A stretch of DNA of 45,449 bases from an uncultured Spirochaetaceae bacterium (GTDB lineage Bacteria > Spirochaetota > Spirochaetia > Sphaerochaetales > Sphaerochaetaceae): contig CALXYL010000018.1 of NCBI GenBank assembly GCA_944392985.1, positions 1 to 45,449 on the forward strand, in the 5' to 3' direction. Positions 1 to 45,449 of the stretch are shown here, piece after piece. Below the pieces are notes generated by a model. That model was not told the DNA's origin, searched no databases, and saw only the letters and a program-made list of their open reading frames with translations. Every line of letters starts with the position of its first letter. Within the stretch, counting starts at the first letter, position 1. The translations under genes were made by a program, and so were the position numbers.

Positions 1-71
1 TCCTGAGCAGATTCGAACTGCTGACCTTCCGCTTAGGAGGCGGACGCTCTATCCAGCTGAGCTACAGGATC
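1..71 (-). tRNA. tRNA-Arg (anticodon CCU), 3' end cut by window edge
   Basis: Read on the minus strand, a cloverleaf is visible: acceptor strand GATCCTG, TA, D arm GCTC/GAGC, anticodon stem TCCGC/GCGGA enclosing loop CTCCTAA (anticodon CCT), a 5-nt variable loop, and T arm AGCAG-TTCGAAT-CTGCT. The 3' acceptor strand begins CAGGA and runs off the window at base 1, so the last two paired bases and the discriminator are missing. Anticodon CCU reads AGG arginine codons. Confidence 0.93.
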
Positions 72-246
72 ACGCTACGTATGTAACAGCGCTACACTAC
101 ATTTTTTCCGGCATAAAATCAAGGGGATGGACAAGAATGCTCGTGCTGTTGAGCTTCAGCTATGGTTTTCCTTCTGATAATTCCATACAGCATCAGGATA
201 AATGAAAGCAGTCAGGAAAATGATGCTTCATAACGGTGTTTGTCTG

Positions 247-275
247 TTGTATGTTTATGCAATTTGCTGTATATA
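247..275 (+). promoter_or_regulatory. Candidate promoter of the liv operon
   Basis: The -35-like TTGTAT (247-252) and -10-like TATATA (270-275) are separated by exactly 17 bp. They lie about 40 bp upstream of the livK start, which has its own AGGAGGT ribosome site at 305-311. The rest of 72-317 holds no gene or RNA that I can recognise. Assigned by eye from consensus and spacing. Confidence 0.5.
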
Positions 276-317
276 GTATGTAAACTTTTTCCTTGTTCAC
301 TATCAGGAGGTGGAATC

Positions 318-1496
318 ATGAGAAAAGCCATAGCTTTCCTGCTTGTAGCTTTCGTCTGTCTCGCCGGCGTGATGGCGGGTGGTGCCGGGGAGTCCGATAC
401 CTATAAGATCGGGTTCATCGGTCCTCTCACCGGAGACAATGCAAATTATGGAATCAGGTGCTCCAACGCGGCTCGTCTTGCAATTGATGAGATCAACGCT
501 GAGGGCGGTATCAACGGCAAGATGCTCACTCTGATCGCGGAGGACAGTGAAGGTACTGTTGACAGGGCGCTTTCATCATATGAGAAGCTCGCATATACAG
601 ACAATGTCGTCGCTATCATCGGGCCGGTTTTCACATCTCCAGCTCTTGCTGTCGCACAGCGCTGCCAGGAGGACGGCATCGTGATGATCTCTCCATCAGC
701 TACCCACAAGGATGTCACAGCACAGCCTGCTACGAATCCTGATGGACTTAACTATGTATTCCGCACTGTTCCTTCCGATGCGCTTCAGTCAGAGGTTGCA
801 GGACATTACTTCTATGAGGTTCTGGGCTACAGGAAGCTCGCTTCCCTCTATGCCATGAATGATTACAGCCAGGGACTGGCAGTCGGAATGAAGGAGACTT
901 TTGAGGCACTTGGCGGCGAGGTTGTCGCGGAGGAGACCTGCATGGTCGGTGACAAGGACTTCAGGACACAGCTTACGAATATCAGGGAAGCCGGTCCGGA
1001 AGCTGTATATATCCCGAACTACACAGTCGAGGACGCGCTCATCCTTGAGCAGGCTTCACAGCTTGGTGTCAATGTTCCGTTCCTCTCCAGCGACGGATTC
1101 TCCGATCCGGAGATCTACAACCTTGCGCCTGACTTCACCGATGGTGTTGTCTATGTCGGACCGGCACAGGCTGAAGCATCAACGGTCCTTGCTGATTTCC
1201 AGGCTGCGTATGCTGCTGCGTACAATGGTGATAGCCCGGATTCATTCGCTACGAACAGCTATGACGCGACATACATTCTTCGCGATGCGATCGAGAGGGC
1301 AGGCTCGGATGACAGGACTGCTATCCGCAATGAGGTTGCAGCTACCGATGACTTCCAGGGCGCGAACGGCATCATGAACTTCGCAGCAAACGGCGATCTT
1401 GTTGCCAGCCAGGGTGTTTATGATGTAGAAGGAACGACACCTGTCTATGTCGGATCATTCCAGGTAGTCGATGGTCACATCGTGCAGGTTGACTGA
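318..1496 (+). CDS. livK: Branched-chain amino acid (LIV-type) ABC transporter substrate-binding protein
   Basis: 392 residues. This is the periplasmic type-I binding protein that captures the substrate for the LivHMGF importer. The start at 318 is set by AGGAGGT at 305-311. Residues 1-20 form a signal peptide ending in VMA, so signal peptidase I cleavage would leave GGAGE at the mature N-terminus; there is no lipobox Cys at that point. The mature part opens with YKIGFIGPLTG and continues with AARLAIDEINAEGG, the usual start of peripheral binding protein family 6 (Leu/Ile/Val-binding). Later strand and helix blocks such as VVAIIGPVFTSPALAVA and a C-terminal YDATYILRDAIERAG also fit. It is the first gene of livKHMGF and is separated from livH by a strong hairpin. 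Substrate could equally be another amino acid, an amide or urea; the sequence does not decide this. Confidence 0.9.
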   Translation: MRKAIAFLLVAFVCLAGVMAGGAGESDTYKIGFIGPLTGDNANYGIRCSNAARLAIDEINAEGGINGKMLTLIAEDSEGTVDRALSSYEKLAYTDNVVAIIGPVFTSPALAVAQRCQEDGIVMISPSATHKDVTAQPATNPDGLNYVFRTVPSDALQSEVAGHYFYEVLGYRKLASLYAMNDYSQGLAVGMKETFEALGGEVVAEETCMVGDKDFRTQLTNIREAGPEAVYIPNYTVEDALILEQASQLGVNVPFLSSDGFSDPEIYNLAPDFTDGVVYVGPAQAEASTVLADFQAAYAAAYNGDSPDSFATNSYDATYILRDAIERAGSDDRTAIRNEVAATDDFQGANGIMNFAANGDLVASQGVYDVEGTTPVYVGSFQVVDGHIVQVD

Positions 1497-1517
1497 TCCA
1501 GAATGATGCAGCGGATA

Positions 1518-1548
1518 CTGTCGGAAAGCCGAGGCTTTCCGGCAGTTT
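1518..1548 (+). terminator. Hairpin between livK and livH (partial terminator or mRNA-stabilising stem)
   Basis: A 12-bp stem, CTGTCGGAAAGC (1518-1529) pairing with GCTTTCCGGCAG (1534-1545) with one G-T wobble, encloses a CGAG loop and is followed by only TTT. The position just after the binding-protein gene is typical for a stem that gives more livK mRNA than permease mRNA. The short T tail suggests leaky termination or a 3'-end stabiliser rather than a full stop. Confidence 0.65.
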
Positions 1549-1578
1549 GCTGTCAGAGCCTTTCCACTGGAGGATGGT

Positions 1579-2505
1579 GTGGGTACATTAACGCTTTATA
1601 TGCAGTACATCGTGAACGGTCTGACGCTTGGCTCGATCTATTCCCTGATCGCGCTGGGTTATACGATGGTGTACGGCATCCTCAAATTCATCAATTTCGC
1701 CCATGGCGATATCCTTATGGTCGGTGCCTTCATCGGGCTTCTGATCTACAATGGCCTTACAGGAGGCGAGGCTGCTGATCCCGGTGCATGGACGCTTCTT
1801 TCGTTCTTCATCGCGATGATTGCCTCCATGGCCTTCTGCGCCTTGCTTGGCATGGTGATCGAGCGCGTTGCGTATAAGCCTTTAAGGAACGCAAACAGGC
1901 TTGCTCCTCTCCTTTCTGCCATCGGCGTATCCTTCATACTCTCAAATGGAGCTGCATGGATCTTCGGCACGCAGTCACGCCGCTTCCCATACCCGTTTGA
2001 GAATGAGCCGATACATATTGGATCCATCACGGTAACTCCGCATCAGATAGTCATAGTCGTCGTTTCCGTCGTGATGATGTTCCTGCTTACATTCTTCGTA
2101 AACAGGACCAGGATGGGCAAGGCGATGCGCGCCGCTTCCCTTGATCAGGCGACAAGCCAGCTCATGGGCATCAACGTAAACCGCGTCATCTCGCTTACAT
2201 TCGCAATCGGAAGCGCCCTCGCCGCTGTCGGAGGGATCCTTGCTTCATTTGATTTCCGCGTTTACCCATCCATGGGTACGATGACCGGCCTCAAGGCATT
2301 TGTCGCGGCTGTCATCGGAGGGATCGGGAATATCCAGGGCGCTATGCTTGGCGGAGTGCTTCTTGGCATACTTGAGGCAGTCGGAGCGCCACTGCTGCAT
2401 ATACCGAACGGAATGAAGGACACGGTAGCCTTCGCCGTTCTCATCGTGGTCCTCCTGGTCAAGCCGGAAGGAATACTCGGAAAGAACGAGAGGGAGAAGG
2501 TCTGA
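1579..2505 (+). CDS. livH: LIV-type ABC transporter permease LivH
   Basis: 308 residues, inner-membrane permease. The GTG start at 1579 follows GGAGG at 1569-1573. The N-terminal YIVNGLTLGSIYSLIALGYT and the following MVYGILKFINFAHGDILMVGAF are characteristic of the LivH family (BPD_transp_2 fold). Multiple hydrophobic segments alternate with short loops. The C-terminal half contains AVIGGIGNIQGAMLGGVLLG, the usual cytoplasmic loop that contacts the ATPases. It is usual length for LivH. It forms a heterodimeric channel with LivM, which starts one base after its stop codon, and is powered by LivG/LivF. Confidence 0.93.
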   Translation: MGTLTLYMQYIVNGLTLGSIYSLIALGYTMVYGILKFINFAHGDILMVGAFIGLLIYNGLTGGEAADPGAWTLLSFFIAMIASMAFCALLGMVIERVAYKPLRNANRLAPLLSAIGVSFILSNGAAWIFGTQSRRFPYPFENEPIHIGSITVTPHQIVIVVVSVVMMFLLTFFVNRTRMGKAMRAASLDQATSQLMGINVNRVISLTFAIGSALAAVGGILASFDFRVYPSMGTMTGLKAFVAAVIGGIGNIQGAMLGGVLLGILEAVGAPLLHIPNGMKDTVAFAVLIVVLLVKPEGILGKNEREKV

Positions 2506-2506
2506 T

Positions 2507-3445
2507 ATGCTTAATTTCTTCCAGCTCATCCTTATATATGCGGGCATATATGCCCTGATGGCGATAGGTCAGAACTGCATCACAGGATACACAGGGATGC
2601 TTTCGCTCTGCCATGCGGGATTCTTATGCATCGGCAGCTATGCGACGGCTATCATGTGCAAGACCTTCGGTTTCTCATTCTGGCTTTCGCTTCCTGTCGC
2701 TGCTATTGCCTCCGGCCTTGTCGGCCTTCTCATAGGAATCCCGACGCTCAGGCTCAAAGGGGACTATCTCTGCATCGCGACGCTTGGACTAGGGGAGATC
2801 ATCAGGAATGTGGCGACCAATCTCAATCCTGTCGGATACAACAGCGTTCCCCGCGCCAATCTCTTCGGCTATGAGTTCGCTTCGCGCAACAAGCTCTCGT
2901 TCATCATCCTCATCTGGGCGTTTGTGCTTGTATTCTACATCCTTTTCCAGCAGCTTGCGCACAGCCGTCTTGGACGCGCAATGATTGCTGTCAGGGAGGA
3001 TGAGGTCGCAGCCCAGTCGAACGGAATCAACGTGACGAAATACAAGATCAGCTCATTCGTGCTCGGTGCTGCTGTCGGCGGAATCGCTGGATGCCTCCAG
3101 ACTGCCTACACTCTTACGGTCCAGCCTGGATCATTCACATTCATGGTTTCCGTCATGGTTCTCTGCACTGTCGTTCTTGGTGGCATGGGCAATGGCAAGG
3201 CTGTAATCCTCGGTGCATTCATCATCCAGTTCATCTCCTATTTCCCGCAGCTGACTGGATTGACAAATATCATTCCGGCACAGGCAAAGCAGATCATCTA
3301 CGGCCTGCTCCTCATCGTCATGATGCTCTGGAGGCCGCAGGGGCTTCTTGGCCGCGATAAGTTCCGCTATGGTGACCCACGTACGAGAAAGGAGAGGCTG
3401 GTGTCCTTCTTCGTACGTGGCAAGGCGAAGGGAGGAAGGGCATGA
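2507..3445 (+). CDS. livM: LIV-type ABC transporter permease LivM
   Basis: 312 residues. Second inner-membrane permease of the transporter, without the long N-terminal extension found in enterobacterial LivM. Family blocks seen are NCITGYTGMLSLCHAGFLCIG near the N-terminus (the LivM counterpart of LivH FAHGD) and VVLGGMGNGKAVILGAFII near the C-terminus. The ATG at 2507 begins one base after the livH stop. Its own TGA overlaps the livG start (ATGA at 3442-3445), so translation of livG is probably coupled to it. The tail after the last membrane segment is basic and cytoplasmic. Confidence 0.93.
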   Translation: MLNFFQLILIYAGIYALMAIGQNCITGYTGMLSLCHAGFLCIGSYATAIMCKTFGFSFWLSLPVAAIASGLVGLLIGIPTLRLKGDYLCIATLGLGEIIRNVATNLNPVGYNSVPRANLFGYEFASRNKLSFIILIWAFVLVFYILFQQLAHSRLGRAMIAVREDEVAAQSNGINVTKYKISSFVLGAAVGGIAGCLQTAYTLTVQPGSFTFMVSVMVLCTVVLGGMGNGKAVILGAFIIQFISYFPQLTGLTNIIPAQAKQIIYGLLLIVMMLWRPQGLLGRDKFRYGDPRTRKERLVSFFVRGKAKGGRA

Positions 3446-4224
3446 GAATCCTTGAAACCGAGCATCTGACAAGGGAATTCGGAGGTGTCATTGCTGTCAA
3501 TGATGTTGATTTCCATGTGGAAAAAGGGCTTGTAACAGGTCTTATCGGTCCCAACGGTGCTGGCAAAACCACGCTTTTCAACCAGATTACCGGTCTGGAC
3601 AAGCCCACAAGCGGCAGCATCATCTTCGATGGAAAGGATATCACTGGTCTCCCTGCATGGAAGATAAGCCGGCTTGGAATCGCGAGAACATTCCAGAACA
3701 TCAGGCTCTACAAGGAGCTTACGGTCGTCGAGAACGTCATGATGGGCCTGCACTTCCGCGTGGGACAGGATCCGTTCCACCATCGCTTCACCCAGGCATT
3801 GAAGAGCTATCTGTTCGCCTCAAAGGAGAACAGGGAGGTCTATCGCCATGCCATGGAGTGGCTTGATTTCTTCGAGCTTGGCGAACATGCACAGGATTTT
3901 GCCGGCAGCCTGCCATATGGCAAGCAGCGTGAGCTGGAGATAGCGAGAGCGCTTGCCTCCGAACCCAAGCTCCTGTTCCTCGATGAACCTGCCGCAGGAA
4001 TGAACCCTGCTGAGACGGCGCATCTGATGGACGTCGTCAGGAAGATAAGATCCCTTGGCGTCACAGTCGTATTGATCGAGCATGATATGAAGCTCGTTAT
4101 GAATATCTGCGATAATATCACGGTGCTGAACTTCGGCATGAAGATCGCAGAGGGCACACCGAATGAGATCAAGCATGACAAGGATGTCATAGAAGCCTAT
4201 CTTGGAAGGGAAGAGGAGGAGTGA
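3442..4224 (+). CDS. livG: LIV-type ABC transporter ATP-binding protein LivG
   Basis: 260 residues, cytoplasmic ATPase. Walker A GPNGAGKTT is at about residues 37-45. The ABC signature is the variant LPYGKQRELEIARAL, followed by Walker B LLFLDEPAAGMNP and the switch histidine in VVLIEHDM. The GMNP after Walker B and the C-terminal VIEAYLG tail are typical of the LivG/BraF subgroup. The start overlaps the livM stop by 4 bp (ATGA). Partners are LivF (next gene) and the LivH/LivM channel. Confidence 0.94.
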   Translation: MRILETEHLTREFGGVIAVNDVDFHVEKGLVTGLIGPNGAGKTTLFNQITGLDKPTSGSIIFDGKDITGLPAWKISRLGIARTFQNIRLYKELTVVENVMMGLHFRVGQDPFHHRFTQALKSYLFASKENREVYRHAMEWLDFFELGEHAQDFAGSLPYGKQRELEIARALASEPKLLFLDEPAAGMNPAETAHLMDVVRKIRSLGVTVVLIEHDMKLVMNICDNITVLNFGMKIAEGTPNEIKHDKDVIEAYLGREEEE

Positions 4225-4225
4225 G

Positions 4226-4957
4226 ATGTCGGAGATACTGAAGATTGATGGGATATCCGTATCATATGGCAGCATCCGTGCGCTCTCCGATGTCTCCATG
4301 AGCGTCTCTGAGGGTGATATCGTTTCCCTCATCGGTGCCAATGGCGCAGGAAAGTCGACGCTGCTCAATGCGATTGTCGGCCTTGTCCCGCTGAAGGAAG
4401 GATCGATCTCATTTGCCGGTGAGACCATCTGCCAGACAAAGCACCATGGGCTGTCGACGGATCTGATCGCAAGGCGGGGTATAGCACTTGTTCCCGAGGG
4501 ACGCCATGTCTTTGCTGATATGACTGTCGAGGAGAATCTCGATATGGGCGCGTTCATGGTGAAGGATCAGAACGTCATAGATAAACGCAAGGACGAGATG
4601 TATGATTTCTTCCCGATCCTCGGAGCAAGGAGGAAGCAGAAGACACGCTCTCTTTCCGGCGGAGAACAGCAGATGATGGCGATTGCACGCGCTCTGATGT
4701 CCTCCCCCCGGCTTCTTCTTCTGGATGAGCCTGGACTAGGGCTTGCGCCTCTCATCGTCCAGGATATCTTCAGCAAGATAAGGATCATAAATGAGGAGAA
4801 CAAGGTCACCGTATTCCTCGTTGAGCAGAACGCACGCCTTGCGCTCAGGACATCAAGCTATGGCTATGTGCTTGAGAACGGGCGCATCGTGCTTGAGGAT
4901 AAAGGTGAGAATCTCCTGAAAAACGAGAGAGTGCAGAAAGCGTATCTTGGTGCGTGA
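4226..4957 (+). CDS. livF: LIV-type ABC transporter ATP-binding protein LivF
   Basis: 243 residues. The reading frame extends upstream to 4202, but the ATG at 4226 is preferred because it follows GAGGAGGA (4213-4220) and gives the family N-terminus MSEILKIDGISVSYG. Walker A is GANGAGKST, the signature LSGGEQQMMAIARAL, and Walker B LLLLDEPGLGLAP, with the H-loop position occupied by Gln in VFLVEQNA, as is normal in LivF. It completes livKHMGF. The next gene starts 17 bp after its stop in the same orientation. Confidence 0.93.
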   Translation: MSEILKIDGISVSYGSIRALSDVSMSVSEGDIVSLIGANGAGKSTLLNAIVGLVPLKEGSISFAGETICQTKHHGLSTDLIARRGIALVPEGRHVFADMTVEENLDMGAFMVKDQNVIDKRKDEMYDFFPILGARRKQKTRSLSGGEQQMMAIARALMSSPRLLLLDEPGLGLAPLIVQDIFSKIRIINEENKVTVFLVEQNARLALRTSSYGYVLENGRIVLEDKGENLLKNERVQKAYLGA

Positions 4958-4974
4958 TTGAGGAGCGGGGTGAC

Positions 4975-6930
4975 ATGCTCTTTTCTGCATGTTATGATTC
5001 CCATATGCCAAAGGAAATCTGGTTCGGGAATTTCTATGAGCCCGCCTATTCTGATTGCGGGTATATCGACAGGGCGCTTGAGACTGCCAGGGAAGCTGGC
5101 TTTGATGCGATTCTCCTCGATTCAAAGGCGTGGGAGGATTTCCGCACCCGCTTTGAAGGAGGGGAGCGGAGCCAGTACGTCAGCACTCAGGAATATATGA
5201 TGAAGAGGATCAGGGAGCTTGGAATGGAGTATTCCTTCCTGGCTCTCTATCTATGTGGCGACAACCTCTATCCTGAGATCCGCACAAGCCCTCCGATCCT
5301 TGGCTCTGCTGTGACAGGAAGGGATGGCAAAGCAGTCCGCTGGTACAGATACTGGAGCCCTGAAGCGCATGAGGCGATGGAGAGGCATGTTGCCGGTCTT
5401 GTAAGGACATATGGCGGTGGCGGAATGTCGCATAGGCTCTGCTCAATGTGGGATCCGATTGTTGCGCCCTCCTTCGATGATGACGGAAGGCAGCGCTTCC
5501 TTTCGTTTCTTCTGAGGAAATACGGCAGTATGGAGGCCCTTTTCGAACGCTTTGGCACCTGTGATCCCCTGCTTGATGATATCTTCGCTTCCAGCAGGCC
5601 TGAGGATTCTGCAGACTGCCGTGAATGGCAGGTGGAGGAGGCGGGGCTGTATTTCCGTGAGATGCAGAGGCGCCTTGTGGGGCTTGAGCTTGTGCCGATG
5701 ATCGCGCAGTGGGGATTCTTCCTGACATTCGATGGTTCCCGCCTTCCAGAAGTGGGGCTTGCCGATCTCTGGGATACGGCTGTGCGAGGCATCGATTTGC
5801 TCGCAATAAGGCCATATGTCTCAAGCATCAACTTCATCTCAGTGCCTGTCACTCCCGACGGGGAGGCGGATTGCTATGTTACAGCGTACCATCACCGGTT
5901 CATGGCATCGGTCAATCACGGAAGGTCATTCATCGGAGGGCTCTTCCTAGGACGCTTCCTCTATGGTGATGTCTACAGCAGCGTGACTCCGATGGAGGCG
6001 ATTGCCAGCGTTGCGGCATCCGGTGCGTCCGGTTACAGGGCATATGGTATCAATGGCCTTGATGATGGTGGGATGTTCGACAGGATGGGAACGGCCTTCC
6101 TTGGCAGCGTGAAGGAGGGGAATGAGCTTTTTGACAGTGTGCTTTCATCGCTCGGTGGAAGAAAGGAAGCAAGCATCGCCATACTCTATCCGACAGCGAT
6201 GGCTCTTTCGGAAGCATATACTGTCGAAGGCAATAAGAGAAGGCGTCTTGACAGCCTTGGATGGCTGCGTCTCATCCTTGATCATGGCCTCGATCCTTCC
6301 GTGATCGATTGCCGCGATCTTTCCGCATTCCATCCTTCACTGCTGATCGCTCCTGCTGACAGCCTTTATGATGGGCGTTTCGACGATGCGGTCTCCTCCT
6401 TTGTCCAGGAGGGTGGGACACTGATCATCTCATCCTCCAATTCGATGGGGCGGGCTTTCGGATTTGCCCTTGATCCCCATGAGGGAAGGACTCTGATGAT
6501 GGATGAGAAGGCGATTCTCAGCGGAAGCGGCTTCACTGTAAGCGGTGGCACTCCTGTGCTTTTCTATGGTGATGGCAAGCCTGCTGCTGCAGAGTGCCTG
6601 TACGGAAGGGGCCGTGCTGTGCAGCTGGGCTTTGACTACGGCGCGGAGTATGCCTCTGCCACCATCCCGCATGTGCCTAGGTCCGAGAGGAACAGCGGCA
6701 TATTCCCGATACCGCTTCTGAAAAGGCAGTTCATCTCGCGTTACACAGGAGGTGATACCTCAATGCGGGGAATGGAGATCGCCGCGTTTGAAAACGGCTT
6801 CCTTGTCATCAATCACAGCCCATATAAAAGAACCGTTGACTTGGCTGGAAGGTTATGCGATGTGCTGCCGCATTCAGCTTCCGCTGTTCCCTTTGAGGGC
6901 AGTCCAGAGATCCATGACACAGAGCCCTGA
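4975..6930 (+). CDS. GH42-like TIM-barrel protein, putative glycoside hydrolase of unknown specificity
   Basis: 651 residues, no signal peptide, so likely cytoplasmic. ATG 4975 is chosen because AGGAG lies at 4961-4965; GTG 4954 (overlapping the livF stop) and ATG 5005 are alternatives. The architecture resembles GH42 beta-galactosidases: an N-terminal barrel opening with EIWFGNFYEPAYS, a helical block FLLRKYGSMEALFERFG similar to the GH42 'YGTLDALNxAWGT' region, then a Rossmann-like region at about 400-530 (ASIAILYPTAMALSEAY, LILDHGLDPSVIDCRDL, GGTLIISSSNSMG) like the GH42 trimerisation domain, and a small beta C-terminus. I could not assign the two catalytic glutamates with confidence. It is cotranscribed with livKHMGF, an unusual partner. 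Its 3' end overlaps the convergent gene at 6874 by 57 bp. Confidence 0.6.
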   Translation: MLFSACYDSHMPKEIWFGNFYEPAYSDCGYIDRALETAREAGFDAILLDSKAWEDFRTRFEGGERSQYVSTQEYMMKRIRELGMEYSFLALYLCGDNLYPEIRTSPPILGSAVTGRDGKAVRWYRYWSPEAHEAMERHVAGLVRTYGGGGMSHRLCSMWDPIVAPSFDDDGRQRFLSFLLRKYGSMEALFERFGTCDPLLDDIFASSRPEDSADCREWQVEEAGLYFREMQRRLVGLELVPMIAQWGFFLTFDGSRLPEVGLADLWDTAVRGIDLLAIRPYVSSINFISVPVTPDGEADCYVTAYHHRFMASVNHGRSFIGGLFLGRFLYGDVYSSVTPMEAIASVAASGASGYRAYGINGLDDGGMFDRMGTAFLGSVKEGNELFDSVLSSLGGRKEASIAILYPTAMALSEAYTVEGNKRRRLDSLGWLRLILDHGLDPSVIDCRDLSAFHPSLLIAPADSLYDGRFDDAVSSFVQEGGTLIISSSNSMGRAFGFALDPHEGRTLMMDEKAILSGSGFTVSGGTPVLFYGDGKPAAAECLYGRGRAVQLGFDYGAEYASATIPHVPRSERNSGIFPIPLLKRQFISRYTGGDTSMRGMEIAAFENGFLVINHSPYKRTVDLAGRLCDVLPHSASAVPFEGSPEIHDTEP

Positions 6931-7920
6931 TCTGAACTCCTCCTCGCTGATATCCTCCTCGGAACGGAAGAACACGCTCTTCTCGGCAGAGGGACGCACT
7001 GATATCAGATTGTCAGAGAAGCTGCCGTGATGGATGGAGGAGAGTGCTGTGAGGAACGCAGGATGGGAGGCCGTGAGCCTTACCATGAATGATCTCGGGG
7101 CTGTTTTCCTTGCGCTGAAGGCTATCTGGGGATCCTGCATCTCAGTCCTTTCGGGGCTTTCAAGCAGCAGGGAACGTTCGCGCAGGATATCCTTCGTTGC
7201 CATCTTCACATATAGGAATGCCTTGCTGCGGTTGACTCTAGATAGAGGATATTCCGCCACAAGCACGGAACTGCCGGGATCGGCGGCTGCAGAGTATTCC
7301 CTTGTTTCCTTCTTGCCTCCGCCGAAATCCCTGATCTTCAGGGAGAATTCCGCCTCGATCCTTTCATCTGTATCATTGATGAAGTAGATCGAGGCCTTGT
7401 CCTTGCCAAGCGCTATCATAGGGGCGACGGGGGAGAAGAAGGAACGGGCTGCATAATGGAGGAGCTTCCAGCGTCCGTCGCAGTCAAGCGAGGAATGGGA
7501 GCTGTCACAGCCATTGATCAGCGAGGGCAGAAGAAGGCCATGCTGTCCGCTTGCGCGTGCTTCCGTATTGGCGTGGAGGGCGGCAAGTGCGCTTTTCAGC
7601 TGCGATAGATATGCTTTCCTGCTGTTTCCTTCAGAGTGTTCCCGGCATCGCATCAAAGGGGGAATGACAGTCCTCTTTATCCCCAGGGATTCGGCAATCT
7701 CTGCTGTTATTATGCTAAGTCCTGCAACCCTGGCGGCTTCAAGCACGCGGCTGCTGCATCCGCTGCTTTCAAGGCAGAGTGTGTTCATGTTCGCCTCTAC
7801 GGCGCTTTTGACGGCTCTTTCCATCAAGCCGTCATCCTCTCCGCTCCAGCTGAGAACCGCTCCTTTTATATAAGGCGTGCCGTTTGCCTCGGTCTGCTCG
7901 CCATTCCAGATGATGTTCAT
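6874..7920 (-). CDS. Shortened beta-mannosidase-like (GH2) protein lacking the catalytic segment
   Basis: 348 residues against 800-900 for GH2 beta-mannosidases. The ATG at 7920 has GGGAGGCGG just upstream, so it is apparently translated from here. Residues 13-50 (GTPYIKGAVLSW, then AVKSAVEANMNTLCL) match the start of the GH2 barrel ('...AVEANMNMLRVWGGG'). Residues 128-163 (LLLPSLINGCDSSH, then GRWKLLHYAARSFFSPV) match the end of the barrel ('WQLND.WP..SWSSIDYxGRWKALHYxAKRFFAPV'). Residues 175-315 form the C-terminal Ig-like domain with its diagnostic FSDN (301-304). Missing are the N-terminal sugar-binding and Ig domains and the barrel middle that carries the acid/base and nucleophile glutamates. 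There is no frameshift, so it may be a diverged non-enzymatic relative rather than a fresh pseudogene. Confidence 0.65.
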   Translation of the reverse strand: MNIIWNGEQTEANGTPYIKGAVLSWSGEDDGLMERAVKSAVEANMNTLCLESSGCSSRVLEAARVAGLSIITAEIAESLGIKRTVIPPLMRCREHSEGNSRKAYLSQLKSALAALHANTEARASGQHGLLLPSLINGCDSSHSSLDCDGRWKLLHYAARSFFSPVAPMIALGKDKASIYFINDTDERIEAEFSLKIRDFGGGKKETREYSAAADPGSSVLVAEYPLSRVNRSKAFLYVKMATKDILRERSLLLESPERTEMQDPQIAFSARKTAPRSFMVRLTASHPAFLTALSSIHHGSFSDNLISVRPSAEKSVFFRSEEDISEEEFRSGLCVMDLWTALKGNSGS

Positions 7921-7985
7921 TCCGCCTCCCTTTCCGATGATTATACCATAGCATCGGAAATATGAGTGAAATCGACATACATGTG

Positions 7986-8014
7986 TTGGAATTGATGCGA
8001 GTTTCGCCTAAGAT
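7986..8014 (+). promoter_or_regulatory. Candidate promoter of the CBS-ACT/Smr operon
   Basis: TTGGAA (7986-7991), a 17-bp spacer, and TAAGAT (8009-8014). It lies about 50 bp upstream of the ATG at 8065, which has its own GGAGG site. Assigned by eye. Confidence 0.45.
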
Positions 8015-8064
8015 TCTTTCAAATCAGTCCTTATCGGGGTATTATCTGCATAGGAGGCACTGGA

Positions 8065-8709
8065 ATGATTATTGCAAGAAGAATGACAAGGAACCCTGTC
8101 ACGGCATCTCCGGATATGTCCATTGGGGAAGCATCCGATCTGATGAAAAGAGAGAAGGTGCACCGTCTTCCCGTGCTTGACAAGGAGAGGAACCTTGTCG
8201 GTGTCATAACGGAGAAGGATATACTCCATGCATCCCCATCTCCTGCTTCGAGTCTGTCCATACATGAAATGGCATACCTGCTGTCAAAGCTGACGGTGAG
8301 GAAGCTGATGACAAAGGATCCTGTGACAATCTCTGAGAGCACGACAGTCGAGGAGGCGGCAAGGCTTATGAGCGATCAGGATCTTTCCTGCCTGCCTGTT
8401 GTGAATGGCACAAAACTCGTCGGCATCGTCACGAAAAGCGATATGTTCCGCATTCTTCTTGAGCTGTTCGGAGCGCGTCATTATGGGGTGAGGCTCTCCT
8501 TCCTTGTTGAGGACAAGCCCGGAACGATTGCCCAGATCAGCGCGGCGCTGGCTGCGAAGGGATGGGACATCATATCATTCGGAACATTCGAGGGTACGGA
8601 TCCAACGAATGCGATCTGCACGATCAAGGTGCAGGGCTGCTCCATTGATGAACTGGTTGGAGTGATCAAGCCATTCGTCTCAGAGATCCTTGATATCCGG
8701 GAAGTCTGA
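8065..8709 (+). CDS. CBS-CBS-ACT domain regulatory protein (AcuB-like)
   Basis: 214 residues. Two CBS motifs are visible: residues 1-55 (MTRNPVTASPDMSIGEASDLM, then VHRLPVLDKERNLVGVITEKDI) and about 75-135 (LMTKDPVTISESTTVEEAARLM, then LSCLPVVNGTKLVGIVTKSDM). They are followed by a C-terminal ACT domain (about 140-214; VRLSFLVEDKPGTIAQISAAL). This order is that of AcuB-type proteins, in which the CBS pair typically binds adenine nucleotides and ACT binds a small ligand such as an amino acid. The ATG at 8065 follows AGGAGG at 8052-8057. The Smr gene follows after two bases, so they form an operon. No output domain is present, so it probably acts through a partner. Confidence 0.85.
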   Translation: MIIARRMTRNPVTASPDMSIGEASDLMKREKVHRLPVLDKERNLVGVITEKDILHASPSPASSLSIHEMAYLLSKLTVRKLMTKDPVTISESTTVEEAARLMSDQDLSCLPVVNGTKLVGIVTKSDMFRILLELFGARHYGVRLSFLVEDKPGTIAQISAALAAKGWDIISFGTFEGTDPTNAICTIKVQGCSIDELVGVIKPFVSEILDIREV

Positions 8710-8711
8710 TC

Positions 8712-10043
8712 TTGGGACGCGGAAGGACCAGGGCTGCCGATATACGGCGGCGCCTGACTGAGGATGAGAAGGAGGAGTCTCCTTTTGCATCAATAAAGCT
8801 GGTGGAGAAGAAGGAGGAACCGAAGAAGCTGAAGAAGAAGCAGGTTCCTCCAGTACCACCTAAAAAGCCCTCTGAGATCGTGCAGGGCTATGATCCATCA
8901 TCCTCATTTGCAGATATCCTCTATTCGTACGAGCATACCGGCAATCCATATTCTATGCCGTCCGCTTCAAAGAAGAGGCAGATCGCTGAGAAAAAGACGG
9001 ATTTCGGCGCCATCCTCGATGCATGGGAAGGCAGGGGCAGCGCGAAGCAGCAGAAGCCGAAGGCGGAGGATGGAAGGCCGAAAAGCACATATAAGCCGAC
9101 AAGGTCCTTTGCCTCAATCCTTTCCCAGTTCGATGGCACAGAGGCTCCGAAGCCGAAGAGGGAGGAAACAAAGGAGATTGTCGAGGATATTCCTTCAGAT
9201 CAGCCGCTCTTCCGTAAGGAAGGCGAGGATGGAAGGAGATCCCCGGAAGCGGCTTGGTCGATCTTCGGTGGCAATGATGGCTTTATCCGTAAGGAGGAAC
9301 GGGAAGAGGAGCCTAAGGCTTGCGATGAGGTTCCTAAGCGTACCTCCCGGCCTTATAATCCTACGCGTTCCTTTGCCGATATCCTCTCAAACTATGAGTC
9401 GCAAGGCAGGAAGCCTGTGGAAAAGGAGGAAGTAAAGTCTCCTTCAAAGCCCCCAAAGGAAGATGAGAAGCCGCTTTCCGATAGTCTCTTCCGCAGCGAA
9501 AGCGAGGATGAGCGACGTTCACCTGATGCAGTCTGGTCTGTTTTCGGGAATAACCGCATCCCTGTCCGTCAGGCGGGAAATGAAGGGGAAAAGGAAGAGC
9601 AGGAGATCAGAAGCGAGGAGACTCGCCACGCTGAATACCATCCTTCGGCTTCCTTCTCATCGATTCTCTCCAGTTATGAGCGCAGATCTGATAAGACATT
9701 CGATGAGATCCTTCAGGAGAAAGGGGAGAAGGGCGGTGAGCGGCCCCAGCTCACTATATCAAAGCTGCGGACGATGCTGCCACAGGCGACGCTGGATCTC
9801 CATGGCTATACAGTCAGCGAAGCTGAAAGCCGTATTAGTTCATTCCTAGCGGAATGTGTTGACAACGGGCTACGGAAGATATCGATCATCACGGGAAAGG
9901 GGCTTCATAGCGAAAGCGGCATCGGTGTGCTTCGCGATGCCGTCATAAGGATCCTTGATGGATCCGGATGTGTCAGTGAGAAAGGGAACGCTCCCCAGTC
10001 AGCAGGTGGTTCCGGGGCGCTCTGGATAATCCTTAAGTCCTAG
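8712..10043 (+). CDS. Smr-domain protein with long repeat-bearing disordered N-terminus
   Basis: 443 residues. The C-terminal 90 residues are an Smr domain: [12 protein letters not shown] (361-372) and the TGKGLHS loop (395-401), motifs of nuclease/nicking-type Smr domains. The first about 345 residues are charged and low-complexity. They carry a short motif F-x-x-I-L-x-x-[YFW]-[ED] at about 66-74, 98-106, 133-141, 221-229 and 315-323. A second motif, LFR-x-E-x-ED-x-RRSP-[ED]-A-x-WS-[IV]-FG, occurs at about 166-185 and 259-279. The TTG start at 8712 lies two bases after the previous stop with only a weak GGGAAG ribosome site. The stop codon interlocks with that of convergent infA (CTAG). Smr proteins act on branched DNA or on colliding ribosomes; which applies here is open. 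Confidence 0.85.
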
Positions 10044-10258
10044 CGCTCCCTGTAGACGATCCTGCCTTTTGTGAGGTCGTACGGTGACAGCTCTACCTTG
10101 ACCGTGTCACCAGGGACGATCCTGATGTAATGCTTCCTCATCTTTCCGGAAAGATGAGCGAGGATGACGAGCTTGTTTGTGAGCTCAACGCGGAACATCG
10201 TATTGGGCAGTGCTTCCTTTACAACTCCCTCTACTTCGATTGCTTCTTCCTTTGCCAT
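10040..10258 (-). CDS. infA: Translation initiation factor IF-1
   Basis: 72 residues, normal IF-1 length. It starts [11 protein letters not shown] and contains the OB-fold blocks [32 protein letters not shown] and [21 protein letters not shown], which are near-universal in IF-1. The ATG at 10258 follows AAGGAG; a longer frame upstream is not needed. It binds the ribosomal A site during initiation. It shares a 4-bp CTAG stop-stop overlap with the convergent Smr gene and is divergent from glyA. Confidence 0.97.
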
Positions 10259-10267
10259 TGTATCTCC

Positions 10268-10296
10268 TTGGTCTAAAGCCTTCTGAAGTCTATATA
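10268..10296 (+). promoter_or_regulatory. Candidate glyA promoter, interleaved with the infA promoter
   Basis: TTGGTC (10268-10273), 17-bp spacer, TATATA (10291-10296), predicting a transcript from about 10303 with a leader of roughly 78 nt. It occupies the same face of DNA as the infA promoter, so polymerase probably binds one or the other. Confidence 0.4.
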
Positions 10297-10315
10297 TATC
10301 ATCAGATACTGTCAA
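10287..10315 (-). promoter_or_regulatory. infA promoter
   Basis: On the minus strand there is a perfect -35 TTGACA (10315-10310), a 17-bp spacer and -10 TAGACT (10292-10287), placing the start near 10280 and giving a short leader with AAGGAG. The -10 box overlaps that of the divergent glyA promoter candidate. Confidence 0.65.
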
Positions 10316-10340
10316 TCATGCACCGCCAGAGGTTGCAAAA

Positions 10341-10375
10341 GATGCCCCTTAGGTGCATCCTCTCTCCGAGGAGAG
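10341..10375 (+). promoter_or_regulatory. Structured glyA leader that can hide the ribosome-binding site
   Basis: Two stems are visible just before glyA: GATGC (10341-10345) with GCATC (10355-10359), and CTCTC with GAGAG around 10362-10375. The second contains the GAGGAG ribosome site of glyA in its 3' arm. It matches no riboswitch class that I recognise. Function is inferred from position only. Confidence 0.35.
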
Positions 10376-10380
10376 TGGAA

Positions 10381-11895
10381 ATGGGCGCACTGGAAGAATA
10401 TCTCGGAACCGTTGATCACGCCGACGCGGCGGCTGCAATGTATATATCGTCACTCGAGCTTGTTTCGCGGGTTTCTCCCGCCGTAGCGGGCAGGATCGTA
10501 AGGGAGCTAAGGGATCAGAGAACGCATCTCAAGCTCATAGCGAGCGAGAACTACTCATCGCTCCCTGTTCAGGCTGCCATGGGCAACCTGCTCACTGATA
10601 AGTATTCGGAGGGATATCCTTATCATCGTTTCTATGCTGGCTGCGATAACGTGGATGCCGTTGAAGCTGAGGCGGTTGAGAGCGCCAAGCGGCTATTCGG
10701 CGCTGATCACGCCTATGTCCAGCCGCATTCCGGCGCAGATGCCAACCTCTGCGCCTATTGGGCGATACTCAGCGAACGTGTTGAGATGCCGCTTCTGGAG
10801 GAGATGGGTGTTCGCAATCCTTCTGATATGAAGAGAGAGGACTGGAACCGCATCAGGGAGGCGACACACAACCAGAAGCTCCTTGGTCTGGATTACTATT
10901 CGGGTGGCCATCTGACCCATGGCTACAGGCAGAACATCTCCGCGCAGATGTTCGATGCCTATTCCTATACTGTTGATAGGGAGACCGGGCTCCTTGATTA
11001 TGATGAGATTGAGCGCATGGCTTCTGAGATAAGGCCATTGATACTGCTTGCAGGATATTCCGCATACCCGCGTGCCATTGATTTCCACCGCATGGCGGAG
11101 ATCGCGCACCGCAATGGAGCTGTATTCATGGTTGACATGGCTCATTTTGCAGGCCTTGTCGCAGGCAAGGTGCTTACAGGGGATTATGACCCCGTCAAGT
11201 GGGCTGATGTCGTCACTACTACGACGCATAAGACACTGCGTGGTCCAAGAGGCGGTATGATCCTCTGCAAGGAGGAATTCGCTTCCGCTGTGGACAAGGG
11301 ATGCCCTCTTGTCATCGGTGGGCCGCTTCCGCAGATGATGGCGGCTAAGGCTGTCGCACTGGAGGAGGCAGAGAAGCCCTCATTCCGTGAGTACGCCGCA
11401 GCGATCGTAAGGAACTCAAAGCGCCTTGCTTCATCCTGCATCAAGGAAGGGATACCTGTGGCAACAGGAGGTACGGACAACCACCTGATGCTGCTTGATG
11501 TCCGGCCATTCGGACTCAATGGCCGGCAGGCAGAGAGCCTTCTCAGGGAGTGCGGTATCACGCTGAACCGCAACGCGCTTCCATTTGATCCGAATGGCCC
11601 TTGGTACACATCCGGGCTCAGGATCGGGACTCCAGCCCTCACGACTCTTGGCATGGGGGAGAAGGAGATGGACGAGGTCGCCTCGATCATAGCCATGGTC
11701 CTCCGTGATGCCCATCCTGTACGCCTTACGAAGGGAGAGAAGGCCGGAGAGCTTTCCAGGAACAGGGCAAAGGCCAGTGACGGGGTAATGGAGGAGGCAA
11801 GGAACAGGGTTGGATCCCTTCTCTCCAGATTCGTGCTCTATCCAGAGCTGGATCTAGGCTTCCTTGAGAAGGAGTTCCCTCTCATTGATGGTTGA
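10381..11895 (+). CDS. glyA: Serine hydroxymethyltransferase
   Basis: 504 residues. This PLP enzyme converts serine and tetrahydrofolate to glycine and methylene-THF. The ATG at 10381 (MGALEEYLGTV) follows GAGGAGAG (10368-10375); the open frame extends further upstream but overlaps the infA/glyA promoter region. The N-terminus is longer than in E. coli GlyA (417 residues), as in other spirochaete GlyA proteins. Family motifs include LIASENYSS, YPYHRFYAGCDNVD, HAYVQPHSGADANL, the PLP-lysine loop VVTTTTHKTLRGPRGG and TGGTDNHLMLLD. It overlaps the convergent macrodomain gene by 14 bp. Confidence 0.96.
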   Translation: MGALEEYLGTVDHADAAAAMYISSLELVSRVSPAVAGRIVRELRDQRTHLKLIASENYSSLPVQAAMGNLLTDKYSEGYPYHRFYAGCDNVDAVEAEAVESAKRLFGADHAYVQPHSGADANLCAYWAILSERVEMPLLEEMGVRNPSDMKREDWNRIREATHNQKLLGLDYYSGGHLTHGYRQNISAQMFDAYSYTVDRETGLLDYDEIERMASEIRPLILLAGYSAYPRAIDFHRMAEIAHRNGAVFMVDMAHFAGLVAGKVLTGDYDPVKWADVVTTTTHKTLRGPRGGMILCKEEFASAVDKGCPLVIGGPLPQMMAAKAVALEEAEKPSFREYAAAIVRNSKRLASSCIKEGIPVATGGTDNHLMLLDVRPFGLNGRQAESLLRECGITLNRNALPFDPNGPWYTSGLRIGTPALTTLGMGEKEMDEVASIIAMVLRDAHPVRLTKGEKAGELSRNRAKASDGVMEEARNRVGSLLSRFVLYPELDLGFLEKEFPLIDG

Positions 11896-12379
11896 TGATT
11901 TCACCCATCACTTCTTCTGCTGCCTTAGCGTCTGCCGCTGTATAGCAGCACAGGAATACCGATAGCTGTGAATCCTTGAGCTCTTCAATGGCTACTCTGA
12001 TCGCCTCGCGCTTAGGGTAGCCATAGACTCCTGCGCTGATGAGCGGGAAGGCGATGCTCCGTATCCCATGGGAGGAGGCGAGTGCCAGTGATGAGCGGTA
12101 GCATGATCTTAGCTTCTCCTCCTCCCCATGATTCCCGCCGTGCCATACCGGTCCGACAGTATGGATCACGTAGGCGGCAGGAAGGGCATAGCCCTTTGTG
12201 ATGCGGGCTTCTCCCGTGGGGCAGCCCCCGATTGTCCTGCATTCCTCAAGCAATTCCGGCCCCGCTGCGCTGTGGATTGCTCCATCGACGCCTCCTCCGC
12301 CAAGTAGGGAGCTGTTTGCTGCGTTTGCTATGGCGTCTGCATGTACCTTTGTTATGTCGCCTTTGATTATCCTGAGCAT
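11882..12379 (-). CDS. Macrodomain protein, O-acetyl-ADP-ribose deacetylase-like
   Basis: 165 residues, a single macrodomain. Motifs are GDITKVHADAIANAANSSLLGGGGVDGAIH (ADP-ribose pocket with the Asn and Asp used by MacroD/YmdB enzymes), YVIHTVGPVWHGG and AFPLISAGVYGYPKREA. Start ATG 12379 (MLRIIKGD) follows GGAGGT; a longer frame begins upstream but would run through that site. A perfect TATAAT lies between the ribosome site and the ATG, an odd overlap of signals. Enzymes of this type remove ADP-ribose or O-acetyl groups; the cellular target here is unknown. It overlaps glyA tail to tail by 14 bp. Confidence 0.9.
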   Translation of the reverse strand: MLRIIKGDITKVHADAIANAANSSLLGGGGVDGAIHSAAGPELLEECRTIGGCPTGEARITKGYALPAAYVIHTVGPVWHGGNHGEEEKLRSCYRSSLALASSHGIRSIAFPLISAGVYGYPKREAIRVAIEELKDSQLSVFLCCYTAADAKAAEEVMGEIINHQ

Positions 12380-12508
12380 ATATTGATTATACCTCCGGTT
12401 TGTGCGCAATAAATGTGCAGAATGTGATTCAGAATAGCAATATGAGGGTAGAAGGCTGGATGAATGTACGCTAGACTAACGTGTAGGAATATTGAAAAGG
12501 AGAAACAT

Positions 12509-13771
12509 ATGAAGAAAACACTTGCGGTATTTCTCGTGCTTGCCCTGCTTCTGACAGGCGTCTGGGCAGGCGGCGCCGGTGAGGGATCAAGCGGAACAGT
12601 CGATCTTGAGATCCTCCTTTCTGACGACACGCTTGAAGGCGGCGCTATGGCTAAGGCCGTAGAGAGATTCAATGCTGAATATGCTGACAAGGGTATCCAG
12701 GTCCACATCAATGAGATCGCTTATGGCGATATGCAGACCCAGATCCAGAACAGGGCTATGGCCCGTGACCTTCCGGCACTTATCCGCTCTGGCCACTTCA
12801 TCCAGTACAACGATCTTGCATACTCCCTTGAGGGCAAGCTCGGTGATCTCACTGTTGACTCATTCGCTATGAATGGTTCCAGCCCAGCAACAGGCGAACT
12901 CATCGCAGGTACTGTCAATGCAACAGCCGTCGGTCTCATCATCAACAAGACAGCATTCGACAAGGCTGGTGTTTCCTATCCTCTGACAGAAGAGGAGAGG
13001 TGGACATGGGATGAGTTCATGGCAGCTCTTGACCAGGTCATGGCAGCCAATGAGGGCGATCTCGACTATGCTCTCGTCATCGACTATTCGCAGCAGAGGA
13101 TCAGGACCGTCCTCTATCAGTTCGGTTCACTCTTCTTCGATCCTGAGGACTCAAAGCACCTGATCCTTGACAGCCCGGAGACAAAGGAAGCGATTGATTT
13201 CCTTCTCTCTCTCTATGAGGATGGATACTCCTCCATCTCAGCTGGCCTCGGAACAGAGAACGCACAGCAGATGTTCAAGACGGGCCGCGTAGCTGCTCAC
13301 CTCGCAGGCAACTGGGTCATCACTGACTACACAGAGAACATCACTGACTTCGAGTGGATCCCTGTCCTCATGCCCTATGAGACAACAGTCGCCACATGTC
13401 TCGGCGGAAACTTCCTCTATGCATTCGATGGCACAGGTCAGGAAGAGGAAGCTGTTGAGTTCATCAAGTGGTTCTTCGAGCCTGAGAACTATATCCAGTA
13501 CTGCAAGGATGGCAACTACCTTCCTGGCGTCAAGGGCATCGAGATTGACTATGAGGTTCCTAGCCTCGATATCTTCGTACAGGAGCTCAATGCTACAGAT
13601 GCCGGCCCTGAGAGGGATAAGGCTATCGAGTCTTCCTACATCGGCAAGGACTGGGGCAACACGCTCCGCGACAACCTTGCCCGTGCTGTCGCTGGTGAGA
13701 TCTCTGCAGAGGATGTCATCCGCAACACATGCAACACGATCCTTGAGACTTATGGAGATCTCTACGAGTGA
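12509..13771 (+). CDS. Sugar ABC transporter substrate-binding protein (family 1)
   Basis: 420 residues. The ATG at 12509 has AAGGAG at 12497-12502. The signal peptide MKKTLAVFLVLALLLTGVWA would be cut to leave GGAGEGSSG, the same mature start as LivK. The mature protein has the extracellular sugar-binding fold: LEILLSDDTLEGGAMAKAVERFN, EMQTQIQNRAMA-like block (YGDMQTQIQNRAMARDLPAL) and the late block FIKWFFEPENYIQYCKDGNYLPG. It probably feeds the MalF/MalG-type permeases at 16366 and 17255, from which it is separated only by the opposite-strand gene at 13826. It ends at a strong terminator, consistent with a monocistronic, highly expressed binding protein. Ligand unknown; a glycan or oligosaccharide is likely. 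Confidence 0.9.
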   Translation: MKKTLAVFLVLALLLTGVWAGGAGEGSSGTVDLEILLSDDTLEGGAMAKAVERFNAEYADKGIQVHINEIAYGDMQTQIQNRAMARDLPALIRSGHFIQYNDLAYSLEGKLGDLTVDSFAMNGSSPATGELIAGTVNATAVGLIINKTAFDKAGVSYPLTEEERWTWDEFMAALDQVMAANEGDLDYALVIDYSQQRIRTVLYQFGSLFFDPEDSKHLILDSPETKEAIDFLLSLYEDGYSSISAGLGTENAQQMFKTGRVAAHLAGNWVITDYTENITDFEWIPVLMPYETTVATCLGGNFLYAFDGTGQEEEAVEFIKWFFEPENYIQYCKDGNYLPGVKGIEIDYEVPSLDIFVQELNATDAGPERDKAIESSYIGKDWGNTLRDNLARAVAGEISAEDVIRNTCNTILETYGDLYE

Positions 13772-13791
13772 TAGGAAGCGTGTGAACGCTG

Positions 13792-13818
13792 AAGGGCCTG
13801 CTTGCTGCAGGCCCTTTT
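13792..13818 (+). terminator. Rho-independent terminator after the sugar-binding protein gene
   Basis: Perfect 10-bp stem AAGGGCCTGC (13792-13801) / GCAGGCCCTT (13807-13816), 5-nt loop TTGCT, then TT. The stem's own A/T ends supply an A run and T run on both strands, so it could also serve the convergent gene that stops at 13826. It is the only convergent junction in the window with a clear terminator. Confidence 0.85.
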
Positions 13819-13825
13819 GCATGTC

Positions 13826-16252
13826 TCAGAACTGCTTTCTGATTACCTTTTCGCGGCTGTAGCCGCATTCTGCTTTCCAGTCGAGCGGCTCTCCGTTCAG
13901 CATCGGGGTCCTGTCCCTTCCTATGGATAGCGTGCCGTATGCGAAATCCACGGTCTCTGCGCTGTCAGTGCTGCTGTCGTAGGTTATCGGCATGCGGGTG
14001 AAGAGTTCCTTGAATGCCTCGAAGGAATGGACCTCGCCTGAATCGGAAGCGCGCACAACAGCAAGATGCTTCCTGCCATCGGCGATGATCTCCCTCTTGC
14101 TGTTCATTCCCCAATCCGTCAGGCGGGGAAGCGCAGAGAAATAGACGCCTAGGTATCCTTTTCCGGATCTGGCGAACAGATAATGGCCATCGATCGTGTA
14201 TTCATCATATTCCCAGACAGGGAAGTATGCGTGGATATAATCAACAGCTTCCTCCTCCGACGTTGAGAAGAGCATCATCAGAAGGCTCCTATGCTGTATG
14301 ATCAGAGGAATCGTACCGTTTCCTGACCAGTATGAGGGCCTGTTCTCGCCGCTGTATGCCTTCTCTCCCGGATGGTTGATGAAAAACGGTGCTGCGTTCT
14401 CCCCGATAGATGCATCCATGAGGTGCTGCTGATGGCCATGCCTGAATGGTTTGAAGGCCTCTGCCGATGATAGGGAATGGAAGCATGAGGCGGCCCTATA
14501 CGTCCAGACGGGTGAAAGCCCCTGCACGCATGCCGTGATCATCATGCTGCTGGGGTCACTCCCATCCTCATTCCTTTCCGGCGGAAGGTAGGAGGAGAGT
14601 GAGAACAGCGCTGTCGCCCTGTTTGATAAGGTGCCCCATCCATTCCCATCTGCGACATAGGAGAGGAACGATGGCTCATTTGTCTCCTTCGCCTTGACTG
14701 TATCCTCATACGCCCTTCCGAATGATGATGACATTACCCCATGGAATGTATTGTCGCGTATGATCCTGAATGTGTAGTCCAGTGCATCGGATGCAGCCTT
14801 CCTGATGTCCTCGTCCCCTGCAGCCTCATATAGCGAGAAGAGGCCGATGAGATCGACAGGGAAGTATGTCGCGCTGTTCCATTCTGCATAGTGGTAGGCT
14901 GTGAAGTCCCTGAACCATCCAAGGACCCTTTCCCTCCCTATTGCCATCTGCTCACGCCCGGTCCTTCCGCTGACAGAGAAGATCCTGTCAGGGTAGAGTG
15001 CACCTGCAAGATACTGTGAGACATGGAAGAGGAATGCATGGTTCTCTGAGAAATACCACATGGCGTCGTTGCCTTTCTCATCGATCCAGTAGCGGAATGA
15101 AAGGACGGCAGCCTCTGCCCGATGATAAAGATCCTCCGGATAGAGCCTTCTGTCGCTTGTGAGGCTCCAGAGAAGGGGAGCAAGGACAAAATCTGCACAA
15201 TCCTCCTTCCTTTCTATCTGGTCAAGGCTTGCTTCAATGCAGGTTCTTGCCTTGTCTGTCATCCTCCCTTCCGTCCTCATGATCGCCATGGCCTGATGGA
15301 CAAGTCCTGAACCATGCTTTGCCGCGAAGCGAAGCGCCTCCGCCTTCCTCTCGGCAATCGATCCATGATGTGGCAGTCCTGTCAGGGCATCAGGTGCTTC
15401 GATATGCATGATATGCCTCGTCATCGTGAAGCTGCCGATCCTCACCGAGAATGCAGCCTTCACATTGAGCAGCCTCTGCACGCACCCAAGCACGATGCTA
15501 TCCATACCTCTTTCTATCGTGAAGCTCTGCTTTTCCTCAGCTATGCCACTGACTTCCAGTGCCAGAGGTCCTGTGAGCATCGAGCTGTCCATCTCAGCCT
15601 CGATTCTCCCTTCCCTGTAGACGGTGCGGGTCAGTGACAGGCTCATGAGGAAGCGTTCTGCCGTTTTGACATCATCAGCCGGGGCATCGATATCGATGGC
15701 CTGTATGATGGGTTTATCGCCGTGATAGATGAAATCCATGTAGAAAAAGACATCACGCTCTGCAAGCTCGTCCATGTAAAGCTCGAGGCAGTGCTCTCCC
15801 TTCCTTAGGTTCAGCATGAATTCCTTCCTGTGCGGGATGTTCCTGTCATATGGAGCGAATGATAGCTCTTCCCTGCCATCGACCCAGAGCTTGATTCCTC
15901 CGCATGTGGCGATGCTGAATGGGTAGGGGCCGCTTTCGCTGACGATGAGTGATGACCTAAGGTATGCCCAGATATGATGAGGTGTCTTTATTGCGGTGGA
16001 GAAATTCACCTTGGAGTCCTCGAAGGGGAATGTCGCCTCCGCATAGCTGCCGCTGTAGCGATTGACCATGCTGAGACTGTGCTCCTCCAGGAAATGGCGC
16101 CGTACAGGGTATATGATCTGCACATATGCCTCTCCCATATTCACAGGCGCTGAGAAGGTCTCTTCAGGAGCTGTGACCCTCCTGGTGCTGACGCCGCTTG
16201 AGAGCCAGTGCGCCAGACTTCCGTTCCTTTCGATCAGATATTCAACAAGCAT
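13826..16252 (-). CDS. Large putative glycan-active protein, beta domain plus (alpha/alpha)6-barrel-like domain
   Basis: 808 residues, no signal peptide. I cannot name the family. Residues about 85-180 look like a PA14/carbohydrate-binding-type beta domain (GPYPFSIATCGGIKLWVDG, then ECHL-like LRKGEHCLELYMDE). Residues about 330-720 are helical with aromatic-rich motifs typical of six-hairpin glycosidases and polysaccharide lyases: WYFSENHAFLFHVSQYLAG, HYAEWNSATYFPVDLIGLF and ENRPSYWSGNGTIPLIIQH. Candidate catalytic residues are the Glu/His of SENH and the Glu of AEWNS. It lies between a sugar-binding protein and its permeases, in opposite orientation, suggesting it processes the imported sugar. 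There is no Shine-Dalgarno sequence; TAACAT lies 6 nt before the ATG, as in the other proposed leaderless genes here. Confidence 0.6.
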   Translation of the reverse strand: MLVEYLIERNGSLAHWLSSGVSTRRVTAPEETFSAPVNMGEAYVQIIYPVRRHFLEEHSLSMVNRYSGSYAEATFPFEDSKVNFSTAIKTPHHIWAYLRSSLIVSESGPYPFSIATCGGIKLWVDGREELSFAPYDRNIPHRKEFMLNLRKGEHCLELYMDELAERDVFFYMDFIYHGDKPIIQAIDIDAPADDVKTAERFLMSLSLTRTVYREGRIEAEMDSSMLTGPLALEVSGIAEEKQSFTIERGMDSIVLGCVQRLLNVKAAFSVRIGSFTMTRHIMHIEAPDALTGLPHHGSIAERKAEALRFAAKHGSGLVHQAMAIMRTEGRMTDKARTCIEASLDQIERKEDCADFVLAPLLWSLTSDRRLYPEDLYHRAEAAVLSFRYWIDEKGNDAMWYFSENHAFLFHVSQYLAGALYPDRIFSVSGRTGREQMAIGRERVLGWFRDFTAYHYAEWNSATYFPVDLIGLFSLYEAAGDEDIRKAASDALDYTFRIIRDNTFHGVMSSSFGRAYEDTVKAKETNEPSFLSYVADGNGWGTLSNRATALFSLSSYLPPERNEDGSDPSSMMITACVQGLSPVWTYRAASCFHSLSSAEAFKPFRHGHQQHLMDASIGENAAPFFINHPGEKAYSGENRPSYWSGNGTIPLIIQHRSLLMMLFSTSEEEAVDYIHAYFPVWEYDEYTIDGHYLFARSGKGYLGVYFSALPRLTDWGMNSKREIIADGRKHLAVVRASDSGEVHSFEAFKELFTRMPITYDSSTDSAETVDFAYGTLSIGRDRTPMLNGEPLDWKAECGYSREKVIRKQF

Positions 16253-16258
16253 GGCATG

Positions 16259-16264
16259 ATGTTA
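16259..16264 (-). promoter_or_regulatory. Proposed leaderless -10 box of the 808-residue gene
   Basis: On the minus strand TAACAT lies exactly 6 nt upstream of the ATG at 16252 and no ribosome site is present. The -35 region 17 bp upstream is poor (CTGCAT). Confidence 0.4.
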
Positions 16265-16318
16265 GCAGAATAGAGCAAAATATGCAGGTTTTTTTGCTTT
16301 GAAAAGGCAATCATGCTA

Positions 16319-16346
16319 TTGAAGGGGCCTCTTGTCATGATAAACT
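16319..16346 (+). promoter_or_regulatory. Candidate promoter of the sugar permease genes
   Basis: TTGAAG (16319-16324), 16-bp spacer, TAAACT (16341-16346), about 20 bp before the ATG at 16366, which has GGGAGGT. The intergenic region is shared with the divergent 808-residue gene. Confidence 0.45.
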
Positions 16347-16365
16347 GAATGAAAAGGGAGGTAAT

Positions 16366-17253
16366 ATGGCTAGGAAAAAGAATCCTCTGGATCGCAACCA
16401 GGGCTGGGCTCTGTTCTTCTGCGCTCCGAATATAATCTTCTTCATCATATTCTTCGTATGGCCTGCCGTGATCGGTCTCTATTACTCGTTCACCGATTAT
16501 GATGGATGGAGGAATATGAACTTCATCGGGCTGAAGAACTACATCGATCTTCTACACGACACGCAGTTCTATTCAGTATTCCTGAATACTATCAAATACG
16601 TGATTGTCTCCGTGCCGCTCGGAATGATCGCCGCTCTCTTCCTTGCGCTTCTGCTTGCAGATGACAAGCTCAAGGGAAACGCGGTCACAAGGGTCCTTGT
16701 CTACTGGCCGACGTTGCTCTCGACGATCATGGTCGGTGTCACATGGAAATGGATCTTCGGCGAGTCCTTCGGTGTAGCCAACTACCTGCTGACATCGTTG
16801 GGGATGAAGGGAGTAGGCTGGTTCTCCAATCCGACAGCTGCGTTCTGGACGACGATCATCGCCTCTGTCTGGTCAGGGTGCGGTGTCAACATGCTCATCT
16901 ACCTTGGTGGTATCAAGCAGATACCGAATGACTATTACGAAGCAGCCACGATCGATGGCGCGAATGTCTGGCAGCGCTTCAGGCATATAACGCTTCCCTC
17001 GCTGAAGCCTGTGACGTTCATGATCCTGCTCACATCGATGATCAACGCGTTCAAGGTCTTCGCAATGGTCCAGACACTTACCAATGGCGGTCCTGGAACA
17101 TCAACGACGTACATGATCCAGTATATCTATCAGACGGGCTTCACAAGGAACAGGCATGGATATGCATCAGCTGCATCCATGATCCTCTTTGTCGTCCTTC
17201 TTATCATCTCATTCGTCCAGACAAGGATGAATGCAAAGCAGGAGGAGGCCTGA
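16366..17253 (+). CDS. Sugar ABC transporter permease, MalF/UgpA type
   Basis: 295 residues with about six membrane segments. The start at 16366 follows GGGAGGT. The N-terminus NQGWALFFCAPNIIFFIIFFVWP and YSFTDYDGWRNMNFIGLKNY are standard for family-1 sugar permeases. The cytoplasmic EAA loop reads YYEAATIDGANVWQRFRHI followed by TLPSLKP, which docks the ATPase. The C-terminal MVQTLTNGGPGTSTTYMIQYIY is also family-typical. It pairs with the permease at 17255. No ATPase gene is nearby, so a shared MsmX/UgpC-type ATPase encoded elsewhere probably powers it. Confidence 0.93.
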   Translation: MARKKNPLDRNQGWALFFCAPNIIFFIIFFVWPAVIGLYYSFTDYDGWRNMNFIGLKNYIDLLHDTQFYSVFLNTIKYVIVSVPLGMIAALFLALLLADDKLKGNAVTRVLVYWPTLLSTIMVGVTWKWIFGESFGVANYLLTSLGMKGVGWFSNPTAAFWTTIIASVWSGCGVNMLIYLGGIKQIPNDYYEAATIDGANVWQRFRHITLPSLKPVTFMILLTSMINAFKVFAMVQTLTNGGPGTSTTYMIQYIYQTGFTRNRHGYASAASMILFVVLLIISFVQTRMNAKQEEA

Positions 17254-17254
17254 A

Positions 17255-18082
17255 ATGATGCAGGTATCAAAATCATCGGTAATCATAAAGACTGTTCTGG
17301 CAATCGTGTTCGCCCTTATCTGGGTATTCCCCGTCCTCTGGCTTGTCCTCTCATCATTCAAGCCCGGTTCGGAGCTCTTTACCTATCCGCTGACGCTCTT
17401 CCCGAAGGACTTCTCGCTTTCCGGCTACGCATCCACGTTCGCTAGATACAATGTATTCCGCGCGACATATAACACCGCATTCATCACTGTATTCGCGACA
17501 ATCATAACGCTTGTGATGAGCTGTATGTGCGGCTTTGCGCTTGCGAAGTATCGCTATAAGTGGCTTTCCGTATTCTTCATGTGCATGCTCGCCACGACGA
17601 TGCTTCCGACAGAGGTCATCATGTCGCCTAGCTTCACAGTCATCCTCAGCCTCGGACTGTACAACTCACTTTGGGGCGCTATCATCCCGACGGTAGGCAC
17701 GATGACAGGTGTATTCCTGATGCGTCAGTTCTTCATATCAGTGCCTAACGAGCTTATGGAGGCGGCAAGGATCGATGGAGCAAATGAGGGAAGGACCTTT
17801 GCGCAGATCATGGTTCCTCTCTGCCGCAGCCAGATCGCCATTCTCGCCATCTTCTCCTTCCGCTGGAGATGGAACGATTACATCTGGCCGCTTCTTGCGC
17901 TTACCGATCCTCAGAAGTATACGCTGCAGCTCCAGCTCAGGACGCTCAGCGGCGCTGAGGCTGTCGACTGGTCGGCACTCCTCTCGTTCTCGGTCATCAC
18001 GATGATCCCGGTTCTGATCATATTCATCATCTTCAACCGCCAGATCATGAGCTCCGAGGTATCGAGCGGCGTCAAGGGCTGA
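17255..18082 (+). CDS. Sugar ABC transporter permease, MalG/UgpE type
   Basis: 275 residues, six predicted membrane segments. ATG 17255 (next to a second ATG at 17258) follows GGAGGAGG at 17241-17248 and lies one base after the previous stop. Motifs: FPVLWLVLSSFKPGSELF at the N-terminus, the EAA loop ELMEAARIDGANEGRTFAQ then IMVPLCRSQ, and FRWRWNDYIWPLLAL. It is the partner of the permease at 16366; together they form the channel for the binding protein at 12509. The transcript ends at a strong terminator at 18102. Confidence 0.93.
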   Translation: MMQVSKSSVIIKTVLAIVFALIWVFPVLWLVLSSFKPGSELFTYPLTLFPKDFSLSGYASTFARYNVFRATYNTAFITVFATIITLVMSCMCGFALAKYRYKWLSVFFMCMLATTMLPTEVIMSPSFTVILSLGLYNSLWGAIIPTVGTMTGVFLMRQFFISVPNELMEAARIDGANEGRTFAQIMVPLCRSQIAILAIFSFRWRWNDYIWPLLALTDPQKYTLQLQLRTLSGAEAVDWSALLSFSVITMIPVLIIFIIFNRQIMSSEVSSGVKG

Positions 18083-18101
18083 TCTATCCGTTTTTGGATC
18101 C

Positions 18102-18126
18102 GCGGGGGCATGTCCCCCGCTTTTTT
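18102..18126 (+). terminator. Rho-independent terminator of the sugar permease operon
   Basis: Stem GCGGGGG (18102-18108) / CCCCCGC (18114-18120), loop CATGT, followed by TTTTTT. Classic intrinsic terminator. Confidence 0.92.
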
Positions 18127-18130
18127 CTCT

Positions 18131-18165
18131 TTGTATCTCTTCCTTGAGCGTAGTATCCTGTCTAT
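18131..18165 (+). promoter_or_regulatory. Leaderless promoter of the hydantoinase operon
   Basis: TTGTAT (18131-18136), 17-bp spacer, TATCCT (18154-18159), then 6 nt to the ATG at 18166. The predicted transcription start coincides with the start codon, and there is no ribosome site. Confidence 0.6.
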
Positions 18166-19536
18166 ATGGGCAGCATACTGATCAAGAATGGACTTGTTGT
18201 TGATACGGAATGGATGAGGAAGTGTGACGTCCTCATCTCTGGCTCCAGGATACAGCGCGTGGCGCCTTCCATTGAGGCATCATCATTGCCGGGTGATACG
18301 ACCGTCATACATGCCGATGGCCTCTGTGTCCTTCCTGGCATCATCGATGCGCATACTCATTACCATCTTGTATCACGCGGGACTGTCACAGCTGATTCCT
18401 TTGAGGAAGGATCGAGGCTCGCCGCATTCGGCGGTGTCACGACAGTTGTTGATTTCGCCGATGACAACAAGGTGTCGCTTCTTGATTCGCTTCATGCAAG
18501 GCGGCGTGAGATGGCACCGATGTCGATCGACTATGCTCTGCACCAGGGTGTCTATGGCTATAGGGAAGGCATCAGGAAGGAGCTTGAATCGATAAAGAGG
18601 GCGGGCATCGGCACGCTGAAGCTGTTTACGACGTATAAGGAAGCGGGGTATCTCGTTGAGGATCGCGATGAGCTGAAGGCGATCTTCCGTGCGGCAAAGG
18701 AGCTTGGCCTGATGGTTTCCGTGCACTGTGAGGATGATGGGATCATCACTTCCATCGCGTCCTCATGGCATGGGACGTATAAGCCGATAGACCATGCAGC
18801 TCTCAGACCCGCCGAGGCAGAGGCCTCCGCAATTGAGTTCGTCGGCACTATAGCGGGAGAGCTCGAGATGCCGCTCTACGTCGTCCATCTCTCATCGAAG
18901 GCCGGGCTGGAGAGCGTACGCAGACTGCGGTTGAAAGGTGTTGACCTGATTGTCGAGACAACACCTCATTATCTGTTCCTCGACAAGAGCCTGCTTGCCA
19001 GACCGGATGGTTCCCTTTACGTGATGACACCGCCGCTTCGCACGAAGGAGGACAATGAAGCGCTTCAGGAAGCTCTCCTGAATGGTGAGATCCAGGTCGT
19101 GGCAACTGATCACTGTTCATTCACAAGGGAGCAGAAGCTGGAAAGCGATGATTGCCGCAGCATCTATCCCGGCATCCCTGGAACAGAGGAGCTTCTGCCG
19201 CTGATCTACACCTTCGGCCATAACAGCGGACGGCTGTCACTCTCCCAGATCGTGAATCTGATTTCCACCGGACCTGCAAGGATCTTCGGGCTCTATCCAG
19301 AGAAAGGCTCCCTCAAGGAAGGCACGGATGCGGATATAACGCTTTTCGATCCTGAGCAGAGCTGGACGCTGTCGAAGGATTCCCTCCATTCAGCTGCAGG
19401 CTATACGGCATATGAAGGCTGGGAGGTGACAGGAAAGGTCGTGATGACTTATCTCCGGGGTCGATTGGTCATGGGAGACGGAATCTATCTTGGACTGAAG
19501 GGCGATGGCCGGTACCTGAGGGCTGTAAGACGATGA
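18166..19536 (+). CDS. Dihydropyrimidinase / hydantoinase-family cyclic amidohydrolase
   Basis: 456 residues, the normal length. The binuclear metal site is complete: HTHYH at 63-67, the lysine that becomes carboxylated in TLKLFTTY (K152), H188 in VSVHCED, H241 in VVHLSS and D315 in VATDHCSF. Flanking motifs VLPGIIDAHTHYH and IVETTPHYLFLD are typical of the D-hydantoinase/dihydropyrimidinase group rather than dihydroorotase. The family opens cyclic ureides such as dihydrouracil or hydantoins. The next gene overlaps its stop (ATGA at 19533-19536) and carries a cytidine deaminase domain, which supports a pyrimidine-breakdown or salvage role. It may also act on allantoin or hydantoin; substrate not decided. 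Confidence 0.85.
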   Translation: MGSILIKNGLVVDTEWMRKCDVLISGSRIQRVAPSIEASSLPGDTTVIHADGLCVLPGIIDAHTHYHLVSRGTVTADSFEEGSRLAAFGGVTTVVDFADDNKVSLLDSLHARRREMAPMSIDYALHQGVYGYREGIRKELESIKRAGIGTLKLFTTYKEAGYLVEDRDELKAIFRAAKELGLMVSVHCEDDGIITSIASSWHGTYKPIDHAALRPAEAEASAIEFVGTIAGELEMPLYVVHLSSKAGLESVRRLRLKGVDLIVETTPHYLFLDKSLLARPDGSLYVMTPPLRTKEDNEALQEALLNGEIQVVATDHCSFTREQKLESDDCRSIYPGIPGTEELLPLIYTFGHNSGRLSLSQIVNLISTGPARIFGLYPEKGSLKEGTDADITLFDPEQSWTLSKDSLHSAAGYTAYEGWEVTGKVVMTYLRGRLVMGDGIYLGLKGDGRYLRAVRR

Positions 19537-20684
19537 TCAGGGCATTCCTTTTCGACATGGATGGCGTGCTTGCCGATAGCGAGGGGATTTCCGTGGATAT
19601 CGGGATAAGGTACTTCGCATCCATCGGCTTTGCTGCAACTGAAAGGACTTTCAGGAATGCGCTTGGACGAGGGGAGAGGGGATTCTTTGACACAGCCGCA
19701 GCAGAGCTTGGCATCAAAGGAAAGCCCTATTCATATGAGGAGGCATCCTCATTCTTCCGCAGGGAATACCCGAAGGCGATCATGGGAGCGAACATAGCCC
19801 TTCCCGGAGTCGGGATCGTGAGGGAAGCCCGCAAAGCAGGAATACTCACTGCTCTTGCATCCTCCGCTCCTGGATGGAAGGTCCGTGAGAACATCAGGGC
19901 AATAGGACTTGAAGAGGAGGACTTCTGCTTTATCGCATCGGGGGAGGATATCAGGAGGAACAAGCCGGAGAAGGATATCTACGAGCTTGCGCTCATCAAG
20001 CTGGGTGTTGACGGATCGGAAGCTGTTGTATTCGAGGATTCAGCTGCGGGGATTGAAAGCGGGAAGCGTGCGGGATGCCGGGTGGCGGCATTGCTCACGA
20101 CGGTTGATTCATCTTCCGCCATCTCCGCAGGTGCCGATGCCGTGATATCCGATCTATCGGCAGCCACAGGGTTCTCCTCTCCTGAGGAAGCTGAGTCCGT
20201 TCTGTTTCCCGCAGACGAGGGCCTTGTGCGCTATGGGGCGAATATGATCCGTCCGCTGAGGCGTCGCATGCCATCTGGCTTCATGAGGAAGCGTGCCATC
20301 GAGGCGGCGCGCAAAGCGTGGGAGAATGCATATGCGCCATATTCAGGCTTCCGTGTTGGGGCTGCTCTGGTATCTGCATCGACAGGCCGCATCTATTCAG
20401 GATGCAATGTCGAGAACTCCTCATATGGTGCAACGATATGCGCTGAACGCAATGCCATCACCACGGCAGTTGCTGCAGAGGGGGCAATCGGCATCGATAT
20501 GCTCATTGTCTATTCCGATGATGATCCCCCAGCTCCTCCCTGTGCTGTATGCCTGCAGGTCGCTGCGGAATTCTCCAGGCCGGACACACGTGTCATCCTT
20601 GTCACTCCGCATTCTGTAGAAATCGAGTATTCGTTCTCAGATCTGTTGCCGATGCCATTCATTTTCCCTACAATGCGCTTGTGA
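19533..20684 (+). CDS. HAD-family phosphatase fused to cytidine deaminase
   Basis: 383 residues, two enzymes in one chain. Residues 1-215 are a HAD hydrolase of the beta-phosphoglucomutase/pyrimidine-nucleotidase group: catalytic DxD in FLFDMDGVLADSEG (D8, D10), motif II LASSAPG (108-114), the lysine of NKPEKDIY and VVFEDSAAGIESG. Residues 250-383 are a homotetrameric-type cytidine deaminase: YAPYSGFRVGAAL, GCNVENSSYGATICAERNA (zinc ligand C303, catalytic E305) and PCAVC (C337, C340). The usual PCGACRQ is PCAVCLQ here. The start overlaps the hydantoinase stop by 4 bp. Fusion suggests that a CMP-like nucleotide is dephosphorylated and the nucleoside then deaminated, but this is inference. Confidence 0.85.
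   Translation: MIRAFLFDMDGVLADSEGISVDIGIRYFASIGFAATERTFRNALGRGERGFFDTAAAELGIKGKPYSYEEASSFFRREYPKAIMGANIALPGVGIVREARKAGILTALASSAPGWKVRENIRAIGLEEEDFCFIASGEDIRRNKPEKDIYELALIKLGVDGSEAVVFEDSAAGIESGKRAGCRVAALLTTVDSSSAISAGADAVISDLSAATGFSSPEEAESVLFPADEGLVRYGANMIRPLRRRMPSGFMRKRAIEAARKAWENAYAPYSGFRVGAALVSASTGRIYSGCNVENSSYGATICAERNAITTAVAAEGAIGIDMLIVYSDDDPPAPPCAVCLQVAAEFSRPDTRVILVTPHSVEIEYSFSDLLPMPFIFPTMRL
20646..20680 (+). promoter_or_regulatory. Leaderless promoter of the PLD lipoprotein gene, inside the upstream gene
   Basis: TTGCCG (20646-20651), 17-bp spacer, TACAAT (20669-20674), then 6 nt to the GTG at 20681. It lies within the end of the HAD-deaminase gene, so the envelope genes can be expressed apart from the pyrimidine genes. 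Confidence 0.55.
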
Positions 20685-21943
20685 GAAAACTCCTTGCGGT
20701 TCTGGCAGTGATTGTATCAGCTCTTATGGCCTCGTGCTCAAGCACTGAGGCTTTTGAGTCTCCTGTCGCATCAGAGGAATCCCTCACATTGGAGGAGAAG
20801 CTCCTCCACTTCGGCGCGAGACCGCTTTCAGTACCTCTTCCAGAGGTATTCAATGATGGCTCTCAGTGGCTGGAAGCGATGACAGGAATTGTTGCCGAAG
20901 CCGAGGACTACATTCTCCTGACAACCTTTCTCGGATCAAGCTCAGAGGCGCTGGAGCCGCTTTACCGGGCCATGATGGAGGCATCTGAAAGAGGGGTGCG
21001 CATCTATTTCATCATGGATGGCATCTCCAGCTATGACATGACGGAGTCGAAGAATCATATGACGCCACTGTATTTCCTCCGTTCAAGCGGTATCCATATA
21101 GAGGAATACAATCCAGTGACCGCCATGCATCTCATCAATCCGGCAACGATCGTCGTCAGGGACCATAGGAAGATAATGGTTGTCGATGGACGCATCGCGG
21201 CAATCGGAGGGATGAACATGAACTTCATCTCAATGGGAGCAGGAGAGGGGGAAACACAGCGGGACAGCATGTATCTCTTCTCTTCCCCATCCCTTGCTGC
21301 AGCGCTTCGTGATGAGTTCGTCAGCATCTGGAACGGAATGAGCGTAGAGAAGATATCAGAGGAGGATTTCCCTGTTTTCGGGCCATCTCCTGATGAAGTG
21401 TATCCCGCTTATCTTGTAAGTTCGGATGGCATTGCCGGGATGTATGCATCGCTTTTTTCCAGCGCGGAGGAAAGCGTCATGATCCTTCCATATCTGCCAG
21501 CGCTTGACAGCCGGATGAAGAGCACGGTTTCTGCCGCCTCATCCCGGGTTCCTGTGACGATGCTGATCCCCGTTGACCTGAGAGGGTATGCCGCGAATGG
21601 CATCTACCATGAGCTTCCTGCCCTCATCAGGGAAACCGGAGTGCGCGTATTCGTTTCCATCTATGATGAGAATGGGGAGCTGCTGCCTCTGCTGCATGAG
21701 AAGCTGATGCTTGTCGATTCCCGCTATGCTGTGATCGGGTCTGCCAATTTCAATTTCCGCTCCATGGGGCTTTCAGAGGAGATAGCGCTTGTCATAGACA
21801 GCCCCGAGCTCGTGGCTGGGCTTGAGGAGCATGTGGATTCAATAATGGAGAGTGCGGAGGAGATCACGCTTGATGAAGCGGAAATGCTCAAGGAAGAGAA
21901 GGGAAACGCGGCTGCGTATCTCTTCACGTTCATAGGGGGCTGA
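20681..21943 (+). CDS. Phospholipase D-family lipoprotein, cardiolipin synthase-like
   Basis: 420 residues. The GTG at 20681 overlaps the previous stop (GTGA) and gives a lipoprotein signal, LLAVLAVIVSALMASC with Cys19, so the protein is probably anchored outside the inner membrane. Two HKD motifs are complete: DHRKIMVVDGRIAAIGGMN with a following Asn, and LHEKLMLVDSRYAVIGSANF. Cardiolipin synthases and related PLD phosphatidyltransferases have this two-motif layout, but most keep N-terminal membrane helices. Here the lipid anchor replaces them. It could instead be a secreted phospholipase. It is followed by two small envelope genes in the same direction. Confidence 0.85.
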   Translation: MRKLLAVLAVIVSALMASCSSTEAFESPVASEESLTLEEKLLHFGARPLSVPLPEVFNDGSQWLEAMTGIVAEAEDYILLTTFLGSSSEALEPLYRAMMEASERGVRIYFIMDGISSYDMTESKNHMTPLYFLRSSGIHIEEYNPVTAMHLINPATIVVRDHRKIMVVDGRIAAIGGMNMNFISMGAGEGETQRDSMYLFSSPSLAAALRDEFVSIWNGMSVEKISEEDFPVFGPSPDEVYPAYLVSSDGIAGMYASLFSSAEESVMILPYLPALDSRMKSTVSAASSRVPVTMLIPVDLRGYAANGIYHELPALIRETGVRVFVSIYDENGELLPLLHEKLMLVDSRYAVIGSANFNFRSMGLSEEIALVIDSPELVAGLEEHVDSIMESAEEITLDEAEMLKEEKGNAAAYLFTFIGG

Positions 21944-21944
21944 G

Positions 21945-22445
21945 ATGAGGAAGGCTATACTGATCCTGCTTCTGCTTCTTTCCATTTCAGCGCTTCCTGC
22001 CGCGCCGTCATTCGGCTATTCGCTCTCTCCTGTCGGCGTTTCCTTCCCATCATCCTCATATGGGGCTCTTTCCCTTTCGGCTGTGCTTGCCCCGACAGGG
22101 GATGTGCATGCCGGGGATATCACGCTGAGTGTCGATCTGTCGCCGGTCAAACCGTTTTTTGAAGGCGTATCGCTGCTTATCTCGACGCCGGTGTTCCGCC
22201 TTCTCGACCATCCTTTCGATTGGGCATTCACCAATTCAGTTATATGGGCTCCTTCCATAAGTGCCGGTGTCCAGTACAGGCTGGGAAATGAGTGGAATGT
22301 CCTCATGGGATTCTCCCCGCTTTCATTTCAGGATACGGCATTCATCTATGAATTCCTCTCTCCATTTGCCGCATACTCCTATTCTGGAGAGGACAGCGGA
22401 TGGGGCTGGGGGATGTATGTCATGCGTTTTGCGTATTTCTTTTAG
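21945..22445 (+). CDS. Small secreted/outer-membrane beta-barrel-like protein
   Basis: 166 residues, family not recognised. A signal peptide (MRKAILILLLLLSISALPA, cleavage near AAPS) is followed by short amphipathic strands with alternating aromatic and polar residues. The chain ends RFAYFF; a C-terminal Phe is the usual recognition end for outer-membrane beta-barrels. It starts one base after the PLD gene stop and precedes a second protein of similar size and layout. Confidence 0.7.
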   Translation: MRKAILILLLLLSISALPAAPSFGYSLSPVGVSFPSSSYGALSLSAVLAPTGDVHAGDITLSVDLSPVKPFFEGVSLLISTPVFRLLDHPFDWAFTNSVIWAPSISAGVQYRLGNEWNVLMGFSPLSFQDTAFIYEFLSPFAAYSYSGEDSGWGWGMYVMRFAYFF

Positions 22446-22454
22446 GAGGATGTG

Positions 22455-22979
22455 GTGAAGAGACATGCTGTGATCATCCTATTGTCCATGCTGCTGCTTC
22501 TTCCCATATCTGCGGGGGATCATCAGGATATAGCGCTGTCAATCGGGCATCAGACGTACCGGTGGCCGGAGGAGGGCATCAGCTTCTCCTATGACATCAG
22601 CCTTGGTATCTCCAGCCGCATCGAGGTCTCCATCTGGGGTTACTCGGAGCTTGTTCCGCATCCTTTCGCTTCAAATATGCTCGGTGCTGATTTCTCCTTC
22701 GCCCTTCTTGGTGCCAGATCCACAGCCTCGAAGGTCGCAGGCAGTGGAATCAACATGCTGCTGTCTGTTGGCGGCTTCTATCGTACTGACAACAATGGCG
22801 CAGGGCCGATCATCTCCATAACCCCACTGACTGTTGGAAGTCCTGTTTCAGGGAGAAGGGAGCGCATCCTCCGCACTGGCGTCGGCTATGATGCCGTGAA
22901 CAGTCAGGTTGTCGTCACATTCTCCCTTCTCTCAATCGATTACTATGTCAGGGGATCCTGGCGTGATTACAGCTTCTGA
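22455..22979 (+). CDS. Small secreted/outer-membrane beta-barrel-like protein
   Basis: 174 residues, not recognised. Tandem GTG codons occur at 22452 and 22455; the second is chosen because AGGAGG at 22444-22449 is then 5 nt away. The signal peptide MKRHAVIILLSMLLLLPISAG is followed by beta-strand-like sequence (ALSIGHQTYRW, SYDISLGISSRIEVSIWGY) and a Phe C-terminus (WRDYSF). Like its neighbour at 21945, it looks like a small barrel or envelope protein made together with the PLD lipoprotein. Its stop TGA abuts the rpiB stop on the other strand (TGATCA). Confidence 0.7.
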   Translation: MKRHAVIILLSMLLLLPISAGDHQDIALSIGHQTYRWPEEGISFSYDISLGISSRIEVSIWGYSELVPHPFASNMLGADFSFALLGARSTASKVAGSGINMLLSVGGFYRTDNNGAGPIISITPLTVGSPVSGRRERILRTGVGYDAVNSQVVVTFSLLSIDYYVRGSWRDYSF

Positions 22980-23420
22980 TCATCTGCCTTCAAGGGCCAT
23001 CATCTTGTCGATTCTCTTCTGATGCCTTCCTCCCTCGAAGCTGGCATCTATGAAAGCATCGAGAATATTCCCGACAGGCTCCTTGTAGCTGATCCTTCCC
23101 CCGAATGCGATGAAGTTCGCATTGTTGTGCCGTTTTGTCATCTCTGCTGCATAGCTGTCCTGCGGCAAGGCGCAGCGTATGCCTTTCATCTTGTTGGCTG
23201 AGATCGAGATCCCGATGCCTGTTCCGCAGAGGAGGACGCCGAAGTCATAGCCTCCATTGCGGAATTCCATGACGGCCTTCTCTGCATAGTCAGGATAGTC
23301 GACGCTCTCCTCGCTGTCTGTTCCGAGGTAGACAGTCCCTATTCCACGTTTCCTGAGGTGCTCTATGACCTCTTTAGCGAGTGCCACAGCGCCATGATCA
23401 TTGGCTATTACTGCTTTCAT
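22980..23420 (-). CDS. rpiB: Ribose-5-phosphate isomerase B
   Basis: 146 residues, standard RpiB/LacAB length. It begins MKAVIANDHGAVALAKEV, has the conserved Cys in VLLCGTGIGISISANK (catalytic base in RpiB) and NANFIAFGGR. The reaction is interconversion of ribose-5-P and ribulose-5-P in the pentose phosphate pathway, which supplies the PRPP synthetase encoded at 41898. The start follows AAGGAG about 11 nt upstream. It shares a 48-bp gap with the divergent pyrophosphatase gene. Confidence 0.94.
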   Translation of the reverse strand: MKAVIANDHGAVALAKEVIEHLRKRGIGTVYLGTDSEESVDYPDYAEKAVMEFRNGGYDFGVLLCGTGIGISISANKMKGIRCALPQDSYAAEMTKRHNNANFIAFGGRISYKEPVGNILDAFIDASFEGGRHQKRIDKMMALEGR

Positions 23421-23433
23421 CCCTTCATTCTCC

Positions 23434-23468
23434 TTCCCACCATCCGCATTTCAGTCTACCATTGTTTC
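23434..23468 (+). promoter_or_regulatory. Leaderless promoter of the CBS-pyrophosphatase gene
   Basis: TTCCCA (23434-23439), 17-bp spacer, TACCAT (23457-23462), then 6 nt to the ATG at 23469; no ribosome site is present. Confidence 0.5.
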
Positions 23469-25100
23469 ATGAGAATATACATCACAGGTCATAGGAATCC
23501 TGATATGGATTCCGTATGCGCTGCCTATTCATACGCGGTGCTGAAGAATCAGATCGATCCGGACAATGAGTACATCGCAGCGATGCTCGGTCCTGCCAAC
23601 GGAAATACAAAGAAGGTATTCTCCGATCTCCGTATCAGCCTTCCTGTGCTTCTTCGAGATGTACGTCCCCGCGTCGGGGAGGTGCAGCGACAGCCTGTCG
23701 ACACGATAAGCACTTCCGATCCTCTCTACCTCCTGATGGATATCTTCCGCCGCCGTCGCCCTTCTGTCGTCCCTGTCATTGATGATGGCGTCTACAGAGG
23801 GCTTCTGTCCGCTGATGATATCAACGCATTCTTCCTCAGGGAGAACAGCGGTGCTGTGCGTCAGCGCTATCTCCTCTCTGAAGAGAACATAGAGCGCGTA
23901 ATAGAAGGTGAGTACCTGAAGCGCGGCAATGGCTGCATGATCCGAGCTCCGTATATGGTGGGTGCTATGGAGTACCAGGTTTACCGCTCGCGCCTCAAGC
24001 GCCTTACAGAGAAGCCTGTCCTTGTCATCGGGCATAGGAAGAAGCATATCCAGGCCGCAATCGAGGAGCAGCTGCCGGGAATCGTCCTGACTGGAATCTC
24101 CGATCCGACAAGGATCGGGATCGATTTCTCCTCGTATAGCGGATTCGTCTATGTATCATACCTTGATACAGCTGAGACGCTGCGGCTATTGAGGCTTTCC
24201 ACTCCTGTTTCAGATATCCTCCCCGAGGAGGACAAGGATATGTGCATTGACAGCCAGATGCTTTTCGATGAAGCGAAGCTGAAGCTGCAGGAGAGCGGGT
24301 ACAGAGGCATGTCCGTATTCTCTGGCGGTGAGTGGACTGGCTTCGTGACAAGGCGATGCTTTCTCGATAAGCCTCGGCAGCGGATCATCCTCGTTGACCA
24401 CAATGAGGCGGAGCAGAGCGTGCAGGGAATAGAGGATGCAGCCATCATCGAGATCCTTGATCACCATCGCCTTGCCCCTCCAAGGATGCGGGAACCGATC
24501 TACATCGTCTCTGAGCCCTTGGGATCGACATGCAGCATCGTCTATGAGCAGTTCAGGAAATGGGGCGCGGATATCGATGCTCTCACAGCGCGGGTGATGC
24601 TTTCCGGGCTTGTTGCCGATACCGTGATGCTCAAGAGCCCTACGACAACTTCCTACGACAGGCATGTCGCTAGAAGGCTGACGGAGATCGGGGGTGTTGA
24701 GGACTTCGATGCATTCTGCCGTGCGGTTTTCTCCTCCGGAAGCGGCCTTTCCAGCCAGGATCCTGAGAGTGTGATCCGCAGCGACATGAAGAGCTATCAT
24801 GAGTGCGGTGTCAGGTTCGCGATCGGGCAGGTGGAGGTCACTACGCTCGAGGAAGCTAGGGAGATGACAGATCCATTCCTTGAGGCTTTGGAGCATGTCA
24901 GGGAAGCTGAAGCACTGGATTGGTGCATGCTTCTGATCACGGATGTGGTCAAAGGAAACTCCGTGCTTCTCATGACGCCATTCCATAAGGAAGCGGCTCT
25001 TCTGTATGACAGGATAGGAGATGGGATATACTCCCTTCCTGGTGTCCTTTCACGCAAGAAGCAGCTGCTGCCTGAGATACTGAGGGTCCTTGAGATCTGA
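23469..25100 (+). CDS. ppaC: CBS/DRTGG-regulated family II inorganic pyrophosphatase
   Basis: 543 residues. DHH-family metal motifs are GHRNPDMDS (7-15), LVDHNE, EILDHHR and the C-terminal signature SRKKQ of family II (Mn/Co) pyrophosphatases. Between the first and later DHH motifs is an insert of about 230 residues with CBS-like halves (PVDTISTSDPLYLLMDIF; VSDILPEEDKDMCIDSQML) flanking a DRTGG-like segment (KPVLVIGHRKKHIQAAIEE). Enzymes with this layout hydrolyse pyrophosphate under adenine-nucleotide control. The reading frame opens earlier, but ATG 23469 starts the family sequence. There is no ribosome site; see the leaderless promoter. The stop abuts the rel stop (TGATCA). Confidence 0.9.
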   Translation: MRIYITGHRNPDMDSVCAAYSYAVLKNQIDPDNEYIAAMLGPANGNTKKVFSDLRISLPVLLRDVRPRVGEVQRQPVDTISTSDPLYLLMDIFRRRRPSVVPVIDDGVYRGLLSADDINAFFLRENSGAVRQRYLLSEENIERVIEGEYLKRGNGCMIRAPYMVGAMEYQVYRSRLKRLTEKPVLVIGHRKKHIQAAIEEQLPGIVLTGISDPTRIGIDFSSYSGFVYVSYLDTAETLRLLRLSTPVSDILPEEDKDMCIDSQMLFDEAKLKLQESGYRGMSVFSGGEWTGFVTRRCFLDKPRQRIILVDHNEAEQSVQGIEDAAIIEILDHHRLAPPRMREPIYIVSEPLGSTCSIVYEQFRKWGADIDALTARVMLSGLVADTVMLKSPTTTSYDRHVARRLTEIGGVEDFDAFCRAVFSSGSGLSSQDPESVIRSDMKSYHECGVRFAIGQVEVTTLEEAREMTDPFLEALEHVREAEALDWCMLLITDVVKGNSVLLMTPFHKEAALLYDRIGDGIYSLPGVLSRKKQLLPEILRVLEI

Positions 25101-27119
25101 TCAGACTCCCTGGACCTTGATGATTGATGGTATCTGGCGTATTGCCTGCGTCGTCTTCTTCATCGCCTCCTCGCTGTCGGCGCTGATGGTGAATGTGCCG
25201 ACAAGCCCTTCATTGGAGACATCGAGCGCACCCTGTATGAGATGGCTGTTGTGCTTTCGCACGGCGTTGTCTATCTCGCTGAAGAGCTCTGAGTTGAACT
25301 TCGCGGTGACTGAGAAGCGCCTTACGAGTTCCTGGCTATCCCATTCGACAGGTACGATCCTCTCCTCCGCTTCAGGCATATTGGCGAGATTCGGACAGTC
25401 GCGGCGATGTATGACGTACCCCCTGCCTCTGGTGATGTAGGCGACGATGTCATCCCCGTGGACGGGATTGCAGCATTTCGCGAAGTCGAAGAGGATGTTG
25501 CTGTTGTCTCCGATGATGACAGCTCCCTTCTTCTCATTCGATGTGAATCTGAGGCCCTGCAGCGTCGGGATGATCTTCTTCGCGCTCTCCATCGCGGGAT
25601 TCTGAGGCTGCTGCTTCTTCGCCTGGGGCTGTGCGATCGGAAGATTCGTGGTCTCGTTCTTGTTCAGCCAGGCCCTGATCTTCTTCTTCGCGGATGTCGT
25701 CTGGGCGTATTCAAGCCATTGCTGGTTCGGATGGGCGGAAGGGCTGGTCATGATCTCGACTATCTGGGTGTTTCCGAGCGGCCTGTTGAGCGGGATTATG
25801 GAGCCGTCTGCCCTTGCCCCTGAACAGTGGTTGCCGATCTCCGTATGGACCTTGTAGGCAAAGTCGAGAGCTGTTGATCCGACGGGAAGCTCTATGACAT
25901 GCCCCTGTGGCGTGAATACGACAATCGAGTCCTTCAGGAGCTCGTTCTTGATCTCGTCCATGAAGTCCTCGCTCTGGGCGATCTCCTTGGACCAGGTCTT
26001 TATCTTCCTGATGATCTTCTGGTAGTTGATTGAGTCAACAGTCTTCCATGTACCCGATTCAGAGCCGGAGGCAGCCTTGTATGCCCAGTGCGCTGCAACG
26101 CCTTCCTCAGCTGTCTTGTGCATCTCCTGCGTTCTTATCTGGATCTCAAGATGCCTGTTCTGCGGTCCAAGGACTGTGGTGTGCAGCGATTGGTAGTTAT
26201 TCGCCTTCGGCATTGCGATGTAGTCCTTGAACCTTCCCTCGATAGGGATCCACATCGAATGGATGACACCGAGTATCGTGTAGCATTCCACCGTCGTCTG
26301 GCAGATGACACGAATGCCAAGGATGTCGTAGATCTCGTCGATCTCCTTCTTCCTCTTCTTGATCTTCTGGTATATGGAATAGGCATGCTTGACGCGCCCT
26401 GTGATCGTTATGTCCTTGATTCCTGCCTTTGCGCATGCTTCGGCGATAGCCTTCGATACCTGCTTTATGTAGGCTGTGTATTCGCCTTTCTTCTCCAGAA
26501 GGTATCCATTTATGTAGTCATATGATTCAGGCTTGAGCGCCTTGAGGGACAGATCCTCCAGCTCCGATTTGATTGTCTGCATACCGAGGCTGTCTGCAAT
26601 AGGAGCGAAGATATCGAGGCAATCCTCAGCGAATGCCCTCTTCCTGTCAGGAGACAGGCCGTTGATCGTCCTCATGTTGTGGAGCTTGTCTGCCAGCTTG
26701 ATCAGGATCACCCTGAGATCCTTGGACATTGCGAAGAACATCTTCTTGATGGTTTCCGCTTCCTGGATTGATTTCTCGTCAGTGATCCTGGAGATCTTCG
26801 TGACAGCCTGCACCATTTCCCCGACTTCCTTGCCGAATACGGTGGAGATCTCCTCCTCTGTGGTGTCTGTATCCTCAAGCGTATCGTGCAGCAGACCCGC
26901 GGAGACTGTATCAGCATCCATGCCGATCTGCATCAGGATCTCCGCGACTGCCATTGGATGGGTGATATAAGGTTCGCCAGTCTTGCGCTTCTGATCCCCG
27001 TGCTTCTTGGCGGCAAAGACAGCGGCAGCGGCAATCTTGTCCCTGTCCTCATCGGAGTAGCGTATGATCTTCTTTACGAATTTGTCTACAAGTTCCTTAT
27101 TCGGAAAATCTCCTTCCAT
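25101..27119 (-). CDS. rel: Bifunctional (p)ppGpp synthetase/hydrolase, RelA/SpoT family
   Basis: 672 residues from ATG 27119; a TTG two codons upstream at 27125 sits closer to AGGAG and is possible. Order: HD hydrolase domain (HGDQKRKTGEPYITHP, LLHDTLEDTD), synthetase domain (YDILGIRVI, RFKDYIAMPKANNYQSLHTT), TGS domain (VVFTPQGHVIELPVGSTALD), a zinc-finger-type region (KCCNPVHGDDIVAYITRGRG) and a C-terminal ACT domain. The intact HD residues and the RFKD motif point to a bifunctional enzyme. It is the last gene of the exoI-prfA-prmC-rel operon and overlaps the prmC end, linking translation termination and the stringent response. Confidence 0.93.
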   Translation of the reverse strand: MEGDFPNKELVDKFVKKIIRYSDEDRDKIAAAAVFAAKKHGDQKRKTGEPYITHPMAVAEILMQIGMDADTVSAGLLHDTLEDTDTTEEEISTVFGKEVGEMVQAVTKISRITDEKSIQEAETIKKMFFAMSKDLRVILIKLADKLHNMRTINGLSPDRKRAFAEDCLDIFAPIADSLGMQTIKSELEDLSLKALKPESYDYINGYLLEKKGEYTAYIKQVSKAIAEACAKAGIKDITITGRVKHAYSIYQKIKKRKKEIDEIYDILGIRVICQTTVECYTILGVIHSMWIPIEGRFKDYIAMPKANNYQSLHTTVLGPQNRHLEIQIRTQEMHKTAEEGVAAHWAYKAASGSESGTWKTVDSINYQKIIRKIKTWSKEIAQSEDFMDEIKNELLKDSIVVFTPQGHVIELPVGSTALDFAYKVHTEIGNHCSGARADGSIIPLNRPLGNTQIVEIMTSPSAHPNQQWLEYAQTTSAKKKIRAWLNKNETTNLPIAQPQAKKQQPQNPAMESAKKIIPTLQGLRFTSNEKKGAVIIGDNSNILFDFAKCCNPVHGDDIVAYITRGRGYVIHRRDCPNLANMPEAEERIVPVEWDSQELVRRFSVTAKFNSELFSEIDNAVRKHNSHLIQGALDVSNEGLVGTFTISADSEEAMKKTTQAIRQIPSIIKVQGV

Positions 27120-27921
27120 AGACAACGCGCTCCTTTCCCGCCATGTCCTTCACGGTCCTTATGTCCGTGAAGCCGCTCTTCTCAAGAAGACTACCACATA
27201 TTCCTGTCTGCCGGTAGTCGCATTCAAGCATCAGGAAGCCACCTTCATTGAGAAAGAGAGGAGATGAGGAGATGATGCTCCGTATCAGGCTGAGGCCATC
27301 TTCCCCTCCGCCGATGAATGCTAGGAGCGGTTCTGCCTTCACATCCTTGTCGGTCTCCTGATACCAGCTGTCGGTGAGATATGGCGGATTTGACACAATG
27401 ATGTCAAAAAGGTGGCCTTTCCAAGGTGCGAAGAGGCTGCCGCATCGGGCATCCGGCTCCTCGCCGGTGATCCTCCTGTAGTTCTCCTTCGCGATTGCAA
27501 GCGCCTCCTCTGAGATATCTGAAAAGGCGACAGGTTTCTTGAGGGCATAGGCAATGGATGATGCTATCGCCCCGCTTCCAGTACATAGATCGAGTATTGC
27601 AGGGGACGGGAAGAGGGACGAAGCAGCAAGTGCCTCTTCAACAAGCGTCTCTGTGTCCGGGCGGGGTATAAGAACAGAAGGTGAGACTCTGAACGAGTGC
27701 CCGTAGAACTCCTTTTCGCCTGTGATATAGGCCATTGGTGTTCCATTAAGCCTTCTTTCCATAAGCCTGAGGGCTTCTTCTTCCTCCTTCTTGGATAACT
27801 CCATGCCGCTTTCTGTGATCTGATGGATGTCATCAAGCCCAGTTGCAAGGCGGATGATCATTCTGGCATCGACAGGATCAAGGCGATGCAGCAGAAGCTG
27901 CCTGAGTCCGGAAAGCCTCAC
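27097..27921 (-). CDS. prmC: Release-factor glutamine methyltransferase
   Basis: 274 residues. The SAM-binding block is [19 protein letters not shown] and the catalytic NPPY motif reads [10 protein letters not shown]. The N-terminal helical domain ([18 protein letters not shown]) is the release-factor-binding part. PrmC methylates the Gln of the GGQ motif in RF1, whose gene lies immediately upstream. The start is GTG overlapping the prfA stop (GTGA at 27918-27921), so translation is coupled. The 3' end overlaps the start of rel. Confidence 0.94.
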
Positions 27922-28988
27922 GCTTCCTTGAGCGCCTCTTCGCCTGCCGCGAGCTTCAGGGCATCTATGAGCTCATCAAGGTCTCCTTCGATGATCGAGT
28001 CCAGCTTGTAGAGAGTCAGGTTGATGCGATGGTCCGTCACCCTGTTCTGCGGGAAATTGTATGTCCTGATCCTCTCTGACCTGTCTCCTGAACCGACCAT
28101 GCTGCGCCTTGCATCAGCACGTTCCTTTTGCTTCTTCGCTTCCTCCATCTCGTACAGGCGGGCCCTGAGAACCCTCATGGCCTTTGCCCTGTTCTTGATC
28201 TGCGACTTCTCATCCTGGCAGATAACGACGAGACCTGTCGGTATATGTGTCAGCCGTACAGCGGAATCGGTGGTGTTGACGCACTGCCCGCCGGGGCCAC
28301 CAGCCCTCATCACATCGACTCTGAGATCCTCGGGCCTGATCTCTATATCGGTTTCCTCCGCCTCCGGGAGGACTGCAACTGTGATCGCAGATGTATGGAT
28401 CCTTCCTCCCGATTCGGTCTCCGGTACACGCTGTACGCGGTGCACGCCTGACTCAAAGCGGAGCGAGCCATAGACATCCTTGCCGGAGATCGAGACAACA
28501 ATCTCCTTGTATCCACCGATGCCTGATTCGCTGGATGACATGATCTCCATCTTCCAGTGCTTCTTCTCCGCGTAATGGGAGTACATGCGGAAGATATCAG
28601 CGGCAAAAAGCGATGCCTCATCACCGCCCGTTCCGGCTCGGATCTCCATTATGATGTTCTTGCCTTCAAGCGGATCTGGCGGAACGAGGAGGATACGGCA
28701 TTCCCTGTCCTTCCTCTGGAGCTCTTCCTCCAGCGTCTGTATCTCGTCCCTTGCCATCTCGACAAGATCGGCGTCTTCTTCGTTCCTGAGCAGCTCCTTC
28801 GATTCCTCAAGCTGCTTCTCGAGGCTTATGATCTCCTCAAGCGTCTCCACTACCGGTGCAAGATGCGAACGCTCCTGCATCAGGGATCTGTAGAGATTCA
28901 TATCACTCAGCGCATCTCCTGAGAGCCTTCTGTCCAGCTCCTCAAGCTGCTCCCTGAAGCCCGGGAGCTTCTCCGTTAATTCTGACAT
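27918..28988 (-). CDS. prfA: Peptide chain release factor 1
   Basis: 356 residues, normal RF1 length. The GGQ motif is at 233-235 in [17 protein letters not shown]. The stop-codon-reading PxT tripeptide position reads PET (189-191) in [16 protein letters not shown], where E. coli RF1 has PAT. The SPF tripeptide of RF2 is absent, so UAA/UAG specificity is expected. The start is 13 bp after the exoI stop with a GAG-type weak ribosome site. It is followed by its own methyltransferase gene prmC. Confidence 0.95.
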
Positions 28989-29001
28989 GGCATACTCTTT
29001 A

Positions 29002-30396
29002 TCATTTTATGACCTTATCGAAAAGCTCCTTTCCGTAATCACGGAGGCTGAGGAGTATCCGCTTCGCGTTGTAATCGGTATCGACGCTCTCCAGCTTCTC
29101 CTCGATTGACCTCATATAGAGCTCATATGTCGGTGTTCCTTCCACAGGGGGGTTGATCAGGCGCAGCGCGCAGAAATTCTTCCAGCTTTCCCTGTCCTTC
29201 TCCGGCAGCGCCTCCGGCCAGTTCCTCCCGACCTGGCGCCAGAGCAGCTTATGGTACTTGTCGTCCTCGAAAAGATGCTCACCCTTTGAGAGCTTGTCCT
29301 CAGGCTTCATCGCCCTGATAGAAGCCATCACGCCCTTGTCGTGGTCGGATGGGAAGCTGCCATAGACAGTCAGATCCGGATCCTTCGGCCCCTCGTCGAA
29401 CGGCTCCCTTGCTGCAAGAATCGATTCCTTCTTAAGCACGGGGGACTGTATTGCCTTGCTTGCCTGCTGCCAGATCCATGCCTTTGTGAATCCTAGGCGC
29501 TTCTCGCTCTCGCTGTCGAGCACGCTTACCGGCGCTATGAATGGGGACCTGTTGACCATAAGCCTTATGATTCCTGTCTCCTGATAACCTCCGCTGGCAC
29601 TCTGTGGAATCTCATGCAACAGGTCAAAGCAGTACAGCGCCGCGGATTTCTCGGCTTCATAGAAAAGAGGAAGCAGGGGATGCGTGTTGCCAGTCTCTGA
29701 TACGAAGAGTGGGCATGTGTGGAGAAACGGCAGATGTGACAGGACATTGATCTCCTTCGTGATCTCATTCTTCTGCCTGTGGTCAAGCGCCCATCTGAAG
29801 AGCTTGGGCTGCTTCTCCTTTATCAGCTTGGCAATGGCTATCGTTGCCCTGACATCCACAAGCGCATCATGTGCTCCGATCTGCTCAATGCCATTCTCCG
29901 CAGTCAGGTCAGTCAGCTTGAAGGATGGGGCGTTCGTCTCTGGATTCAGGGTGTCGAACCTTATCCCATCCGGCCTAAGATCCCGTGTCGCCCTGACAAG
30001 GTTTATGATGTCCCACCTCGAGCATCTGTTGCGGTATTCCCGTTCAAATGGGTCGTAGAGGTTCCTGTATAGCGTGGAACGGATCACCTCATCATCGAAA
30101 TTGATGCTGTTGTATCCTACAGTGATCGTCTCAGGCACCATGAATTCTGCCCTGAGGCGTTCGATCATCTCGGCTTCAGGCAATCCCTTCTCATTCACCT
30201 CCTGCGGTGTGATGCCTGTTATCAGGCAGGAATCGGGGGATGGAAGATAGTCAGGCGAGAGCTTGGCATACAGGACGATAGGATCCCCGATCTGGTTGAA
30301 ATCCATATCGGTACGTATCGCTGCCGCCTGCGCTATCCTGTCATAACGCGGATTGAGCCCGAATGTCTCGAGATCGTACCAGAGAAAAGTCTTCAT
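29002..30396 (-). CDS. sbcB: Exodeoxyribonuclease I
   Basis: 464 residues. The start is ATG 30396 ([16 protein letters not shown]); E. coli ExoI has the equivalent 'DYETFG'. The DEDDh residues are in [18 protein letters not shown] and the late [16 protein letters not shown]. The exonuclease-I SH3-like and helical C-terminal regions follow. It degrades single-stranded DNA 3' to 5' in recombination and mismatch repair. It has no ribosome site. TATAGT lies 6 nt before the ATG, so it is probably leaderless and heads the operon with prfA, prmC and rel. Confidence 0.92.
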
Positions 30397-30402
30397 AGGA
30401 GG

Positions 30403-30431
30403 ACTATAGCACGAATCCGGCATTGTTTCCT
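30403..30431 (-). promoter_or_regulatory. Proposed leaderless promoter of the exoI-prfA-prmC-rel operon
   Basis: On the minus strand the -10 TATAGT (30408-30403) lies exactly 6 nt before the ATG at 30396. The 17-bp-spaced -35 position reads AGGAAA (weak). The 6-nt gap reads CCTCCT, the complement of a ribosome site, not a ribosome site. Confidence 0.45.
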
Positions 30432-30444
30432 CCCATGAAGCGTA

Positions 30445-30849
30445 TCAACAGGTGCCGTGATTGCCGCAACCATGCCCCTCATGATGGCAGCTATGCTCTC
30501 CCTCGTGATGATGGTGGCATTCCGCATCCGGGTCATACGAGAGCGTTCCCTCTGCAAAAGCCTCCGCTGCCTTGTCCGCATTTCCCTCAACACCGGGATA
30601 GACAGTGATGCCCATCGATGCAAGTGCCACCCTCGCTCCTCCTCCGATTCCTCCGGCAAGCAGTGCCTCCACTCCTTTCTCCTTCAGGAATGGCGCGAGA
30701 GCGGAGTGCCCTCCTGTCTCAGAGGCGTCTGCGTCATGGATTCCTGTGATCCTTCCATCCTCGATGGAGTAGATGCGGAATGTCTCGGTCCTTCCGAAAT
30801 GCTGGAAGATATTTCCTGTGCTTTTGTCATAAGCTGCTGCGATGATCAT
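30445..30849 (-). CDS. NifX/NifB-type dinitrogenase-cofactor-like protein with His/Cys-rich tail
   Basis: 134 residues. Residues 1-105 match the small Nitro_FeMo-Co (NifX/MTH1175-like) fold: AAAYDKSTGNIFQHFGRTETF, then LLAGGIGGGARVALASMGI. Such standalone proteins occur widely in non-diazotrophs, and nothing here points to nitrogen fixation. Residues 111-134 are a metal-binding-type tail with 9 His and 4 Cys (starting CHHHHEGEHSC). ATG 30849 follows AGGAGG. It is divergent from the UMF1-like transporter at 30930. Iron or other metal handling is plausible but unproven. Confidence 0.85.
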   Translation of the reverse strand: MIIAAAYDKSTGNIFQHFGRTETFRIYSIEDGRITGIHDADASETGGHSALAPFLKEKGVEALLAGGIGGGARVALASMGITVYPGVEGNADKAAEAFAEGTLSYDPDAECHHHHEGEHSCHHEGHGCGNHGTC

Positions 30850-30890
30850 CTTTTCCTCCTGGAATTAACCTTCTTTCAATATAGTCTCGA

Positions 30891-30919
30891 TTGTACAGAA
30901 AGTGAAATGAACATAGAAT
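30891..30919 (+). promoter_or_regulatory. Promoter of the MFS transporter gene
   Basis: TTGTAC (30891-30896), 17-bp spacer, TAGAAT (30914-30919), then 10 nt to the ATG at 30930. The predicted leader is only about 3-4 nt, too short for a ribosome site, so it is near-leaderless. Confidence 0.55.
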
Positions 30920-30929
30920 CTGGAATGTT

Positions 30930-32210
30930 ATGAAGGATTCAAAGAAGCAGATAATCTCCTGGTCGCTCTATGATTGGGCGAACAGCGCATTCGCGACGAC
31001 GGTGATGGCGGCGTTCTTCCCCATCTTCTTCTCCCAGTATTGGTCGGCGGGTGCTGACAGCACGACAAGCACTTTCTTCCTCGGTCTTGCAAACTCGATA
31101 GAATCATTGATCGTCGCTGTATGCGCTCCTGTCATCGGAGCGATCGCGGATCGCGGGAGCTACCGCAAGAAGCTCCTCATATTCTTCGCGTTCCTGGGTG
31201 CGGTGATGACGATCTCCCTTTTCTGGATCGCGATGGGTAAGTGGCCGATTGCGATGATGCTCTACGTCGTCGCCAACGTAGGATTCGCCGGTGCCAACAT
31301 CCTCTACGATTCGCTTCTTCCATCGGTTGCCTCGGAGAAGAAGGTCGATTTCGTCTCGTCCCTCGGCTACAGTCTTGGCTACATCGGAGGAGGGCTCCTT
31401 TTCCTTATCAATGTCCTGATGTACCTGATGCCGACGGTATTCGGACTTGCAGATGGTGTGCAGGCTGTCAAGGTCTCCTTCCTGATGGTCGGTATCTGGT
31501 GGATCGTATTCATGCTTCCGCTCGTGTTCTTCGTGAAGGAACCTGAGGGGGAGCGCATCAGCCTCGCGACTGCGGTCAAGGATGGATTCGGATCTGTGAA
31601 GCGTACCCTCAAGTCGCTTAAGCACCTCAAGCATACAGCTCTCTTCCTTGTCGCCTACTGGTGCTATATCGATGGTGTTGACACGATCATAAAGATGGCT
31701 ACTGATTACGGCACAGCGCTTGGCTTCCCGTCAGAGAGCCTTATCGTGGCATTGCTGATCACACAGTTCGTGGCATTCCCCGCTGCGCTTCTCTACAATA
31801 TCTTTGGCCATAAGGTAGGCATAAAGAAGGCGCTTCTTGTCGCGATAACGGCATATGCACTCATCGCATGCGTAGGCTTCTTCATGACGAATGTATCGCA
31901 GTTCTATATCCTCGCTGTCTGCATCGGACTCTTCCAAGGTGGCATCCAGGCGCTCTCCAGATCCTATTACTCACGGCTGATCCCGGAAGGCCAGTCATCG
32001 CAGTTCTACGGCTTCTTCAATATGCTTGGCCGCTTTGCTGCAATCGTTGGACCGCTTCTTCTCGGTGTCATGACGCTCATCACAGGCCAGCAGAGGTATG
32101 GGATCCTTTCTCTGATCATCCTCTTTGCCGCTGGCGGACTGATCCTCAGGAAGGTTGACGAGGATAAGGCAAAGTCCGATCTTGAGGTCTTTTCACGCAT
32201 TGAAGGCTGA
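30930..32210 (+). CDS. MFS transporter, UMF1/Atg22-like family
   Basis: 426 residues with about 12 membrane segments. The N-terminal WSLYDWANSAFATTVMAAFFP is the hallmark of the UMF1 (Atg22-like) major-facilitator family. Later blocks IGAIADRGSYRKK and GLFQGGIQALSRSYYSRLIP also fit. The yeast homologue exports amino acids from the vacuole; bacterial substrates are generally unknown. It stands alone behind its own promoter with only a few untranslated bases. Confidence 0.9.
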   Translation: MKDSKKQIISWSLYDWANSAFATTVMAAFFPIFFSQYWSAGADSTTSTFFLGLANSIESLIVAVCAPVIGAIADRGSYRKKLLIFFAFLGAVMTISLFWIAMGKWPIAMMLYVVANVGFAGANILYDSLLPSVASEKKVDFVSSLGYSLGYIGGGLLFLINVLMYLMPTVFGLADGVQAVKVSFLMVGIWWIVFMLPLVFFVKEPEGERISLATAVKDGFGSVKRTLKSLKHLKHTALFLVAYWCYIDGVDTIIKMATDYGTALGFPSESLIVALLITQFVAFPAALLYNIFGHKVGIKKALLVAITAYALIACVGFFMTNVSQFYILAVCIGLFQGGIQALSRSYYSRLIPEGQSSQFYGFFNMLGRFAAIVGPLLLGVMTLITGQQRYGILSLIILFAAGGLILRKVDEDKAKSDLEVFSRIEG

Positions 32211-32222
32211 ATCACTTTCCCG

Positions 32223-32252
32223 TTGCGTCCTCCTGATGCCTTTTGGTAGAAT
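32223..32252 (+). promoter_or_regulatory. Candidate promoter of the hexokinase-pdxY operon
   Basis: TTGCGT (32223-32228), 18-bp spacer, TAGAAT (32247-32252), followed by a leader with GGAGG before the ATG at 32277. Confidence 0.5.
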
Positions 32253-32276
32253 CCAATAAAGGATGGAGGACGGGCA

Positions 32277-32852
32277 ATGCGGAAGGCAATCGCTTTTGTC
32301 ATGGTCATGCTTCTCTGCTTCTCCCTGTCAGCTATGCAGGATGGGGCGGAGGTTGCCGTCGAAGGTGTCTGCGACGGCATCCTTGCGTCTGCCGCTTCCT
32401 TCTCCTCAGAGCCCCGCATCATGCTTCAGGGGGTGACTGTAGACGGCGGAGACGGAAACAATCCCTACAGGATCTCTTTCGTCCGTTCCGATGTATCGAC
32501 ATACGAGGCGGCCTTCGGATTCTTTGGCAATGGCGTGAGCGTCAATGGTTCCCAGCCGCAGGCAGGAAGGAACTACCTGCGCGTCCTTGCCGCGAAGCTG
32601 GCTGGAGCGGGGCTTCACAGCGGGGATCTTATACTGGATGGATCTGTGAGGCTTCTGGAGAACAGCGGAGGAATTCTCCGTTTGCATGTTTCCGTAATGG
32701 CCTCAGGACATCTTGTTCCGGAGGGTGCCGTCGTTGATGGCGTATTCTTCCTGGCGTATTCGGATAATACAGTGACAATCGGAGCTGAAAGCCTTACAGT
32801 CAATGGTATGGCTATGGATATTGACCCGGTTTCTGTTCCATATAGCACTTAG
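32277..32852 (+). CDS. Secreted hypothetical protein
   Basis: 191 residues, family not recognised. The start follows ATGGAGGACGGGCA. The signal peptide MRKAIAFVMVMLLCFSLSAM shares its first seven residues with the livK signal. The mature part is mixed and probably beta-rich with many Gly/Ser/Val, with no Cys clusters or catalytic motifs seen. It is probably cotranscribed with the hexokinase gene, which starts 12 bp after its stop behind AGGAGG. Confidence 0.7.
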   Translation: MRKAIAFVMVMLLCFSLSAMQDGAEVAVEGVCDGILASAASFSSEPRIMLQGVTVDGGDGNNPYRISFVRSDVSTYEAAFGFFGNGVSVNGSQPQAGRNYLRVLAAKLAGAGLHSGDLILDGSVRLLENSGGILRLHVSVMASGHLVPEGAVVDGVFFLAYSDNTVTIGAESLTVNGMAMDIDPVSVPYST

Positions 32853-32864
32853 GAGGTCTGTTTG

Positions 32865-34157
32865 ATGGGAAAGGTTGAGGAATTTCTTGAGAGGCACATG
32901 CTGTCTGCCTCTGCGCTTGACGATGATAAGATGCTTGCTTTCATCCTTTCAGAGATGGAGAAGGGGCTTGCCAAGGAGGATGGAAGCTCCCTGCAGATGA
33001 TACCGACATATGTCTCCCCAGACGCTGCTGTAGAAAGCGGCAGAAGCGTTATTGTCATGGATGCCGGTGGAACGAATTTCCGCACCTGCCTTGTCACATT
33101 CGATGAGGACAGGCATCCGGTGATCTCCGATTTCCGCAAGGTCGGCATGCCTGGCGTGAAGGAGGAGGTGAGCGCGGCAGAGTTCTTCTCCATCCTCGCT
33201 GATAACATCGAGCGCCTGATCGACAAGAGCGACAGGATCGGATTCTGCTTCTCATATGCGGCAAGGATCACTGAGGATCATGATGGCATCCCATTGGTGT
33301 TCTCCAAGGAGGTGAAGGCACCGGAAGTCATAGGGAAGAAGCTCGGGGAGAACCTTCTTGCAGAGCTTGCGCGCCGTGGACATGATGTCTCTGGAAAGCG
33401 CGTCTCCGTCGTGAATGATACGGTAGCCACACTTCTGGCGGCCAAGGCGGAAAGGAATGACTATGCTTCGACGTATATCGGGCTGATTCTCGGAACCGGC
33501 ACCAACACGGCGTATGTCGAGAGGAACAGCGCTATCGGCAAGATCTCGCTGGAGGAAGGCAGACAGATCATCAATGTTGAGTCCGGATGTCTTGCAATCG
33601 AGCTCGGAGATCTCGACAAAGAGTTCGTAAGTGGTACTAAGGATCCGTCTAAGTATCTGTTTGAGAAGAAGATAAGCGGAGCATACCTTGGTCCGTTCGC
33701 CGCTTGTGTAATCGAGGCCGCGATTAAGGAAGGTGTCCTTTCAAAGGGCTTTGCAGAGCGTTACAGCCAGATACCTGCGCTTGATACGACACGTATGAGC
33801 CACTATCTTGAGATGTGCCATAACGAGGAATACGACCTTGTCAGGGCTGTCGCGGACAATGAGGAGGATGCGGCTGCGCTTTATAGGATCCTCAAGGCTG
33901 TCATAGAAAGGGCCGGCAAGCTCACTGCCATCAATCTCACTGCAACAGTGCTCCGCTCTGGAGAGGGTATGAATCCACGCTATCCTGTGGTGATCAACGC
34001 TGATGGAACCACGTTCTGCAAGACGGCATTCCTTGAGTTCTATACCCGTCTCTATCTCGATGAGATCCTGGAGAAGAAGCATGGAAGGTATTATGAGATC
34101 GTTCGCATCGATAATTCGCCGACGCTTGGTGCGGCTATCGCAGGTCTCTCCGTCTGA
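32865..34157 (+). CDS. Hexokinase
   Basis: 430 residues. The ATG at 32865 is preferred over the adjacent TTG (32862); AGGAGG lies at 32851-32856. It belongs to the eukaryotic-type hexokinase family rather than ROK: phosphate-1 motif VIVMDAGGTNFRTCLV, sugar-binding GFCFSYAARI (equivalent to 'FSFPxxQ'), catalytic Asp in VSVVNDTVATLLA and phosphate-2 motif IGLILGTGTNTAYVE. A compact single-domain hexokinase is normal for treponemes. It phosphorylates glucose or a similar hexose at the start of glycolysis. Its TGA overlaps the next ATG by one base. Confidence 0.9.
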   Translation: MGKVEEFLERHMLSASALDDDKMLAFILSEMEKGLAKEDGSSLQMIPTYVSPDAAVESGRSVIVMDAGGTNFRTCLVTFDEDRHPVISDFRKVGMPGVKEEVSAAEFFSILADNIERLIDKSDRIGFCFSYAARITEDHDGIPLVFSKEVKAPEVIGKKLGENLLAELARRGHDVSGKRVSVVNDTVATLLAAKAERNDYASTYIGLILGTGTNTAYVERNSAIGKISLEEGRQIINVESGCLAIELGDLDKEFVSGTKDPSKYLFEKKISGAYLGPFAACVIEAAIKEGVLSKGFAERYSQIPALDTTRMSHYLEMCHNEEYDLVRAVADNEEDAAALYRILKAVIERAGKLTAINLTATVLRSGEGMNPRYPVVINADGTTFCKTAFLEFYTRLYLDEILEKKHGRYYEIVRIDNSPTLGAAIAGLSV

Positions 34158-34975
34158 TGGCGGTTCTTGCTGTACATGATCTTTCCTGCTATTCCAAATC
34201 ATCGCTGACGGTTGTGCTTCCTGTTCTGGAAGCGCTATCCGTGGAGACGGCAGTGCTGCCGACGGCGATCCTCTCGACCCAGACAGATGGGTTTGAGGAG
34301 ATCTTCTTCCAGGATGAGCACTCTGCGATGAAGGAGATACTCAGGCGCTTTGATTCGCTTGGCCTTGTGTTCAGCGGGATCTACTCCGGTTTCCTCGGCA
34401 GCGCGGAGGAGATAGAGACAGTACGCGGTCTTATGAAGCGTTCTGATTCGCTTGCATTCGTGGATCCGGTCATGGGAGACAATGGAACGCTCTACCAGAC
34501 TGTCGATGATGCATTATGTGCCCAGATGCTCCGCCTTGTGCGCACTGCTGATATCATTACGCCGAATCTGACAGAGGCGATGATCCTCACTGGTATGGAT
34601 GATGGCCTGTCACGGATGGGCCAGCGTGCCATACGCGATCAGATCGACGTTCTCCGTTCCCTTGGTCCGAAGCGGGGTGTCATCACAGGGATTCCTTTGG
34701 AAGCGGGCGGGCTCGGCAACGCAGCCTGGGACGGGGAGGAGATCCGTCTGTTCCAGTATGATGATGCCCATGTGTCTTATCCGGGAGCAGGGGATCTCTT
34801 TGCATCTCTGCTCTTCGGGCTCATCACGAAGGGCGGCAGCTTCTTCGGTTCTGCAATGCATGCGACATCCATCGCGACGTATGCTGTCTCGGAGTCGAAG
34901 CGGCAGGGACGGGAGAGGAGATGCGGCGTGATGCTCAGTCCTGTGATGGAAGAGATAAGGAGGCGGATGCTGTGA
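34157..34975 (+). CDS. pdxY: Pyridoxal/pyridoxamine kinase
   Basis: 272 residues. Ribokinase-fold PLP salvage kinase. The N-terminus VHDLSCYSKSSLTVVLPVLEAL is typical of the PdxY-like group. FVDPVMGDNGTLY, DIITPNLTEAMILTG and the C-terminal anion hole YPGAGDLFASLLFG with the catalytic Asp are all present. It makes pyridoxal phosphate, used by the GlyA and aminotransferase enzymes of this window. The ATG shares a base with the hexokinase stop, and its own stop overlaps the next gene (GTGA). Confidence 0.9.
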   Translation: MAVLAVHDLSCYSKSSLTVVLPVLEALSVETAVLPTAILSTQTDGFEEIFFQDEHSAMKEILRRFDSLGLVFSGIYSGFLGSAEEIETVRGLMKRSDSLAFVDPVMGDNGTLYQTVDDALCAQMLRLVRTADIITPNLTEAMILTGMDDGLSRMGQRAIRDQIDVLRSLGPKRGVITGIPLEAGGLGNAAWDGEEIRLFQYDDAHVSYPGAGDLFASLLFGLITKGGSFFGSAMHATSIATYAVSESKRQGRERRCGVMLSPVMEEIRRRML

Positions 34976-35532
34976 AGGCTCTCGTCATAGCCTCCGATAA
35001 AGCCGAGCTTGCATCGTTCCATGATGATTTCATCAAGGTTGTCTGTGGCGTTGGGCCGATACTTGCAGCCGCATCTGCCGCGTCCGCTATAGCGCAGTAC
35101 AGACCCGACGCCGTATTCTCCGTTGGCTCTGCTGGTAGCTTGGGAGTTCTCAGGATCGGGGATTGTGTCTCATTCGGTAGCGTCATAACACCTGATCATG
35201 ATCTGACTGCATTCCGGATGAAGAGGGGAAGCACGCTCCTTCCTTCACGCGCGACGCTCCATGGGATAACGCTGGACAGGAGTTCGTCCTATGTCCTCTC
35301 ATCATCCGGTACATTCGCTTCCTCCTGTCCTCCCCTTGAGGCTGACGCTGCAGACATGGAAGCCTATGGCATTGCTGTTGCAGCGATGACGGCATCGATT
35401 CCATGCTTTGCTGTGAAAGTCATAACAGATGTCGTCGGGGAGAAGGTATCACTGCCGGAATACGGCTACACACTCCGCTCCCTCAGAGCCCTGCTTCCGG
35501 AGCGGGTGGCAGGGATCCTTGAGCGGCTCTGA
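34972..35532 (+). CDS. Short MTA/SAH nucleosidase-like phosphorylase-family protein
   Basis: 186 residues, shorter than the usual about 230. GTG 34972 overlaps the pdxY stop and follows AAGGAGG. Matches to the 5'-methylthioadenosine/S-adenosylhomocysteine nucleosidase fold are PDAVFSVGSAGSLGVLRIGD, the nucleoside-binding DMEAYGIAVAA and VKVITDVV, carrying the catalytic Asp. The stretch between them is compressed. Likely cleaves adenine from MTA or SAH; a related nucleosidase activity is possible. The 3' end overlaps the convergent patatin gene by 50 bp. Confidence 0.8.
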   Translation: MKALVIASDKAELASFHDDFIKVVCGVGPILAAASAASAIAQYRPDAVFSVGSAGSLGVLRIGDCVSFGSVITPDHDLTAFRMKRGSTLLPSRATLHGITLDRSSSYVLSSSGTFASSCPPLEADAADMEAYGIAVAAMTASIPCFAVKVITDVVGEKVSLPEYGYTLRSLRALLPERVAGILERL

Positions 35533-36682
35533 GCCTGATGCAGCTGTGCGTTGGCTCCTCGATCAGCCTGTCAAGGAAATCCTCTATCTCTTTCTTCTTT
35601 GCTCCGTAAAGCGCTGAGGCGGCCTCAAGAAGCATATTCGTTGATTCCCTCCCTGTCTCGTCAAGCCTTATCTTCCTGTCAAGAACCGGCGCCCATACTC
35701 TGGTGTACCGGATATCGCTTATTGCTTTCAGCGCAATCTCTGCCGCATCAAGCGAGGCATTCTGGAATATCCTGGATATCTGCCCACCCCAGCCGGTAAT
35801 GCCTCCTGGTACGGCCTCAGGAGCATATCGGAAAACAGGCTGGGCTGTAGAAAGGCTCAGGATGGAGAATTCATCTGCCTCAGGGTAGAGTTTCCTTCCA
35901 AGCGAATAGGCGATCAGCGAGGGGTTGTTCGCCGCGATTCCGCCATCGATGAGCCTCAGCTTCCGTCCTGTATCGCGTTCTTCGGCATTGAACAGAGGAA
36001 AATAGAGCGGGGCCGCTGAGCTTGCTCTTGTCCCTTCCCACACTTTGTATCCATGGCTATTCCAACTTGTTATTGGATATACTATTCCGTTATCGGTAGA
36101 ATATGTTACCATAACAGTTGGAACCATGAGATCGCTCATGTCGTGTTCCCCATAAAGCGACTTAAGCAGCTGCTCATACTGGGTTGCGCTGTATTTGTCG
36201 GAGAAGATCGGTGCAAGCAGAGAGGATAGGCCCTTCTGGGGAAATATACGCGGCCCATTCTCAAGATAGAAATCCACAAAGGAAGCAGGGTCGGATGAGG
36301 CTTCTATCACACCGAGGGGATAACGATGCACCACTGTGCGAAGGAAGCGCTTCTCACGGTATTCGCCATAGACAGTATATCCATCCGCATCCTCCTTCGG
36401 CAGCTTTGTCCCTTCGGTGGGGATTGAGAGTGCCGCAGCAAGAAGAGCTCCGGTACTGGTACCGGCAATCAGATCGAAATGGGAGTAAAGCGGCCTTGCG
36501 TCGCCCTTGGAACGCAGATAGTCATTCATCCTGCCGAGAATGGCGGCAGGGATTATCCCGCGCATTCCTCCGCCGTCTATAGCAAGGATCGCGCGTCTTT
36601 CGGTCTTTGCTTCTGTGTTATCCTTCCTCTTCGGGAAAAACATAGCATGATTCTCGCCGCAATGCCGTATATGGTCAATCAT
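35483..36682 (-). CDS. Patatin-like phospholipase
   Basis: 399 residues, no signal peptide. Catalytic dyad and oxyanion hole are complete: AIDGGGMRGIIPAAIL (37-47), nucleophile GTSTG (S76) and DGG (D246) in LRLIDGGIAANNPS. The start ATG 36682 is preferred over an internal ATG (36643) because AAAGGAG precedes it by about 6 nt. These enzymes hydrolyse acyl chains of phospholipids. Some relatives (CapV) are antiphage effectors, but no nucleotide cyclase is near. It is divergent from the radical SAM gene with only 37 bp between start codons, and tail-overlaps the nucleosidase gene by 50 bp. Confidence 0.88.
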   Translation of the reverse strand: MIDHIRHCGENHAMFFPKRKDNTEAKTERRAILAIDGGGMRGIIPAAILGRMNDYLRSKGDARPLYSHFDLIAGTSTGALLAAALSIPTEGTKLPKEDADGYTVYGEYREKRFLRTVVHRYPLGVIEASSDPASFVDFYLENGPRIFPQKGLSSLLAPIFSDKYSATQYEQLLKSLYGEHDMSDLMVPTVMVTYSTDNGIVYPITSWNSHGYKVWEGTRASSAAPLYFPLFNAEERDTGRKLRLIDGGIAANNPSLIAYSLGRKLYPEADEFSILSLSTAQPVFRYAPEAVPGGITGWGGQISRIFQNASLDAAEIALKAISDIRYTRVWAPVLDRKIRLDETGRESTNMLLEAASALYGAKKKEIEDFLDRLIEEPTHSCIRLRAAQGSLPPAPEAGL

Positions 36683-36707
36683 GCTGTGCTCCTTTCCTGT
36701 TTGATGC

Positions 36708-36713
36708 TATCAT
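36708..36713 (+). promoter_or_regulatory. Proposed leaderless -10 box of the radical SAM gene
   Basis: TATCAT lies exactly 6 nt upstream of ATG 36720. No ribosome site; the -35 region is poor (TGTGCT at 17 bp). Confidence 0.4.
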
Positions 36714-36719
36714 CGGCCT

Positions 36720-37649
36720 ATGGATTATGAATGCTGTGAACTGTGTCCGAATCTCTGCCGCGTCGATCGGCATAGAACGCTTGGGGTATGCCGGCAGAGC
36801 GATAAGGTGCGCATTGCCTGGGCTGGCCTTCATCGTGGAGAGGAGCCTCCAATCACAGGAGAGCATGGCTCTGGCATGATCTTCTTCACCGGCTGTCCCC
36901 TTCATTGCAGATACTGTCAGAACAGGCAGATCTCTGGATCCGACGGGATGGATATCGGCATCGAGGTCTCTGATGAGGATCTTATGCGCCTGATGCTCTC
37001 CTTGGAGGAGGATGGAGCCGCTACTCTCAACCTCGTTACCGGAACGCATTTCATTCCATCGATCATCAGGGCAATCAAGGAGGCGCGGGCGAGGGGGTTC
37101 TCCCTTCCGGTTGTCTGGAACAGCTCCGGTTATGAACGTGTTGAGGCCCTTGCGGAAATCGATGGGTATATCGATATATACCTCCTTGACTGCAAGACAT
37201 TATCCCACAGGACAGCTTCCATATTCTGCGGGAGGGAAACCTATGCTGATGCAATCGTTCCCGTGCTTGAGGCAGTCAAGGCATGGCATCCGCGTACGGA
37301 TCTGGAACGGATGAAGGGAACGATACTCCGCCATCTGGTATTCCCCGGTGAGATCGAGGCGACGAAGGATTTCCTCCGCCTCTTCGGAGCGCGATACAAG
37401 GACAGCTTCTTCCTTTCGCTGATGACGCAGTTCGTTCCTCCTCTTGGAAATCCGGGATTCAAGCCTATGACGGAGGAGGAATACGATAGCCTTGTTGATC
37501 TTCTGGAGGTCTACGGAATCGATGATGGATTCATCCAGGATCCTTCGGATGATGATATCCTCTGGATCCCCGATTTCACAAAGGATGTTCCATTCCCAGC
37601 TTCATTCGCGGATCCTGATCCCTTCTTCCTTTCGCTCAAGCACCGATGA
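36720..37649 (+). CDS. Radical SAM protein, PflX / pyruvate-formate-lyase-activase-like
   Basis: 309 residues. The radical SAM cluster motif CX3CX2C is GCPLHCRYC (C59, C63, C66). Four or five further Cys sit near the N-terminus (ECCELCPNLCRVDR and GVCRQ), as in COG1313 (PflX) proteins. The SAM-binding region includes LNLVTGTHFIPSI and VVWNSSGYE. The biochemical role of PflX proteins is not established; glycyl-radical enzyme activation is inferred from homology, and no glycyl-radical enzyme lies nearby. It overlaps the convergent UMP kinase gene by 14 bp. Confidence 0.85.
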   Translation: MDYECCELCPNLCRVDRHRTLGVCRQSDKVRIAWAGLHRGEEPPITGEHGSGMIFFTGCPLHCRYCQNRQISGSDGMDIGIEVSDEDLMRLMLSLEEDGAATLNLVTGTHFIPSIIRAIKEARARGFSLPVVWNSSGYERVEALAEIDGYIDIYLLDCKTLSHRTASIFCGRETYADAIVPVLEAVKAWHPRTDLERMKGTILRHLVFPGEIEATKDFLRLFGARYKDSFFLSLMTQFVPPLGNPGFKPMTEEEYDSLVDLLEVYGIDDGFIQDPSDDDILWIPDFTKDVPFPASFADPDPFFLSLKHR

Positions 37650-38328
37650 CAGTGCCTTCAAACGGGAGCCCCATGAGGATTGCTTCCGTATTCCTTATAT
37701 CGCGGCCGTCCGCAGCGATGACCTTCATGCCGCTTTCCTCAGCGAGCCCTGATGCGATCGGATCGAATGGGGCATTGAGCCCGGGATTCCATTCATAGCC
37801 GACCATGGCGCGGAAATCAGGCCATGATATGGTGTCAATCGGCTTTGCATTCGGATCCTTCTTCGGGTCAGCTGTATAGACCTTCCTGATATTTGAGAGA
37901 TTAACGATCGTCTTTCCTCCGAAGCGGCGGGCAAGATAGACGGCATCAGTGTCTGTTGAGAAGCCGGGCTTCCAGCCTCCTGCGACGAGGATGCGGCCTG
38001 TGAAGCTGATCTCAGGATCAAACGGATCGGTGACAAGTGCATCCTCTGCCAGACCGTGGAAGATCGAACGGAGAAGCATGCCATTGAGGTGGGTTGCCTT
38101 GATCCCCAGCCAGTCCTGGAGCTCTGCAGGAGCATCCGGGCATATGCTGCGCAGCGCGCTCTGGTAGACACGTGCAGGCGCTCCGCCGCCGGCAACGAAT
38201 ATGAGTTTCGCTTCAGGCTCCCTTTCAAGGTACGAGATGATCATCTCCCTGAATGATGAGAGGAAGCTGCAATCAACATGATCGGGAGAGATGATTGATC
38301 CCCCGACGGAAAGAACAGTGAGTTTCAT
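37636..38328 (-). CDS. pyrH: Uridylate kinase, archaeal-type amino-acid-kinase fold
   Basis: 230 residues. It starts MKLTVLSVGGSIISPDHVD, as in archaeal PyrH, rather than the bacterial 'KRILLKLSGE' form. Further matches are FVAGGGAPARVYQ, WKPGFSTDTDAVYLA, VNLSNIRKVYTADPKK and IDTISWPDF. It converts UMP to UDP in pyrimidine synthesis. It has no ribosome site; TAGAAT lies 6 nt upstream of the ATG. It tail-overlaps the radical SAM gene by 14 bp. Confidence 0.85.
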   Translation of the reverse strand: MKLTVLSVGGSIISPDHVDCSFLSSFREMIISYLEREPEAKLIFVAGGGAPARVYQSALRSICPDAPAELQDWLGIKATHLNGMLLRSIFHGLAEDALVTDPFDPEISFTGRILVAGGWKPGFSTDTDAVYLARRFGGKTIVNLSNIRKVYTADPKKDPNAKPIDTISWPDFRAMVGYEWNPGLNAPFDPIASGLAEESGMKVIAADGRDIRNTEAILMGLPFEGTVIGA

Positions 38329-38334
38329 GGTTGG

Positions 38335-38340
38335 ATTCTA
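38335..38340 (-). promoter_or_regulatory. Proposed leaderless -10 box of pyrH
   Basis: On the minus strand TAGAAT ends exactly 6 nt before the ATG at 38328. No ribosome site; the -35 region at 17 bp is weak (TGGCGG). Confidence 0.5.
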
Positions 38341-38396
38341 GCAGGAATTCACCGCATCCGCCACATGGAGCGAATAAGGGGAAAAGGAGAAAGACA

Positions 38397-38828
38397 ATGA
38401 ATCATTTGAATTCAGTTCTGTTGGAGGGGATCCTTGTTGATGATCCCAAGCAGGTTCCCCTCGCTGATGGTTCGGGACGATCGAAACTTGTGAAGTTCAC
38501 AGTCGCCAGTGATCGGTTCTACATGGATAAGCAGGGGAACAAGGCGGTGGAGACGGTGTTCGTGCCGATACAGTGCTGGGGTGCGCTGGGTGAGCGGTGC
38601 ATGGAGAGGATGCACAAGGGGATGACGACGAGGACAGTCGGACGGCTCAGGCTATGCAAATGGGTTGCACCTGATGGATCCTCGCGGAAGGCGATCGAGA
38701 TCGTCGCGCAGCATCTTGAATTCCGCCGTCCGCGGAGCGCTGGAGGAGTCGGAGGAACGGAGATCCTTGAGGATCGTGAGAATGAAAGCGATAGCACAGG
38801 GGAGCCAGAGGTGCTTTATACCTGCTGA
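38397..38828 (+). CDS. ssb: Single-stranded DNA-binding protein
   Basis: 143 residues. The ATG at 38397 follows AAGGAG. The OB-fold is recognisable: MNHLNSVLLEGILVDDP, KLVKFTVASDRFYMDKQGN, VFVPIQCWGALGERCMERM and GMTTRTVGRLRL. Compared with typical SSB, the C-terminal linker is short and the final acidic hydrophobic tip (DDDIPF-like) used to recruit partner proteins is absent; the chain ends GEPEVLYTC. It could be the main SSB of this lineage or a second paralogue. Its 3' end overlaps bioY by 13 bp. Confidence 0.85.
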   Translation: MNHLNSVLLEGILVDDPKQVPLADGSGRSKLVKFTVASDRFYMDKQGNKAVETVFVPIQCWGALGERCMERMHKGMTTRTVGRLRLCKWVAPDGSSRKAIEIVAQHLEFRRPRSAGGVGGTEILEDRENESDSTGEPEVLYTC

Positions 38829-39361
38829 TCATCCTCGATCGCTGCCATGATCCGCTCTCTGGCGGATGGGGCGATGATGATCACGGCAACAGCTTTGATC
38901 ACATCCCCTGTGATGAAGGGGAGAAGCCCCGCTGCGAGCGCTGCCTTGGCTGGAAGTCCTGCTGCAAGGGCCAGCCAAGGCACTCCTGCTGCATAGATGA
39001 TCGCTGTCGCAAGGACTGTTGCGATAATGGTTCCTGCCCGACCTCTCATATGCTTTGAGACAAGGGATGCTGCAAGGACAGCCGGCAGCAATCCAATGAG
39101 ATATCCTCCAGTGGGGCCTGCAATCGCAGCAAAGCCTCCTCCTGCTGTGAACACGGGAATACCGATGATTCCGATCAGGAGGTAGGCGATGATACAGGAG
39201 ACAGCAGCAGATGGGGGGAGGACGCATGCTGCAAGCATTGCGAACAGCGTCTGGAGCGTGATCGGTACAGGGGGAATCGGGATCCTGATGAATGCTCCTG
39301 CGGCGATAAGCGCAGTGAAGAGGGCTATGATGACAATCCTGAAAATGCTTTTGCGATCCAT
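38816..39361 (-). CDS. bioY: Biotin transporter BioY (ECF S component)
   Basis: 181 residues, about six membrane segments. BioY motifs are AAGAFIRIPIPPVPITLQTLFAML near the N-terminus, GFAAIAGPTGGYLIG in the middle and LLPFITGDVIKAVAVI near the end. Start ATG 39361 (MDRKSIF); the frame extends upstream but through the operator. BioY captures biotin and usually works with the shared EcfAAT module, which is not in this window. The BirA-like operator overlaps its start codon, implying repression when biotin is plentiful. Confidence 0.92.
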   Translation of the reverse strand: MDRKSIFRIVIIALFTALIAAGAFIRIPIPPVPITLQTLFAMLAACVLPPSAAVSCIIAYLLIGIIGIPVFTAGGGFAAIAGPTGGYLIGLLPAVLAASLVSKHMRGRAGTIIATVLATAIIYAAGVPWLALAAGLPAKAALAAGLLPFITGDVIKAVAVIIIAPSARERIMAAIEDDQQV

Positions 39362-39392
39362 TGTAAACCTACCACAGCTGGTAAGTTTACGA
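39361..39392. promoter_or_regulatory. BirA-type biotin operator upstream of bioY
   Basis: TTGTAAACC (39361-39369), 14 bp, AGTTTACGA (39384-39392). The known bacterial BirA site is TTGTAAACC-N14/15-GGTTTACAA; the left half is perfect and the right half has two changes. The site also forms a longer near-palindrome (GTAAACCTACCA with TGGTAAGTTTAC). It touches the A/T of the bioY start codon. Prediction: a BirA with an N-terminal helix-turn-helix is encoded elsewhere. Confidence 0.75.
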
Positions 39393-39414
39393 ATATGGAT
39401 GGACGCTGTCAATC

Positions 39415-40365
39415 TCAGCTACCATCATACGGGAAGTATCCATTCGGCTTGCCGAATGATGATTTCCGGGCTTCCGTAATGAAGAAATCATCGGCGCTGT
39501 TTGAATCCGGAGCGCCTGGAAGCCTTGCAATCACCCTGCTTGCTGTCACAAGCGATGAGGATACAGGCTCACCTTCCCATTCGCCGTATGATAACATGAA
39601 AAGAGCGGCATTCCTTGTCCTGTTGTTGCCATATCCATCCGCTAGATCGCTTTCCCCTGTTGTATATACCAGGCCATCCATTATCTCTCCATCCTGCTCG
39701 GAAAGGAGAAGGACAGCACCATTCGTACCGGAAAGCGTCGTGTCGCTTCCTCCACTTACTATGTAGCCGCGGCTTTCTCCGGTGATTATCGTCTCCGTGC
39801 TTTCAGGCTCCCTGTCCCAGTAGACAACAATCATATCGTAGGCCCTGACCTCGATGTCAGGAAGGATCAGGATATGGTTTGCATCCTCCACAAGGCCATC
39901 TGCGAGGATCATGCCAGCGGCATTCCCATCCTCTAGGAACAGTATCTCTATCCTGTCAGGCTGCTCTGCTGTTCCCTTGATCGAGAGCTCATTGATGACA
40001 GCTTCTGGGATATCAAGGTTCTTTCCGACGAGGCGGAAGGAGGAACGCGTTGTGTTGCCTGCATTGTCCTCCGCCGTAACGGATAGTATGGCTGTGCTTC
40101 CTTTTCCGATCGTCCGCTGGAATGGGATCATGAACACAGTGCCATGCATCTGGTAATCGAGCTTCATTCCATCGAATTCGATATCGATGAGCGTCACCTC
40201 CTCATCGTATACAAGACGCATCCGGCAGTTGTCCTGCATTTCATACGCCAGTACGCACGGCATCTCCTTGTCCTTGCCAAGGAATGCATCATACGTCCTT
40301 GTGCCAGGTGCCGGACATGCTGCTAGAAATAGTGCGGCTACAGCCGCTGCTGCCAAGGTTTTCAT
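39415..40365 (-). CDS. Lipoprotein with lamin-tail-like domain
   Basis: 316 residues. The signal peptide ends FLAAC (Cys17), a good lipobox. Residues about 75-115 look like an Ig/bacterial beta domain (STAILSVTAEDNAGNTTRSSF). From about 117, AVINELSIKGTAEQPDRIEI and the later blocks (ANHILILPDIEVRAYDMIVVYW, GAVLLLSEQDGEIMDGLVY, NAALFMLSYGEWEGEP) resemble a lamin-tail domain, as seen in secreted bacterial nucleases and spirochaete surface proteins. No nuclease part is present. The ribosome site is unclear. Divergent from argH. Confidence 0.7.
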   Translation of the reverse strand: MKTLAAAAVAALFLAACPAPGTRTYDAFLGKDKEMPCVLAYEMQDNCRMRLVYDEEVTLIDIEFDGMKLDYQMHGTVFMIPFQRTIGKGSTAILSVTAEDNAGNTTRSSFRLVGKNLDIPEAVINELSIKGTAEQPDRIEILFLEDGNAAGMILADGLVEDANHILILPDIEVRAYDMIVVYWDREPESTETIITGESRGYIVSGGSDTTLSGTNGAVLLLSEQDGEIMDGLVYTTGESDLADGYGNNRTRNAALFMLSYGEWEGEPVSSSLVTASRVIARLPGAPDSNSADDFFITEARKSSFGKPNGYFPYDGS

Positions 40366-40418
40366 GCTGATATATCCGCTGCATCCGGCATATTAGGTGA
40401 TGAATAACAGCTTCCCTA

Positions 40419-40453
40419 TGGAAAAACGAGGCCAAACCCTGTAGATTACCGTT
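40419..40453 (+). promoter_or_regulatory. Leaderless promoter of argH
   Basis: TGGAAA (40419-40424), 17-bp spacer, TAGATT (40442-40447), then 6 nt to the ATG at 40454; no ribosome site. Confidence 0.55.
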
Positions 40454-41821
40454 ATGGCAAAACTCTGGCAGAAGAATTACACGCTTGACTCCATGATGGA
40501 GCATTTCACTGTACGCAATGATTATATTTACGATGAGGAACTCGTTCTTGCTGATGCTGTCGGTTCCGCAGCCCACGCAAAGGGGCTGGAGAGGATCGGT
40601 ATCCTGACATCCGAGGAGACTTCCCTGCTGCTGCAGGGGCTTTCGGAGATCGCAGAGCTCCGCAGGAAGGATTCCTTTCCGATCACTGTCTCTGACGAGG
40701 ACTGCCATACTGCGATTGAAGGGTATCTGACGGAAAAGCATGGGGAGGCAGGCAAGAAGATACACACAGGACGAAGCCGGAATGATCAGGTGCAGACTGC
40801 GCTCAGGCTTTACATGAGGGAGGCGGCACTTAAGCTCTCGTCAGTTACGCTGGATGCATCGTCCGCCCTTCTTGATCTTGCGGAGAGGAACGTGGATGTC
40901 CCGATGCCGGGTCGCACCCATATGCAGATCGCGATGCCTTCATCGGTCGCGCTCTGGGCGCTTTCCTTTGCCGAGGAGCTTCTGGAGGAGACCGGAATGT
41001 TCCTCTCTCTTTACCACGTGCTTGACCAGAGCCCGCTTGGATCAGCCGCCTCATATGGTGTTACCCTTCCTCTTGATAGGGAATATACCGCTTCCCTGAT
41101 GGGATTCAGCCGTGTTCAGAACAATGTTCTGTATGCCAACAATTCACGAGGGAAGTTCGAGGCATTCTTCCTTGACCATGCGGAGTATATCGCCCTGACG
41201 CTGTCGAAGCTGGCACAGGACCTGATGCTTTTCACCCTGCCTGAGTTCGGCTACTTCTCGCTTCCTAGGGAGCTGTGCACAGGAAGCTCCATCATGCCGC
41301 AGAAGAAGAATCCTGATGGGCTTGAGCTCGCACGTTCGCGTACGTCGCTTATCGGGTCATGCTCAATGAGGGTAAAGTCGATCATCAAGGCACTTCCGTC
41401 CGGATACAACCGTGATTTCCAGGATACCAAGGAGCCATTCATCGAGGGATTCAGAAGCACTGAGGAGCTTGTGATGATCATGTCGGAGATGATTGAGAAT
41501 CTCACGGTGTATCAGGATGCCCTTGCAAAGGCATGTGTTCCAGAGCTCTATGCGACGGACCGCGTAATGGAGAAGGTTCTTTCAGGTGGGAATTTCCGCG
41601 ACAGCTACCGCTCAGTCGGGCTCAGCCTTGGATCTGTAGAGGGAGAGGATCCGGTTTCCTCGCTTAAGAAGAGGACGAGCATTGGGACGACTGGCAATCC
41701 AGGCATCGGGAAGGACAGGGAGTGGCATGACAGCATGAGGAGCAGGGTAGATGATGAGATGAGAAGGCTGTCATCTGTCTATTCCTCTCTCATACCGGGA
41801 CTTACAGAGATAATTCTCTAA
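40454..41821 (+). CDS. argH: Argininosuccinate lyase
   Basis: 455 residues, normal length. Fumarase/aspartase superfamily signature GSSIMPQKKNPDGLELAR; also DEDCHTAIEGYLTEK, KIHTGRSRNDQVQTALRLYM and MPGRTHMQIAMPSSVALW. It splits argininosuccinate into arginine and fumarate. No other arg genes are adjacent. There is no Shine-Dalgarno sequence before ATG 40454; the -10 box sits 6 nt upstream. Confidence 0.95.
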   Translation: MAKLWQKNYTLDSMMEHFTVRNDYIYDEELVLADAVGSAAHAKGLERIGILTSEETSLLLQGLSEIAELRRKDSFPITVSDEDCHTAIEGYLTEKHGEAGKKIHTGRSRNDQVQTALRLYMREAALKLSSVTLDASSALLDLAERNVDVPMPGRTHMQIAMPSSVALWALSFAEELLEETGMFLSLYHVLDQSPLGSAASYGVTLPLDREYTASLMGFSRVQNNVLYANNSRGKFEAFFLDHAEYIALTLSKLAQDLMLFTLPEFGYFSLPRELCTGSSIMPQKKNPDGLELARSRTSLIGSCSMRVKSIIKALPSGYNRDFQDTKEPFIEGFRSTEELVMIMSEMIENLTVYQDALAKACVPELYATDRVMEKVLSGGNFRDSYRSVGLSLGSVEGEDPVSSLKKRTSIGTTGNPGIGKDREWHDSMRSRVDDEMRRLSSVYSSLIPGLTEIIL

Positions 41822-41862
41822 CCATTTCCTCTTCTGGGATAGCTCTAGGATCCGGCACTGCC

Positions 41863-41897
41863 TTGAAAAGCGCACCTGATTGTAATAGAGTTGCACT
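41863..41897 (+). promoter_or_regulatory. Leaderless promoter of prs
   Basis: TTGAAA (41863-41868), 17-bp spacer, TAGAGT (41886-41891), then 6 nt to ATG 41898. The clearest example of the leaderless layout in this window. Confidence 0.6.
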
Positions 41898-43181
41898 ATG
41901 AGCATCATCAAACCCCACAAGCTCGGAGTCATCGCAGGCCCCGGTTCAGAGTATTTCACAGGAAAGGTTGTCAAGCATCTCAGGCGTCTCTACATCGATC
42001 GTTATGAAAAGCTGTCAGAAGTCCTCACGAAACGGCATGGCATGACGGATGAGGAGCTTCTCAAGGCGGTTACGCTGATTGATGATCTCGATAGCCGCAA
42101 GATTCCCACGGGCAAGCTGCCAACAGCGTTCCATTGCCCGGATCTGACGATCAACGTGAAATACACCAGATTCGCCAATGGTGAGGAGAAGGCGGAGATC
42201 ATCGATCCTGTAAGGGGATTGAATGTGTATATCATCCATGATGTCTCCAACTCAGCACCGATCAAGGTGGCTGGACTTGATGAGCCTCAGCCGCTGAGCG
42301 TCAATGATCATCTGATGTTCCTCTTCACCACGATCCATGCTGTGAAGCTGGCTGGTGCCCTTTCCGTGACACTTGTCCTGCCGACATACCCGTATGCCAG
42401 ACAGCATAAGAAGGCTGGAAGGGAGGCCCTTACGGCTTCGATGTTCGCTCATTTCTGCGAGAATCTCGGCGTTGAGCGCATCATCACGCTGGATATCCAC
42501 TCAAGGGAGATCGAGAACGCCTTCACGACATGCCACTTGGAGAATCTCCATGGTTCCTACCAGACGCTTATCGCTCTTCGCAAGCTGATTGATTTCTCCG
42601 ATCCGGATCTTGTTGTTGTCTCTCCTGATACAGGTGCTGTTTCGAGGAACAAGTTCTATGCGCAGGGACTTCACAGGCCGCTTGCCATGCTCTACAAGGA
42701 GCGCGACTATTCCATAGTCTCCCGCGATGCCAAGAATTCGAATATCAAGAGCATAAACCTTCTTGGTGATGTGAAGGGAAAGACAGTTCTGATGGCCGAT
42801 GACATGATCGCGACAGGCGGTACGATGATCATCGCGATGCGCGAGCTGATGAACAGGGGCGCGAAGAAGATAATCTGCATGGTCTCCCTGCCGTTCTTCA
42901 ATGGCAACGCGATCGAGAACTTCGATGCTGCGTACAGGGAAGGGGTGTTCTGGAGGATCATCGGCACCAATGCCGTGTATCAGGGTAAGGGCCTTCTTGA
43001 GAAGGAATGGTTCGTGCAGGCAGATGTCACAGAGCTCTTCGCGCGCGTCATCTCGCGTCTGCACCATGGTCGCTCCATCTCCCCGCTCCTTGATAACCGC
43101 CGCTTCATCCAGAAGCTGATCGATACATCGCAGGCGAATCCCAGTGCTCCTCTTATCCAGGAAGAGAACAATCAGGACTGA
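41898..43181 (+). CDS. prs: Ribose-phosphate pyrophosphokinase, long form
   Basis: 427 residues against about 315 for classical PRPP synthetases. The PRPP-binding loop is TVLMADDMIATGGTMII. ATP/ribose-5-P elements TYPYARQHKKAGREALTASM, ITLDIHSREIENAF and VVVSPDTGAVSRNKFYAQ are present. The extra length lies mainly in an N-terminal extension (about residues 1-60, including LYIDRYEKLSEVLTKRHG) and a longer C-terminal end; the long form is known in spirochaetes and some other phyla. It makes PRPP for nucleotides, His and Trp. The aminotransferase gene starts 11 bp after its stop, suggesting cotranscription. Confidence 0.92.
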   Translation: MSIIKPHKLGVIAGPGSEYFTGKVVKHLRRLYIDRYEKLSEVLTKRHGMTDEELLKAVTLIDDLDSRKIPTGKLPTAFHCPDLTINVKYTRFANGEEKAEIIDPVRGLNVYIIHDVSNSAPIKVAGLDEPQPLSVNDHLMFLFTTIHAVKLAGALSVTLVLPTYPYARQHKKAGREALTASMFAHFCENLGVERIITLDIHSREIENAFTTCHLENLHGSYQTLIALRKLIDFSDPDLVVVSPDTGAVSRNKFYAQGLHRPLAMLYKERDYSIVSRDAKNSNIKSINLLGDVKGKTVLMADDMIATGGTMIIAMRELMNRGAKKIICMVSLPFFNGNAIENFDAAYREGVFWRIIGTNAVYQGKGLLEKEWFVQADVTELFARVISRLHHGRSISPLLDNRRFIQKLIDTSQANPSAPLIQEENNQD

Positions 43182-43192
43182 GGAGGCTTCCT

Positions 43193-44401
43193 ATGCAGAT
43201 GTCCAACAGGGTCTCAGGTTTCCAGTGCTCTCCGATCCGCCGTCTCGTGCCGTTTTCACGCGATGCGGAGGAGAAGGGTATCCATGTCATCCATCTGAAT
43301 ATCGGGCAGCCAGACATAAAGACTCCCAAGGAGGCTCTGGATGCGATCAGATCGTATGACAAGGACATCATCGAGTATGGTATAAGCGAGGGAGAGCTGT
43401 TTCTCAGGCAGGGGCTTGCGCGCTACTACGAGAAGTATGGCCTCAAGATAAGCCCGGAGGATATCATGATCACAACTGGTGGCTCAGAGGCGATCCAGTT
43501 CATGTTCATGACGCTCTGCGATCCATATGATGAGTTCATCATTCCCGAGCCGTATTATACGAATGTGGCTACTTTCGCTAATATCGCGATGGTCACGCTC
43601 CGCCCTGTGACATCATCCTCCGATGATAACTTCGCCCTTCCTTCGATTGCTGAATTCGAGAAGAGAATCAACAAGAAAACAATGGGGATCATGCTCTGTT
43701 CGCCGAACAACCCGACTGGGCATGTCTATAGCCATGAGGAGCTGAGAGGGCTTCTTGAGCTCTGCCGCAAGCATGATATCTTCCTTGTAGTTGACGAGGT
43801 GTACAGGGAGTTCTGCTATGACGGGAAGCGCTTTACCTCTGTTCTCTCCTTTACGGATTACCAGGATAGGGTCATCTGCATCGATTCCTTCTCAAAGAGA
43901 TTCTCAATGTGCGGGGCACGCATCGGCGCGATAGTCACCCGCAACCGCGAGGTGCTTGAATCTGCACTGAAGCTGGCACAGGCAAGGCTTTGCCCTCCTG
44001 CTGTTGAGGAGGTCGCCGCCGCAGCAGCGCTCAATGCTCCAGATGATTATGTCGAGGCTGTCAGGGCTGAGTACGAACGCCGACGCAATGTGATGATATC
44101 ACGGATGCAGCGCATTCCAGGTGTCCGCTGCAGCCTTCCCAAGGGATCTTTCTATTTCGTTGTTGATCTGCCGGTTGATGATGCGGAGAGATTCGCGATC
44201 TTCATGCTCCGTGATTTTTCCTACAATGGATGCACCACGATGATCGCTCCTGCAGAGGGGTTCTACGTCACTCCCGGTCTTGGCCGGCAGCAGGCGAGGA
44301 TTGCATACGTCCTCAATGAGGAGGAGCTGCTGATGGCTGCAGAGTGCATCGAACGAGGTCTGAAGGTCTACCGCAGGACAGTGATGGGAATCAAGGACTG
44401 A
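43193..44401 (+). CDS. Pyridoxal-phosphate aminotransferase, class I/II (aspartate-aminotransferase-like)
   Basis: 402 residues. The start ATG 43193 follows GAGGAGG. Fold-type I motifs: HLNIGQPDIKTP, ITTGGSEAIQFMFM, CSPNNPTGHVYS (conserved Asn), VVDEVYREFCYDG and the PLP lysine in IDSFSKRFSMCGARIG. The arginine that binds the alpha-carboxylate is expected in the late block RQQARIAYV. Substrate range (aspartate, aromatic or other) cannot be read from sequence. It ends at a terminator at 44422. Confidence 0.9.
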   Translation: MQMSNRVSGFQCSPIRRLVPFSRDAEEKGIHVIHLNIGQPDIKTPKEALDAIRSYDKDIIEYGISEGELFLRQGLARYYEKYGLKISPEDIMITTGGSEAIQFMFMTLCDPYDEFIIPEPYYTNVATFANIAMVTLRPVTSSSDDNFALPSIAEFEKRINKKTMGIMLCSPNNPTGHVYSHEELRGLLELCRKHDIFLVVDEVYREFCYDGKRFTSVLSFTDYQDRVICIDSFSKRFSMCGARIGAIVTRNREVLESALKLAQARLCPPAVEEVAAAAALNAPDDYVEAVRAEYERRRNVMISRMQRIPGVRCSLPKGSFYFVVDLPVDDAERFAIFMLRDFSYNGCTTMIAPAEGFYVTPGLGRQQARIAYVLNEEELLMAAECIERGLKVYRRTVMGIKD

Positions 44402-44421
44402 CAGCAGCTGCAGTCCAACAG

Positions 44422-44449
44422 GGGAGGGTGTTCAGCATCCTCCCTATTT
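44422..44449 (+). terminator. Rho-independent terminator of the prs-aminotransferase unit
   Basis: Stem GGGAGGGTG (44422-44430) / CATCCTCCC (44436-44444) with one G-T pair, loop TTCAG, followed by TATTTTAAT. Confidence 0.8.
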
Positions 44450-44463
44450 TAATGAGGCTTTCG

Positions 44464-44494
44464 TTGACAAATGCCTACCGGGGGGGGGTAATCT
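44464..44494 (+). promoter_or_regulatory. Promoter with nine-G tract in the spacer (candidate phase-variable promoter)
   Basis: A perfect -35 TTGACA (44464-44469) is followed by a spacer containing nine consecutive G (44480-44488) and then the -10-like TAATCT (44489-44494). The spacer is now 19 bp; loss of two G would give the optimal 17. A run of G here changes length by slipped-strand mispairing in known phase-variable genes. A GGAGGG ribosome site follows before ATG 44528. Confidence 0.6.
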
Positions 44495-44527
44495 GAATCC
44501 ATCTGATATTCTAGGAGGGCTTTAGAT

Positions 44528-45379
44528 ATGAGAAAGCTGGTTATCGTAGCGCTCAGCATCATGATGCTGATGGCGTTTGTGGCATGTGATGACAATGCTA
44601 TCACGCGCACAGTCATTGCTGATGAAGAAGGGTTCATGACAGCTGTTGCTGAAGGAGGTTTCTATTCTATCGCAGAGGATCTTTCCCTGGCAGGTACTGA
44701 TCCAATCAGTGTTACGAAGGATTTGGATATTGCTCTTAATGGACACAAGCTGTCATCAAAGGCCATCATCAATGTTGCTGGTGTGGACGTCGTGATTTCT
44801 GGTGGTTTGCTTGATGTTGCAAATGGAACAGATGGAAGGAACACGAATGCTATCAATCTTTCCGCTGATTCGTCCCTTACGCTTGATGCTGTTGAATTTA
44901 CGTCGAATATCAACGGTATCTTCTGTGTGAACCAGAATAACAACGTCACTCTGAATGTGGTCAATGGATCGTCAATAACAGCAAAAGGTCCATATGGAAT
45001 CGGTACTAATGCTTCCGAGCCTGATCCGTCGCAGAATGTACGGATCCTGATTGAGGATTCAAGTGTTACAAGCATTGCCGAGGGTGGTGACAATACAGCA
45101 ATTCTCTTCAATGTCAATGGTGGAGTTACGATCATCAATTCCACCATCAAGGCTGATAGACAGGCTATTGTTGCAAGAGGTGGAGAGTATAGCTTCAGGA
45201 ATTCGACATTCGAGGTGACTGGAGAGAATGACATAGTAAATGAATATCTTGACGGCTCCTGGGGGCAGGGGAACGAGGTTCCACTTGCTGCTATTGTTGC
45301 TGGCAACAGAAGCTCTTCAGCATATGGCAATCCTACTGATATGGAACTCGAGAATGTTACAATAACGCTGGATTGTTAG
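44528..45379 (+). CDS. Beta-helix-like surface lipoprotein
   Basis: 283 residues. The signal ends MLMAFVAC (Cys20), a strong lipobox. The mature part starts with a Leu/Ile-rich 'SIAEDLSLAG' block and then short repeated strands with Asn ladders (INVAGVDVVISGGLLDVANG, INLSADSSLTLDAVEFTSN, VNGGVTIINSTIKADRQAIV), typical of right-handed beta-helix (pectate-lyase-like/adhesin) proteins. It has no catalytic site that I can name. The base composition is richer in A/T than neighbouring genes. The stop after ITLDC may be an early end, since such proteins often continue. Expression probably depends on the G-tract promoter upstream. Confidence 0.75.
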   Translation: MRKLVIVALSIMMLMAFVACDDNAITRTVIADEEGFMTAVAEGGFYSIAEDLSLAGTDPISVTKDLDIALNGHKLSSKAIINVAGVDVVISGGLLDVANGTDGRNTNAINLSADSSLTLDAVEFTSNINGIFCVNQNNNVTLNVVNGSSITAKGPYGIGTNASEPDPSQNVRILIEDSSVTSIAEGGDNTAILFNVNGGVTIINSTIKADRQAIVARGGEYSFRNSTFEVTGENDIVNEYLDGSWGQGNEVPLAAIVAGNRSSSAYGNPTDMELENVTITLDC

Positions 45380-45449
45380 GGCCGGGCATTAAACGCCAAC
45401 CGAGGACGAATAATTCGAACCAATATGTGCCGGGAAACCAGAACCGCTA
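45380..45449. other. Unassigned end of the window
   Basis: The last 70 bases show no terminator and nothing I recognise. A small palindrome CGAATAATTCG is present. On the minus strand one frame is open from the edge to a TAA at 45391-45389 (19 codons), which could be the tail of a convergent gene, but it is too short to call. Confidence 0.2.

Follow-up and report, generated by a model that had tools for sequence, protein, structure and literature searches.

A poly-G tract in the promoter spacer of a lipoprotein gene, very probably a member of a genome-wide family of switches in an uncultured spirochaete

Results

The locus

The window, that is, the whole 45,449-nucleotide stretch of DNA analyzed here, is one entire contig of the 1.96-Mb assembly of an uncultured Spirochaetaceae bacterium. 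Near its right end, an aminotransferase gene is followed by a promoter and a lipoprotein gene on the same strand:

43193..44401, + strand: aminotransferase, class I/II (PF00155, E 7e-58); upstream gene, outside the presumed switch
44421..44445, + strand: terminator-like hairpin with T-rich tail, between the aminotransferase and the lipoprotein unit (consensus scan, weak)
44464-44469, + strand: −35 element TTGACA (read from the sequence; same distance kept before ~221 loci of the genus)
44470-44479, + strand: non-G part of the spacer, AATGCCTACC, 10 nt (read from the sequence)
44480-44488, + strand: G9 tract, presumed slippage site (read from the sequence; genome tract listing)
44489-44494, + strand: −10 element TAATCT (read from the sequence)
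44513-44518, + strand: ribosome-binding site AGGAGG (read from the sequence)
44528..45379, + strand: lipoprotein of 283 aa, lipobox FVAC (Cys20), predicted right-handed beta-helix (ORF, AlphaFold2)

Ten non-G nucleotides and nine Gs make up a spacer of 19 bp; thus, both hexamers, the tract, and the spacer length of the original prediction were correct to the base. The −ACC with which the non-G part ends recurs at many other loci. As had been claimed, the tract is the sole homopolymer of its kind in the 45-kb window: no other run of seven or more Gs, Cs, or As is present, besides one T7 at position 16289. The site is absent from the output of a standard consensus promoter scan because that scan permits only spacers of 16–18 nt. 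As the aminotransferase gene ends 62 bp before TTGACA of the lipoprotein promoter, with the terminator-like hairpin in between, the lipoprotein gene (ATG at 44528) probably has its own transcript; the hairpin is weak evidence, because hairpins are no more numerous in this region than in shuffled sequences.

The contig ends 70 bp past the lipoprotein stop codon. Its last 77 bp (45373-45449) overlap exactly with contig C39, which runs on into a nitroreductase-like reading frame (read by eye), and the start of contig C9 is 84% alike over a 38-bp stretch of the window end.

The lipoprotein behind the promoter

The protein carries a signal peptide with the lipobox MRKLVIVALSIMMLMAFVAC, whose Cys20 is invariant in the set of lipoproteins of the same genome described below. 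The original prediction had called it beta-helix-like, a guess now backed by a confident AlphaFold2 model (pLDDT 87.8, pTM 0.86) and by its structural matches. The best solved structures aligned with Z scores of 17–21 over 204–243 residues; they comprise the binding region of the SRRP of L. reuteri (VIA-align Z 21.1, 214 residues, rmsd 2.4, 15% identity), pertactin (VIA-align Z 19.8, 221 residues, rmsd 2.9, 13% identity), alginate lyases (Z near 20), and pectate lyases. Foldseek alone gave a borderline result (best E 1e-3), and a Pfam search returned no family for the protein or for five of its homologues; for a sister gene, it gave Beta_helix (PF13229, 5e-10). The prediction for the lipoprotein is thus a right-handed beta-helix fold whose nearest matches are bacterial adhesins and polysaccharide lyases. 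Judged from the model, the fold does not distinguish an adhesin from an enzyme, as carbohydrate-active enzymes match almost as well.

The notion that all homologues of the protein retain the tract did not hold: among 19 homologues examined, the tract is present in at least six (L033, L039, L040, L043, L044, and L046); others lack it within the 110 nt before the start, and for several the start could not be placed. Upstream of two homologues from related species, L037 (G033) and L038 (G019), a run of C takes the place of G between TTGACT and the start codon, C8 in one species and interrupted in the other, which may be an opposite-strand version of the poly-G promoter design or its decay.

Recurrence in the same genome

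The whole genome contains 22 distinct tracts of eight or more Gs. Ten of these, in a set of tracts not selected for promoters, are preceded at 9–10 nt by TTGAC[AG] and directly followed by TANNNT; in all ten, the Gs lie on the coding strand and an ORF with a lipoprotein-type signal peptide begins 25–43 nt downstream. Fewer than 0.001 such promoter-type tracts would be expected in the genome by chance, assuming equal base frequencies. An eleventh locus, L056, has the same layout with an interrupted G7 run. The encoded proteins share a signal peptide resembling MKKI..LL..MLFAF.AC and are diverse in their mature parts, so that invariance is limited to the start codon and the lipid-bearing cysteine. 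Three of them have beta-helix or pectate-lyase-like domains, one clear (PF13229, 5e-10) and two weak.

The search for the TTGACA–poly-G arrangement before other lipoprotein genes, proposed with the original prediction, therefore found it in the same genome, and it did so across the genus as well. This recurrence supports reading the tract as a switch; the idea of a single switch did not hold, as about ten such elements are present.

Seven other G8–G9 tracts of the genome lie within coding frames just behind signal peptides. The frame runs through the tract in five cases (C29:6350, C1:14061, C2:16771, C7:7660, and C7:5391), and in two (C20:30157 and C4:32559) the assembly places the signal peptide out of phase with the long frame that follows. 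Genes with coding tracts encode outer-membrane-type, lipoprotein, and solute-binding proteins (L053, L061, L054, L056, L057, and L065). Slippage-controlled genes typically show a mix of on and off states. By their reading frames, the coding tracts likely constitute a second, translational class of phase-variable genes, and they independently suggest that genes of this genome switch by slippage.

Distribution in the genus and class

For the census, the pattern TTGACR-N7-10-G8-N0-4-TANNNT was searched, with the same pattern reversed as the control. In the genus, ~221 copies (the sum of the listed counts) were found in 34 of 48 species genomes (at most 13 in any one), and the reversed pattern had no match. 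The class yielded the pattern in 80 of 395 genomes, representing 23 of the 133 genera sampled, versus one match for the control. When unselected tracts were inspected in five further genomes, the same promoter layout was often seen. Among 100 assignable downstream ORFs from a sample of 111 promoters, 92 had a lipobox by pattern. A scan of named genomes produced, among the matches listed, mostly single ones in many phyla.

The pattern was absent from 14 of the 48 genomes of the genus, including all four of 1.4–1.5 Mb; judging from this distribution, the system has been gained or lost within the genus. The most matches in any genome sampled (20, with 82 tracts of eight or more Gs) occurred in G337, a member of family f24.

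Assemblies often break at equal distances from the promoters, as seen at contig starts in G004 (C35 and C49, both at 23), G019 (C6 and C48, both at 113), and G012 (C15 and C19, both at 143). Such breaks are as expected if the promoter cassette is a repeated sequence.

Tract length and spacing

Tract length was compared for 151 promoters from 33 genome labels, one of which (G000) also takes in a few loci from other genera. G9 is the most frequent length (92 promoters), in part an effect of a search that demanded eight or more Gs; G8 was found 24 times, G10 22 times, G12 six times, G11 five times, and G7 and G13 once each. Seven pairs of distinct loci are at least 88% identical in the 200 bp upstream, and six of them differ in tract length (8/9, 9/8, 8/12, 9/8, 9/10, and 9/11 Gs; the seventh is 8/8). 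A larger set of 46 pairs with at most three changes in the 46 flanking nucleotides is partly redundant, some apparently identical pairs being the same locus twice, so that the count of seven is the cleaner one; in the larger set, 30 pairs differ. Most of these differences lie between paralogues or species, not between alleles. A uniform tract length, which the original prediction had set against a switch, was not seen either overall (G7–G13) or among these close relatives (paralogues and related species). The tract thus diverges fast in length relative to its flanks.

The remainder of the spacer does not compensate for tract length (Spearman −0.009, p 0.91), and the total −35/−10 spacing therefore spans 15–22 bp, with modes at 19 and 16. 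On sequence comparison, this absence of compensation is what slippage predicts and speaks against a tract of fixed length. A point against the switch is that the most frequent spacing is 19 bp, not 17; either most copies could be in a low state at a given moment, or a G-rich spacer could have another optimum. Ordinary TTGACA–TATAAT pairs in the genus, counted to find the usual optimum, gave noisy numbers that follow a three-nucleotide periodicity no less than promoter spacing (spacing:count 13:14, 14:12, 15:13, 16:23, 17:2, 18:6, 19:16, 20:13, 21:4, and 22:16).

Discussion

Comparison with known poly-G promoters

The mechanism of such a switch is already known. In T. pallidum, the gene for the OmpW-like protein TP0126 has a poly-G tract between −35 and −10 and is transcribed best at a spacing of 17 nt (PMC7864442). 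Transcription of tprE, tprG, and tprJ requires a tract of no more than eight Gs; the tprL tract has seven to 11 Gs within isolates, and in E. coli the tprL promoter is active with eight Gs and near background with 10 (PMC7864442). Of 17 poly-G targets tested in T. pallidum, 76% varied, and the porA promoter of Neisseria meningitidis has poly-G in its −35/−10 spacer, the length of which sets transcription (PMC7864442).

By its architecture, the promoter of the window resembles the TP0126 and porA type: its homopolymer lies between recognizable −35 and −10 elements, and tracts of this kind are polymorphic relative to their flanks between paralogues and related species. A 1.1-Mb single-contig genome of the class contains TTCGACAAACAGCCGT-G9-TAGAAT before a gene for a beta-barrel-type protein; this candidate for TP0126 or a near relative has nearly the same layout as the window promoter. 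TP0126 differs in that it is porin-like and that its length variation and activity have been measured, whereas the lipoprotein is known from sequence alone and is one of ~10 in an uncultured spirochaete with similar promoters and signal peptides. The tpr genes, named as precedent in the original prediction, do exemplify poly-G switching in T. pallidum, but TP0126 with its 17-nt optimum is the closer parallel. In tprE, tprG, tprJ, and tprL, poly-G likewise precedes the transcription start closely, but the tract adjoins the start (that of tprL is the fourth base after it) and does not clearly lie in a TTGACA–TANNNT spacer, and the gene family is unrelated to the lipoprotein. As for porA, the spacer position is shared, but it is a single porin gene from an unrelated phylum. 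At the protein level, two adhesins, the SRRP (in its binding region) and pertactin, resemble the lipoprotein in fold, at low identity.

A probable contingency element in the promoter

Taken together, the G9 tract is, with good confidence, a contingency element in a sigma-70-type promoter, in which slippage alters the spacing and hence the transcription of the lipoprotein gene. Within a population, strand slippage during replication would add or remove Gs, shifting the distance between TTGACA and TAATCT to 17 bp at G7, 18 at G8, 19 at G9, and 20 at G10. By analogy with the work on T. pallidum and Neisseria, the altered spacing would change how well RNA polymerase initiates, with G7–G8 (17–18 bp) as the higher and G9–G10 (19–20 bp) as the lower state; the assembled 19-bp state would then be low or off. 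The amount of lipoprotein, presumably exposed at the cell surface, would consequently vary, down to none, among the cells of one population. Since ~10 envelope lipoprotein genes have the same element, many combinations of expression states would coexist in a population, and the window tract very probably belongs to a genome-wide set of switches that act at random, either on/off or as volume controls.

It is conceivable, with perhaps one chance in four, that the tract is phase-variable and at the same time part of a regulator site, its length tuning the response, which would be a special case of the same explanation. The −ACC before the tract and a G at the third position of the −10 element are commoner than expected and are not imposed by the search pattern, and tract length and TP0262 act together at tprE, tprG, and tprJ (PMC7864442); the regulator, however, is hypothetical here.

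That poly-G is a fixed promoter element marking a lipoprotein regulon, either as the binding site of a regulator or as a structural feature (A-like DNA or a quadruplex, for example), with length of little consequence, is improbable. Position, strand, and the preceding −ACC are indeed strongly conserved, and poly-G promoters of tpr genes in T. pallidum also bind the CRP homologue TP0262 (PMC7864442). However, the tract varies from eight to 13 Gs while its flanks are nearly identical, shows no correlation in length with the remaining spacer, and has counterparts in coding sequences of the same genome, some in frame (on) and others out of frame (off). A chance homopolymer or an assembly artefact, which the fragmented, metagenome-type assemblies and the weakness of one locus taken alone might suggest, is practically dismissed by the genus census with its empty reversed control.

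Beyond switching at single loci, the contingency elements could belong to a modular antigen system, in which a promoter and signal-peptide cassette with its poly-G switch has been copied before many different lipoprotein bodies, these bodies are exchanged between loci, and switching and cassette swapping jointly diversify the cell surface; we consider this extension tentative and somewhat less likely than its opposite. At L090:1501-1530 (G069) and L298:1792-1822 (G033), and again at L077 and L309 (G004), the upstream 200 bp are 94–98% identical, whereas the genes behind the shared promoter and signal peptide differ (68–74% over 250 nt). From these alignments, gene bodies seem to have been exchanged behind one cassette.

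Significance

In spirochaetes, most descriptions of poly-G promoter switching concern T. pallidum, a species difficult to culture. What looks new here is the scale and the host, that is, a multi-gene system in uncultured relatives. Among the papers searched, no description was found of a genus-wide poly-G promoter set on lipoprotein genes in uncultured spirochaetes, and a text search for Sphaerochaeta and phase variation, with most subscription journals outside its scope, found no paper. Among the 23 of 133 sampled genera with the architecture are uncultured ones whose genomes hold at least ten candidate switches each. If this reading is true, stochastic switching of surface lipoproteins would be a widespread habit in the class, not a speciality of the syphilis agent, an idea that is testable on existing metagenome reads.
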